Origin: Tomocerus qinae | Lineage: Eukaryota; Arthropoda; Collembola; Entomobryomorpha; Tomoceridae | Length of the DNA: 64,000 nucleotides | NCBI GenBank assembly: GCA_020055645.1 | Contig: CM034546.1 | Span: 806,001-870,000, forward strand | Direction: 5' to 3' | Notes under the pieces: model-generated | What the model was told of the DNA's origin: nothing | Databases searched by the model: none | The model's input: only the letters and a program-made list of their open reading frames with translations | Shown here: in pieces, positions 1 to 64,000 of the stretch | Position numbering within the stretch: position 1 is the stretch's first letter | Layout of the letters: the number at the start of each line of letters is the position of its first letter | Position numbers and translations under genes: made by a program

Positions 1-62
1 AATCATCCCTTTAAAATACTCAAACAACTAAAAAAATACAAACAATATTAACTTGAAAATAC

Positions 63-3000
63 CGTTTTCGATGGTAACTTTTGAAAAATGGATGAGAGCA
101 TGCGACCATTTTTATCTTTATGGTCTCTAACTGTGTCCAACAGCTTTCTCTGTTTTTGCATCTGGACAGGATTCTTTTTCCTGTAATAAATAAAATAAAT
201 AAAAGTTTTTGGGCACTAGAAATACATTATCATAGTATCATACTCCTCTTGAAAAATAAACAACTTTGTAAAATCTGCATTTACACTTTTTTATAAAATA
301 ATTATTTTGGTAAAAACAGAATAACCTATAACTGGAGATAAAATTAAAAAAAACTTAAAAAAAACTCATAGGGAGACGCGAGAAAAACCAGAAAACAAGG
401 AAAAATAAAGTTTCTGGATAATCAGAATATCTCGTAAATTAAAAAAAAAACATATATGCCCCAGTCTCCCTGTTGAAATTGTTCTGGAATCAATTTTATT
501 ATTGTGAAATGTGAAAGTGTGAGCGGAAGAAATAGCGTGTTGTAATTTGGTCGCTATCAAGATGTCTTAAATTTCAATGGTCCCACTTCCACCAGATATT
601 CTAGGTAGAGACAAATGTAAGTCTCTGTAAATAGAAGTATCTTAATTCATGACAATGTGTTAATTCTCTGCAGCCAATTAATTGATAGTAGAAGTCTATA
701 TAAATCTTCGATTATCTCCATCTGGTATCTGTCAAAGCCAACCTGCGAGATTCCCAGGCCCTTTGGATTTTGTGTGTTGCCTTAGCATGGGGAATCAGAT
801 TGTGCCTGGAATTTCAAACCTATTTTATTTCTACTAACCTTGGGTCAAACCACTATATTGCCATTTCGATTGTTTTCAGCAGACTCTAAATTTTCCGAAA
901 GATACTCATTTTCTTTCTTATGCAGTCAGGTATTTTCATAATTTTTAATCCATTTCAGGAGAACCTTTTTGAATCAGGCCAAAGGATTTTCAATATTATA
1001 ATTTACAGTATTTGGGATGATTATAGCGGGGGTATGAAAGGTGAATGTTGTCGTTGTAGTTAGTGGTACCAGTAATAATTCAATTCTTTGAATTAGTAGT
1101 AGACAACGGTAGTCATCTTGTGTATTTACTATGTCAGTGTAGTGGCGTGGAGTGAGTTGACGTGACAATGATTCGGAAGAGTAGTACAGTGTAGTAGTAG
1201 TAGTAGTAGTACTTAGTACTATACTACTACTGCACTACTGCACTGTATCTACGGAAACTGAATTTGATAATTGAATTATGATAGCCAAACAAGGTCACAA
1301 CCGAATCTTCGGGCTCTAGCGGGAGAACCGGTCCTCCGACAGAGTTGCTGAATTAAAGCGCACTCCGTCGAAGAATGGTTTACTGATTTTGTCTCTATAA
1401 TTTTTGCCCAAAAGTTTCAAGTTTTCGACAACCCTACGCTGGATTTTCAAACAGCCAGCCAACTTCATACATAGGGATTGACAAATCCTGAGAGCAGATA
1501 GTCTGCCTCGAATGTCTCCCTATGAAAAATGAGAATATCTTCAGGCAATTGAACCTAAACTATCATTTTGTCTTCCTGAGTGGTATACAAATACACGCAG
1601 AAAAACAAAATTAAGCAATGGGAATTAAATTTTAAAATCTGAATGTGACGCGACAGATCACGTGTTTATAAATTACACCACGATTTCTTTTAATTTGGAA
1701 CTTACTTTTTGGTTTTAGTTTTGAAAGTTGGATCAGGGCCAATTTCCTTCATCGTGTCACTAAGAAGTTTCTCAAGTTTGTTAGCATCTTCGTAAATAGC
1801 AGATCCTTCCTCGTTATATTGTCGACAGTTGTTAAACATTAACTATTTTAAAAAAGCATTTAAGATTCAAGTTTAAAAAACAGTAAGGTGAAGAAAGGGA
1901 CAACGAGTGTTGATAGTTACCTGAAAATCTTTAATTAATTCTGCAGTACAAGTATACATGTCTGATTCAATATTCCCTTTAATTGTAATCATGTCGATTG
2001 GTTCAGGGATAACTCTGTAATAATCCGGATACAGTTTCTTAGAAGGCTTCTCCATAAACATAGAAATTGGGCCACGACCATCAGGCTCCTAGATAAACGC
2101 ATAAACCAAATGTAATAACCAAACGTCTACTCAAATTGGTGAGATTTGTGAAAAGTTAACCACTCAACTCGGTTTACACTTACAACATGCTCAATTAATT
2201 TTTGAAACAGTATCATATAACGTCTTTTCATTTGATCTTTAAAAGTCGTAGGCTTTAGTCCTTTTTCTTCCTTAATTAAATTTTTCGCGAAGGTAAATGA
2301 GCTCATATTTGGAGATTCCTTCGGTTTTGCTTTCATTACAATTTTCTTTCCTCCCGAATTAGGTGTTTTGCTGCCCGAAGTATTTGAGTTGTTGTCCTGG
2401 GGAGACATGGCGGAGAAAGTCGAGCTTATTGAATCTGTTTCTGGTGTCAACATTGGAATTGGCGTCGTGGTTCCTTTAATTATTACCGGTCCGTCACTAG
2501 AAACATCCTCATCCACATCCAGCAGTTCTTGTACTTTTAACTGCATTGCCTTTTGTAACTTCACGGCTGTTTTGTACAAGCTGGAGTCGGGTCGGTTATA
2601 GGCTTTTGCATTTTCAAACATGATATTCATATCTGCCTGTACTTGAGTCAGATTCACATACTCTCCTCGACGGATTCTCATTTTAATCTGTGACATTGAT
2701 ATCGGAGTCTTAATTTCTTTGTAGTAGTCGGGATAAAATCTTCGGGACGGCAGTCTTCGGAAAGGATCCGTCAAAATTGCTCCTGATGCACTTGTTGTAG
2801 AATTAACACTCTCGTACAGAATCCACATAGGATTTTCGGCATCATCTACGTGATCCACGTCCATATCATCCTCCTCTTCCTGAAAATCATATTATATTAC
2901 ATACATTTATAGTCAACCACAAACATTATTTGAGATTAATTTTTAAGTTAAATTTTAACCTACCAAAATGTACTAAAAATTGCAAATTCCGATTTAAGAC

Positions 3001-5214
3001 GTTAATACATCATAAACAACAAATAGATACTAAATGTGGAGACCTAGATCTAATTTATACACGAATGTATCAAAAAGTGTTGGTTTGATTTACGTTTATG
3101 TCTCCGACATCTCCATCCTCGAGTTCTTCTTCAACGATGTCTTCATCGTCCATGTCTTCGTCTTCCTCATCGTCTTCATAACTGAGAGCAGCTGTTATGG
3201 CAGAATGAGACAATCCGCTCCTTAGCCTCCGATTTCGAATCCTCTCACTCGTTTTCCCAGGAGTAGTTCCAGTAGGCCGACCATGTTCAATATCCAATTT
3301 CTTGGCAGATACAATTTTCTTGAGTGCTTTAGCATCTTTGTAAATCTGAGAGCCAGGCTCGTTGAAAGCACAGGCATTTTTACACATCAAATGCAAATCC
3401 TTTTCCATTTCGTACAAAGCACTATATTCGCCTATGCACAAGAAAATATTGAGATTATTGCAATTGCAAAAACTATTCTGGAGTCGGAACAGCAACAGAA
3501 AGAACACAAAACAAAGCAAAAGAACGTACCCACTGACGCTTGAGTATAGATACCTGTTTGTATCTTTGTAGCAATCATTTTCAAGTCGATCGGATTATCA
3601 ATCACGTCATAGTACTCAGGGTATCGCTTTTTCGATGGCAGCAGCTGAAATACAGTATGAAGAGATCTTCCATCTGGGTCATTGGCCAACATGACAGCAG
3701 AGAACAACTCTTCCAGCTGAGCTGCGATTGGCCCATCCGTTGGCTCTTCCGGCCTGTCGCCCTTGTCTGTGGTAGTAGAAGATTCTGACGTCTCTCCCCC
3801 ATCAATGTCACCCAGCATAGGCTTCTTGGCTTCCATGACTGCAGCTCTTCTTGCCTGATTTACATTAATACCATTTAATTTACAAAACTTAAAATTCAAA
3901 AAATTAAAACCTTGTCACTCACCAATTTGCCCATTTTTAAAATAATTTTCCCTTTCCGTTCTCCATCTTCGGAAGGACTGTCACGATCAAAAAGACGGCA
4001 TTTGCTATCCACAAATAACTCCCACAACTCCAAAGCGTCCTTGTACTCTGGGGATGAACGTTTATAAAACGCCTTCGCATTCATTACTAATACGTCAACA
4101 TCATTAGACATTTGATCCACATCTTCATACTCGTCCATCTTTATTTTCTGTTGTATTTTTATCATGTCCATTGGATTTTTGACAACCTGCAAAAACAAGT
4201 AATAAATTAATAAAAATGTTGAATGAAATGGATAAAGGGATTAATAACAGCCAGTAATTACTACGTAGTAATTAATAATATAACATAACCATCTACCTAT
4301 AATATAGCACCTTAATTAATTCGTATTATAAGCTCATATCTTAATCCTAATTTATTTATAAATTATTTGTAAGTAAAACTTATTGAATGGCGTATGGTAA
4401 ACAAGATTAACAACTGAGTAGCAAATGGAACCCATTAACAAAATAATAATAAATAAAACGTACCTAAATTGCAATTAATAACCATAAAACGCTAATACAT
4501 TACTGTAACATTTTAAAAAATGAAAAAAACCCAAAAATGGTAAAAAATTGTAAACAAACAAAAGTAGAAATGCCGATAAGTAAATATTAAATAGAGTGAA
4601 TAAAAACACGGTAAAATATTAGCATGTTAGTAACAAAAATGTCGATAGAAAATAATTAGACCATTAATAACGCAAATTATAATTAAAATCCCGAGGCATT
4701 CAAAGAAAGATAAATGAATACAAATCACCTCATAATACGAAGGCTCCTGTCTTCTTTTAGGAACTCTAATGAATGGTTCGCACAAGATAGTACCATCTTC
4801 CTTTTTATGATTTCTAATGATATCATACAACTGTTGACATTGTTCAATCTGAAAAAACAAAAGATTAATTCCATACTTTTGAGACTTGGAGCTCAGTTTA
4901 GCTGTGACACAATATATTATAAATGTCTGTCATATTTAGACGATTTGAAAGTAACTACTTGGGCAAATAATAAAACATTTAGTGCTTTAAAAGGCGATAA
5001 AAGAATAAAAATAACATCAATCAATTCAGTATTGGAATTAATTTCTGTTACAGCACAGGTGCACACGTACAGGATCTAATTTGATGACCTTCTTCCTTTT
5101 TGTGTCCGGTTGATATTCCAAATCTATACTACCCGTATCATCATCCCCTCGACTGGCTAAACTTGCTGTAGACGACATTGACGTTCTTCTCCTTTTGGAC
5201 GTCGATGCATACAT
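63..5214 (-). CDS. polybromo: Polybromo (PBAF chromatin-remodelling subunit), 5' part
   Basis: Reads acetyl-lysine marks on histones as the targeting subunit of the PBAF type of SWI/SNF complex in the nucleus. Nine coding exons on the minus strand: 5214-5071, 4848-4729, 4186-3923, 3854-3554, 3431-3094, 2879-2184, 2088-1921, 1842-1706 and 180-63. All have GT-AG borders and consistent phase, giving 762 codons before the gene leaves the window. Exon 1 is Lys/Arg/Ser-rich, like the human PBRM1 N-terminus. Bromodomain 1 spans exons 2-3, bromodomain 2 exons 4-5, bromodomain 3 the start of exon 6, bromodomain 4 exons 6-8, and bromodomain 5 begins in exon 9. Each shows the YPDYY/YPEYY-type block followed by a PI/PMD block. 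Bromodomains 2-4 keep the acetyl-lysine-binding Asn (FNEPGS, YNRPDS, YNEEGS); bromodomain 1 has YK there. The remaining bromodomains, BAH and HMG regions should lie left of the window. Family assignment is secure; exon borders are my reading. Confidence 0.95.
181..1705 (-). other. Polybromo intron 8 with TAG/CTA hairpin
   Basis: A 1.5 kb AT-rich intron with no coding signal. At about 1187-1245 it holds a run of TAG triplets followed by CTA/ACTGC triplets, which can fold back on itself as an imperfect hairpin. Open frames here are short and lack codon structure. Confidence 0.6.
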
Positions 5215-5600
5215 TTCTCCTCACCACTTTGAAACAACAAAACAAATTACAATTTAAAAAAATGACATTTTTACGTAATGTAATTAGTTGACAGCTTTTT
5301 GCACAACCAATAACTTTAAAATACAAACAATACAAAGTATATTAATCAAACAAAACCCAAAAATCTAACACGTATTACATCTATTAAATGTTGAAAAGAT
5401 ATCGGATAAATAAATTTGGATTGGAGTTCACCAAACGTTGTAAATCATTTAAATTTCAGCAACGGATAGCGGAAAACAAGAAAATCAGCTGTAATTATTG
5501 GAATTGACAATACCGGACTTGTTGGATGGGCGGGGAGGTCACTAGGTCACGGATTAAAAATCAGCCGGTTCCAACCTCCAAATCTTAGTTTACTTCTGAA
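5215..5600 (-). promoter_or_regulatory. Probable polybromo upstream/promoter region
   Basis: This is the region upstream of the minus-strand polybromo start codon. A GC-box-like GGGCGGGG lies at about 5528-5535 in otherwise AT-rich DNA, and no clear TATA box is seen. That would fit a TATA-less housekeeping promoter. Assignment rests on position and one motif only. Confidence 0.3.
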
Positions 5601-5805
5601 GGATCTACAATAATGAAACAAGCGGAAAGACAAGAGGCGAGGCAAAACGGCGCCCTGTTCTGTTCCGACAGGATGAATGAACTGACAACAAAAAGTGCTC
5701 AACAGCAAAAGGTTCGTCGGAGAAGTACCAACAGCTGTAACAACATAGAAAGGTATACTCTTCTAACGTACCAAGCAAGCAAGCTTAACTGTACTGCTGC
5801 TGTGT

Positions 5806-6018
5806 TGTAGTTGTAGCAATAGACAAGTTGCAAAGAGTGCACCCAAATGAATCGCTGTTGGCGAACCACAACAGAAATCCTATGTAAAGACAGCTGACAG
5901 CGATAGTGATGCATGCAATGTTGAATGCAGTACTCAGTTAAAGTAATATAGATCGGTTTAGAAAGAATAATAATGGTTTCTGGAGCTCATTAAAAAGCAT
6001 TAAATAATATCCAAAATA
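5806..6018 (+). repeat. Left arm of long imperfect inverted repeat
   Basis: About 210 bp that reappear in reverse complement at 7236-7475. The inner 175 bp, beginning with CCAAATGAATCGCTG, are nearly identical. The outer 35 bp have diverged. The 1.2 kb between the arms holds no convincing ORF. This could be a non-autonomous DNA transposon with long inverted termini or an inverted duplication of local DNA. Confidence 0.7.
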
Positions 6019-7102
6019 AATTTAAAAAGCTTCTCTAAGTTGTATTTGTGTAGTGTAAAGGTATTGTATCTTCTTTTACTGTAATTCATTTATCGAGTAC
6101 CGATCCACAAAGAAGAGCTTACATATGTTGCCGCGGACAAGTATCAGTCCAGTACTTTTCCACTCCTTCTCAAGCTTAACAATGTAATCTCCCATTTACA
6201 TTTTTAAAATTCATATTTGAAGCATAAACTAGCAACGCAGAGATTTCGTATATACACCATTGGAATCCTCACATTCTAATTGACAATATATGTCAGTTAT
6301 AGACACCGGCATGGCCCGTAGCTTAAGTTATTGCTAATTTTAATTTGAATATTTTTCGTTTATGTGACCCGATAGCCGTGGTTCTGTATATCAGACACGG
6401 GTCACATAGACCTGCTTTGAATGTGTTTATCTCCGCTTATCGTACTATCTAAACCGAAATATCACTGAAATTCAATATCAGTCATTGAAAAATTAACAGT
6501 CAACAAACAAGAAAAATTTAATGAAATTAACAGGAATGAAATCTACCTTTTCATATAAATGGAAAAAAATAAAACCACTTGGGAAAAATTTTAAATATTG
6601 TATTATTTTATAAATTGGTGCATAAACATTAAGTTTTTGTCCCTTTATGTCAACAATAGTCCAACAATAAGTCCAAAAAAGGCCTAAAAAGTGGGAACTA
6701 CAGCCATTTAAAAGGCAATGTGCTTACATTTTTCTTTTAAATGTTGTGGCTACTTTCGTTTTTGGCTTTATTTCACTTTGAAGCATTGAAATAATATTTT
6801 TAGTATAGCAGGAGCAATGCATATGCTCATATGTAAGAACTAAAATAAATATTTTACAATGGAATACACATACGAAGATACTAATCAAACTTTGTGATTT
6901 GTGTTGATTGTCGGCTATACCAAACTTAGTGTGGTCCGCTTCCATTGCTCACCTACCCCTTCTCGTTAAAAATAACCCTTTTCCTTACTCGACCAACCAG
7001 GTCAGCTTTCCTCCTCAATGTGCGATCGGATCCTAGCTAGCTTAGCTAGCTCAGGACGAACTTTGTGTAACTACCCACAGGCTCACTGGACCGCAGCCCA
7101 CC

Positions 7103-7208
7103 CAGCCCGGGAGGGGCACCGAGAAAAAATTAGCTAATTTTCTTTTTGCGATTTTAGACAAAAATTTCTTTATTGTTCGGCACGTGCCCCGGTGCCCCCC
7201 TCGCTGGC
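7103..7208. repeat. GC-rich imperfect hairpin, MITE-like
   Basis: GC-rich ends (7103-7121 and 7190-7208, built around GGGGCACCG and CGGTGCCCC) face each other across an AT-rich loop, within AT-rich surroundings. This is the usual look of a small inverted-repeat transposon. No flanking target duplication was found, so the limits are uncertain. Confidence 0.4.
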
Positions 7209-7235
7209 GCAAGAATATTTCGAAATAACACTAAA

Positions 7236-7475
7236 TATTTTGGATATTATTTAATGCTTTTTAATGAGCTCCAGAAACCATAGTTAAAGTTCAGAAACCA
7301 TTATTATTCTTTCTAAACCGATCTATATTACTTAAACTGAGTACTGCATTCAACATTGCATTCATCACTATCGCTGTCAGCTGTCTTTACATAGGATTTC
7401 TGTGGTTCGCCAACAGCGATTCATTTGGCGGTACTTTTTGTAACTCGTCTATTGTAGCACAACCACAGAATTTTA
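7236..7475 (-). repeat. Right arm of long imperfect inverted repeat
   Basis: Reverse-complement partner of 5806-6018. Compared with the left arm it carries an extra stretch of about 24 bp near 7275-7300, made by a partial duplication of the AGAAACCAT segment. The spacer is mostly AT-rich. Confidence 0.7.
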
Positions 7476-8278
7476 TTATACTACCTAGTATATAGACTAG
7501 AAGCACGAAGCGAGCCAGGTAAGTGGATAATTGCTGTCAGCGCTACATAAGTGACGTTGGGAGTGCGAACTAAACAGTAGAACACAGTAGAACACTACAA
7601 CCTGCACTTCGTTCATCATCATGATTGGTGTGTTTGTATTTTCTTGGCTCGCGGCTGCCGATTTCACTCAAAGTTCGCCACTCAAGCTGCTAGCTAAACT
7701 GTGCAGTGTTGGACAAGGCCTAAAGCAGAAGGCAGAGGCTTTGAGCACAACTAATAACAGTAGCGAACAATATCCTAAGAAATTCATATTTGTGGCGCAG
7801 AATAGAGAAATCCTTGTTACTACAGAGCAGCGTTCAGAAATGAGCTATGCAGTAGCACGTTTTAGCGAGATGACAATAATATTATGAGCAGTTTGTGGAG
7901 ATATTATATACACGCTGATTTACAGATACACATTGTTTATCGTATCACGCATTCATGAACAAGACCTAATTTGATTTCAGTTTTTTGAATTGAATTGAGT
8001 TTTTTTAGTGTATTTATAAATGTTAAGGTTACTGATGTACATAATTTTATGGCATATTATGATTATTATTATAAAATGTGCATAGAGATTAAATTTTGAA
8101 ACAAGAAATCCCATTTATTTTGCAAAACTACACAATTAATATTACAAATATAATGATGACGTATTTAGATCTGAACCTTGAAACGTTTTGGCACTTAAAC
8201 ACCACAAATTCAGCAGGCAACCCCCGTGGGACTGTGATGGTCCTGTGACCGGCTAGTAATTTATGTAAGCTATGTATA
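7476..8278 (+). other. Intergenic stretch with one doubtful 88-codon ORF
   Basis: No recognised gene. An ORF at 7621-7887 starts with a hydrophobic stretch (VFVFSWLAAADF) and is preceded by a good donor-like AGGTAAGT at about 7519. It matches no family I know and has no partner exon that I can see. It may be chance or the 5' part of an unknown transcript. Confidence 0.2.
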
Positions 8279-8522
8279 ATATCGTCTGCTTAATATTACA
8301 AGGTAACAAGCCATTTTATCATGGCTGAGACAAAGTAACAAACCATTTTATCATGACCGCGACAAAGTAACAAACCACTGTATCAGGAGTTAGGTTTGTT
8401 ACCTTGTCGCAGCCATGATAAAATGGTTTGTTACTTTGTCTCAGCCATGATAAAATGGCTTGTTACTTTGTAGCAGCCATGATAAAATGGCTTGTTACCT
8501 TGTAATATTAAGCAGACGATAT
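8279..8522. mobile_element. Fold-back element built of 33-bp repeats
   Basis: A near-perfect palindrome of 244 bp. Both ends read ATATCGTCTGCTTAATATTA inward. Each arm is made of tandem units of about 33 bp containing TAACAAACCATTTTATCATG; the left arm has three units and the right arm four, around a centre of roughly 12 bp (about 8379-8390). It has no coding capacity. The architecture is that of a fold-back MITE. The transcript, if any, would be a long hairpin. Confidence 0.85.
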
Positions 8523-8606
8523 AGAGTTTACGTTTTCCTATGATTAACCCAGAATGTTTGTAAAATATTCAGCTGTTGTTTCGAAAGGTTTTATAAGTAT
8601 CATCAT

Positions 8607-8645
8607 CAAGGGCGTATCCAGAACATAATTTTAAGGGGTCCTTGA
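8607..8645 (+). mobile_element. MITE family 1, left-end fragment
   Basis: Begins CAAGGGCGTATCCAGAA and then AAGGGGTCCTTGAAC, matching the left end of the complete copies at 10301, 39829 and 63579. The right half is missing or unrecognisable. Confidence 0.5.
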
Positions 8646-9346
8646 ACGGGTCTGCAAGGATCTGCCGCATTGAGAAAAGGAGTAAGAGGATTATCCCAAT
8701 TAAAGTCGAAGTTGACCGTCTGCGATAAGGAAAGGGTTTATTTTTATGGTTGTGCTCGCCTAGGGTGGATGAAAATGTTAGGGACCCTTCCAAATATTTA
8801 GGCAGCCAAGTAACCACTTGCATGAATGTAGCATATATGCATAGGCATGTAGTACTCAATGGTGAACCTATAACCTAACCTATAAGGTGTATGTGTTATA
8901 AAATCGCTTTGTATTAACAAAAATATTACGTTTGCAAACAATATATTACTGCTGGTAATGTGGTAATATTTATTTGCCAAAAATGCTACTTCAGCTAATA
9001 ATAATATAATAATATTCTACAGGCATAAAGAATTATATTTTCTATGATTGAATTACATAGGTTGATTTCTTACCTTCGTTTACTTTTTATCAGTCTACTA
9101 AATTAAATGATTAAATAAACAATATACTAATACGCATATACATGGTGGAAAATATATTTTTTGGTTTTGCTTTAGTATTTAATTCACTACATATGCTAAA
9201 CTACTACTAACTGTAGGTAAAAAGTCTAAAATAATTTAATAAGTCAGTATTTACTTCACTATGCTAAGCTATATATCTATGCTAACTCTAGGTTAAATAT
9301 CTTAAATAATACATATAAAGATGAAATTATTTGAAAGTATAAAAAA
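8646..9346. other. Intergenic, no feature seen
   Basis: AT-rich sequence with only short chance ORFs. Nothing here could be supported as a gene or a structured repeat. Confidence 0.5.
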
Positions 9347-9660
9347 TCATTTTGCCCATTTTTTAGGAGCATAGAGACCAATTTTTTGAATGTAATATTC
9401 TAATGTTATAACATTATGAGAGTAAACAATCTTGAGATTGGAAATATTTAGCTCTTTTTTAATCGCTTTTGGGTCTCTTGTATCTCGCAATTTATTTCGT
9501 AGAGCTAGTTTGATTTTGACGGAAGTGTAAAACTGTTCCGATTTTAAAACATCCAAAAACATGAAAAAGTTAGGATTGTGCCGTTGAATTCTTCTTTTTA
9601 AGTTACTGTGCCACGACTCAAGAGAGTTTGTAGTTCGATGGTAAATTGTATCAAAGTGCT
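9347..9660 (-). pseudogene. MULE-type transposase C-terminal remnant
   Basis: The minus-strand reading gives RTTNSLESWHSNLKRRIQ, then HNPNFFMFLDVLKSEQ, followed by a basic region ending WAK-stop at 9347. The pattern T-N-x-x-E-x-WH-x-x-L followed by HPN-like residues and a LxxEQ helix is typical of the C-terminal part of MULE transposases found in arthropod genomes. Only about 100 residues survive, with no catalytic DDE part upstream; a fragment of another MITE abuts it. A dead remnant. Confidence 0.6.
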
Positions 9661-9745
9661 CTTTATTAAATTTTGAGAAAATATCTAGCGTTTTTTTGTA
9701 AAATTTAGGGGGTGCTTAAGCACACTAGCCTAAAGTCCTTGATCA
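9660..9745 (+). mobile_element. MITE family 1, right-end fragment
   Basis: Carries TTATTAAATTTTGAGAAAAT and then TTTAGGGGGTGCTTAAGCAC, as in the right half of the complete copies. It ends near CTAAAGTCCTT. It directly adjoins the MULE remnant. Confidence 0.55.
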
Positions 9746-10292
9746 GAGTTATCATTATATATTATTAATTGCTAGTCTATCTATTGATTTAGCATAGCAG
9801 CATACAAATAATATAAATATGTTCTAAAATGTGTCTATATTTTTTTAAGATCACTTACATTATTAGACAAAGGAGTAAGTGAGCTTTAAATGACGAGCAC
9901 AAGTAATATCAACACTAAATACATATAAAATGGCGAGATCGATTTTCCTTAAATAATTTAATTGCCATATGCCGCGAGGTCTCTTTACTTTTACAGGCGT
10001 CCTTCTATTTACACTATTTACCTTCTTTATGACAGGGTAGATCCTTTCAGGTTTTTAACTGCTACTGTCAATTTAGCGAATTTAATTATATGCCTAAGAT
10101 ACGTAAAACCTTCAATTCAGAGACAAACATGTCAAGTCGAAATGGTTTGAAGTAGAAAGGACACGTTTAAATTGTTATATTTGGTGTTTGTTGGTACCGG
10201 GATTTTTAATAATTTTATGAATTAATAAAATTCTCTGAAATATACTACTAGGCGTATTATGCGTTGGAATGTTAGACTTCATCCCGATTGTG

Positions 10293-10471
10293 CCTATACT
10301 CAAGGGCGTATCAAGAAATCAAATTTAGGGGGCGCTTATATGTGAACAGCTTTTTCTTATGAATAAAACTAGTTTTTATTAAATTTTGAGAAATATTTAG
10401 TGGTTTTTTGGAAAATTAGGGGGTGCTTAAATACCCTAGCACCCCCCCTAAATACGTCCTTTGCCTATACT
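10293..10471. mobile_element. MITE family 1, complete copy with 8-bp duplication
   Basis: Element 10301-10463 starts CAAGGGCGTAT and ends ATACGTCCTTTG. The flanks repeat CCTATACT (10293-10300 and 10464-10471). An 8-bp duplication with CA..TG ends is the hAT signature. It is 163 bp and has no ORF. Subterminal parts form a second inverted pair (GGGGGCGCTT with AGCACCCCCCC). Confidence 0.85.
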
Positions 10472-10898
10472 AATGCTAACGGCATGGATTTCAGGCCACC
10501 CGGTACCCCAATTTTTGATATCTGCTGTTCAATATCGTATATGGTCATATTATGTTCTAGAGCAAATAAATGTTACTGATTTTTGTTTGAATCTAAATAC
10601 GATTCGCTGCATATTTTGCCCTCGGGAGAGGCCACTGGGTAGAGCAAAGCATTTATATTTCAACTTTTGGGAGGCCGTTCTCGACGCTCTAACCTCTCGC
10701 AAGCGGCCATGTGTGGAAACTGGCTCACATAATTACAATTTTATGGCATTTTAACTGCGCGCGGGATGCCACAAAATTATTCAATTATAGTGGCCTTTAC
10801 TATTAAAAGTAAAAAAAAGATGATTTACCAACGCATTTAATAAAATTCAAGAAATAAAGTAAGTTCATTTATTTCAAGTAAAACTTCTTGAAATAAAT

Positions 10899-11153
10899 GT
10901 GATGACCAGGGAACAAAAAAGGATTTTTTTTGCCTTTTACCTTTTTTATAAAAAAGGTGGGAGTAATAAAAGCAGTCCTTTTATGCTTTTTTACCTTTTT
11001 TGATGTAGCATCTTGACCCATTTACTTCCACTTTACATGTAAATAAGGTTAAAAAGGTTAAAAGACTGCTAAATGAAACTGCTTGGTTAGAAAAAATAGT
11101 AACTTTTACCTTTTTTGTAAAAAAGGAGTACCTTTTTGTTCCCTGGTGATGAC
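10899..11153. mobile_element. MITE family 2, complete copy with 8-bp duplication
   Basis: Element 10907-11145 (239 bp) begins CAGGGAACAAAAAAGG and ends CCTTTTTGTTCCCTG, flanked by GTGATGAC on both sides (10899-10906, 11146-11153). The CAGGG termini and 8-bp duplication identify a hAT non-autonomous element. Inside are several CCTTTTTT/AAAAAAGG stretches and the block CCTTTTTTGATGTAGCA, which recurs in the copies near 24.6 and 40.3 kb. Confidence 0.9.
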
Positions 11154-11596
11154 CCTATTATTTATGGTATTTCTAAGATGTCATTTTCCTAGGAAAGTGG
11201 AAATAAATAACTTTGAGATCCGTGCTTATTTCTGGAAAATATTGCAAATCCAATACCCGCTAGTGTTTATTTTTGTCCGTGGTACTTTATTTTACTGTTA
11301 AGTTGTCAAATAAAACAATTGGCCGTTTTATACCAATATTTCTCTGTATTTTGTATAAAATCGATAAAAATGTTTTAAATTCATTTTAACCAAAGAATTA
11401 TAGCATTAAACCTTGGAAAATGTCAATAAATACATATAAACAAATATTACAAAAATGTTAGGTTAGGTTACTATACCAAACAAAAGTTAGAGTTAATAGG
11501 TTGTATATGGATTTCAAACGGACACTGTCCACAGATTATATAAAACTGTGGCAGGTAAAAATTAACTTTAATCGAATTCATCAAATATATTTCAAA
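11154..11596. other. Upstream region of the ionotropic receptor
   Basis: AT-rich DNA with no separate gene. It should contain the promoter and leader of the receptor at 11597, but no unambiguous TATA or initiator element could be singled out. The reading frame stays open upstream to 11501. Confidence 0.4.
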
Positions 11597-14020
11597 ATGA
11601 TTATTTGGAGACCACTATACATTGGAATTATTCTTCAGCCTATTCTTAACACGTCAAATATTGCTTGCGCTGGAAAATTAGAACGTTTGATGTCAATAGA
11701 GAAGGATTGTCACATCAACATACTATTTTACGACCCGCACTCCACCAAAACTGCTGCGAAATTGGAAGAATTGAGGCGAACACAAATTCCGTACTCCCTA
11801 ACAAATGTTGATTCGTTGAAAAGGCTTCCAGATCCAAGTTATGAAAATGCGACAGAATGGGAAATGGAATTACAGCAAAATGTTGGGGTGGAATCATGCC
11901 TTCGGAAAGAAAATTTTACGCATATTCCTTACCGAGTAAGTTGCATCGCTCACTTTTCAATAAACCTGAATTCAAGCAACTCTAAAGATTTGACATTGAC
12001 CAACTATATTACTAAATACGTGGGGGGTGAATTCCGGTTTAACCTATACGATAAACTCCGAAAATATTTCTCCAAAAATGATTTATCGCAGCTATATTGC
12101 ATCGGCAATCAAAATAATTTTAAAGAATATAAAAACTCTTATTTTCTGGTCGAGAAAGCAGTTCTGGATTCCTTGAACGCCCAAATCAAGTTTTTAATTG
12201 ATTTGAAAACACAATTTTCTGGAGTGCAGGATCACTATTTTGTGCATTCACTGGAGGAGGACGACGGCCGAGAGTTTTTTCTTTGTGGGAAATGTCAACA
12301 TGAAATAATGAGCGACTATGGACTTAACAAATATTTTTATATGGACAGTTTGGTTATTTCATACAACTCTGTAAATAATAGTTTTGACCGAATATACTTG
12401 AAAAAGATTCGTGCAGAAGCTCAATTGAAAAACAATGTGATAAAGTGTGCATCTGTTGGTCGTCTCCAAGCAGAAAAAAACTATGAAGGGCCATTATTAA
12501 AGGACGAAACGTTTTCATCGGCTTTCAAAGGGGACCAGTTCGATGTAGCCGCTATTTTATCTTCGGTTGTGCTTCACAGATTTCCTAATACAACGATGTC
12601 AGCATCGGGATGCAGTTCGATTTATTATGATATGTCAATAATGTATGGTTATTCAATGGAGAAAACGGAATATTATTATGTAAAGAACATTGTCTTAACT
12701 GGGTCAGAGAGTTACAGTTACATATCTTGTGTTGTTTTGGAGGATGAGAGTCTGTCGTTCTACGGCTACATCCGCCCATTTGATCTCTCTGCTTGGATTG
12801 GGATTCTAATGGCAATATTCCTAGTCACATCCTTCTTTCAACTCACTTTGTACTTCAAGCACAACCAAATCCACCAATTCATCTTCACTTGCTGTGCTTA
12901 TGTCGTCTGCAACAATTGCGGATTCCCCAAACAGATGGAGAAATATTTCTGGTTCAAAATAGTTCTGGGTCCATATCTACTGATGTTCATCGTTCTCACC
13001 TATGGCTACGCAGGCATCGTCATCACCGATTTGGTTGAACCCAGAGCTACGAGGCAAATCGAATCGTTTCAGGAAATTGCAGATATAGACGATATTTCAG
13101 TCGTCAGTCCACTTTCAGAAGGATTGCCATACGAACCGTGGTTAATAGACAATTATTACCAGATGGACATATTGTTCTATTATCATTGCTACGTATATTT
13201 GAATGAAACACCAACTAAAAATCAAACCACACGAAATAGAAATTATTTAGCATGCCTAACGAACAGTTCAATTTCGAGGAGACTCACATTTCAAGATATA
13301 CCAGTCCGAAATGTAGAGTCAGCTATGGATTTTGCCAACCGACTTGGTAATAAATATATGTTTCTGCTAGATAATGATTCATGGCCTGGCCCTACCCCAT
13401 TTCCTGAAAAGTTTACAAAAATTATCAATAAAATTGGTTTCCCACCGTTCCCTCAACTATCTTTTCAGCAGTGGGTTTCTCAATGCAACAGATCAGTTTT
13501 TGTTGACAGACAGAGCAGAATTCATCGATTTTTAAACGATTCTCATTGGAATATTAAAAAGAAGATCAAGCCGAAACGAAAGTTATACATTGGATCTCCA
13601 GATAACAATACTTTTTCTTTTGGAATGAGAGTGGAAAGCGAATCCGTTTTCTATCAAGAGTACATAAAGGGTAAACTTTTTTCTTTATCACAATCAGGAA
13701 TCTACGACCAATGGATGGATGTCTTCAGTCATTTTAATTTCACCCGCTGTCAACATTGTTTCGATAGAGACCAACCACGTCCTTTGACTTTTTATAACTC
13801 CAATATTTTCACCATTTTTGCTATTTATTTTGCCTGTATCTTTTTGTCCTTCTTGGAATTCTTTTGGGAAGATAAATCTGTCTTGTTTCACATAATCACT
13901 GACCTGATCTCAAAATTAAGTTCTCATGTTAAAACTTTATTAATTGTGAAAGGAAATCACACAGCACGTGTTTCGGTAAATACTCGAGAGATTTCAGTAG
14001 TCCCACAGCATGTTTCATAA
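11597..14020 (+). CDS. Divergent ionotropic receptor (iGluR-like channel)
   Basis: A chemosensory-type ligand-gated cation channel of the plasma membrane, on a single exon of 807 codons. I prefer the ATG at 11597 over that at 11501 because it starts a hydrophobic signal-like stretch (MIIWRPLYIGIILQPIL). A long extracellular region is followed by TM1 around residues 396-420 (LSAWIGILMAIFLVTSFF), a short pore-loop region (about 428-445), and TM3 at about 455-480 (LMFIVLTYGYAGIVITDLVE). The S2 half of the ligand-binding region follows, with TM4 at about 735-757 (FTIFAIYFACIFLSFLEFFW). The extracellular part is Cys-containing and has several N-glycosylation sequons. It lacks an obvious canonical SYTANLAAF-type motif after TM3, as usual in divergent IRs. 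Ligand unknown. A related degenerate copy lies at 42481-43014. Class call is firm; subfamily is not. Confidence 0.85.
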   Translation: MIIWRPLYIGIILQPILNTSNIACAGKLERLMSIEKDCHINILFYDPHSTKTAAKLEELRRTQIPYSLTNVDSLKRLPDPSYENATEWEMELQQNVGVESCLRKENFTHIPYRVSCIAHFSINLNSSNSKDLTLTNYITKYVGGEFRFNLYDKLRKYFSKNDLSQLYCIGNQNNFKEYKNSYFLVEKAVLDSLNAQIKFLIDLKTQFSGVQDHYFVHSLEEDDGREFFLCGKCQHEIMSDYGLNKYFYMDSLVISYNSVNNSFDRIYLKKIRAEAQLKNNVIKCASVGRLQAEKNYEGPLLKDETFSSAFKGDQFDVAAILSSVVLHRFPNTTMSASGCSSIYYDMSIMYGYSMEKTEYYYVKNIVLTGSESYSYISCVVLEDESLSFYGYIRPFDLSAWIGILMAIFLVTSFFQLTLYFKHNQIHQFIFTCCAYVVCNNCGFPKQMEKYFWFKIVLGPYLLMFIVLTYGYAGIVITDLVEPRATRQIESFQEIADIDDISVVSPLSEGLPYEPWLIDNYYQMDILFYYHCYVYLNETPTKNQTTRNRNYLACLTNSSISRRLTFQDIPVRNVESAMDFANRLGNKYMFLLDNDSWPGPTPFPEKFTKIINKIGFPPFPQLSFQQWVSQCNRSVFVDRQSRIHRFLNDSHWNIKKKIKPKRKLYIGSPDNNTFSFGMRVESESVFYQEYIKGKLFSLSQSGIYDQWMDVFSHFNFTRCQHCFDRDQPRPLTFYNSNIFTIFAIYFACIFLSFLEFFWEDKSVLFHIITDLISKLSSHVKTLLIVKGNHTARVSVNTREISVVPQHVS

Positions 14021-14702
14021 AAGCAAAATGCGCATGTCCACTCTTCTAAAGAAGCAACCGAAATTAATGTTTCATAGTATACCACCCAACTTAATTTTTA
14101 ACAGTCCCACTTTTGAATTTTTAAATTCTGTTTTGCCTTAAATATCAACCGATTTTAATAAAATTTTCTACATAAAAGGAGAAATGTTTTCTTGACAACT
14201 ACAAAAATCCATGAGGAATAAATGCACATAAGGAAAAAACAGAAACGCGAGATTTAGCTAGGTAGCTGTCAAATTGTTAAATCTGTATCTATTTTAGAAT
14301 ATTATTATTGTGATTATTACTTGAAATGATAAATGCCCAATTCCATGCTATAGTTAAGTTCAAAATATGAAGAAATAAATTAAATATTTAGAGTTACATT
14401 TACTTACATGATGTCATTTTACAGCCAAACATTGTGTTCTATTTATTCATTAATATGGGAAGGGATAGGCATATTTATGCTAATGTGTACAGTTATCGTT
14501 CCTGAACATGTTGATGCGACAAGCTTGACTACGTATCATAATATTTAGCTTTGTTTAACTAAATGGAAAATAAAATGATATTGACAAGATTATTATTGGC
14601 ATTTGGATTACGCTTGCAAGGACGCAGTGCTTAATCTCTTCAAGTTCATTACTATCTATCACAATTGCAAAAAAAAGCGGAATAAAATTTAGGAGCATAT
14701 CC
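14021..14702. other. Intergenic, 3' flank of receptor
   Basis: AT-rich, with AATAAA-type signals near 14158 and 14375 that could serve the receptor mRNA. No ORF of note. Confidence 0.4.
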
Positions 14703-14836
14703 TTATTTGCCAGGAAACGAAAAGGCAGTCCTTTTTTACAACAAAAAAAGACAAAAAGGACTGCTTTAAAAAAAACTTACTCTTACCTTTTTAATAAAAA
14801 AGGCAAAAAAGTTATTTTTTGTTCCCTGTTATTTGC
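14703..14836. mobile_element. MITE family 2, short copy with 8-bp duplication
   Basis: Element 14711-14828 (118 bp), with a CAGGAAACGAAAAGG start and a TTTTTTGTTCCCTG end, lies between two copies of TTATTTGC (14703-14710, 14829-14836). It is an internally deleted relative of the 10907 copy. The internal pair AGTCCTTTTT and AAAAAGGACT folds back. Confidence 0.85.
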
Positions 14837-15088
14837 AGGTGTATGGATTTGCTATTGACCTTTACAAAATCAATGATTATTGTTCTACATAGGTATGTAT
14901 TTTCCAGACACTCCAGAGTTTTGACGTCAGTAAAGATTATTCATTGCCATCAGAAAATCACATGAATACAAAGAGGAATGTAGCCTTGGCCAGCACTGCA
15001 TGGATACCAACACCAACCCAAATCTGAACACTTTGGTTGTATCATCCCTAGCTATATAATTGTGTTTGGTTTCTCCATTCTAGAAACA

Positions 15089-16252
15089 ATGTTTCCCATA
15101 AATATATTAACATACAGTGTACTATTTTTAGTTTTCAATCGTATTGAAAGTCTTCCACAGTTTCCTTTAAGGGGATTACTGCCAACATCATCTAAATTTG
15201 TAATTTGTCTAAAAACATTTTAGCATATTCATTTTAATTAGACTCCTACCCACACACATGCACTTAAATATCTGTAATCCAAATTCTTACTGTTTTATTA
15301 TAGTTGGGAATATTCTTAAATCGGCTTCATTCATGTTGCGTAGATTAATTTAATTCGTGATTTCACAGATAAAGTTATATTATGCAACGATTAAATGATA
15401 AAATATATTTCAAATTTTGATTTTAGTCAAGTGAGCATCTGGTCTATAGAGATGGCGATGTTTTTCTTGGTCCGGGAAGAAACTTTTGGGCAGATCCTAG
15501 ATTTCGATGGCCAAATGGACGAATTCCATACACAATTAGTTCTCTGTATTCAAATTCTGAAAGGGAAATAATAATGAATGCAATGGCAGAGTGGGAAACG
15601 AAAACTTGTATCAGATTTATACCAAAAGAGAGCAACGATTTAGATTATGTTGAAATAACTCCTGAAGACGGGACTTCGACTTATTGCTACAGTTACGTGG
15701 GGCGACAAGGGAGACACCAAATCATGAAAATGTACGGTGAATGTATACGGTCTGCAGCCATGATCCATGAATTGGGGCATGTCATCGGATTCAATCACGA
15801 ACATCAACGACCCGATAGAGATGACTTTATCAATATTTATTTCCAAAATATTAACCCAGGTAAATATTTTAAATTTATTTAAATTGTTTTATTTTGAGAA
15901 ACGTTTCCAAAAATAATAGAAAGATCCCATATGAACATACTCGGGCACCGCCCACTTCCTCTCTGCCATCACATCGTAGAATATCATGACATGATTTATT
16001 AAATATTTCACAGCTTACCATTATGCATTCGATCGGTTCGACTGGGGAGTTGTAAATCCCCTGGGAACTCCTTACGACTATTCCAGTGTAATGCAATATC
16101 CTTTCTATGCTTTTACCGAATTCTACGATCCGAACCGACCAGCTATGACTGCTAAAGATGGCTCAATCACTCCGATTGAAAGTGAAGCTCAGCAACTTAG
16201 TCCTGTTGACATTCAGAAAGTTCAATTGTACTACAATAATTGTTCCAAATAA
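15089..16252 (+). CDS. Astacin-family zinc metalloprotease (M12A), secreted
   Basis: Extracellular zinc endopeptidase. Exons 15089-15199, 15427-15859 and 16014-16252 join in phase with GT-AG borders to about 260 residues. Exon 1 encodes a signal peptide (MFPINILTYSVLFLVF). The mature domain begins near RFRWPNGRIPYTIS. The zinc site HELGHVIGFNHEHQRPDRD supplies three His ligands and the catalytic Glu. The Met-turn SVMQYP supplies Met and the switch Tyr. Cysteines in CIRFIPK, TYCYSY, GECI and the final NNCSK match the two conserved disulfides. The protein stops just after the catalytic domain, with no EGF, CUB or ShK tail, so it is a minimal astacin. Substrate unknown; digestive, moulting or hatching roles are all possible. 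The family is certain; exon 1 is inferred from its signal peptide, donor and phase. Confidence 0.9.
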
Positions 16253-17267
16253 ATCAAGCCCAAAGATATATTGAAATAACTCTTCCATTGTTTTAAATTA
16301 CTTTGTTTTAAATACTTCCTTCATCTTTCATAAAGTGGATCAATTTATATTTGTGACCTTATTTTGTTTACTTACGCTGTCTTCCATTGTGGACCAGTCT
16401 AGGAAATTCCCAATAACAAGCAATAGCAATTTAAAAAATTACTAGAAATGGTGTGAAATAAATCCAAGTATACCTAGCTGTTTTAGCTCTGGATATAACC
16501 AGATTATAGCCAGTTTCTGCCAGCCGGCTGACAGAAGTGCAAATCTGGTAGTGAAAACCCAACCATGGGTCACACCTTGTAGAAATAAAAGACTAAAATG
16601 TTTTTGAAGCCTTCAAAATTCTTGGTGGGGACAGATGCATGGAAGATGTACTTAAGATTTACCTATTCGCCTTTCAATGTCGTATCAAAAATACGACATT
16701 CCATTTCATCTATTTTTAAGAATATTCCACTATTCTATTTTTTAAATAGTTTATTAAGTGAGTCAAAAAAAGTAGATCTCTCTGCTGAGTCCACTATGTT
16801 GAAATTAATGTTACTAAGATTTTCCCTCCATTTCATTTGCATAATATATACAGGAAGTTATTAATCAAATTGAAATCACAATTGATCAAAAAGCATACGA
16901 TTTCTTGCTTTGGGTTTTGTGGAGAGCGAAACCAATAAAATTTTGTAATTAATATATTCAAATCATTTGAAATTATGCTCTTTCACTGTCAGTTGTGTTG
17001 AGTGAAGTTTTAACCCAAAAGGCAAAACAAAGGCCACAAAATGTGGGTAGACCTAGATTCACTTGACTTATATCGACCGTCTATCAGTATTCGGCAACAA
17101 GTTTAGAGGCTGAAATCGCGGAACATTCGCCAAAATAATTATACTACAGCTGAATCATTTTAATTGTTGCTTAGTTCGTGTTTGTGAACTTGACTTTGAG
17201 TGTTATATCTCTTGCAGTCTGTCCAACCAGTGTCTTGGTTTAAGAATCTTCTTTGGCTTTGCCATTG
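16253..17267 (+). other. Intergenic and leader exon of next gene
   Basis: AT-rich, no ORF of weight up to about 17.1 kb. A non-coding leader exon probably ends at 17267, before a donor GTAAGTAA. The acceptor at 17461-17462 leads to the ATG at 17481. The gene at 22341 has a similarly placed leader intron. Confidence 0.45.
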
Positions 17268-17480
17268 GTAAGTAAAGGGTAGAAAATTTTAGTTTTTGAT
17301 TTCACTGTCGTTGGCTGTGGACATCCACAGTTCGTTGTCAGCTTTGGAGTGGGCGGCGAAAAAGACAAAAAACATCCTTTTTGTTTGTTGAAGTCGGAAC
17401 CCAACGTCGGCTTCTGTGTAGCATCTTATCTGTGTATTTTTATTTTGCTATCTGATTTTAAGGATAGAGATCTTCGCAAT

Positions 17481-18342
17481 ATGTCCAGTGGCAGATCTCA
17501 ATATCTTGTCGAGCTATTGGGACTAGGTAGGGGTCGTTTCAGACAAGGAGCTGGCCATGGGGTTGGAACAGGCATTTGTAGGGAAAGAGGTGAACAAATA
17601 GGTCGACGCGATAATAATAAAAAGAATGGAAGAGGTCGGGCAATATTTCCAAGCTTTGACGATATGGGATTGCTCCGCAGAGACTCCGTTCCTGGCACTT
17701 CCAAGGTATGAGACAGATCTATCCGAGTAAAATTCTTATAGCCATAATTAATATAGGAATTAACTGTTTGAAAATGTTTGAGACCTTGTTTTTGAATTTA
17801 AACTGCATATGAACAGGAGGATTACTGTGCTCTGAAACAAAATGACCAAGAAGAGGTCGTTGAAAAGGGCAGTGAAGCTGTAAACAAGTCTGGAGACGAA
17901 CAATCTGAACATCAATCTCGGAGCAACAACATTTCTCTAAGGATTACCAATACCAGGTACTCATTAATTGAGTATTTTGATGGTTCTGCAATTCTGCGTC
18001 TGAACTGTGGCAAATGTTTTACTCAGGTTAAAATTCATTTTTATTATACTCATTCCATTACAAGCTAGGTAATTGTATTGCAGTTTTAGAATTCCAATGG
18101 GTCAATTTATTTAAACTTTTTGCATGTTCTGTATAGAGGTCAATTAAACATTATTTTTAAGTTGTCAGTTTATGACCTGATTGATTTACTAGGCCGCTGA
18201 AATGGTTGTCAATCCATGCGTAAACGTCGATGGCGCAAATAACCGTTATAAAAATATAAAAGCTGCCCCTGAGAAGCCCGAAAAAATTTGCATCGGTGAA
18301 GGAACCTCAAAAGTTGAGAATTATGCTAAACAAATGAAATGA
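17481..18342 (+). CDS. Small RG-rich protein, unrecognised
   Basis: Three exons (17481-17705, 17817-18026, 18193-18342), all in phase 0 with GT-AG borders, give 194 residues. Residues 1-75 are rich in Gly and Arg (GLGRGRFRQGAGHGVGTG, NGRGRA), like the methylated RG tails of PIWI proteins. Exon 2 is acidic and Ser/Glu-rich, then SLIEYFDGSAILRLNCGKCF. Exon 3 is Lys/Glu-rich and ends YAKQMK. No catalytic motif is seen. The first coding exon opens MSSGRS and has a spliced leader exon upstream, as does the PIWI-like gene 5 kb downstream (MSKSSG), so the two may be diverged duplicates. I do not recognise the family. Consistent phase makes a real gene likely. Confidence 0.55.
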
Positions 18343-19392
18343 GAGAGGGAGACGTATTCGAAGATGTTGAAGAAGCCTAGATGCCTGCGTCCAATTATTC
18401 CAATACGGTAAGCCATTGAGTTTCAGGTTCAGGGCATGAAAAATCCATGGGTTTTTGCTTTTGGTGAGGAAAAACCCAACCCAAAAACCCGGATTTTTGG
18501 GATTTTCATGCCCTGTTAAGTTTTCTGTGAATGATATTTAATTTTGATTTCCATTTTTGATTTTTAATAGCACAATTATTACTTGTAAAATTTAAGATAT
18601 GCCCAATGAAAGTTTTAACATTGCAGAAAATTGCCGTTCGTTACTAATTGTCAAAATGATGGAAAAGTTTCACTTTTTTACTTTAAAAATTTATTTTTCT
18701 AATAAACCGTAATTAATCAAATATTTGTAACCCCACGAGTAGAATCTTCTGTAATAGATAAACTTGATTTGTCATCAAAATAACAAATATGATATTTGTT
18801 ATCTCAAGAATAGAAGTTTCTGTAATAGATAAACTTGATTTGTTGTCAAAATAAAATTCTATTGTAACATTTATTTGAAATTCTTTGAGTTGAAATTTAT
18901 TATATAGCTATATTATTATATTTCATGTACAATCATACCTTACAAAGCTTTCTTACAAATTATGTCTACTGTAATGAATGAACAACAAAACAACTCATTT
19001 TAAATATTTATCCTGCAAAGAAGTTTCTTGGCTAAGTTATCCAACCCGTCATTATATCCCACAACCAACAGCTCAATAACCTGTAGACAACACATTTAAT
19101 GCATGAACTATTAAGGAACCAAAAAAAATCTTTACTAAATCAGAGTCAAGTTGAATTTTAAAATAATAGCAGTTACTCTCATGATAATTTAATTTTTAAA
19201 TTAGATTTGAAATATTATGCGAAAAAATATTTCGCTGAATTTCAATCGTTGTCTCTGACAAGAACACCGTAATAGATGTCACAATATCACAACCCAGTTA
19301 AGATTGGTCTGATGGTAAAAAAACACGTTATAATGGTTAGAATAAACTATGCATTTCATCATAATAATAATTGATCACTATTCATGCATCAT
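18343..19392 (+). repeat. 3' flank with duplicated TTCTGTAATAGATAAAC motif
   Basis: Mostly AT-rich non-coding DNA. Two direct copies of about 60 bp (about 18735-18795 and 18800-18858) contain TTCTGTAATAGATAAACTTG followed by TGTCAAAATAA. The same 17-base core occurs after the gene ending at 30009 (30132-30148). A short CCC/GGG hairpin around AAAACCCA is near 18450-18500. Confidence 0.5.
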
Positions 19393-20110
19393 TACAATTT
19401 TTATTTAACGGAGGAGTGAAGGCATTAAACTGTCAAGGGAGTATGAAGACACATGACGCGAGAGATATCGATTCGGTTTTTGCACTTCTGCCTTTAACTG
19501 GTTTAACTGGTAACTGGATCTGGATGGGGAAAAGCAAATCTTTAAAAAAATTTCAATGTAGGGCCAGGTACTCCATCCAAAATATTTCCAAAATCGGGCC
19601 AGTGGTCGGCTACGGGGGAGGGATTTCAGAACAGCTCTGGTGGCCGTTCCTAAAATATCTAGATAGAGAGGCCCCCAAGACGGCCCTCCTACTGACGGTG
19701 GCCCTAGGGGAACTCTCTTAGATCGGGAATTGACAAAATATACCGCTGTTCCACCGCCACTACAGGGTTAGACTAGCAAACGGTCCGAACCTAAAAATGA
19801 ACCAAACCTATCCTAACCATATAGTGGCAGTCTAAGTGTATTTTGTCAAGTCCCCATTCACAGTCACAAGGCACTTAAATGCTGAGGGACTTCTCTATCT
19901 AGATGTCCCATAGGGTCCTGATCGGATCTAATTTCCACCAAATCCCGCACGCTCTTTTGGGACCTCTAGGGCCGGCCGGGCAGATCCAAGCTTCGTTTGA
20001 GCCGCTCTGATCCACCAGACTTATAGCCAATTTTGGAAATATTTTGGACAGGCTGGCACCTCCGGGATGCTAGGAAAAGTTATATCTACATCGTTACACT
20101 TCTCGACGAT
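19393..20110. repeat. GC-rich duplicated repeat, copy 1 (fold-back)
   Basis: Starts TTTATTTAACGGAGGAG and ends near ACATCGTTACACTTCTCG, bordering AT-rich DNA. Within it TCCAAAATATTTCCAAAAT (about 19575) returns inverted as ATTTTGGAAATATTTTGGA (about 20031), and TATCTAGATAGAGA (about 19656) pairs with TCTCTATCTAGAT (about 19891). So it is an imperfect inverted repeat of roughly 500 bp. No credible protein. It resembles copy 2 at 20346-21045. Confidence 0.55.
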
Positions 20111-20345
20111 GTAAAAGCTCGCAAATACATTAACCATTTCAAATGATTCAATCCTCGCACTGAATTCTAAATGTGATATTTAAAATGAAAAATGCAAATT
20201 AATTTTCTATGCTTCTTATCGATACAAGGAGTTTAAAGAAGTAAAAAAGAGAGAGGATTAACAACTTCATCTTGGTGAAAAAACGTTTTCGTGACGGACA
20301 TTCTTAGGAATTTCTATCATATCATTTTAAATAGGATTTGTGAAG

Positions 20346-21045
20346 TTTAATTTAACGGAGGAGAGACAGCATCATTTAGACGGACGAAAATGTAACGTCA
20401 CATGCAGCGACAGACATCGATTCCGTTTTTCCATTTCTAATGGCTGAAGTTAGTACTCACATTCCGTAAATCTCCCAGAGCTACCCCGACCGGACGGGCT
20501 GCGCTAGGGGACCTTTCTGTCTAAGGGTCTCCTAGAGTCGCCTGTCAGTCGAAATATAGGTACAAAATTGGACGGATCTAGGGGACTTGCGCTGGCATTC
20601 GTAAAGGACCTGGGAAAATACAAGTCACCCAGAGTCGCCTTGCCCCAAAGGGCGGCTCTTGGTAGAAAGGCCTCCCGCGGTTATACCTACAGTCGCTTTC
20701 TAGTTCTAGAATATATTCTTACAGTCGGGTGCCTCCATAGGACTTCAAGATATGTTATGCAGTTTCCCAGGATCCCGTGTGGAGAGGTCCTCTTAAAACC
20801 ACCCTGTTGCGTCCTTTCAAAAAGATTCGTTTAAGGAGACAAAAGTTGGGCCCTCAACCCTGGGGGACTTTTAGATAGAGACGATTCTAATGGACGTGTC
20901 TATATCTAGAAGTCCTCCAGGTCCGCCCGGGCTGCTCCAAGGTCCACTTAAGCCGCCCGCCTGATAATAACATTTTTTGAACAGTCGGACGCTCTAGGAG
21001 GCTTTCCAACAGGAAAAGGTGTGTTGACATCGCTACACATCTCGC
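20346..21045. repeat. GC-rich duplicated repeat, copy 2
   Basis: Begins TTTAATTTAACGGAGGAG and ends GACATCGCTACACATCTCG, the same borders as copy 1 in the same order. The interior is GC-rich with repeated CTAGGGGAC/TCCTAGAG-like words but strongly diverged. An 88-codon frame inside has no family likeness. An old tandem duplication of a non-coding repeat is the simplest reading. Confidence 0.5.
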
Positions 21046-21051
21046 AGTTTC

Positions 21052-21118
21052 AGTAGCTCAGCGTGTTGACTTTGACTTGGGCACTCATTTTCGATCCGGT
21101 GCGGTTATAAGTGTCCTT
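21052..21118 (+). repeat. Possible tRNA-like SINE head
   Basis: TAGCTCAGCGTG (A-box-like) is followed about 35 bases later by TTTTCGATCC (B-box-like), the spacing of a polymerase III internal promoter. No cloverleaf could be completed, so this is at best a tRNA-derived repeat head. Confidence 0.25.
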
Positions 21119-21140
21119 CAGCAGAACAAGAGAGTAGTAG

Positions 21141-21469
21141 ATATAACACTATTGCTCTAACTTCGGCCCAGGAAGAATGGGACAGGTTCGGAGTCCCAGA
21201 CCACACACATCCCCTTGTCTTTTTCATTGTTCGACTCCATGAATAAGGCTGGAGTTAGAGCAATCGTGTAATACTCGGACGCTGCTGTTGTTGTTCAATC
21301 AACAACACTGCAACCGTCGTTTGACTTTTGCACAACACGATTGATCTAACTTCAGCCCTATTCATTAAGTCGAGAAATTAAAAAGACAATGGGGGTGTGT
21401 GTGGTCTGGGACTCCGAACCAGTCCCATTGTTTTTAGGTTGAAGTTAGAGAAATAGTATTATATAACAC
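21141..21469. mobile_element. Nested palindromic MITE with 8-9 bp duplication
   Basis: Element about 21150-21461 lies between two copies of ATATAACAC. Its left third is itself an inverted repeat (TTGCTCTAACTTC ... GAGTTAGAGCAA). The right third repeats the same unit in opposite orientation (GATCTAACTTCAGCCC ... GAAGTTAGAG). Blocks such as GGAGTCCCAGACCACACAC and GTGTGTGGTCTGGGACTCC pair across the whole element. Confidence 0.75.
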
Positions 21470-22340
21470 GTCATGGTTATATTATGTTTAAATCAATTCA
21501 ACCTAACATTTTAAAAAGATTCAATCCTCACCGACTTTTAGATGTGGTTCTTACTACTACTTCTTACCTCTACTCTCTACTATTAGATGCTCTACTTCTT
21601 ACCAAACAAAGAGTTGGAAAAACTTTCCCCAACGGAAGAGCAAACAAAAGCAACGGGATGACCCTTTTCATTTTTGTAAAGAAAGGTTCTCGATGTAACT
21701 GCAAACGGCGACATTTAAAGGACCCCCAAGAAATATTGTGACGAACAGAAAGTACTAAAATTCCCTAAATACGGTATAAAGGGTAGTATAAAAAGTGCTT
21801 GATAGGTGCTTGATTAGGTCATTAGGTGCTTGATATCTGTATTTTTTAATATTAATTCTGCGTAAACTATTAATTGCATTTCAATTATTTCGACACATTT
21901 CATTAACATATAACCTATAAATTAACAAAATAAAAATTAGAAACGACAGATTCCAGCGTTGAGACCCGAGAGTAAAATGTGAATGTTTCAGATGTGTGCG
22001 TTGTGGCCATCGACGTTTTCATCAATATAATATTCACAGCTATGCTTTGGCGTATAAGCTTTCAGTTCTTGTCATCCTATTCAGTTGCCATTTTAGCTCC
22101 GTCACTGTCACTACGAGTTTGTGAAATTCAGAATCCTCTTGGTCTTTCCATTGGTTAATCCCGGGTAAGTACTTTGCAGTTTTTGATAGTCATTTTCCAC
22201 AAGTTGGGGATAAGCGTGTTGTCAGCTTTCAGAAAGAGTGAAGTTGGGCTTTTAAGTTCGTTCTCCATCTCCATCGATAATAACTATTTATATATTTACA
22301 CTTGCATTTTTCATGCCTTAATTTTCAGATTAACTTCACA
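21470..22340 (+). other. Intergenic and leader exon/intron of PIWI-like gene
   Basis: No gene up to about 22.0 kb. A leader exon seems to end at 22164 before GTAAGTAC, and the intron closes at 22328 (TTTTCAG), 12 bases before the ATG at 22341. Confidence 0.45.
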
Positions 22341-24168
22341 ATGTCCAAAAGCAGCGGAAGTGGTTTTGGAGTGGCAAAAATTATTTTCGGAGGGGAAGCT
22401 GGAAATACAACTGAAAGAGGCATTGGTAGGGCCTTTTCACAAAAAATACCCGGAATCGGTCATGGCAAAATAATGGAAAAAGGTCAAGGACAATCTCTTC
22501 AAATTTCTATAGGATTACCGAGCCGAAATTCGACATCCATGGTAATTCAGATACAGATCTTTTCTATACTTATTTGAAAATTATTTATATTTAGACATTC
22601 AATATAATAAATAGACTCTGCGTGGACATTTCTTTATTGAGATGAAATACAACGCCATTAATTGATTGATTGACGTTAACGCGTTTGTTATTCACCTAGC
22701 TCCTTCGAATAATATTTATATATTTAACGTATTGATAGAATGATAGATTATGTCGACTCATACAAGTCGCTTAGTACAATGTAAAATAGGAGCCCCAGCA
22801 ATCGTTCTATCAGAGATATGCGAATTCTTTAATAGGGCATTATGTTTCACTTGGCATTACATAATTTATTGCTGAAGTGATAGATAAATAATCATGCAAC
22901 ATGCTATTGAAAATTGGAATCCCTGTTTTTGAATAGAAGGACATCGCTGTACAGAGAGGCTACACCGAAACAATGAAACATTCAGCTTCACTTAATACTA
23001 GACCCATTATCCTAGCCCCGAAATGGAGATTGGATAGGAAGAAGATAGGACCTTTTGCCGAATTTCAAGATCTTTTGAATGGCCGAGGAAGGGGACGTGG
23101 CAGCAATATAGTTGGCCCAAATATATTACCGACCATATTTTCATTATCAGAATATTCAGGCGTGGATCTGGATAATATGCTGAAGGATAAAGAAATACTA
23201 TGGATGAACTACGTCGATTACTATAAAAGGATGATCAAGTCGACTGCCTTCGATATTTTGTGAGTTATGAATGATATTGAATTGGTCATTTACTAAAAGA
23301 TCAGATTTCAGTAGAACGGGAGAATGTCACAATTTTTTACTGATGTATGAAAACTACTGCGAAATAATTTATACCTGTAACAATCTTTCACACTTTCTTG
23401 CTAAATTAACATTTAATGGTTTGTGTTCCTAACATATTTACATTTTATCACTAGAAACTACCTCCGAAATTCTGGTTGCGAGGATTGGAAGAAAAAATTT
23501 GAAGATACAATTGTAGACCAAGTAGTTTTCAACGCAAGCAACAACAACTCCTATAGAATTGACGGAGTGCACTGGGAGTGCACCCCTGCCTCCAAATTTA
23601 CATTGGCAGACGGACAGGTGAGTGATTTGCTACCAAAATTGAAGGATTTACACAACTTAAGAGTCATTGATGGTTAATATTTTTGAATTTCCACCTAAAT
23701 TCAATGCTAAGCGTCGTTCCAACTTGCTGTACATAGCATTCAAAATGTGCTATTTTGGGTTAATTGTTTTCAGGATATAAGTTTTGTGGATTTCTACAAA
23801 AATCGCTATGGCTTAGAAATCAAAGACTTGAGGCAGCCGTTGTTGAGAACGTGGATCAATCCATACGCAAGGAAGAAGGGCGTGAAACCAGAGTACAGAA
23901 TTCTGTGTCTGATTCCCGAATTCAGCCTCTTGAAAGGTGTGAGTCAGCAAGAAGGAAACCCTTTATGGTACATAAGTCACTTCCCACGGCCCAAGAATTA
24001 CGTGATTATGACTGAGCAGGAAAGACAAGAGTGGACAGATGCATTGAAAAAACGGGCCAAAGGTAAATTGCAGAATATCTTTAGCTTATTGTAATTATCA
24101 AATTCTAAAATTCAGGTAATTGGAATATTAATTGGAATAGATACAAAGAAGATGATGTGTTATCATAA
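22341..24168 (+). CDS. Truncated PIWI-clade Argonaute (N region plus PAZ)
   Basis: PIWI proteins bind piRNAs and silence transposons; the PAZ domain holds the 3' end of the RNA. Exons 22341-22541, 22937-23259, 23455-23617, 23774-24062 and 24116-24168 join in phase to 342 residues. The start is Gly/Ser/Arg-rich and exon 2 has a GRGRGRG run. A PAZ region follows at roughly residues 195-310: RIDGVHWECTPASKFTLADG, then DISFVDFYKNRYGLEIKD, DLRQPLL and LIPEFSLL. These correspond to the PIWI-clade patterns W..P.STF...DG, SFVDYYK..Y..EI.DL.QP and LIPEL..L. The gene ends soon after; no MID or PIWI (slicer) domain appears before 25.3 kb. The last exon is the least certain. It is either a PAZ-only paralogue or a 3'-truncated pseudogene without internal stops. 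Confidence 0.75.
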
Positions 24169-24528
24169 AGATTGGGAACTCGGCTTCGTCATTGCGAAAA
24201 TTATGTGGTTCAAAAAAGAAATTGAAGCCGAACAGAAACTTAGCACAGATGAAAACTTGGGCCACAATTATTAGCCTTTTGTCGACTGTGGCATGAAAAA
24301 TAACTTTGATGACCAAATAGTTTTGCAAGTAAATATTGTAGCTTTTACTACACGCAGTTACTCTACAGAATAGTCTTTACTAAATACTACATCAAAAATA
24401 AATAGTGCTAAATACGTGAGTAGAGTTAATGGAATAACCTATACTTGTTTATTTTAATATCAAAAATATCTAATTGCTTTAGTTGTTTTCACTTTTGATT
24501 TTCTTGTATTTGACATTTGACATTAGGG

Positions 24529-24748
24529 AACAGAAAGGACCTATGTTACCTTTTTAATAACATAAGTAGGAGTAAGTTTAAAAAAACAGTCTCGTTTTGT
24601 CTTTTTTGCCTTTTTTGATGTAGCAGCGTGCCCCCATTAACTCTCACTTTACATGTAAATAAGTCAAAAAAGTTAAAAATGACTGCTTTTTAAAACAATA
24701 CTTTTTTACTTTTTTGTAAAAAATGAATACCTTTATTGTTCTCTGATT
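24529..24748. mobile_element. MITE family 2, diverged copy
   Basis: Left end AGGGAACAGAAAGG, right end CTTTATTGTTCTCTG; inside are GCCTTTTTTGATGTAGCA and ACTTTACATGTAAATAAG, shared with the copy at 10907. No clear target duplication remains. Confidence 0.75.
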
Positions 24749-25319
24749 GACAGGCTCTAAAATGTTGAAGAACTAAAAATACCAATAAACAGTAATTTGT
24801 TAATTAAGGTATTTTGCAGCGTTTACATTGAAATTATAATGGTGTTGGTGGTATGGTAATTATAATCTAACTTAACTATATATCTGCGTAATATATTATA
24901 GAGGTATATAATTTATTATGTGTTTATGAATAAAATGTGCTAAAACGCTTTTTTATTATTCGTTTTTTTTCTGCCCATTGTACTTTATATTGTGGCACCC
25001 TTTGAAATAGCATACACGTTCCTCAAAAATGTTGCAGAAATTTCAAGCATCAAAATGTTTTTCCGAATTTACACATATCTAATTCATGAATTGTTAGTAA
25101 CTAGTTTTTGTAGTAGGTAGATTGCTAGTTTTCCTCTAGCACAATATCAGAAATACATAATTTATTTATTATTTTATATTTACTAATCAAATGCAAAAGT
25201 CTAATAGTAAATTTAATGAACGCATTGAATTGTAGGTAGGGCTTATTTAACTACACTTAATTATTCTGATGGGAAAGTATTTTTTTAAAAGCCATTGTGA
25301 TTAGAAAAATTAGTAATTA
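24749..25319. other. Intergenic, no feature seen
   Basis: AT-rich DNA between the convergent 3' ends of the PIWI-like gene and the acid phosphatase. There is no MID/PIWI coding sequence here on either strand. Confidence 0.5.
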
Positions 25320-27123
25320 TCAAAGTTCGCACAATTGATTCCAGTTTTGTCCATAGTACAAATATTCTTGAAATAGTTCCTTCAATTTACTCAGATAACA
25401 CGGATTTCCACATCCTTTAGGGTATAGCTCATCAGCATGGTCAGAATTCCAATCAGTTCGGTAAAATATCTGAAAATAGCAGCAAAAATTGTGTTAAAGA
25501 ATTTGCAGCATTAAATCCTTAAAAATCAGTGACACTCAATTTTCATAATTAACTAAATCAGTTAACAAGTTACACACCTTAACATAAGGTTCTCCATTTG
25601 AAGTTTTGTGTAATTCTATGAAGATGGTGCTTGCATAAAGAGGCGGGTGGGGTTCGTAGACTCCAAAGGCATTTAAAATGGCCACTATAGTGTCAATATG
25701 GGATCCATACATGTACACCTTAGCTTCCCGGGGAAGAGTGAAATTCGTATTCGGGACTAGCCCTACAGATCTCTCTTGGGTCCCTATAATTTCCGAAATA
25801 AATGGTCCGACGCGGAAATTCCTTAAATCCTCTGTGAATGTAAATTTCGTCATCCAAGCAATAACAGCTGGATGCATTTTATCTGGGAAAATCGAGTCCG
25901 TCCACGAGGGAAGTGTCAAATTGTGCGATCTCTAAGAAAAATTTTCACTTGATGCATTTTTTCAGATATTTTAAAAGATGTTGTAAAAAGGTACCTGGAT
26001 ATTTAAAGTGTCGTACATTTCAGACACAATATGGTGTGATGTGACATCAAGTCCTGTATGTTCAGCCAGATATTTGTAAAGGTCAGAATTTTCCTTGTCA
26101 AAATCCATCATATAATCGCTACTGGTTATGAATTCGCTGAGTAATTTCTTGTATTGGGGACATGATTGTGAAAACGCGATCATCTGTGAGATAATAATAA
26201 AATGGGTTAAGTAAGGTTTGCACAATTACCCATCAAGTTATTGTTTCAATTAGGTCCCTAGAAAGCGAATCCTGGTAGATTTCCTGGCGCAATTTTTAAA
26301 ATGTGCAATCTCTACCTTACTTCAACCATAAAATTCCCTCCTATAGCCACAATGCAATTACAGTGACAATTGTATTTTCTTTAAAGCATTAGACTGTTTA
26401 TTTTACATTGTCCAGAAATGGGGGAATGGGACGGACGGGGATGGGCTGCCATTTGATATCCTCGTTCCAGATGTCTGAATCATCAGTTGGTGGAAATAGT
26501 CCGGCTAAAGTTGCTAGAGTACTCATTATGGTTCTGTCTGTGTCTGAGCTTCGAGCATATACTTCTGAAAACAAGTATTTGCGACTGAGAAATCCATCGT
26601 ATCTTGTTCTGAGAAATCTTCCTAATTCCAGGTGCATTTGCATGCCAATCTATTTCCATGCAACAAAAAATCCGCATGCTTCAATGAAATTTGAAATGTG
26701 AATCGTTCACTTAATAACTTATTTAATTAAATAATTAAAAGGAGGAACTACTATTATTATTCATAATTACCTTCGTTAACTGACCCCAACCCTCAGGCCA
26801 GTAGAACAAATCATTGTAGGGATCTTTGGGATACTCATCAACTGGAGCTCTGTCTCCATGTCGAAAAATCTATAATGTAAAATTAAATCATTATTGAGGA
26901 ACTATAAATTGTGATATTTTAAACTTTTTAGTGGTCTAATTTTATTGAAAAAATTATAATTGGAGGCAAAATGTTTGCAGAGGATAGTTAAATTTTCACC
27001 AACCAGATGAACAACTTTCAGCGTATCTTCTTGGCTGTGAAACTCTTCTGTCTCATGATTTCCTGAATTTGCTTTGTAGACAGGAAAATATAGACAGAAA
27101 ACAATCAAGATGAATTGCTTCAT
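25320..27123 (-). CDS. Secreted histidine acid phosphatase-like protein
   Basis: Member of the prostatic/lysosomal acid phosphatase family, which hydrolyses phosphomonoesters through a phospho-His intermediate. Six exons on the minus strand (27123-27004, 26869-26771, 26649-26407, 26183-25995, 25931-25578, 25469-25320) are all in phase 0 and give 384 residues. A signal peptide ([17 protein letters not shown]) precedes LKVVHL, which joins IFRHGDRAP across intron 1; this is the catalytic RHGxRx[14 protein letters not shown] carries the second active-site Arg. The C-terminal part has [17 protein letters not shown]. At the usual HD proton-donor site (Y-S-A-H-D-T-T) the protein reads YGSHIDTI: His is kept, the next residue is Ile, and Asp comes one later. 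Activity may thus be altered or lost. No hydrophobic C-terminus, so it is probably secreted. The family is certain. Confidence 0.92.
26197..26334. mobile_element. MITE family 3 in acid phosphatase intron 3
   Basis: Element 26204-26327 starts GGGTTAAGTAAGG and ends CTTACTTCAACC, flanked by ATAAAAT on both sides. It shares CAATTAGG, GCGAATCCTGGTA/GCGGGTCCTGGTA and TTTTTAAAATGT with the copy at 58163-58304. It sits 14 bases from an exon acceptor but does not alter it. Confidence 0.7.
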
Positions 27124-27673
27124 ACTTTTTCAGGTTTTTCGCAATGTTTATGAGACTTTGAGTAATTTTTGGTACAGTAAAATAATGTAAATCTATTCCT
27201 TGTGTCTCTAAGCTTCTGAATAAGTATTAAAATGGATCTCTGTGACTTATATCTAGCTGAGGTTTAATATCAAGATAATCTGTAATGACATTTGTTATCA
27301 TGCACTCACCTTATCAATGATTTCATCAATTCCACTGTACTTATCGTTATTTCAATAACAACAGTTACTACTTACAATACATTTGTGTTTTTAAAGGTAT
27401 CTAACTCTGGATTACATAACTAATAATATTCAATAGGGAAATAATTTATTCATCAATTTCAATCCCTCCTGCAGTCTGTTTAGATGTGCCAAGCTACATG
27501 CCAACAATAATAACATAATATTATACTTTTGTCATACAAGTATTCGTCATCTATTGTCGACTCAAAATGCAATGCACATAATATTAGTATCATTAGTATG
27601 TATGTTCAGGTGGAAAAGATCTAATTAATATTATATTTATCTTGAGTACAAATAAGACGCACATGGTAGCATG
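27124..27673. other. Intergenic, no feature seen
   Basis: Upstream flank of the acid phosphatase gene; AT-rich. No ORF or repeat with support. Confidence 0.45.
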
Positions 27674-28464
27674 AATACCGTAATAATCGATATAATTCCC
27701 CGCCTCGAAATAGTTCCCCGGTAGGTGAACTATATCGATTTTTCCTCGTATATGTCAGCCTTTGAAACTATAATTCCCCGTTTCGAAATAATTCCCCGGT
27801 CAAAATTTAGGGCATTTAGTACGTGTGTACTAAAACACGTATTTACAGTTTAAGTACAGGAGTACTTACAGTAAGTATATGTGTACTAAAAGAGAAAGGA
27901 AGCAAGAACACTGGTATTGAAAGATAGAATAGTTGCAGTCCACAGTAAATCTGAAACGGCAGAAGGAGGAGAACAACGATTATATAGAAGACCCAGTGTA
28001 TATGTTATTGGAAGAAATATATTCAGAAAAAAATTGCTGGTGTGGGACAGCTGGGGGACGTGGATGGAAGTGAGGATCATTTGATCACCGCCTTTAAACC
28101 AGGCAAAGATTGCAGTGAAGGACTGGAAAGGTTAAAGCAGTGCAATCAATTTTCACAAATGGAACAGCCATTGATTAACGAGGATGACAGTTTGTTGCCC
28201 TCGGATGATGATGATATGGAAATACATCTCACGGAACCTATGGACGTATTAATCTCCTCTGACGAAGAAAATTATTTACATTTTAATAAAAATTTAATTT
28301 TTTTAAAATAATGCATTGATAATCTAATAAATCTTGACTTCGCAACTATAATTCCCCGTTTCGAAATAATTCCCCATCCGGGAAACTATATCGATTTTTC
28401 TTGCCCAAAAAGTGGCCATGAAACTATAATTCCCCAGAGGTATTAATTCGATTATTACGGTATT
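27674..28464. mobile_element. Transposon-like element with TAATTCCCCG arrays
   Basis: 17-bp perfect inverted ends, AATACCGTAATAATCGA at 27674-27690 and its reverse complement at 28448-28464. Just inside each end are direct (not inverted) blocks of about 100 bp containing ACTATAATTCCCCGTTTCGA, AATAATTCCCC and ACTATATCGATTTTTC. Between them lies a 90-codon acidic ORF (28042-28311, PSDDDDMEIHLTEPMD) and upstream coding-like sequence (SETAEGGEQRLYRRPSVYV) without a start. No transposase motif is recognised. It appears to be a non-autonomous element of a family I cannot name. Confidence 0.65.
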
Positions 28465-29087
28465 ACCAATTTATAATGTACGTTTGCTTTATTTTAATGG
28501 ACTTTTAACAGTTTTCTTACAAGTCATAAAATCTTCTGGAACTTTTAATGTTTAAATTCAGCGTTTTGAATTGTAAGCACAAAATGCATTAATTATTCCT
28601 AACCTTAATTAACTCAAGTAGGTCAATCGATGAATTTAAATCAGATTTAACTTTGTCAGTGAATGTCAATCAAACATTCTATATCTGTAGACTGTATAGA
28701 TATATGTACATATACTTAACAACTCACATTTAACCCTAATAATAAATAATATTTTAAAACAAAACAACAATGTATGGAAATCTCTATAATGCACTTATGT
28801 CCCTAGAGTCTCTCTCAGTTTTACATAATATGTCATTTTGAAACAGGATCAATCTCTAACCACAAAGAACGTGTAGAACGATTCTGACGAGACTCGTCTC
28901 ACGAGTCCATTTCGTGAGTTGCGGTCCGATATCTGCGGAGGACGAATCTCCTACTCACCTGTTTCATCTATTGTCGCTAGTATATTTATAGATTTGTTAA
29001 TCCTAAACTCCGAACCGAATTTTGTCGAAGATTTAACCCTTTACAAATCCAGCGTTTATTGGTTTATAAGTAACTTCCAAGACTGAA
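28465..29087 (+). other. Intergenic / 5' flank of acidic gene
   Basis: AT-rich, no ORF. Around 28880-28910 GACGAGACTCGTCTCACGAGTC contains overlapping short palindromes, in a more GC-rich patch that may be promoter or leader of the gene starting at 29088. Confidence 0.35.
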
Positions 29088-30009
29088 ATGGCAGAAGAGG
29101 GAAGTCGGGAGGGTCTAGGTCGTAAAGACAGGGAAAATCAAGGCATAGACGAAACTTTAAGTGCTACTTTCACTACTTTGGATACCACAAACGGAGCTGG
29201 AAAACTCAGCGTGAGTATATTTTGGAATCTGCTTCACTAATAATGTTTGTTTTCGAATGTTGTTATTTATTTCCGTATTTTTTTATCCGAGAATGTATTA
29301 CATAGCAAAATTATATACCAGGAAAGATTATCCTTTTACTAAACTACTTTTTGATTAGAGTAAAAATGTAAAATATTATCCATGGTTTTAATAGGGATCG
29401 AGTTATTCGTCCTTAGATCCTGTCCATAATCCAAAAGAAAAATCAGCAGAGGATGAGTCACAAATCCACGAAGAGAAAATTGCCTTTAAAGATGTGGAAA
29501 TGGTAACGCCGGCCAATAAGAAGGCGGTCGACTCTAATGAAGGACAAAAATTAGTTCTAATAAACAACAATCAAGACGACGATGAGGCTGATGAGAAACA
29601 GACAGGACAGTAAGATTTAACGGAGACGGATGACAGGGACTTGGCGGTTAGGGAGACTGAAAGTGAAAATACACTGCAAAGTTCCTATGTTTGAATTGTA
29701 TTTATTTATTCTATTGTTAAGAATATGGCAGTTAATTAAGCAGAGCATACTCTAAATGGGAAATATCTCTTGCAGGAAGCTCCTCCGGCCTCAGTATCAG
29801 ATTTTGACAACGACAGTGGAAACAAAATTATATTTTCCGCGGAAGACATAAAAATGATTGAGTACATCCAAAAATACCGAGGCTTTGGTTTGGATAAGCC
29901 GGAATATATTGTTCTTATTTACAAACAGTTGACCGGTTGGAAGAAGGAATGGTTCAAGTACAAAATTCGCAAAATAGCGAATATGCCTGATAGATATGGC
30001 AACCACTAA
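29088..30009 (+). CDS. Unrecognised acidic protein with C-terminal helix domain
   Basis: Exon 1 (29088-29210, 41 codons) and exon 2 (from 29395) join in phase and encode a highly charged, disordered-looking chain (EEGSREGLGRKDRENQG, DDDEADEKQTGQ). A TAA at 29611-29613 is in frame, yet the frame then stays open for 26 acidic codons (DLTETDDRDLAVRETESEN). A last exon with a good acceptor (TTGCAG, starts 29776, ends 30009) encodes a compact basic/aromatic region, IEYIQKYRGFGLDKPEYIV then QLTGWKKEWFKYKIRKIANM. To reach that exon the stop must be spliced out, for example from GTAACG at 29503, or the stop is a real inactivating change. The 3' flank shares TTCTGTAATAGATAAAC with the gene ending at 18342. 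Function unknown. Confidence 0.4.
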
Positions 30010-30482
30010 GCCAGAAGCAGGTTTTATAACTGACCAATTTTCAAAAATGACTTTTAAAATTCACAGCTGTAACCTAGAAATGTATTTTATAGACTTCTGT
30101 AATTTTTTATAACTTCTGATTTCAAGAAATGTTTCTTCTGTAATAGATAAACCATCGTTTCAATTTCAATAAAATTCAAGGGTTGTAGTTTTTTGAAATC
30201 TTAAAATAAGGAAGTCTACATTTAATCGTTCTGTATTTAACAATAATCGTTTCATTATTGTGTTATTTATTAACCAATTAGGGGGTTCATTAGTTTAAAA
30301 GGCGTATGAAACAAAAGTACGTTATAGTTTCCATAGATAATGTCTACATGTTTTAAGGAAATCTCTCAAATGGTGGCAACATTTCTGCTTTCAATCAAGA
30401 ATTTCCTGTCTTTGATTTGCAATAAAATTTTTGATTGATTTAATTTAACATTGTGATTAGTTATAAAATAAACGGTATCAAC

Positions 30483-31060
30483 AAAAAAGCTCCCGTTCCA
30501 TAAAAGCTCCCTATTAGAAAAGCTCCCTATTATACAAGCTCCCTTATAGAAAAGCTCCCGGTATGAGAAATAAGGAGAAACGGCAGAACGAAAATCGAAA
30601 CTATAAAACATACTGTACATATTATTATCAAGTAATTAGTAGTAGTGACCAGTCTCGTTTACACCATTTTTCCTTATCCTAGTTCTTTCCTTTAACAATT
30701 TGGAGCGGTGCCTATAACAGCAAATATTTATTCACTTTTTGTATTTATTAGTAGTGCATACAAATAATAATTGGATGTAAGTGTTTTTGAAACAGTAGAT
30801 GGACAAACAATTTACTTTAAGTACAGGTAAACAGTGTACAGATGACAAAATTTTCCATTATATTATTGGAATCTCATAGTCTCATCATTCCCATTTCCCA
30901 TGTCCGATCCACATCTACGTCGTAAGTTACAAAGTTTTATAGTTTCGATTTTCGTTCTACCGTTTCTCCTTATTTCTCATACCGGGAGCTTTTCTAATAG
31001 GGAGCTTGTCTAACGGGGAGCTTTTCTAATAGGGGAGCTTTTCTGGAACGGGAGCTTTTA
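30483..31060. mobile_element. Element with inverted arrays of AAAAGCTCCC
   Basis: The left arm (about 30483-30612) and right arm (about 30937-31060) are inverted copies, about 120 bp each. Each has four to five tandem units of AAAAGCTCCC(T/G)ATTAG followed by GGTATGAGAAATAAGGAGAA and CGAAAATCGAAACTATAAAAC. The 320-bp centre is AT-rich with no ORF. No convincing target duplication. The layout recalls the element at 27674: short CCC-containing motif arrays at both ends. Confidence 0.75.
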
Positions 31061-32194
31061 CAACGTATTCAAATAAATTATACCAGTTAGGTTGCCAGAT
31101 ATAATTAGATACGTTTGTTTAGGTAATTCTAATACACTAACTACTATCGTATCTAAAGTTCAGCCAATTCCTTTCCATTATACTTTTGATGACGACTAAC
31201 TTACATTTCAATCAGATGTTCAGTTCACTAATCAGTCGAAACATATTTTTAAAGAAGAGTTTTATTTATAAAGACAACAAATCAATTCGATACAGTCACT
31301 TAAATATTTCATCATGCTAAATTAATAATGACAACAATTATAATCTAAATTCGAAGTAAATATCGACTCTATACTAACAAATTATTAATACGTATTCTAA
31401 AGAATTTTATTTAGCTGTCACATTTAGTGTGCCCAAACCGAATTTTTACTGAAATTCATTTAAACTACTAAAACACTACGACTAAAAGTCACAATCCTAA
31501 CATAAACAAGGTGCCCGATACCATTTAGAAAAGTACTACTTTAAGAACTAAGCAAACAATTGTAGCCGTTAAAAACTAACTACATAATATAAGGACAGCT
31601 CTTGTCCACATTCTGGCTAAATTAATTCATTTACTTAGAAATCTATGTGGTCATTGCAATTATGTTTCCCTAATTCTTTTACGAAGGAGGATAAAGTTAT
31701 TAAATTGTTAGATGAATTATTAGTATCTGATAGTATTAGACTATAGTAGTGGAAATATTAATCTGTTATATATTGTACAATTAAATCTGAATTTTGAAAA
31801 TGGAAAAGAAGTGTATTTAGGTTTGTAAATTTAAAGGGAAGTAATAAGAAATTAAGAAGCACTAAATTAAATGCAATTATGTAAATAACATAACTTTAAA
31901 TCCTGTAGAACTAACAACGCTTCCAATGCATTTTGTGTTTGGGGCGACAGGTTATAAACTCCCATTTTTAGGCTCGATGTTAGATCACTGTTACTAGAAA
32001 ATTAATATTAAATTAATTATAACACAGTATCAGAGTATCAGATGCGACCATATTTTGTTTGAAATGAAGTATATTAAGTAAATAGGGCTCAAATTATTGT
32101 AACAATTTTAAATAAAATATATAAGACACATATGAATTAATTTAGTTAGATATCTTTAGCATTACCTTCTGACTCAATTGGCTTTCTGACTGGT
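31061..32194. other. Intergenic / 3' flank of casein kinase gene
   Basis: AT-rich and without ORFs. Part of it is probably the 3' untranslated region of the minus-strand kinase gene that ends at 32195. Confidence 0.4.
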
Positions 32195-35006
32195 TTAGCG
32201 GAGCTTAGAGGCCTTGTGACGTCGTCGTCGTGAATGACGGTGATGTTTTTTCAAAATTGATGGGGTAATTCCATTTTTCAACATAATAGTCCAGTCGAAG
32301 TTGTTATCGTACTTGTAATCCAAACTCAGGAACAATCTGCGGAAAGTTTGACGGAGAAAAGTGTAATCCGGAACTTCTTCAAAGTCCAGTGCACGACAAT
32401 AATTGAGGTACATGGAGAATTCTGTGGGAAGTCCTTTGCAAAGAGCTTCAACTGCAATGTTCCTCTTCATCTCGCCTATCTTTTCATACTTCTGAATCTT
32501 CGTTGCCGCCTTTATTCCCTGCCATGGAAGTTTGCCTCGAAGGAAGTAAATCAGAACATAACCGAGAGTCTCCATATCATCACGCCGACTTAGTTCTCTT
32601 CCCAAATGAGCATTGAGGGACGAGTATCGAGCAGTGCCGGTCAATTTTCTGTTTTCACGGTACGGGATATGAAGTTGAGTCTCAGCATCTCTGTACTTTT
32701 GTGAAAGGCCAAAATCTATCACGTATAACTGAAAAATAACGTAAATCACGTTATGAACATTTGATCAACAATTAATATAATAATTTCACATTACTATAAA
32801 TTTAATTAACTAATACTTAATATTTTATAGAAAATTAAGGTACGATATCCAACTACGACTGCGACAAATTGCGTTGAGCTATATCGACTGAATATCGAAA
32901 ATTTTATTTCCGAAGATAAATTAAGAAATATTTCATGTGATTCGTGAAAGTAATAAATTGTTAGCGTTTGGTGGTAGGAGTATGAAAGTTAGGAATAACT
33001 GTTCAGTGTTTAATATTAGCGAATAACTTGCTTCTGATGATAGGGAGTTAAAATTCCAACAGAAGTACTCACCAGATATGCAAATTATTCTGGCTAACTA
33101 CTATTAATTATCACTTCTACAATTGTTTCAACATTTGCAACAATTGGCCTGGGACAATGAAACTAATAATATAACATTTATGATCCGGTTGCAAAGCATA
33201 CTCCTTGCAATCGGTTCCAAACACTTTTAAGTTTACTGTCTTTAATGCAGCTAGCGTTGCATTGCACCCCAACAAAAAATTGGTTCATAAAAAAGTTATG
33301 CTTAGTAAATAATTTAAAAAAGTAATGATGTTATCTTGTTTTCAAACTCTTAATGAAAGACAAGATAATACATTTTAAAAGAAAGCAAGTTTTCCAGCAC
33401 ATTTTTACAATCTTTAATATTCGATTCGGACTTTTCAGACTACTTTGGTGAGATGTCACATAAGCTGGTATTTCGGGTGAAAAGTAAACCCAGTAAACTG
33501 GTCTTACTCCAAACCCAACTGGTCTTAACGTTGAAATAAAGGAAAAGGAAGAAGTTTTGCATATTACTCCACACACACCATACGGCAGCTAAACCCAAAC
33601 CAATGCCCCGGTGGATACGGTAGGGCAACAGTCAAAAATAACAAGAATTTGTAGTTAAGTTATAGACAATGGGAGGGATTGGCAAATCAGTGAAGATCAC
33701 TCCCCTAGGATAGCAATTTAATCTTTTGTGCTGATGGGATTATCCTACTTTTAGTATCATTTTTTTGGGACGACCAGTTGGTTTTAGAGTAAGACCAGGG
33801 GCCTATTACACCGTTATTTTGCACTTGGCGTTTTGGAAAATATTTTTCCAGGTACTGGGCGCAATGAAATAAATTCTGGAAGCGCAACTGGCCGCGAATT
33901 CTCAATTTGAATACTAAGGGTTTGCATAACCTCAAGAGGTTTTGCAGTTGAGTTATAGAAATGGCAAAGTGCGTGTGTACGTAAACCGAGTCATTGGGAA
34001 ATATTGGTTGAACAATTGATTTGAACTTACCAAGTGACGTTTTTGACCGATTCCCATCAAAAAGTTATCAGGCTTGATATCTCGGTGAATGTAGTTCTTG
34101 CTGTGAATAAACTCGATCCTGTTGAGCATCTGCTCAGCTATCATCAGCACAGTTTTGACAGTAAGACGCCGAGAGCAATAGTTGAAGAAATCTTCGAGAG
34201 AAGGGCCTAAGAGTTGCATGATCATGATATTATAATCCCGTTCCTGACCACACCAACGGACATTTGGTATTCCCAACCCGCCCTGGAGTATTTCGTACAA
34301 TTTGCTCTCGGACACTAACTGAGGATACCGTGCCTAATCATAGATAAATATTTAAACTTTAGCATTATAATTTTGAAACATATGTTCTTAACATTTGGAT
34401 TGGTTGATGGTTGAAGATTCTTGTGATGGTCAGTAGTGGTAGAGTTTTTGCAACAAAAGATTTGGAAAATGGCTTAGAATATTTGTGTTTTCAAATTTTT
34501 GATAAATTTTTAGATATTTAGAAATTATTTTACATTACATTAATATATTAAAGCATTTTGTAGCCGGTCAGAACCGGTCTATAGTCAACGTTAAGATTTA
34601 ATCTAAAGGCTACAGCTCAATAGTTAATAGTAGTTGTATGTATTACAATTGCCCTTTCCCATTACTGTCACCATATATAATAAAAATAAAAGTGAAAATA
34701 TTTATCCAGCCAGAAAATTGTAGCATATCACCGATTTAGTTTTATGTTGTGATTTGACTCTATCACTCCAATACTTCCAGAGAATCTCCACAACCAACCA
34801 CCCAAATTATGAAATGTTTATTTTACATCTTGTCGCTCCAATTTCACAGCAACCTCCTCGTCATTGGTAATATTTATTCCTAAAAAGATATCTCCAAACG
34901 ATCCTGAACCAATTCTTTTGATGAGCCGATAGTCTTCATTAATAACGAATTCGGTTTTTACTGTTGCAGACTGTGCTGACACCGTTGAAGGCAGTTCATT
35001 GTCCAT
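32195..35006 (-). CDS. Casein kinase I alpha-like Ser/Thr kinase
   Basis: CK1 kinases phosphorylate primed Ser/Thr sites and act in Wnt, Hedgehog, circadian and membrane signalling. Three exons (35006-34827, 34333-34031, 32728-32195), in phase, encode 338 residues. The ATG at 35006 is the first in the frame. Kinase motifs are all present: P-loop [16 protein letters not shown] lysine, [11 protein letters not shown] helix, catalytic loop [11 protein letters not shown], and the CK1-specific [13 protein letters not shown], where SLN takes the place of APE (SIN in most CK1). [23 protein letters not shown] and LPWQG follow the alpha type. The tail is short and very basic ([16 protein letters not shown]). 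The leader region is unusual for CK1 alpha, which normally begins with a short basic stretch. The protein is more divergent than canonical CK1 alpha, so it could be a lineage-specific paralogue. Confidence 0.92.
32729..34030 (-). other. Casein kinase intron 2
   Basis: A 1.3 kb intron. Moderately mixed base composition at 33.4-33.9 kb with small open frames that match nothing I know. No exon with a kinase motif is missing, because exons 2 and 3 join at a conserved position (upstream of LYVIDFG). Confidence 0.6.
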
Positions 35007-35778
35007 CGTATCGTCCGTAAAACTCAAAATTGTCGTTGGTCGTGGAGGTGCTGATTAGTGGTCAGTCTGAAGAATCTGGTCAAAATGAAAGTATTATCAA
35101 TTGCCAATGGAGATTGTCTAAGTTCAAAGGTCAGAAAAGAAGAAAGAAAAGAAAGAAACGGGGACAATAGGTCAATTAAGGGGATGAACTTGATCCAACG
35201 GGGGAAACAGATGCAGTGAGAGATCGTTGTCTAAATTCAGCCAATTAAAAGGATTCGTGGTTTAGCTTTGGAAATACAAAACCGAAACAGGGATACGGAT
35301 GACGGACACCGATGACCGAATTTACCGATTTTAGACTTGAATCTTCTTCCTTTAATTCAGCAGAGATAACGTAAGCAAAGCGATAACTGAAATGTGATAA
35401 AACTCAAAGGAATTGTACTGTTGACTGTCTCATTTTACAAAATATTTTTAAAAGTATTTCAGTTCCGCCGTTATAATAATTGATTCCTCATTCATCATTC
35501 TTCCGATCGAAATCTTGATGTCACAATCGGAGCGCTCGCACACATGCTTCTCCCGCTTATGTTGCAACGCAATGTAGTAGTTCTCAATTTAATTAAGTCT
35601 CATAGTGCCCCAATTGGAGATTGTTGTTTGAGGTTTTCGGTTTGTCTCAGTCTGTCTTTTAGGGCACTTTTTGGATCTTTTCACTATCTTTACTCTACAT
35701 AAACATAATCTTTTAAACATAAAGTGGGACATGCGCATGGAGTTCTGTATTAATGTATTAAGGTTTGTATATTTGTCC

Positions 35779-35940
35779 GTAATATTTTGTAATTAATGAG
35801 TAAGGGTAATATTTTGCAATTAATGAGTAAGGGTAATATTTTGCAATTAATGAGTAAGGGTAATATTTTGCAATTAATGAGTAAGGGTAATATTTTGCAA
35901 TTAATGAGTAAGGGTAATATTTTGCAATTAATGAGCAAGG
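35779..35940 (+). repeat. 27-bp minisatellite, six copies
   Basis: Six tandem copies of GTAATATTTTGCAATTAATG plus AGTAAGG, with only single-base variants in the first and last. It lies about 0.8 kb upstream of the casein kinase start. The period is a multiple of three, so it creates a repetitive chance ORF on the minus strand. Confidence 0.95.
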
Positions 35941-36032
35941 ACTAGACTTAGACTATCAGTAGATTCCAATCAACGGTCTATGAATTTCGGGCCAATGCGC
36001 ATTCGCTAGAAATTTACTGATTTCAACATTTT

Positions 36033-36053
36033 CTAGCACACTTTGTGTGCTAG
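36033..36053. repeat. Perfect 21-bp hairpin
   Basis: CTAGCACAC, TTT, GTGTGCTAG: a 9-bp stem and 3-base loop, at the left side of the tandem duplication that follows. Confidence 0.7.
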
Positions 36054-36154
36054 GATTCAGCTAGTTTCATAATATTCGGAATAAACCGTTGCAAAACGGG
36101 GTATAACAGCAGAGGAGTTTCGCGTTCCAAAGTATCACCAATTGAAATTTATTT

Positions 36155-36418
36155 GAGCAGTTTAGGTATAACCGTTCCAAAGTTATCGCCAATTGAAATT
36201 TTCAACCCTTTCCCCCAGTCAGGGGATGTGACCGATCCTGCTCATATACAAACTCAGACCTACATTTTACCTCAATATTGTGCTCTGAGCAGTTTAGGTA
36301 TAACTGTTCCAAAGTTATCGCCAATTGAAATTTTCAACCCTTTCCCCCAATCAGGGGATGTGACCGATCCTGCTCATATACAAACTCAGACCTACATTTT
36401 ACCTCAATATTGTGCTCT
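36155..36418 (+). repeat. 132-bp tandem duplication
   Basis: Two almost identical 132-bp units (36155-36286, 36287-36418), each from GAGCAGTTTAGGTATAAC to ATATTGTGCTCT; they differ at two or three positions. Partial, diverged units lie on either side (near 36121 and 36430). Confidence 0.95.
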
Positions 36419-36471
36419 GAAAATTTGAGTATTGTAGGTGTAACCGTTCTAAAGTTATCGCGTATAGGGAC

Positions 36472-36500
36472 GGACAGACAGACAGACAGACAGACAGAAA
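36472..36500 (+). repeat. (GACA)n microsatellite
   Basis: Seven GACA tetramers follow TATAGGGACG directly after the tandem duplication. Together with the hairpin at 36033 this looks like one dispersed repeat with a simple tail. Confidence 0.9.
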
Positions 36501-39110
36501 GTGTAAACGCATACATCGGAGTAAACTCCTCTGAATAAATGTATTATTAGAATCTAGTTTTTCGTTGGCAATATTTTCTCAGACAAAATATTTTGGAATT
36601 CAAATCCCTAAACCAAATTCACGAATGCCTTGAATTCACAATTTCAGAACGGAGTCTTCTCACCGACTTCCTTGCCAATTGAATTTCTGAGTCCATGTCC
36701 TCCTCCTTGATCAGAGGACCTTCTGATCTGTAAAAAATGCTTTCCCAATATGTTGCAGCCGGAAATTTTTATTTGGTTTTTCAGTAAAATTTAATTACTA
36801 AGGATATATTGTATTGTTATTTTACATTACAGGATTTTTCTTGAAAAAGGATTTTCTTGCATTGTAATTACTATTGTAATCCTTTTCACGCATTACTAAA
36901 AGTTATCTGATATACTAGGTTTGTGTACACATCATTCGGCAAATCATCTTTAACTGCCATGCGTAAATGTGTAATAATATTTGTAGTAATGGCTAACTTT
37001 TGTTTCAACAACATTTTAAATTTTGGTAATTTTAAGTCAAATATTATTCGTTCTATATTGAGACTTTTCTTGTTCACGCTCATAGTTGTGGTTGATGATT
37101 CGCTACCGAGTCGTCGCTGGTGTCAGGCGTCGCAAAAATTTCTAAGAAGGCATGCAATTGCTGTGAAGATAAAATCTGATATGAGGTTTTGCACGGAAAT
37201 AAATTATTGTTGTGCATACACAAATTGTGATTCATGCTCTTGCAAGTAAAATGTATGCCAGGACATTTTCCTTTTTTTGAGACTATCAGAATGGCATTGA
37301 GCACTTTATAAGCCTAAGCCTAATTTTGTACACGAGAGTGTACTGTAATTAGATCTAATTACAGTTCTGCAAAATTTTGTCTTAGTCTTGAGTAAGTATT
37401 CCACATAAATTAGCAACTATGACATGGACTAATTTTGGTCTTGAACTAATAGGACATGGCAAAATGATGTCGGTGGCTTAATTCAAGATGTACTTTTTCC
37501 TAAATTCCATGCGACGCGACCATATTTCAATGTATAATGTCTAAAAATAATCATAGTTGTTACTGATTAAAATAATAGATACCTCATTTAGGTAATTAAA
37601 ATTTAGCCTAAACTAAAATAATCTTGAATGTGTAAAGCTATATATACTTTAATCGGCTAACACCAGCAGCGCATGTCAATTGCTTTTCCGTCAAATAAAC
37701 AGGACCTTTTTAGTTTTGTTGATTTTTGGGTTTTGCCAATCAAAATGAACATCAACTTTTCGATATTCATGTTCTTCATTCAAAGGGTCTATTAATCTGA
37801 GGTGAACATTAATGAGTATCAGTTAAATAAATATTTTAAAGATTTAATGTCATTCAAAATAACAAAATTAATAAGTATATAGTTCGACATCAATTTCAGC
37901 TTGCGTTTATCCCATAATAAACTAGGCATGTATATAGTAGGCATAGTCATTATTATATTATATATATGCCGTTGCACAAATCAGCAAAAAGTCTCAGACA
38001 GTTTGTAAGGTCCGGTCCATGGGAAAATATTTGGTGGATAGTGACTTTCTGTCAAGAGTCAACACGCAGGGCTTATTATGCGGTTAAATTGGTTTGAATT
38101 TCACATGAGAAGTAATTGTTTCTCCTGATGAGTTTGGTGGGATGTCAATGGAAGGCAATTTAAATAAATTGGGTGGTTTGGTGTTTTAATAGTTAAACTA
38201 ATTTCCTGAGCCACATTAATATCACGATTACTTTCAAGTAGCCAATAAATAATTCTGCAAATCAAAATGAAGTAACTGCGACATCAAAAATAATTGAAAT
38301 AATAATTTTTTCCGTGTACACAATTTTGCCAATGAAAATATATTTCGGCTTCAATAAAGGCAGAACGAGGTTGTAGGATCTATGATAGTGATTTCTGATA
38401 GAGATATTACTGAAATAATGGTATAATCTGTATTTTTATGGCTGCAGCTTATCAATTAATGAAGAATGAACTCTATAGGGATGCAAATGTAGGTTTGTTG
38501 GCAAATTGTTAAGGAATTTCAATTAGTAAGTATGCATAACAAATGTAGAATAAAGAGGTAGAGACCGCGTAGCGTATAAAACATTGCTTTTACTCTTGTT
38601 TTATTTAAGCATGTGATGAACTGATGCGCATTGTTGCATGAGATTGTAGTGAGGAGACTATAATTGTGATTTGCTTTATATGAATGAAGTAATTAAACCG
38701 TACATTTACTACATCATAGAAGCAGCAGCAGAGGAATATTATTTGTACGCACTCACGCTTGGGTAACCACCAGATTTGATAAAAACATGATCTCTAACTC
38801 CCCTGAAACTCTTGAACTTGAGGTATGCGAGGTGCTCCATTTAGTATCTGATGTGCTACTCCGTTTTATTGCTACATCGTCTCTCTAAATGAACATGTAG
38901 GCGCATCTCACTCACTTTCCTTCCTCCACTCAACAAATAACTTTCAAAGTTTAACATTTCTGCAAGACGTTTTACACTTGGCTAAAAAATTCCAAAAATT
39001 ATTCTAGCAATAACAATAGCAGCGTAACATTTATTTATTACACTCACGCACAACTCTCAATCCACAACTCTCAGTTTCTAAATTCTCGTTTTCCTTCGAT
39101 TTCCGACAAA
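36501..39110. other. Intergenic; no supported gene
   Basis: 2.6 kb of AT-rich sequence. Minus-strand frames at 37304-37080 and 37083-36886 nearly abut; the first has several Cys (HFTCKSMNHNLCMHNN), but no family is recognised and they are not consistent with one spliced gene. A plus-strand frame at 36923-37249 overlaps them. No repeat of note. The last 100 bases before 39111 may hold a promoter and leader. Confidence 0.4.
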
Positions 39111-40995
39111 ATGACGACGTTTTGTCTCGAAGAGGCTAATAAAGCAGAATTGATCTGCGGGATTCTGGGCGTCATTGCCTACCTCTGTGAAAAGTTGTTT
39201 ATGTGTCCCGAAAGAATCACCGACATTTTTTCCCTGGGGGATTTTATCTGTGACTCAAGCAATGTCGTCAGGTACACTGCGGAAACTGTCACTGCCGATA
39301 AATCCAAACATAACGCTGCTGGCTCAATCAGGATCAATTCAAAAGTTAATAACAGTTTTATAATATAATATTATAGTATTATGCACCTTTCAAAACTGCA
39401 CTTTTAACATAACGCTGCAATTCAATTATATTTACTGTCTCAGTTACCATGAATAATGTGCACTATAACTTTTGCATACCATTTAGTAGTAGGTACAAAT
39501 ATTTATGTCGGATAATAGTTTGTACGAAACCTGTGGCTAATAGTAATTTTTCTGTAGTATTAGTGAAATCTCTTTTCTTAGAAATTCGTGTAAATGTTTT
39601 AGGCAGTAGATTCAACTCAACTCTCTAGAGCTTAATTTTGTGTACCTAGTATTAGTAAAAAAGCTCTTTTCCTAGAAACGCATGTCTTTTCGGCAGCAGA
39701 TCAATATAAAATTGTATGATAATATTATGTGTATTCATATTCAATTAAGCGTATAGAAAGATAGGTTATGAATGGATATCTTTTATGCCTCCGCATTTAT
39801 AAGCCAAGACTATCAATTATCTTTTACTCAAGGGCGTAACCAGAACAACAATTAGGGACTGCTTGAACATTTGACAAGAATTTTCATATTTTCTTATGAA
39901 TATAAATAGTTCTTTAAATTTTGAGAAAATGTCTAGTGTGTATTTGGGAAAATTGGGGGTGGGTATTTAAGAATCCTAGCACCCTCCGTAAATACGTCCT
40001 TAGAAAAGATACAAAATAAGCATACAGAAAGAAGGATTGGCCCTACGCTAGGACGAACAGTCCTTCAAAATGTGAACTAATTTGGTCCACAAAAATTAAT
40101 TTAATTAATTACATTAACGGCAATTGATAGGATTTTTTGCAACTCTGTATTTATAAAGAGCTGTTCACAATTCTATGCTGCTGGTTCTAAAGAGACCTCT
40201 AACCATACATAAAATCCTAATTGGTAATTTTTGTGTATTATTGAAATAAGAAACAAAATAAAAGGTTTTTTTTTTGGGTTTTTTTGTAAAAATGGTAGAG
40301 AGTAAATGTTTTAAACAGTCTTTTTTATCTTTTCCTTTTGATGCAGCATTTAATTCCACTTCCATGCAAAGAAAAACAAAATAAGAGTAAAAAAGGACTA
40401 CCGTTTTCAAAATAGCAATAAAATAGTCCGTTGAAATACGATGTACTTCAAGCGTTGCATAAAAAGTTCAAAGTTTAAAATGAACCTTCACTAATGATGC
40501 CTTTCAACTTTTCTAGCACAATCAATGTCTGCGAATTTAAGTAAAAATATTCGATCAATAACGTTTTTATGATAAAATCTGTTTTAGATGATGCAAATGG
40601 ATCCACTGTGGGATAGGATATATTCGGTTGTCAATTTTCAAAACGCGACTGATGGAATGAAAATAGTTCCTTCGGAGGAAAGAGATTGGCACGAGTGTGG
40701 GCCTAAAAGTGAAAAGAAAATGAAGCAGACTCATTTTATTTGCGGACTGCTTGGATCTTTTGGATTCATCTGTGACGGACTGAATTGTGTAGAAATAGCA
40801 ACCGAGTCTTTTAAGACTGGAGACTTTTTCTGCGACTTGTCGTCGGTACTCAAGTACATTGGCCTCACTGTCGTCAATAAGGAAACTGAGAAATTGCGAG
40901 AATTCGCGTGGACGCAGTATGCCAAATCTCTCCAGCAAGATCCTGGAATTCGTCGGCAGTTCTATGAAGATTATTCATATCCTTCGTCATATTAA
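39111..40995 (+). CDS. Unrecognised gene with a duplicated Cys domain
   Basis: Exon 1, 39111 to about 39348; exon 2, 40588-40995. A donor (AAA|GTTAAT) and acceptor (TGTTTTAG) in phase 0 would join them to about 214 residues. If not joined, they are two separate genes of 85 and 135 residues. Both carry the same pattern: AELICGILGVIAYLC ... FSLGDFICDSSNVVRYTAETV in exon 1, and THFICGLLGSFGFIC ... FKTGDFFCDLSSVLKYIGLTV in exon 2, that is ICGxLG, C, GDFxCDxSxVxxY. The first part of each block is hydrophobic enough for a membrane or buried helix. Exon 2 adds a C-terminal charged tail (ETEKLREFAWTQYAKSLQQ) and YSYPSSY. No known domain comes to mind. The 1.2 kb intron holds two MITEs. Confidence 0.5.
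39829..40003. mobile_element. MITE family 1 copy
   Basis: Starts CAAGGGCGTAACCAGAACA and ends CCGTAAATACGTCCTTA, with the internal TTTAAATTTTGAGAAAATGT block of the family. More diverged than the 10301 and 63579 copies. A target duplication is not evident on the right side. Confidence 0.75.
40245..40430. mobile_element. MITE family 2, degraded copy
   Basis: GAAACAAAATAAAAGG at the left and CCTTTTGATGCAGCA inside match family 2, as does CCACTTCCATG for CCACTTTACATG. The right terminus is lost or too mutated to recognise. Confidence 0.55.
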
Positions 40996-42297
40996 ATGCA
41001 TATCAAATCGAAGGAATTAACTTGGTATACCAATAATAGAATACAGCCATAATATTTAACAACCCTGCCCAGTCTAAGAGGCTTGAAGTGGTTGGGTTAG
41101 TGGAGTTTTATTTAACAAGGCACACTCCCCTTTATTTTCTATCCTTAAATCGAGAAATATATTATGTTAATCGTAGGCTAAGCTCACACACATTCTGTAT
41201 CCCAAACATGCAGAATGTCTAGGTAGGCATTAAATTAAAATTCTCATACAGGAAACCGAATCTTTGTGTCAAAAATATATCTGTAGACAGGTAATGTCAT
41301 GTTAAACTAGATTAAATTATTTTATTATATTTCTTGAATAATTTATGACATTCATTCGTAGTAATTAGTCATTTATAGTAGATTACTATTAACGAAGGAG
41401 TAAGGATTTAATTAATCACAACTGTATATATAACTAGTAGCAATCAAGTGTACTAAAATATATGTACCATTGTATTTAAATTAACCAAGATGCCCTTTTC
41501 TGCCCAAAAATTAAATACATTTTATTTTTTGACGAGCCTGTGGAAAATTTTTATTATGTTATGCCCGTACAAGAAATGGATTACTGGTTTAATACAAATT
41601 ACAAGATCAATAAATATAATAGAAAACTCATGCCAATATTCGCCTTTGTAAACTCGCAGATCTTGCAATTTCCTTGTAATTGTTGTGTAATTGCATTTCT
41701 GCGAGAAGCTGCAAAAAGGCAGGAAAGTTTTAGAAACTCAGCTCTGATTTTCATTGGTCGAGCCAATCTGCGATCAGATTTTAAATTTGCCAATTTAAAA
41801 GACATTTTACTTATGCAAGAAAGACAAATTCTGCGAATCTGCAATTCTGCGATAAGTCTGAGTTACCCTGATACGGTATTAAGCAGATGTCATAGTAGGA
41901 TAAAAAATTTCTGTTTATTCAGGACTTTGAACAAGAGGGCACAGAAAAATGTATTGATGAACATAACTTACTTCTAAAAACATAACTTCTTAAAAATGTA
42001 TTTTATTATACGCATATATATTGGAAGTCGGCTTTGCATTACCAAAACGCGCTAACAAACTGACTTGGTTGAAATTTATGCCTACAAAGGAATGGTCACT
42101 AGTGATATAATTGAACCTCATCCTGTGAAAAGAATTGAGCCCATCTCAGACTGACAGACAACAAAAACTTACTGCTTTCAGTCCAATAAATGACAATAAC
42201 GATTGAGATGTAAATCACGTCAACATTTATTCGTGGAACCGCATCATTAACAGTTATAAATGTCGTGGAGCCCTAATCTGCCATTAAAATAGGCAAA
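40996..42297. other. Intergenic; no supported gene
   Basis: AT-rich. A 145-codon frame at 41540-41977 has no recognisable domain; the segment 41650-41860 has several TCTGCGA/TCGCAGA words that suggest a decayed repeat rather than a protein. Confidence 0.4.
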
Positions 42298-42362
42298 TCA
42301 GCCTCGAACCTGCAGCTATAAAAGTGAACGACTCTACCGCTGTGGCCGCTTATCAAATGACA
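42298..42362 (-). repeat. tRNA-derived SINE head (or tRNA pseudogene)
   Basis: On the minus strand GGCCACAGCGGTAGAGTCG (A-box-like) is followed, about 30 bases on, by GCAGGTTCGAGGCTG (B-box GGTTCGA). Order and spacing fit a polymerase III promoter of tRNA origin. The stems do not close into a full cloverleaf, and unrelated sequence follows, so a SINE is likelier than a working tRNA. Confidence 0.5.
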
Positions 42363-42480
42363 AATCTAAATCTGCGTCAGGGATATATAGAACTAGAACT
42401 AGTGGATGTAATTATCTCAGCTGAGAAACGGTATATAGAAAAATGCTGGGGTTAAAAAAAGCTGAGCAGTTAAGTTAAGA

Positions 42481-43014
42481 AGTATCCAAAAATCAATCAA
42501 ATTTCCACCAAAGTTCCCAATCGAAACAGCCCAAAAATGGATTTCCAAAAGTGACAATTCCATGTTTATAGACAAAAGCTCAAGACTTGACCGATTTTTA
42601 AATGATTCATTTTGGGATCCTCAAAACGGGGGTGTGGCATCTGTTAGACTTTTGTCTTGAGCAGACGAACAAAATTCTTTCATGCCGTTTCGCACTTGGA
42701 CTACTTTATGGCTGCATTGCAAGTTCCCCTTCTTGGCCTTGCAAGATTTTGAGAATTTCTTTACCCTTAGTCACTCTGAATTGTACCAAATATGGATCGA
42801 TACCCATAAACGACAACTTTCTGGGTATCGATCAATTTCTATAAGACTTGAGCCTAGTCCATTAACATTTCACAACTCAAACATCATCACCATATTTTAC
42901 ATAATATCCATGATTTTGGTGACTATGCCATTCTTGCATCTTGGTACTCCTAGTAGAAAAACTAATTTCCGAGAGACGAAAAATAATAACTGGTTGGCAC
43001 AAGTTCAGACTTGA
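42481..43014 (+). pseudogene. Degenerate ionotropic receptor C-terminus
   Basis: Frame 1 reads SIKFPPKFPIETAQKWISKS, SSRLDRFLNDSFWD, then an in-frame TGA at 42658-42660. It continues MPFRTWTTLW, FFTLSHSELYQIWID, PLTFHNSNIITIFYIISMIL. This matches in order the region of the receptor at 11597-14020 that reads FPPFPQLSFQQWVSQ, QSRIHRFLNDSHWN, LFSLSQSGIYDQWMD and PLTFYNSNIFTIFAIYF. Only the last third of a receptor survives. No upstream channel region was found between 40996 and 42480, so it is a truncated pseudogene; recoding of one stop would not restore it. Confidence 0.8.
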
Positions 43015-43544
43015 CATTTTTACAGGCATCAACATAAATAAGCATATATCGGCTGATTGAAAACAGAATGGCTAATTGCTGGAGAAACATCAATTTTCAA
43101 AACTGGAACTGGGAAAGTTTGAAATAAGCTTCCGGATATAAAAAGAGGACGCAAATTCTTAGAATTATGTTAACATTTCATAGTATTATGTTGCATAATA
43201 ACTGCCCAAATGCCATTCATGCTCTTGATGTTCGGTTCACATTTATTTATTATATCTAGACCGAAGTACATGGACGATAATACGATAAGAACAAGGTAAA
43301 AGTGCCACTTTGGTTATACCCAATGCAATTTTAATTACAATTTGCATTGGCGTTATCAGCAATATTGATAAGTATTGCCATATTCACTTAAGAAACTCAA
43401 GTATAGTGATACTTTATGATTCCTCGTTATGAACTGAGAATTAACTGATAAAATATTAATTAACCGTTCATTTATTTTTTCAACTCTCGACTTATTGCTC
43501 CAAGAAAAACTTTTGTAGTTAAATTGCAATTAAAAAGTAAAACA
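43015..43544 (+). other. Intergenic / promoter side of GMC gene 1
   Basis: AT-rich with no ORF. It should include the promoter and leader of the oxidoreductase starting at 43545; no motif can be named with confidence. Confidence 0.4.
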
Positions 43545-46500
43545 ATGAATTTGGCTGAGTTTTTGTTGTCCATTCCTTTATTAATACGGCTGTATGCCGA
43601 CAAATATTATCAAGATGATTTAAATAAGACCATGATGGATTGGGCAAGTGAATCTAACGTGCCTGCAGTTAAAGAATACGACTTTATTATTGGTAAGTCA
43701 ATTGAAGCTTTAAATATTTATTTTGAAATTTTAAACAATTCTTCATATTTTATAGTTGGAGGCGGAACGGCTGGTTGCGTCTTAGCTGGACGGTTATCAT
43801 CACAATCCCCATTTAGTAAAGTGCTTCTTCTGGAGGCTGGAGGAACTCCCCCGCCTGCTGCTGATGTTCCTTACTTTGCTACTAAGGTAGCTTGGGATCC
43901 AGAAATTAACTATTTCTTCCAGTCTGTGCCCATGACAAATGCTTCTCAGAGCACTGACGGGGTAAGCTATTTTTATTGACGTAAGCTTCGTAAGCACGAA
44001 ATTAAATAAATAGTACCAAATCAATGCTATTTCATTTATGGTTAGATTAACTACGTTGTATAGCTGGGTAGAATGTCTACTTCCTTTTTCTACTAACATA
44101 TATTTTTAGCATGCCTTAATAAGTAAATTTGAAAAAATACCATAAATTAATTATACCAAAAGGAAATCTTTCTATTTACAGTATGGTGTTTCTCTCATTT
44201 CCATAGGTTGTAATAAATCATACTGGCAAAATGCTGGGAGGTTCAGGCTCGCATAATGATTTAATTCATAGTCGCGGTAGTCCAAAGGATTTTGACAATT
44301 GGGCCAATATCACTAACGATAACAGTTGGAATTATGCCAACGTTTTGCAGTATTTTAAAAAATCAGAAAACTTTATTGGACAACAATTCGGTTCGGACAA
44401 TCTCACAGGTTCGTTTTAGTTGACTTTCTTTAATTAATTAAAGGTTTTGATTTTGGCAATGTAAATAGATAATTCTTATCAATTGCAGAGTACTATGGTC
44501 AAGGTGGACCTATAACAGTTGATACGAATGACGTCCCAATGCTGCCACTTTGGTTTCAAGCAGGACAGGAGTTGGGATATGCACAAGGAGATCCCAATGG
44601 ATTTCAAAGAGAAGGTATGCCGTGGTACAAATTAATTTGTTTGTGACATTTGTTGTATTAATAATGTATAAATGAATCAGGATTTGCTCCGGTAAACAAA
44701 GCAATTAACAGCGGCCGACGATCAAGCTCATTTTCTGAGTATGTTGCCAAATGGGAAAACGATCCAGCAAATACTGGATATCTTACTGTAATGAGATACG
44801 CAAATGTTTCTGAGGTACTTTGGATTCCAAATAATGTCACCTTAGCTTTTGACTTTCAATAATTGAATACACTTTTAAAAACTGTCTATTATCAATATAA
44901 AACAGCATGTATATTAAAAAGTTATATACAGGGCAGACTGGTATTTTGATGATACTCGTCTAGGTATACGGTGCAAAGTTATACCGACGTCCCTTTTAAA
45001 GCACTGTATCTTAATATTCCGTAGATCCTGCTGGACGGAAATAAACGTGCATACGGAGTGGCCTTCACCCGCCACGGATTTCCACAGATTGCTCACGCCA
45101 CTAAAGAAGTGATACTCAGTGCGGGAGCATTTTCTTCACCACTTCTCCTAATGAAATCCGGCATCGGTCCCACCGCACAACTAACGGCAGCCAATGTATG
45201 ATTATCCTTGGTTATTTTGATATATTCACGTGATATCAGCAACATTAACGAATTAAAAAGAAGTAGTAGAGGGACGAAGGAGTAGTCCACACCCTCCGCC
45301 ATCTTGGATTCTGAACGCTCGGACACTCGGCCACATAGCCTGTGGGTACTGTGGAAGTACAGGCACTAACCTAACCCTTATGCTCGGATAGTATTCCACA
45401 CCCTATATTGATAGCTTGAACACTCAGCCACATAGCATGTGGGTACTGTGGAAGTACAGGCACTAACCTAACCCTTATGCTCAGATAGTATTCCACACCC
45501 TATATTGATAGCTTGAACACTCAGCCACATAGCCTGCGGGTACTGTGAAAGTACAGGCGCTTGGCCAACCTAACTCTTGGATAGTAGTCCACACCCCACA
45601 TCATCTTGATAGCTCGGACACTTACAACCATAAACATTCATGATATTACAGGTACTAACCAAACTCTTGGATAGTAGTAACCATATCCAAATGCAGTCAT
45701 AGGAGTATAGCGAGATTGGATTACTCATACCCTCCGGCAAACATGTACACTTGGATCTTAAAATAATTTCTATATAATGCAAAGTTAACGTATTATAATA
45801 TGATTATATCGTATTCAAATAAGTATCTCTATAAGGATATCGATGACATAAAATAAAGGTAAAATAGTATAAATAAAGATGGATAATCGATGAACACAAG
45901 TGTGTAGACATCAACATTGTAAATATCTGTATGTGTGACTTTACATGTGAGAGTCAATGCAATTGATAAAAGGGAGATAGGAGAGGGTTAGATAAAAAAA
46001 GCGTGCAATCAATAAGTAGAATGCTTTAGGTACCTAAGGGTACTCGGTAATATCCAGTGTTTGTCGCATCTACGTGTTTAATCCAGTGTACAGTACACTA
46101 GACAGGTAAATGCACAGTTTTAGGTACCTTGCAATATTAATAAAGCAGAAATAAGTTATTTCCAACACTGCAGTATAAATAAAACAAAAGAATGCTATGA
46201 CTTTTAGTCAGATAATCCTTACTCGGAAATATCTTTACATAAAAGGCTGCATCTTACATGTATCTTCCAACCTTCATAGTTTATTTTTAAAAGTTGCACC
46301 AAGAGCTTTACTCAAAATTTTCGTCGTTAAAAGGAAGCCAAGAAAATATTATAATTCATATCGTTCTTGTACTCCAAACCTCCAGCATCTAACTTCAAAA
46401 GTCCTGTTCCTGATATTACAATTATTTTCAAAATGGAAAATTGTCCCATTTGCAATGTTGTCCTGACTGAAAATTTCGAGAAACATTTTAAGGAGATTCA

Positions 46501-49500
46501 TCAGTGTCTCTTCTGTTCAAGGTTTAAAGATGTTTGTCAGTGCTTTAAGTACTATTACAGTATCTCACATCATTATTTAAAATTATTAGGACAAAACTTT
46601 TAACTGAAGAATAATTAACTTAATAAATTGACTTTTGTATTTTCAGCTTGTCCCAAGTGCACCAAAAAATTCAAAACAGAGAATTCAATGGAAGACCATC
46701 TGCTTGCTGACCACATCTGTTCTATCTGTGACGAAGACCAATCCATATGTAACTGTATCGAACAACTAGAGTTCCAGAGTTTGGATTCAAGAAAACGCCG
46801 ACGAGAAGATGAAGAAGTTCCATCTACAAGTAAGAGACTCAGAATTTCTAATTCCCCAGGACATTCCGACTTCGTGCCAGCCTCTGTGCCAACACAAGAA
46901 GAAGTGGACAATATTCAGAATGAGCCACGTCCGGACACCAATCTAAAAACTGTTAATGTAAGTCTGTTAAGATCTAAGCACTGCCCTGCTTGTGACATTG
47001 TATTTCCAAGTACACATGGTCTTCAATTGCATTTAGTTAACACTCACCCAGAATATTACTCGAATGTTGATTTTCCTCAAGTAGGAATGGGAGAGGACCA
47101 TATCGAATTAACCTTAGTTAAAAGTGCATTTGACATTTATCATGAATTCAATTGCAGTTTAGACCATTTAGTTGTCAAAGATATTCGTGGGATATTTCAC
47201 AGTTTAAGAAGCCAAATTCTATCAGCATTTAGAGAACATTTAGACGATTGGATTACATTTAAGGTCCATTTTGATATAGTGGTTGCATTTAGTAAAAAAC
47301 AACAAGATGATACATTTATGCATGACACCAGACCGTTTCCAGGCTTCATGTTTCCAGTTCTAAATATGGACAATGCTAAAGTAGCAATTAAGGTTACTAA
47401 TGACCATTTTGCCGAGAGGCAAGATCATGTAAGAAATGGTTCAGGATGGAACATAGATAATGTTAAGGAATTTAAAATGACAATTGTAAAGTATATACCA
47501 TTGTGTGGAGGAAGGAAAAACATACCTTTACCAGATATACTTAAGAAGAAAAACAAAACATTTATTAACGTGGCCGTTGATGACAACTTATGTTTCAAAA
47601 CGCGCGATATATGCCACGAAAGTGTACACTGCAAGGAAGTACATCCTAAAAATGTAAATCGTAAATTAGAAAGCGTTGAATTCCTATAAGGATGTACTAG
47701 ATAATGGAAAAGTCAACTGGGATGGAATTAACTTTCCTTTTTGTCTTAAAAATAAATACAGAAATTTGAAAGGCAAAATCCTGATATTGGACTTACCATA
47801 ATAGGTTTCTCTGAAGAATTTTAGAGAGGCGTAAGAGTTCGAAAGTAAAGATAGACGAAGAAAATAATTATGATGACATAATTAATGCAGTAGCAATTGA
47901 TGATAGTGATGATGATTATTACGAAGAGTCTGATGATGATGAATCGGTAAAAGAGAAATCATATGGACAAAAAAGCAGAAATTATCGACTATTGTGCTCC
48001 TTTGCATGTATGTAATAATGATAGGCCAATTAAAATAGATTTACTGTTAATTATGGATGACAGGCAGAAGACCACTTCGTTTTTATTAAGGATCTTACAA
48101 AGTTACTTTATAAGGCTCGTGCGAAACACGTTTGTCGTCATTGTCTTCAAGGTTTTAATGATGACTATGATGAACATGTAAAATATTGTTCTTCACTTGA
48201 TAGAATAAAACTGTATTCCCAAAGCATAATTTTTTAAAATTTGAAAAGTTTAGTCGTACGCAAATGTCTCCATTTACTGTTACGGCAGATTTTGAATCTT
48301 TCTTAAGCCTACTGGCAAATTTTTAGAAGTAAAAATAAGTGACAAAACAAGAAAACGCCAAACACTGTAAAAGTACAACTTCATAAAGCTAGTGGCTTTA
48401 GTTGGCGATGTATTAATTGGAAAGGTAAACAACAAAGTAGCAGTTTTTATAGGGTAGACGGCGAAACAGATGATGCCCCAAAACGTTTTCTAACAGAAAT
48501 TTTAGCACTCAATGAAGAATTACAGAATGAAATGAAAGAGTATGAAAAGGAAGCTAAAAAAACTATGATAATTAGTGAAGAAGACAACCGAAAGTTTAGA
48601 AATCCGCACAAACTATGTAACACTAAATGTCATTTTTGTCACAAATGCTTTACATTCAAGGATTTTAAGGGAAAGAAAATAGTTAGACATCATGAACATT
48701 TACCGCCTTATAATTTTATTGGTTTTGCACACAGATCGTGTAATATAAAGGCCTCTACACCTAAAACATTAACTGTATGCTTCCATAATTTACGTGGCTA
48801 TGATGGGCACTATCTTATACAAGCAGCTTCCGAGGATCTTGTTAAAGAAGTTGAGGTTATTCCACAAACATCGGAAAAATTTATGAGTATAATTATAAAC
48901 AAGCAGATCAAATTTATTGACACTGCACTCTTCATGCCTGAAATTTTAGGAGATTTAGTCAAAGATCTAAAGGAATTTCCTATAACAAGAGAGGCATTTT
49001 GTCAATATAGCAAAGAACAAGTAGATTTACTTTTAAATGTGGTGCTTATCCATATTCTTATATGGATTCTGTAGAAAAGTTCAAGGAAACAGAATTACCG
49101 CCAAAATCGATTTTTAAAAATGATCTAACCGGTAAAGATATAGACGATGATGTGTACTGCAATGCTCAGAAAGTTTGGAAGGAATTTGGTATCAGTAATA
49201 TGGGTGAATGGCATGATTTGTATTGCCAGCTAGATACCGCGCTTTTAGCAGATGTTTGGTTTAAACTTCGGAACACAATGTACGATCAGTATGGTCTAGA
49301 TGTTTGTCATTATTTTTCATTACCTATGTTTAGTCTAGATGCCGCCTTAAAGTTTACAGGCGTGTCTCTAGAATTTATCAAAGATCCTACAATGCATGTA
49401 TGGCTAGAAGGTGCAATACGCGGTGGGTTAGTAAGTGTGGGAGATTTAAGAGCGGCAAAAGCAAACAATACATTTTGTCCTGACTATGACGATAAGAAAC

Positions 49501-52500
49501 CATCATCTTATATTATGTACTGGGATGCTAATAATTTATATGGTCATGCATTAAGTCAATACTTACCTCATAACGGATATAGATGGGCAACTGATAAAGA
49601 GTTAGAAGAAATAAGAAAAATCCAAATGACTATATCTTGGCTATGAAAGATAATCAGAAAACATGCATGTTTTTTGAGGGTAGACATGGTTATCCCGGAA
49701 GATAAAACATGACTTTTTAAACGCATACCCTCCCGCCCAACGTCAAGGATTATAAATGACAAAGAAATATCTATATGCAACATGAGTTGGCTGATATGCT
49801 AGGAATAGAGATTGATGGTAAACAAAAACGATTGATTGCTGACTTGAAAGACAAGGAAGGCTATGTTTGTCATTACAGGGCTTTAAAAACTTATTTAAAA
49901 TTAGGCGCTGAAGTCAAATATGTAAGAAAAGTTATGGTTTGCAATCAAAGTCCATGGATGGAGCCTTTTGTCGCTGAAAATACAAAAAATGCGTACTTTA
50001 GCTACCAGCGAAATAGAAAAAGATTTTGGAAACTTTTAAATAACACAGGTTATGGCAAGCTTATCGAACAGAAAAGACAGAGAACCAAAATTCATGTAGT
50101 TCTAAATAAAGAAAAAGGTCTTAGGTTAAATAGTAGACCAAACGTTGCTCATTCATCAATTATAGACGAGAGAATTGTCTTATTGACCATGAAGAAAATG
50201 CAAGTTACTCTTGATCGACCAATAGCGGCTGGTGTTGCAGTGTTAGACATTAGTAAGACTACAATGTTTAATTTTCATTATGATTTTATTGCTAAAAACG
50301 TACCCTAGTAAACACAACTTGTTGTACACAGACACAGATAGTCTTATTTACTTGATAGAAACCGAAAATGTCTATGATGACTGTCAAAAGTACGAGAAAG
50401 ATTTCTTTGATATGTCTGATTATAAACCAAATGATGTTATTTTAGGAAAATATCACAATTTAATGAACAAAAAGCGATTAGGATATTTTACTGATGAATC
50501 ACCAAATGCGATTATTACTGAATTTGTTTGTACTAAGCCAAAGGCATATTGTTGTCGTAGCAGAAAACAGCTGATGTTTATAATAACACAGGAGACTATA
50601 CAAAAAAGAAAAGATTAAAAGGAGTTAGTAGAAGTGCGGTTGAAAACGATATAGTTTTTGATCATTTTGTGGATGCAATGTGTCCAGACAATTTTTTGAA
50701 TGCTCAAACATTTGCTGTAAGTAAATCTCTGCGTAGTTTCTTGCATCAAATGTATACAATTGAGAGTAGAAAAAAGGCTATAAATGGCCTAGATGTAAAA
50801 AGATATTCTCCTGATGGGATTGTTACTCTAGCATATGGTCACAAAGACATTAAATTGTATGAAGAAAACGTGTATGATGTTAATATTGATGTAAATACTT
50901 GTGAAAAGGATGCTCGCCAATTTGCTGCAGATTTTGTTGATTCGTTTTACTAGTTATGTAACTTAAACTAACCTAATGTAAGCTAATTTAGTCTAATTTA
51001 AGATCCGTTTTACTAGTTTTGTAACCTAACCTAACCTAATGTAACCTAATTTAGTTTAATTTAAATGTTATAAAATAAAAATGAATAGACAATTTAAGTT
51101 GATGTAATCCATCGTTATTTAATGTAATTTAATGCACTGAAATTGTATTCTGAATATATAATATGGTGATGATTGAAAATAAAATAAAAATTTTTCCACA
51201 TAAACCTGTTTAGTATGCATATATTTATTTTAAATTAAGAAAAAATTACTTTCATTTACAAATAAAAGATTCTGAAACGTTAAAAGATTTGCAAAATTGT
51301 ACAAATAATCAAGCTGCTATGAACAAAAATACTGCGGTTTTCAAAATATCAACATTATTAGACATATAAATATCTACTTAAAGCCATTGACTTAGTGTTA
51401 TCTTAGTTACATATTGCATAATTAATGTAATAAATCATTCATTTCATGCATAAACCTTGGGAAATTACAATAAAAGTCACACTGCTACATATACACACGT
51501 ACCGCAGTATCAACCACAGTAACCGCAGTATAAACCGCGGTAACCGCAGCATCAACCGCGGTAACCGCAGCATCAATCGCAGTAACCGCAGTATCAACCG
51601 CAGTAACCGCACTATCAACCGCAGTATCAACCGCAATAACAATCGCGTCAACCGCACTATTAACCGCAATATTATTGATTATTTCACACTCTTAATATGT
51701 ATTTCACGTATGTATCTCAACAATCATTTACGTAAAACTTACTGATGGAATGATTTTTATGGACAATTTATCGTCTCAACAAACGTAATGATGCAATAGG
51801 TCAGGCTCGTAATTTCTAACGTAAAACCTTAATAACTTAATTCCTATGGTGAGACTTCACTCACGCAGTATCATACATGCATATTAATCATATTAAATCT
51901 TAGTATATATTTAAGTCTGCCGGGACTAACTTTTGACGCAGATGGACTAGAGAGCTAACAGAAAATGTCGGAGAAGTTTCTCCGAAATTTTCTGTGTCTC
52001 ACAAGCTCTCTTGGTCCTCTGTCTCAAAAGTTAGACCCGGCAGACTTAAATGAAAGTAATTTTTTCTTAATTTAAAATAAATATATGCATACTAAACAGG
52101 TTTATGTGGAAAAATTTTTATTTTATTTTCAATCATCACCATATTATATATTCAGAATACAATTTCAGTGCATTAAATTACATTAAATAACGATGGATTA
52201 CATCAACTTAAATTGTCTATTCATTTTTATTTTATAACATTTAAATTAAACTAAATTAGGTTACATTAGGTTAGGTTAGGTTACAAAACTAGTAAAACGG
52301 ATCTTAAATTAGACTAAATTAGCTTACATTAGGTTAGTTTAAGTTACATAACTAGTAAAACGAATCAACAAAATCTGCAGCAAATTGGCGAGCATCCTTT
52401 TCACAAGTATTTACATCAATATTAACATCATACACGTTTTCTTCATACAATTTAATGTCTTTGTGACCATATGCTAGAGTAACAATCCCATCAGGAGAAT

Positions 52501-55500
52501 ATCTTTTTACATCTAGGCCATTTATAGCCTTTTTTCTACTCTCAATTGTATACATTTGATGCAAGAAACTACGCAGAGATTTACTTACAGCAAATGTTTG
52601 AGCATTCAAAAAATTGTCTGGACACATTGCATCCACAAAATGATCAAAAACTATATCGTTTTCAACCGCACTTCTACTAACTCCTTTTAATCTTTTCTTT
52701 GTGCCATAGTCTCCTGTGTTATTATAAACATCAGCTGTTTTTCTGCTACGACAACAATATGCCTTTGGCTTAGTACAAACAAATTCAGTAATAATCGCAT
52801 TTGGTGATTCATCAGTAAAATATCCTAATCGCTTTTTGTTCATTAAATTGTGATATTTTCCTAAAATAACATCATTTGGTTTATAATCAGACATATCAAA
52901 GAAATCTTTCTCGTACTTTTGACAGTCATCATAGACATTTTCGGTTTCTATCAAGTAAATAAGACTATCTGTGTCTGTGTACAACAAGTTGTGTTTACTA
53001 GGGTACGTTTTAGCAATAAAATCATAATGAAAATTAAACATTGTAGTCTTACTAATGTCTAACACTGCAACACCAGCCGCTATTGGTCGATCAAGAGTAA
53101 CTTGCATTTTCTTCATGGTCAATAAGACAATTCTCTCGTCTATAATTGATGAATGAGCAACGTTTGGTCTACTATTTAACCTAAGACCTTTTTCTTTATT
53201 TAGAACTACATGAATTTTGGTTCTCTGTCTTTTCTGTTCGATAAGCTTGCCATAACCTGTGTTATTTAAAAGTTTCCAAAATCTTTTTTCTATTTCGCTG
53301 GTAGCTAAAGTACGCATTTTTGTATTTTCAGCGACAAAAGGCTCCATCCATGGACTTTGATTGCAAACCATAACTTTTCTTACATATTTGACTTCAGCGC
53401 CTAATTTTAAATAAGTTTTTAAAGCCCTGTAATGACAAACATAGCCTTCCTTGTCTTTCAAGTCAGCAATCAATCGTTTTTGTTTACCATCAATCTCTAT
53501 TCCTAGCATATCAGCCAATTCATGTTGCATATAAGATATTTCTTTGTCATTTATAATCCTTGACGTTGGAGCGGGAGGGTATGCGTTTAAAAAGTCATGT
53601 TTATCTTCCGGGATAACCATGTCTACCTCAAAAAACATGCATGTTTTCTGATTATCTTTCATAGCCAAGATATAGTCATTTGGATTTTTTCTTATTTCTT
53701 CTAACTCTTTATCAGTTGCCCATCTATATCCGTTATGAGGTAAGTATTGACTTAATGCATGACCGTATAAATTATTAGCATCCCAGTACATAATATAAGA
53801 TGATGGTTTCTTATCGTCATAGTCAGGACAAAATGTATTGTTTGCTTTTGCCGCTCTTAAATCTCCCACACTTACTAACCCACCGCGTATTGCACCTTCT
53901 AGCCATACATGCATTGTAGGATCTTTGATAAATTCTAGAGACACGCCTGTAAACTTTAAGGCGGCATCTAGACTAAACATAGGTAATGAAAAATAATGAC
54001 AAACATCTAGACCATACTGATCGTACATTGTGTTCCGAAGTTTAAACCAAACATCTGCTAAAAGCGCGGTATCTAGCTGGCAATACAAATCATGCCATTC
54101 ACCCATATTACTGATACCAAATTCCTTCCAAACTTTCTGAGCATTGCAGTACACATCATCGTCTATATCTTTACCGGTTAGATCATTTTTAAAAATCGAT
54201 TTTGGCGGTAATTCTGTTTCCTTGAACTTTTCTACAGAATCCATATAAGAATATGGATAAGCACCCTTATTTAAAAGTAAATCTACTTGTTCTTTGCTAT
54301 ATTGACAAAATGCCTCTCTTGTTATAGGAAATTCCTTTAGATCTTTGACTAAATCTCCTAAAATTTCAGGCATGAAGAGTGCAGTGTCAATAAATTTGAT
54401 CTGCTTGTTTATAATTATACTCATAAATTTTTCCGATGTTTGTGGAATAACCTCAACTTCTTTAACAAGATCCTCGGAAGCTGCTTGTATAAGATAGTGC
54501 CCATCATAGCCACGTAAATTATGGAAGCATACAGTTAATGTTTTAGGTGTAGAGGCCTTTATATTACACGATCTGTGTGCAAAACCAATAAAATTATAAG
54601 GCGGTAAATGTTTATGATGTCTAACTATTTTCTTTCCCTTAAAATCCTTGAATGTAAAGCATTTGTGACAAAAATGACATTTAGTGTTACATAGTTTGTG
54701 CGGATTTCTAAACTTTCGGTTGTCTTCTTCACTAATTATCATAGTTTTTTTAGCTTCCTTTTCATACTCTTTCATTTCATTCTGTAATTCTTCATTGAGT
54801 GCTAAAATTTCTGTTAGAAAACGTTTTGGGGCATCATCTGTTTCGCCGTCTACCCTATAAAAACTGCTACTTTGTTGTTTACCTTTCCAATTAATACATC
54901 GCCAACTAAAGCCACTAGCTTTATGAAGTTGTACTTTTACAGTGTTTGGCGTTTTCTTGTTTTTGTCACTTATTTTTACTTCTAAAAATTTGCCAGTAGG
55001 CTTAAGAAAAGATTCAAAATCTGCCGTAACAGTAAATGGAGACATTTGCGTACGACTAAACTTTTCAAATTTTAAAAAATTATGCTTTGGGAATACAGTT
55101 TTTATTCTATCAAGTGAAGAACAATATTTTACATGTTCATCATAGTCATCATTAAAACCTTGAAGACAATGACGACAAACGTGTTTCGCACGAGCCTTAT
55201 AAAGTAACTTTGTAAGATCCTTAATAAAAACGAAGTGGTCTTCTGCCCTGTCATCCATAATTAACAGTAAATCTATTTTAATTGGCCTATCATTATTACA
55301 TACATGCAAAGGAACACAATAGTCGATAATTTCTGCTTGTTTTTGTCCATATGATTTCTCTTTTACCGATTCATCATCATCAGACTCTTCGTAATAATCA
55401 TCATCACTATCTACATCAATTGCTACTGCATTAATTATGTCATCATAATTATTTTCTTCGTCTATCTTTACTTTCGAACTCTTACGCCTCTCTAAAAATT

Positions 55501-58500
55501 CTTCAGAGAAACCTATTATGGTAAGTCCAATATCAGGATTTTGCCTTTCAAATTTCTGTATTTGTTTAAGACAAAAAGGAAAGTTAATTCCATCCCAGTT
55601 GACTTTTCCATTATCTAGTACATCCTTATAGAATTCAACGCTTTCTAATTTACGATTTACATTTTTAGGATGTACTTCCTTGCAGTGTACACTTTCGTGA
55701 GCATATATCGCGCGTTTGAAACATAAGTTGTCATCAACGGCCACGTTAATAAATGTTTTGTTTTTCTTCTTAAGTATATCTGGTAAAGGTATGTTTTTCC
55801 TTCCTCCACACAATGGTATATACTTTACAATTGTCATTTTAAATTCCTTAACATTATCTATGTTCCATCCTGAACCATTTCTTACATGTTCTTGCAGCCT
55901 CTCGGCAAAATGGTCATTAGTAACCTTAATTGCTACTTTAGCATTGTCCATATTTAGAACTGGAAACATGAAGCCTGGAAACGGTCTGGTGTCATGCATA
56001 AATGTATCATCTTGTTGTTTTTTACTAAATGCAACCACTATATCAAAATGGACCTTAAATGTAATCCAATCGTCTAAATGTTCTCTAAATGCTGATAGAA
56101 TTTGGCTTAAACTGTGAAATATCCCACGAATATCTTTGACAACTAAATGGTCTAAACTGCAATTGAATTCATGATAAATGTCAAATGCACTTTTAACTAA
56201 GGTTAATTCGATATGGTCCTCTCCCATTCCTACTTGAGGAAAGTCAACATTCGAGTAATATTCTGGGTGAGTGTTAACTAAATGCAATTGAAGACCATGT
56301 GTACTTGGAAATACAATGTCACAAGCAGGGCAGTGCTTAGATCTTAACAGACTTACATTAACAGTTTTTAGATTGGTGTCCGGACGTGGCTCATTCTGAA
56401 TATTGTCCACTTCTTCTTGTGTTGGCACAGAGGCTGGCACGAAGTCGGAATGTCCTGGGGAATTAGAAATTCTGAGTCTCTTACTTGTAGATGGAACTTC
56501 TTCATCTTCTCGTCGGCGTTTTCTTGAATCCAAACTCTGGAACTCTAGTTGTTCGATACAGTTACATATGGATTGGTCTTCGTCACAGATAGAACAGATG
56601 TGGTCAGCAAGCAGATGGTCTTCCATTGAATTCTCTGTTTTGAATTTTTTGGTGCACTTGGGACAAGCTGAAAATACAAAAGTCAATTTATTAAGTTAAT
56701 TATTCTTCAGTTAAAAGTTTTGTCCTAATAATTTTAAATAATGATGTGAGATACTGTAATAGTACTTACCAAAGCACTGACAAACATCTTTAAACCTTGA
56801 ACAGAAGAGACACTGATGAATCTCCTTAAAATGTTTCTCGAAATTTTCAGTCAGGACAACATTGCAAATGGGACAATTTTCCATTTTGAAAATAATTGTA
56901 ATATCAGGAACAGGACTTTTGAAGTTAGATGCTGGAGGTTTGGAGTACAAGAACGATATGAATTATAATATTTTCTTGGCTTCCTTTTAACGACGAAAAT
57001 TTTGAGTAAAGCTCTTGGTGCAACTTTTAAAAATAAACTATGAAGGTTGGAAGATACATGTAAGATGCAGCCTTTTATGTAAAGATATTTCCGAGTAAGG
57101 ATTATCTGACTAAAAGTCATAGCATTCTTTTGTTTTATTTATACTGCAGTGTTGGAAATAACTTATTTCTGCTTTATTAATATTGCAAGGTACCTAAAAC
57201 TGTGCATTTACCTGTCTAGTGTACTGTACACTGGATTAAACACGTAGATGCGACAAACACTGGATATTACCGAGTACCCTTAGGTACCTAAAGCATTCTA
57301 CTTATTGATTGCACGCTATTTTGTCTAACCCTCTCCTATCTCCCTTTTATCAATTGCATTGACTCTCACATGTAAAGTCACACATACAGATATTTACAAT
57401 GTTGATGTCTACACACTTGTGTTCATCGATTATCCATCTTTATTTATACTATTTTACCTTTATTTTATGTCATCGATATCCTTATAGAGATACTTATTTG
57501 AATACGATATAATCATATTATAATACGTTAACTTTGCATTATATAGAAATTATTTTAAGATCCAAGTGTACATGTTTGCCGGAGGGTATGAGTAATCCAA
57601 TCTCGCTATACTCCTATGACTGCATTTGGATATGGTTACTACTATCCAAGAGTTTGGTTAGTACCTGTAATATCATGAATGTTTATGGTTGTAAGTGTCC
57701 GAGCTATCAAGATGATGTGGGGTGTGGACTACTATCCAAGAGTTAGGTTGGCCAAGCGCCTGTACTTTCACAGTACCCGCAGGCTATGTGGCTGAGTGTT
57801 CAAGCTATCAATATAGGGTGTGGAATACTATCTGAGCATAAGGGTTAGGTTAGTGCCTGTACTTCCACAGTACCCACATGCTATGTGGCTGAGTGTTCAA
57901 GCTATCAATATAGGGTGTGGAATACTATCCGAGCATAAGGGTTAGGTTAGTGCCTGTACTTCCACAGTACCCACAGGCTATGTGGCCGAGTGTCCGAGCG
58001 TTCAGAATCCAAGATGGCGGAGGGTGTGGACTACTCCTTCGTCCCTCTACTACTAAAAGATTTTAGGCATTTTTAAATACGCCCTTATTTGTTAGTGGCA
58101 TGTTAATATTTGTTATAGACAGTATAGTGTAATCCTTTTGTTAACGAAAAGGAATTAACTATGGTTGAAGTAAGACAGTGGTTGTACAAATACCTATCAA
58201 TGTTATTGTTTTAATTAGGTTATGTCACCCGAAAGCGGGTCCTGGTATGCCTTGTGTATTTCATTTTCCTTTTTAAAATGTACAACCTTTGTCTTACTTC
58301 AACCAAAATTAAAATTAAATAACTGCTACTTTCATGATAGATTCCAATCAAAGTTGCAATGGAGTCGGTAGGGAAAAATCTGAACGAGCATCCATCTCTG
58401 CAATTGGGACCTTTCCATGTTAATGATACTTCACTCTTTCCTCGGTTATACTCTAACGAAACAGAATCCCTTACAGAAGACTACCACAAAGGTGAAGGGA

Positions 58501-59411
58501 TATTGGCGAGTGTCCATGAAGGGCCTCAGTGCTTCATCCGATCGTCCAAAGCCGAAGAGGGTTGGCCGAACCTTTGGATTGAGATCCACCCTGTGGTCAA
58601 GGTTGACGACGAGCCTCAGGTTCTGCAGTATTACATCGTGCTAGGACGTCCTAAAAGCAGAGGAGAACTTTCACTTAACACAACTGCCTACAATCTCGGG
58701 ATTCGAGATGATGTCCAACTCGCTCTTATTGATTTTAAACTATTGACGCATCCTGATGACGTAGATGCTTTGGTCGAAGGTTAGTTCTGATTCAGTTGTG
58801 TAAAGTCTATGTTTAATAATTGCTAAATTACAATTTGTATTTCTATGTTCAGGCATCAAATTTACTCTGAATATTTCGGAAAACACAAATGCTTTCAAAA
58901 GAATAGGCATGAGATACGACGCTGTTGCAGATCCGGCCTGTGCAGCTCATACTTTCCGATCTGATGAATACTGGAAATGTTATCTGATACAAAATACTTG
59001 GTCTTGGATTCATATGACAGGGACTTGCAGCATGGGCCCGGATTCTGACACTCCGGATCAATCTGTTATTGACTCTAAATTCAGGTTCTGCTTATGCGAA
59101 ATGGAATATTGAGTTACAATTTGGCACAATTTTGATATGTTTTGAATTTTTGTGTATATTATAGAGTGAGAGGCGTGTCAGGTTTGAGAGTGGTCGATGG
59201 CTCTATCATGCCCTCGGTGGTAAATGCAAATACAAACGCGCCTATTATAATGATTGCCGAAAAGGCGGCTGATGAAATTCGTAAAACTTGGTACCCCGAC
59301 GGCGGTCAGTCTTCAACTACCCCATCTGGAAACGGAAATTCAGCCACTTCTTTCCGAGCTTTAAATGCCACATTCTTGATGATGTTTATCCTACTTATAA
59401 CAAAATTGTAA
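43545..59411 (+). CDS. GMC oxidoreductase 1 (FAD glucose dehydrogenase-like)
   Basis: FAD-dependent alcohol/sugar oxidoreductase of the glucose-methanol-choline family. Nine exons: 43545-43692, 43756-43961, 44207-44408, 44489-44614, 44681-44814, 45025-45195, 58341-58779, 58853-59084, 59165-59411. Together 1905 nt, 634 residues, no stops. Motifs: FAD-binding [20 protein letters not shown] near residue 45; [18 protein letters not shown] (GMC signature 1); [16 protein letters not shown] (signature 2); [10 protein letters not shown]; catalytic [19 protein letters not shown]; and [17 protein letters not shown]. The N-terminus ([15 protein letters not shown]) is hydrophobic and signal-like. The C-terminus is a Ser/Thr linker then a hydrophobic end ([12 protein letters not shown]), suggesting membrane or GPI attachment. 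Intron 6 is 13.1 kb because a Polinton sits in it; the sister gene has 117 bp there. Coding is intact, so the gene may still work if the intron is spliced. Confidence 0.93.
45323..45680 (+). repeat. Subterminal 97-bp tandem repeats, left arm
   Basis: Units start ACACTC(G/A)GCCACATAGC at 45323, 45420 and 45517, exactly 97 bp apart; a diverged fourth begins near 45618. Each includes GGGTACTGTG, GTACAGGC and a CCACACCC block. The same set is mirrored in the right arm (about 57640-58000). Such arrays near linear-element ends may be replication or protein-binding sites. Confidence 0.85.
46433..50953 (+). pseudogene. Family B DNA polymerase, left-arm copy with frameshifts
   Basis: Plus-strand twin of the intact polymerase at 52352-56884, about 4.5 kb. 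It breaks into pieces (46433 onward, 46628-47689, 47963-48181, 48532-49074, 49062-49646, 49775-50308, 50280-50618, 50669-50953). Compared with the other arm, most breaks are one-base gains or losses in homopolymers: A runs near 48210, 48345, 49617, 49702 and 50295, T near 48300, G near 49675. Three bases are missing at the intron donor near 46544 (TTTAAGT for TTTGGTAAGT). Motifs such as [19 protein letters not shown] and TDTDS survive in the pieces. Whether this is decay or consensus error cannot be told from the sequence. Confidence 0.9.
51021..51040 (+). repeat. Short (CCTAA)n run, telomere-like
   Basis: GTAACCTAACCTAACCTAAT contains three CCTAA units, the complement of the arthropod telomere repeat TTAGG. 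It is mirrored at 52265-52282 in the other arm, just downstream of each polymerase stop codon. It may be chance in AT-rich DNA. Confidence 0.4.
51258..51914 (+). other. Central spacer of the Polinton, minisatellite-bearing
   Basis: Between the arms, AT-rich. From about 51500 to 51670 it has a GC-richer minisatellite of 9- and 12-bp units (AACCGCAGT, AACCGCAGTATC, AACCGCGGT). No ORF except frames created by this repeat. No capsid, integrase or ATPase fragment is found. Confidence 0.7.
51911..52049. mobile_element. piggyBac-like MITE at the inner arm border
   Basis: 51915-52045 is a long hairpin: GTCTGCCGGGACTAACTTTT pairs with AAAAGTTAGACCCGGCAGAC, and GAAAATGTCGGAGAA with TTCTCCGAAATTTTC around the centre. 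TTAA flanks both sides (51911-51914, 52046-52049). A TTAA duplication is typical of piggyBac elements; the termini are not the standard CCC form, so the class is tentative. Confidence 0.6.
52352..56884 (-). CDS. Protein-primed family B DNA polymerase (Polinton)
   Basis: Replicative polymerase of Polinton-type elements; family members start DNA synthesis from a terminal protein. Exon 1 is 56884-56770 ([15 protein letters not shown]..., 38 codons) and exon 2 is 56667-52352, with a clean GTAAGT...CAG intron of 102 bp. Joined length is about 1476 residues. Three Cys/His clusters at the N-terminus (CPIC...H...H, CPKC...H...H, CPACDIVF...H...H) resemble zinc fingers. Exonuclease motifs are ADFESF (Exo I), [10 protein letters not shown] (Exo II) and [11 protein letters not shown] (Exo III). 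Polymerase motifs are [12 protein letters not shown] (A), NNTGYGK (B) and [10 protein letters not shown] (C). A [27 protein letters not shown] Cys/His block lies before Exo II. All catalytic Asp residues are present, so this copy looks intact. Gene order in complete Polintons would add integrase and virion genes, absent here. Confidence 0.93.
57640..58000 (-). repeat. Subterminal 97-bp tandem repeats, right arm
   Basis: Mirror image of the left-arm array: the CTATGTGGC(T/C)GAGTGT(T/C)CA(A/G)GC boundary recurs at 97-bp steps up to the CTACTACT end of the element. Confidence 0.85.
58163..58304. mobile_element. MITE family 3 copy in GMC1 intron 6
   Basis: Starts GGTTGAAGTAAGACAGTGG and ends CTTTGTCTTACTTCAACC; 142 bp, no ORF. 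Related to the copy at 26204-26327. It lies between the Polinton and exon 7, 36 bp before the acceptor. Confidence 0.7.
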
Positions 59412-60205
59412 GCAAATGCTACGCGAATCATCATTATCAAAAACCATACTCTAAAGATAAGTACAGAAATTGTATAGTACCTATAAAATATAAATATACC
59501 TAGGTATGTAATTATTTACGTATGTTATATTGGCAGCATTGTATAATCGAAGTACAAAGTGTGGCACAATTAAGATTATGTTTATGATGACCTGTGAATA
59601 TTTGAAACTGATTAAATGGCTTTTTATGAAGTGATTCAGAATTTTAATTGATACATAATTTATTATCACCATTGCAAACATTGGGTTTGGTTGTTACCAT
59701 GGAAAACCTTTAATCACGTTTACGCTCTATAGAAAAACAGTACCTAAATTTAAATTCAAAATTCACTCCTGTAATTTTTTGTACCCATTTCTTGAAAACG
59801 TAGATATTCTTGACTTTATCACGTTACAGAAATGATTACGTTGCTGTTTAGAGTCTAATGTCAATATAATTCATCAGCAGTATGAAAATGTAAAAGTCGG
59901 TAATGTATTAATCAGCTTAAAGGACTTTAAGCCTTCGGCTAGTGAGTGTTACTGACACACTTAATTATAACAAGATAATTTCATTAGCCTGCATACAAAA
60001 TTACAGATTATTTTTAATTATCATTGTATTTAATCACAGTGAAGTGAAGGAGTGAGACATTGGATATTGTAATTGCTATGCAGGTACGCGGTACTCCAAC
60101 CGTTAATATAGCACAGACACCTCTCCATGTAGACTAATTTCCCTATTTTCGACCCTGTCAAAATTTTTGCTATAATTAATATCGGTTTTGAAACAGCAAT
60201 TTAAA
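59412..60205. other. Intergenic between the two GMC genes
   Basis: About 0.8 kb, AT-rich. AATAAA-like signals close to 59490 may end the first mRNA. The promoter of the second gene should lie in the last few hundred bases. No other gene or repeat seen. Confidence 0.45.
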
Positions 60206-63001
60206 ATGAATATTGCCGAGTTTTTACTGTCCATTCCTATTTTAATACGGCTCTACGCCGATAAATACTATCAGGATGATTTAAATACGACGATGATGGA
60301 TTGGGCAAGTGAATTTAACGTGCCTCCAGTTAAAATCTATGATTTTGTCATTGGTAAGTAAAATCGACTCAAACATAGTTAGTCTATTTGGTATTTTAAT
60401 AATTTAATCTAAAACATTTTAATATTCATTTTAAAAAGGAAACATAATTTCTGTGCGCGTATAGTTGGAGGTGGAACGGCTGGTTGTGTCTTGGCCAAAA
60501 GGTTATCTTCGCAAGCTCCGTTTAGTAAAGTGCTGCTTTTAGAGGCGGGAGGGACGCCGCCGCCCGCTGCTGTGGTACCCTTCTTTGCAATGGATGTCGC
60601 ATTCGATCCAGAAATCAATTATTTCTTCCACACTGTACCAATGACAAATGCTTCTCAGAAAAATAACGGGGTCTGTGCTCATCTCGGACATTTTTCCAAT
60701 TAATATTATCATACCTGTGTAATTGCACTTTAATATTGTAGTTTATTATTTCCTACAGGTTGTAATCAATCACACTGGAAAAATGCTAGGTGGGTCAGGG
60801 ACACACAATGAATTATTGCACAGCCGTGGAAGTCCGAAGGATTTTGATAATTGGGCCCAGATTACTAACGACGATAGTTGGACTTACGCAAATGTCTTGA
60901 AATACTTTAAAAAGTCCGAAAATTTTATTGGCCAACAATACGGTTCCGATAATCTAACAGGTTCAAACTTTAGAACTGCATCAATTACTTAAATGTCTAT
61001 TTCTTGTAATATTGTGTTAATCACTATATAATAATTGTTGTAGAATATTATGGCAAAGACGGTCCTATAGTGGTTGACACAATTGAGACTCCTGTACTCC
61101 CGTTGTGGTTTCAGGCCGGACAAGAATTGGGATTTGCACAAGGGGATCCCAGCGGATTTCAACGAGAAGGTTCGATAATCTCAAATTGAAGTTGTAATTA
61201 GAGTTAACAGTTTCTTATAAAATTCCAGGTTTTGCATCGGTGAATCGAGCTGTTAACAATGGACGCCGTTCTACCTCATTTTCGGAGTATATTGAAAAAT
61301 GGGAAAACGATCCTGCTAATAACGGTTATCTTACAATCATGAGATACGCAAACGTCTCCGAGGTAGGAAACATTTCATCTGCTTGGGAATCAGTTGAAAT
61401 TATAATTTCCATAATAATTTACAGGGCCGCAGCCGGGGGATGCAGCCCCCCCGAAAGAAAAGAAGTTTTGCCTTAAAACCCAAAAATTTTTCGCGCCGAT
61501 TATTATTTGTCGCCCCCCCCCCCTCCGGAAATTTTTACTGGCTGCGGCCCTGATAATTTACATAATATTATTTTCATATATTTAACTTTCCTAGATTCTT
61601 TTGGACAGTAATAAACGAGCTTACGGTGTCACTTTTACCCGCCACGGATTTCCACAGATTGTTCACGCCACTAAAGAAGTAATTATTAGTGCAGGAGCAT
61701 ATTCTTCGCCGCTTCTACTAATGAAGTCAGGAATTGGACCAACCGCCCAATTGACAGAAGCTAACGTAAGGTTTTGCTTAACATTCAGTTTTACTAATGC
61801 AGTAGTATGTGTAATTATATCATTATTTAAATTTAGATGCCTTATTGATATAAATATAATAGAAATAAAGATATATTTATAGATTCCTGTAAAAGTGGCG
61901 ATTGAATCTGTTGGAAGAAATGTCAGCGAACACGCTTCACTCGTTTTTGGGCCTTTCCAAGTAAACGACACTTCGCTTTTCCCCAACCTTCGCTCAGAAG
62001 ACATAGAATCGCTATTCGAAGATTATCACAAAGGAGAAGGATTACTGACGGGTGTCAACTCAGGGCCGGTGCAGTGCTTTATCCGGTCTTCAAAGGGAGA
62101 GCCTGATTGGCCAGATCTTTGGATCTCGATGAATGGTTATGCCATGACCGATGATGAGCCTCAAATTGTTGATTTCTACATCGTGCTAGGACGTCCAAAA
62201 AGCAGAGGAGAACTCACTCTCAATACAACGGCCTACAATCTGGGAATCAAAGACGATGTTCAATTGGCCCTCATCGATTTCAAATTGTTAACTCATCCTG
62301 ATGATCTAGATGTAATGGTTGAAGGTAAAACTAGACCAAATTCGGTTTTGCTGATCTTTATGTAAAGTGAGTGGCTTTATTACATAAAATTTCTCCAGGG
62401 ATCAAATTTGCACTGACGATTGCCGAGAACACGACATCCTTCCAAAGAATAGGGATGAGATATGCCGGTGTTTCCAATCCGGCATGTTCAGCTTATACGT
62501 TCCGTTCCGATGACTACTGGAAGTGTTTCCTTTATCAAAATGCAATGTCCTGGAATCACGCAGCAGGAACTTGTAGCATGGGACCCAATTCCGACACTCC
62601 GGATCAATCTGTTATTGACTCTAAGTTCAGGTATTTATAGCAGATTAAAATTGCCAAATTCGGAAATACAAATATCGTATTGAAATGTCAATAAATTTGT
62701 ATACAGAGTGAGGGGCGTGTCAAATTTGAGAGTTGTTGATATCTCCACTATGCCTGCAGTTGTAAACTCCAATACAAACGCGGCTGTCTTAATGATGGCT
62801 GAAAAGGCAGCTGATGATATTCGGAGTACATGGTTCCCTGATGAAGGGCCAACAACTCCCCCAACAACCAATCCCCCAACGACTCCCCCAACAACCAATA
62901 CCCCAACGACCCCATCTGGGGATGGCAATGGAGCTGCTACTTTCCAAACTTTTAAAATCACATTTTTATCAGCATTTACTTTGTCTTTATGGCTACTATA
63001 A
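60206..63001 (+). CDS. GMC oxidoreductase 2, tandem paralogue
   Basis: Same family and same nine-exon plan as gene 1: 60206-60353, 60465-60670, 60759-60960, 61044-61169, 61229-61362, 61595-61765, 61883-62324, 62399-62630, 62707-63001. The exons add to 1956 nt, 651 residues. Intron positions and phases are identical to gene 1, so the pair arose by tandem duplication. Motifs: [70 protein letters not shown], and [17 protein letters not shown], where gene 1 has [10 protein letters not shown]. The donor of exon 2 is weak (GGG|GTCTGT). The C-terminus has a repeated TTPPTTN linker, mucin-like, then a hydrophobic end ([12 protein letters not shown]), as expected for a GPI or tail anchor. Substrate is unknown. 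Confidence 0.94.
61414..61560. mobile_element. hAT-type MITE in GMC2 intron 5
   Basis: Element 61422-61552 (131 bp) has ends CAGGGCCGCAGCC and GGCTGCGGCCCTG, with ATAATTTA duplicated on both sides (61414-61421, 61553-61560). It is GC-rich at both ends, unlike the host intron. It has a poly-C run (61512-61523). Confidence 0.92.
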
Positions 63002-63570
63002 ATCTTTTGGGCTTAAGGCAATGTAAATAGTTACCTAATTGTACATAAATTATATCCTTTGATAACTAGGTCGAGATCTAGTAAAATAATGTATGTATAT
63101 AAATAATTAAACCTACACAAACTTTTTAAACTCCAAACTTCATATTTATTTTAAAATTTCTGTTCAAACTAAAATAAAACGTTCCAGAGTTCTTGCGTTT
63201 TTTGATTGAGATGTAAGTAAGTAAGTTCATTATTCTAGTAAGTGGCAATACAAACTGAACAGCTCTTAATAAGAGATGTTCATATTTACTTGTGAAAAAT
63301 TATTACAATATTTTGGTTCATAAAATAACAACCGTCTTGTCTTGAAATATAAATTAAGATATATTTACTGGAAATACATGCATACATCACAATATAAAGA
63401 TATGATTTTTATGTTTAAAATGGTATTGTAATAGCGAACTTATATGCATTTATTGCATTTCATGTTTACGTCAGGCAATCAAAGTTCAAAGAAAACCGAT
63501 AATGTCAGTTTACCTAATGATAATGATTATTCAATTGTCGGCTTTCCGCACTCAATTAAATAAACTTGTT
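63002..63570. other. 3' flank of GMC2, intergenic
   Basis: AT-rich DNA with no gene. AATAAA-like sites near 63104 and 63173 are candidates for polyadenylation of GMC2. Confidence 0.4.
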
Positions 63571-63751
63571 CATTTCACCAAGGGCGTATCGAGAAATCAA
63601 ATTAAGGGGGTGCTTAAACATACTAACAGATTTTTCTTATGTATAAAACTACCTTTTATCAATTTTTAAAAATTATCTAGTGTGTTTTTGGGAAATTTAG
63701 GGGGTGCTTAAGCACCCTAGCACCCCCCCTAAATATATCCTTTCATTTCAC
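63571..63751. mobile_element. MITE family 1, complete copy with 8-bp duplication
   Basis: Element 63579-63743 starts CAAGGGCGTATCGAGAAATC and ends CCTAAATATATCCTTT, flanked by CATTTCAC on both sides (63571-63578, 63744-63751). It has the same internal blocks as the 10301 copy. Confidence 0.85.
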
Positions 63752-64000
63752 ACTATTTACCTTTACAGTTACGGCTATATAATATATGCACTTTAAAATT
63801 ACGATGACATTGATTAATAACGATATAGGTAAACCTTTTGCATTGACAATTACTTTGTAGAGGAAATATCATACGATAAGCAGACGCGTTATCTCAATTT
63901 AGTGTTGACTTGTTACCTCCAAACTTCATTTTATGCTGAATTCGGCACTTTGATTTCAATAACAATTCACTTCATTATTGGATGATTGAGTTTCAATGCA
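63752..64000. other. Right end of window, no feature seen
   Basis: AT-rich; no ORF or repeat that can be supported before the sequence stops. Confidence 0.4.

Follow-up and report, generated by a model that had tools for sequence, protein, structure and literature searches.

Defective adenovirus genomes with inverted duplications arise by fold-back of a protein-primed linear genome and are short-lived; to our knowledge they form no lineage and have no conserved central hairpin. A deletion derivative of kalilo, a protein-primed linear plasmid, with hairpin and mirror-image forms was reportedly described by Vierula and Bertrand in 1992, and a hairpin plasmid of yeast pGKL1 is said to have been found by Kikuchi in 1985. 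Parvovirus terminal hairpins are imperfect and carry a conserved asymmetric bulge. As far as titles and the opening lines of abstracts show, none of the papers listed in the literature searches deals with palindromic or polymerase-only Polintons.

The element described here lies at 45256..58060 of a 64,000-nucleotide window from Tomocerus qinae (contig CM034546.1, positions 806,001 to 870,000). Self-alignment confirms the inverted 6.0 kb arms claimed for it in the initial annotation, 45262-51258 and 52047-58054, which are 99.2% identical over 6020 columns (15 mismatches, 35 gap positions) and make up 94% of the element, the share given there. The 6-bp duplication and AG...CT ends were also read correctly: AAAAGA flanks the element at 45256-45261 and again at 58055-58060, and the outer ends are AGTAGTAG...CTACTACT. 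The features are as follows.

45256..45261, unstranded: target duplication, left copy, AAAAGA (from sequence)
45262..51258, plus strand: left inverted arm, outer end AGTAGTAG... (from self-alignment)
45323..45558, plus strand: 97-bp tandem repeats by the left end, 2.4 copies
46433..50953, plus strand: polymerase gene of the left arm, frame interrupted
51259..51904, plus strand: inner part of the left arm, its right-arm partner deleted
51501-51668: 21-bp repeat array inside this inner part
51905..52052, unstranded: imperfect central hairpin, the palindrome centre in intact relatives (from fold and position in relatives)
51997..52013, plus strand: hairpin bulge motif TCTCACAAGCTCTCTTG
52047..58054, minus strand: right inverted arm, about 0.6 kb by the hairpin deleted
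52352..56667, minus strand: predicted exon 2 of the right-arm polymerase gene, its frame open and bearing residues of exonuclease and polymerase motifs
56668..56769, minus strand: polymerase gene, predicted 102-bp GT-AG intron
56770..56884, minus strand: right-arm polymerase gene, predicted exon 1
57758..57993, minus strand: 97-bp tandem repeats by the right end
58055..58060, unstranded: target duplication, right copy, AAAAGA (from sequence)

The content is polymerase only, as had been claimed: the only other frame of at least 100 aa in the element has 133 aa and runs antisense to polB, and such frames include no ATPase, protease or capsid gene. Neither a Rep/NS1 nuclease-helicase nor a capsid gene was seen among its long frames, and no rve-type integrase of its own was found in frames of at least 100 aa or by an integrase search (best 129 of 354 candidates). 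The 790-bp spacer that had been taken as part of the element has to be reinterpreted. The 788 bp between the arms match the inner arm of nine other element regions and, E10 excepted, their centre as well, so the right window arm is short of about 0.6 kb beside the centre. Judged by this alignment, the stretch consists of the central hairpin and an inner arm piece that has lost its partner on the other side; intact relatives have no spacer, their exact centre being taken up by a bulged hairpin alone. A separate MITE in the spacer was considered for the hairpin and rejected, as it is the palindrome centre in relatives.

The window element is one of a multi-copy palindromic family in the 334-Mb genome. 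When ten regions picked by arm similarity were compared with themselves, inverted arms appeared in all of them; the arm search scored the best 25 of 189 candidates, so that copy counts are lower bounds. Five regions are palindromic through the centre (12.9-13.5 kb), the other five, window element included, having lost sequence beside it; the arms fill the entire element in E2, E4, E5, E6 and E9. AG...CT ends and 6-bp duplications, each different, were read in eight of the ten, E7 and E10 being the two not read at their true ends. The duplication of E4 sits in a tandem repeat that could itself supply the 6 bp. Further palindromic copies are C3 and C7. Another genome search scored the best 32 of 389 candidates. 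In all these searches 'single' means that no partner is among the matches listed, and the view that single-arm copies are half elements was rejected, since C3 and C7 proved palindromic and S1, S3 and S4 run on into ATPase. The viral contigs scanned held no close relative; the alignment scan gave L027 and L028. A unique snap-back event is rejected by the inverted arms in all ten regions, which also go against the refuting case named in the initial annotation, that all other copies are ordinary, and the initial idea of a lone integrated snap-back form gives way to a palindrome that recurs in several diverged subfamilies sharing the inner segment and the hairpin.

Inverted arms can also be produced by fold-back reads or misassembly. 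All differences between the window arms fall within 45993-50604, leaving the outer 731 bp and inner 654 bp free of any (chance about 2e-5 for 41 events evenly placed; 0.004 in a simulation, where the trimmed alignment counted one end event), and 23 of 26 indel events adjoin the same base. E2 shows the same clustering more weakly (0.024). Since the differences are clustered away from the ends and the indels lie beside the same base, part of them may be assembly or polishing error; homopolymer-type indels predominate and keep clear of the ends, where unique sequence is near, hence polishing is imperfect. This is also what favours an artefact as the source of the arms themselves, a reading we find scarcely credible against seven loci at which symmetry goes no further than the Polinton ends and the 6-bp duplications match while the flanks differ, a palindrome common to many loci with graded arm divergence, and the loss of sequence beside the centre in five loci. 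At E4 alone symmetry continues into the flanking tandem repeat.

The hairpin (51905..52052) folds at -54.8 kcal/mol (z -15.1) and is found at the same place in relatives. It is imperfect, with an asymmetric bulge that is kept across copies, and its core is nearly unchanged, among the least changed parts, in copies with arm differences of up to 13.5%. In the stem, both partners have changed in 9 of 62 pairs, and the outer stem co-varies. The bulge motif occurs at 19 genome places at no more than 2 mismatches, as opposed to 0 for the reversed control, the motif identity of these places being a matter of selection because the motif itself was used to find them. Both arms are present at 18 of the 19 (weakly at L050), and eight of the places entered alignment A4. 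The motif is kept in eight of the ten regions picked by arm similarity, E8 and E10 having lost part or the whole of it by deletion.

The arms of one element resemble each other far more than do arms of different subfamilies. Substitutions in polB, arm against arm, number 13/4324 in E1, 15/4324 in E2, 5/4344 in E3, 0/4340 in E4, 2/4333 in E5, 0/4330 in E6, 22/3599 in E7, 1/3192 in E8 and 1/4329 in E9, that is 0-22 over 3.2-4.3 kb, compared with 0.4-16.0% between elements. In the polB tree, from which the E10 right arm was left out beforehand, the two arms are sisters in eight of nine elements, those of E2 not being so. The same pattern would be left if the palindrome had formed once and gene conversion had since maintained the identity of its arms on the chromosome, as in sex-chromosome palindromes, with no hairpin replication at all. 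Near-complete identity within elements of subfamilies 8-13.5% apart agrees with this, conversion would halt at an asymmetric centre, as is seen, and the 3.1-kb non-polB block of E10, mirrored in both arms at 99.0% identity, fits it as well as it fits copying. Arm identity among loci, however, runs from about 91% to 100%, as expected if identical arms age after insertion, E4 has a 0.37-kb insertion confined to its left arm with 0 polB substitutions between arms, and few parts have changed as little as the bulged core; on balance we regard conversion as unlikely.

The right-arm polymerase frame is open for 1447 codons, and that of the left arm is broken by several small length differences from the right, including one at the predicted intron donor. 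TTG was rejected as the gene start, since it is accounted for by a GT-AG intron with a short exon ahead of it. Residues D556, E558, D969, N971-Y974 and D1238-S1241, which we take to be exonuclease and polymerase motifs, are invariant across 21 aligned proteins. A fold search gave an adintovirus match at E-value 3e-29 with low TM-scores (0.28/0.31), and a PDB fold search gave weak matches (best E 0.006); a PDB sequence search gave no match, and Pfam named no polymerase family, only one sub-threshold zinc finger. By the invariant residues and the adintovirus match the enzyme is of the protein-primed family B type, with a putative terminal-protein (primer) function. As judged from dN/dS in six pairs among four open frames (0.12-0.20 overall, 0.06-0.09 from residue 550 onwards) it is under purifying selection.

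The same genome also contains ordinary Polintons whose ends equal those of the palindromes or nearly so and whose polB adjoins an ATPase gene, with no integrase located in them: five ordinary same-end intervals, their middles unread, gave 0 matches among the best 129 of 354 candidates. A 21.4-kb relative, with an end 1 mismatch from the pattern, a 135-bp terminal repeat and the duplication ATTTGC, has an 80% identical polB at its left end, an adjoining A32-type ATPase and an adenovirus-protease-like gene scoring below cut-off. The predicted polB intron is absent from it. The ordinary 14.5-kb copies S1 and S3 have the same or nearly the same ends as the palindromes and, like them, a separate exon-1 match (best 52 of 314 candidates scored), and the intron was rejected as a mark of palindromes alone. 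As the polB of S1 nests inside the palindromic clade, polB histories are mixed. This nesting, the shared exon 1 and the position of polB at the end of ordinary relatives would all be explained if each palindrome had arisen separately from an ordinary Polinton as a dead-end snap-back (defective-interfering) product, with no lineage. Yet the palindromes have the same inner segment and, unless deleted, the same hairpin, while the ordinary pieces read hold no such segment and hairpin beside polB, only similar repeat arrays, and we consider such an origin improbable. A 5.6-kb palindrome has the same ends and a similar hairpin bulge without a polB match, which points to the ends and hairpin as cis parts.

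Recurrent palindromes, different 6-bp duplications, arms far more alike within an element than between subfamilies, a kept bulge, a selected polymerase and ordinary relatives are observed. On this basis the window element is a copy of a palindromic family related to Polintons, which probably replicates as a terminal-protein-capped molecule folded at the hairpin, with integrase predicted to act in trans from ordinary Polintons. The polymerase would carry its own terminal protein and start at the AGTAG ends; the displaced strand would fold back at the hairpin, so that each cycle uses one arm as template to copy or correct its partner and leaves the two identical. Copying through the hairpin would yield the 13-kb duplex palindrome, whose two ends an integrase borrowed from larger, ordinary Polintons would join to the chromosome, making the 6-bp duplication, and after insertion the arms would slowly diverge. 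Of the two ideas in the initial annotation, a replication-only lineage is thus the better supported, its borrowed integrase entering as a prediction. More tentatively, and with slightly less than even confidence, we suggest a new kind of replicon in eukaryotes, a linear DNA of half size (6.6 kb) capped by terminal protein on one side and closed by a bulged hairpin telomere on the opposite side. It would be copied via the hairpin into a mirror-image duplex, be inserted by a borrowed integrase, be accompanied by a polymerase-less palindromic satellite and trade polymerase genes with ordinary Polintons. If true, a surviving lineage reduced to ends, polymerase and hairpin would show how a virus-like element can give rise to a minimal hairpin replicon and its satellite, the origin and spread of perfect 13-kb palindromes in a chromosome would be explained, and replication of hairpin ends by a protein-primed polymerase would become testable in an animal.

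With Polinton/Maverick elements and adintoviruses the family shares AG...CT ends, the 6-bp duplication and an adintovirus/Polinton-type polB. Unlike Polintons, the window copy is palindromic, with polB in both arms and a central bulged hairpin, lacks integrase, ATPase, protease and capsid genes, and has terminal repeats that are not short relative to the element. The imperfect hairpin with its conserved bulge is shared with parvoviruses and bidnaviruses, whereas the other end of the window copy is a Polinton end and polB its only gene. The likeness to inverted-duplication adenovirus genomes would be the fold-back of a protein-primed linear genome. With the kalilo and pGKL1 derivatives it would be a replicon with a protein-primed polymerase that takes both hairpin and mirror-image duplex form; nearly identical arms meeting at the fold-back point are seen here in integrated assembled copies. 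In contrast to those extrachromosomal deletion derivatives, the present elements are integrated and form a diversified family in which the polymerase is under selection and the bulged hairpin is conserved.

Our data show that the palindromic Polinton relative in the window is a real, multi-copy element and a new structural variant of a Polinton-derived element. The initial annotation had described inverted arms flanked by AAAAGA, and this is borne out: the arms at 45262–51258 and 52047–58054 of the window are 99.2% identical and AAAAGA is present on both sides. It had also proposed a genome-wide search for further palindromic copies with other duplications, and such copies were found. With the left arm as query, at least 54 matches, many of them as inverted pairs, were obtained in the whole genome (334 Mb in 115 contigs, the window being G000:C1:806001–870000), and self-comparison of ten element regions (E1, the window element, to E10) revealed inverted arms in all ten. 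The eight regions covered at their true ends (E1 to E6, E8 and E9) have 6-bp duplications, all different, of which that of E4 tells less because this copy lies within a tandem repeat; the left end of E8 carries one additional AGT.

6-bp target duplications of the palindromic copies
AAAAGA: E1, the window element
CATTTA, GTAGCA, TTTGTT, TGTTCT, CTTGAT, CTTTAT: six other regions
AAGAAC: E4, in a tandem repeat

The window copy has Polinton-type ends and a polymerase; being devoid of an integrase, a capsid set and short terminal repeats, it fails as an autonomous Polinton. Open frames near it (window 43464–43979, 58359–58784 and 61883–62365) resemble, as we judge by motif, pieces of tandem GMC-oxidoreductase genes, and a Pfam search of frame 58359–58784 gave no match. 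The element may lie inside an intron of one GMC-oxidoreductase-like gene.

Symmetry runs through the centre in E2, E4, E5, E6 and E9 (12.9–13.5 kb; one arm of E4 contains a 0.37-kb insertion) and is interrupted by a gap in E1, E3, E7, E8 and E10. Mapping to the half-element of E2 identifies the gap as sequence lost beside the centre: the loss is one-sided in E1, E3 and E7, which retain the central hairpin, reaches into the hairpin in E8, and in E10 the hairpin is gone. The 788-bp spacer of the window element matches the inner arms in all nine other regions. The midpoint of the five intact copies is an imperfect hairpin with an asymmetric bulge common to all five; in folding, the window hairpin (51905–52052) reaches –54.8 kcal/mol (z –15.1). 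Across eight aligned copies the 3' core TTTTCTGTGTCTCACAAGCTCTCTTGG is invariant and 9 of 62 stem pairs have changes on both sides, with none of 500 shuffles as high. It should be noted that such co-variation is expected for any homogenised palindrome; the informative point is retention of the bulge where the sides differ, and even copy L055, which has diverged strongly (about 75% identity to E6), retains the bulge motif. The hairpin motif occurs at 19 places (reversed control, 0), 18 of them with both arms, weakly so at locus L050; at locus L052 the kilobase covered contains one arm. An exact 17-base hairpin motif also occurs once in a 50-kb viral contig (L056:7373–7389), probably by chance.

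In nine elements, the polymerase genes (polB) of paired arms are separated by 0–22 substitutions; between elements they diverge by 0.4–0.9% within E1–E3 and otherwise by about 6–16%. Arms are sisters in the polB tree in eight of nine elements, the exception being E2, and near-centre arm identity at further loci ranges from 91.1% (palindromic copy C3) to 100%. This reads as arms identical at birth and decaying later; slow gene conversion between arms is a less probable alternative. In E10, both arms carry at the same half-element position a non-polB block of 3.1 kb that contains a 501-aa frame; the two blocks are mirrored at 99.0% and, in our view, resemble another transposon.

Mirrored block of E10
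C14:236522–239622 (L025): block in one arm
C14:246820–249951 (L026): block in the other arm

If inserted once and then copied, it would be direct evidence for arm-to-arm copying. Most arm differences in the window element are indels of homopolymer type, and the differences spare the outer and inner arm ends; some may therefore be polishing error.

The closest match to the polymerase is 42% identical and nameless, the nearest named ones being springtail proteins (39–40%), which points to a probable arthropod host. Alignment of the right-arm frame with 20 homologues gives 64 invariant columns, presumably including exonuclease and polymerase motif residues. The N-terminal 649 residues were modelled (mean pLDDT 72.4), and the top fold match of this model is an adintovirus protein (E 3e-29, TM 0.28/0.31), followed by a MELD-virus PolB. 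PMC11071308 describes Polinton PolB as a single chain of terminal protein, vOTU, exonuclease and polymerase; in the window polymerase the terminal-protein part is putative. Gene prediction places a short exon upstream of the main frame, separated from it by a GT-AG intron of 102 bp; the donor of this intron is altered in the left arm by a small length difference. A single open full-length frame exists in four palindromic copies (arms E1R, E5L, E6L and E9R), and the low dN/dS among them (0.122–0.196 overall, 0.057–0.089 from residue 550 on; dS 0.25–0.59) shows that the polymerase was under selection while subfamilies diverged.

Ordinary relatives have the same or similar ends: the end pattern with at most two mismatches occurs 93 times (reversed control, 13). 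A 21.4-kb element (C1:39943730–39965096) has a 135-bp terminal repeat, target duplication ATTTGC and an 80% identical polB at its left end; in the parts flanking its middle 8 kb, Pfam identifies an A32-type ATPase at a score above its cut-off, and a protease-like gene falls short of that cut-off. Penton- and capsid-like genes are presumed by pattern at its right end, where Pfam gave no match for them. A reverse-transcriptase-like frame (L058:1–1161; PF00078, below cut-off), which we take to be Penelope-like, lies within the 21-kb ordinary Polinton. A second pair (C5:22550229–22571375, 21.1 kb) has, among matches listed, one polB match, 3.4 kb from one end. Three 14.5-kb pairs, S1, S3 and S4, carry polB and then ATPase in their polB-bearing halves; identity to the 21-kb element in this region is 96.8% for S3 and 91.1% for S4, and S1 is 96.6% identical to S3. 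The polB of S1 is nested in the palindromic clade with mosaic identity, so polB seems mobile between ordinary and palindromic elements. The inner segment of the palindrome may, by sequence likeness, derive from an S3/S4 gene; an open frame of these copies contains a repeat (L039:54–233, L041:78–279) similar to the array of 21-bp repeats in the inner arm. At least ten other polymerase places (41–51% identity, not counting low-identity matches that stem from degenerate copies of the family or copies with broken frames) have no inverted partner among matches listed. Long Polinton polymerase frames at 46–51% identity, likewise with no mirror-image partner among matches listed, lie at C9:16397, C93:14382, C1:94011759 and C1:13535886. 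A genome-wide integrase search (best 129 of 354 matches, retroelement integrases included) placed none inside five ordinary same-end intervals. In IMG/VR virus-like contigs L027 and L028, PolB is 30–32% identical to that of the window, and in L027 an rve integrase adjoins PolB and an A32-type ATPase is present too.

A 5.6-kb palindrome (L059, C1:136042859–136048505; 92.4% over 3609 columns), which we regard as a satellite, has the same ends, target duplication CTAATT and a central hairpin with a like bulge; it gave no polB match and carries a C2H2 zinc-finger frame. This combination suggests that ends and hairpin suffice in cis.

Passages in PMC6431247 deal with ordinary Polintons only. Our literature search, with most subscription papers outside its coverage, found no description of palindromic ones. 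We propose that replication would start, protein-primed, at the element ends, the strand would fold back at the hairpin, copying would proceed through it, and integrase would be provided in trans. Closest among known systems are linear plasmids with protein-primed replication in their hairpin and mirror-image derivative forms, reportedly including the kalilo derivative cited in PMC11071308, and the yeast hairpin plasmid is another such case; defective adenovirus genomes are a further precedent.
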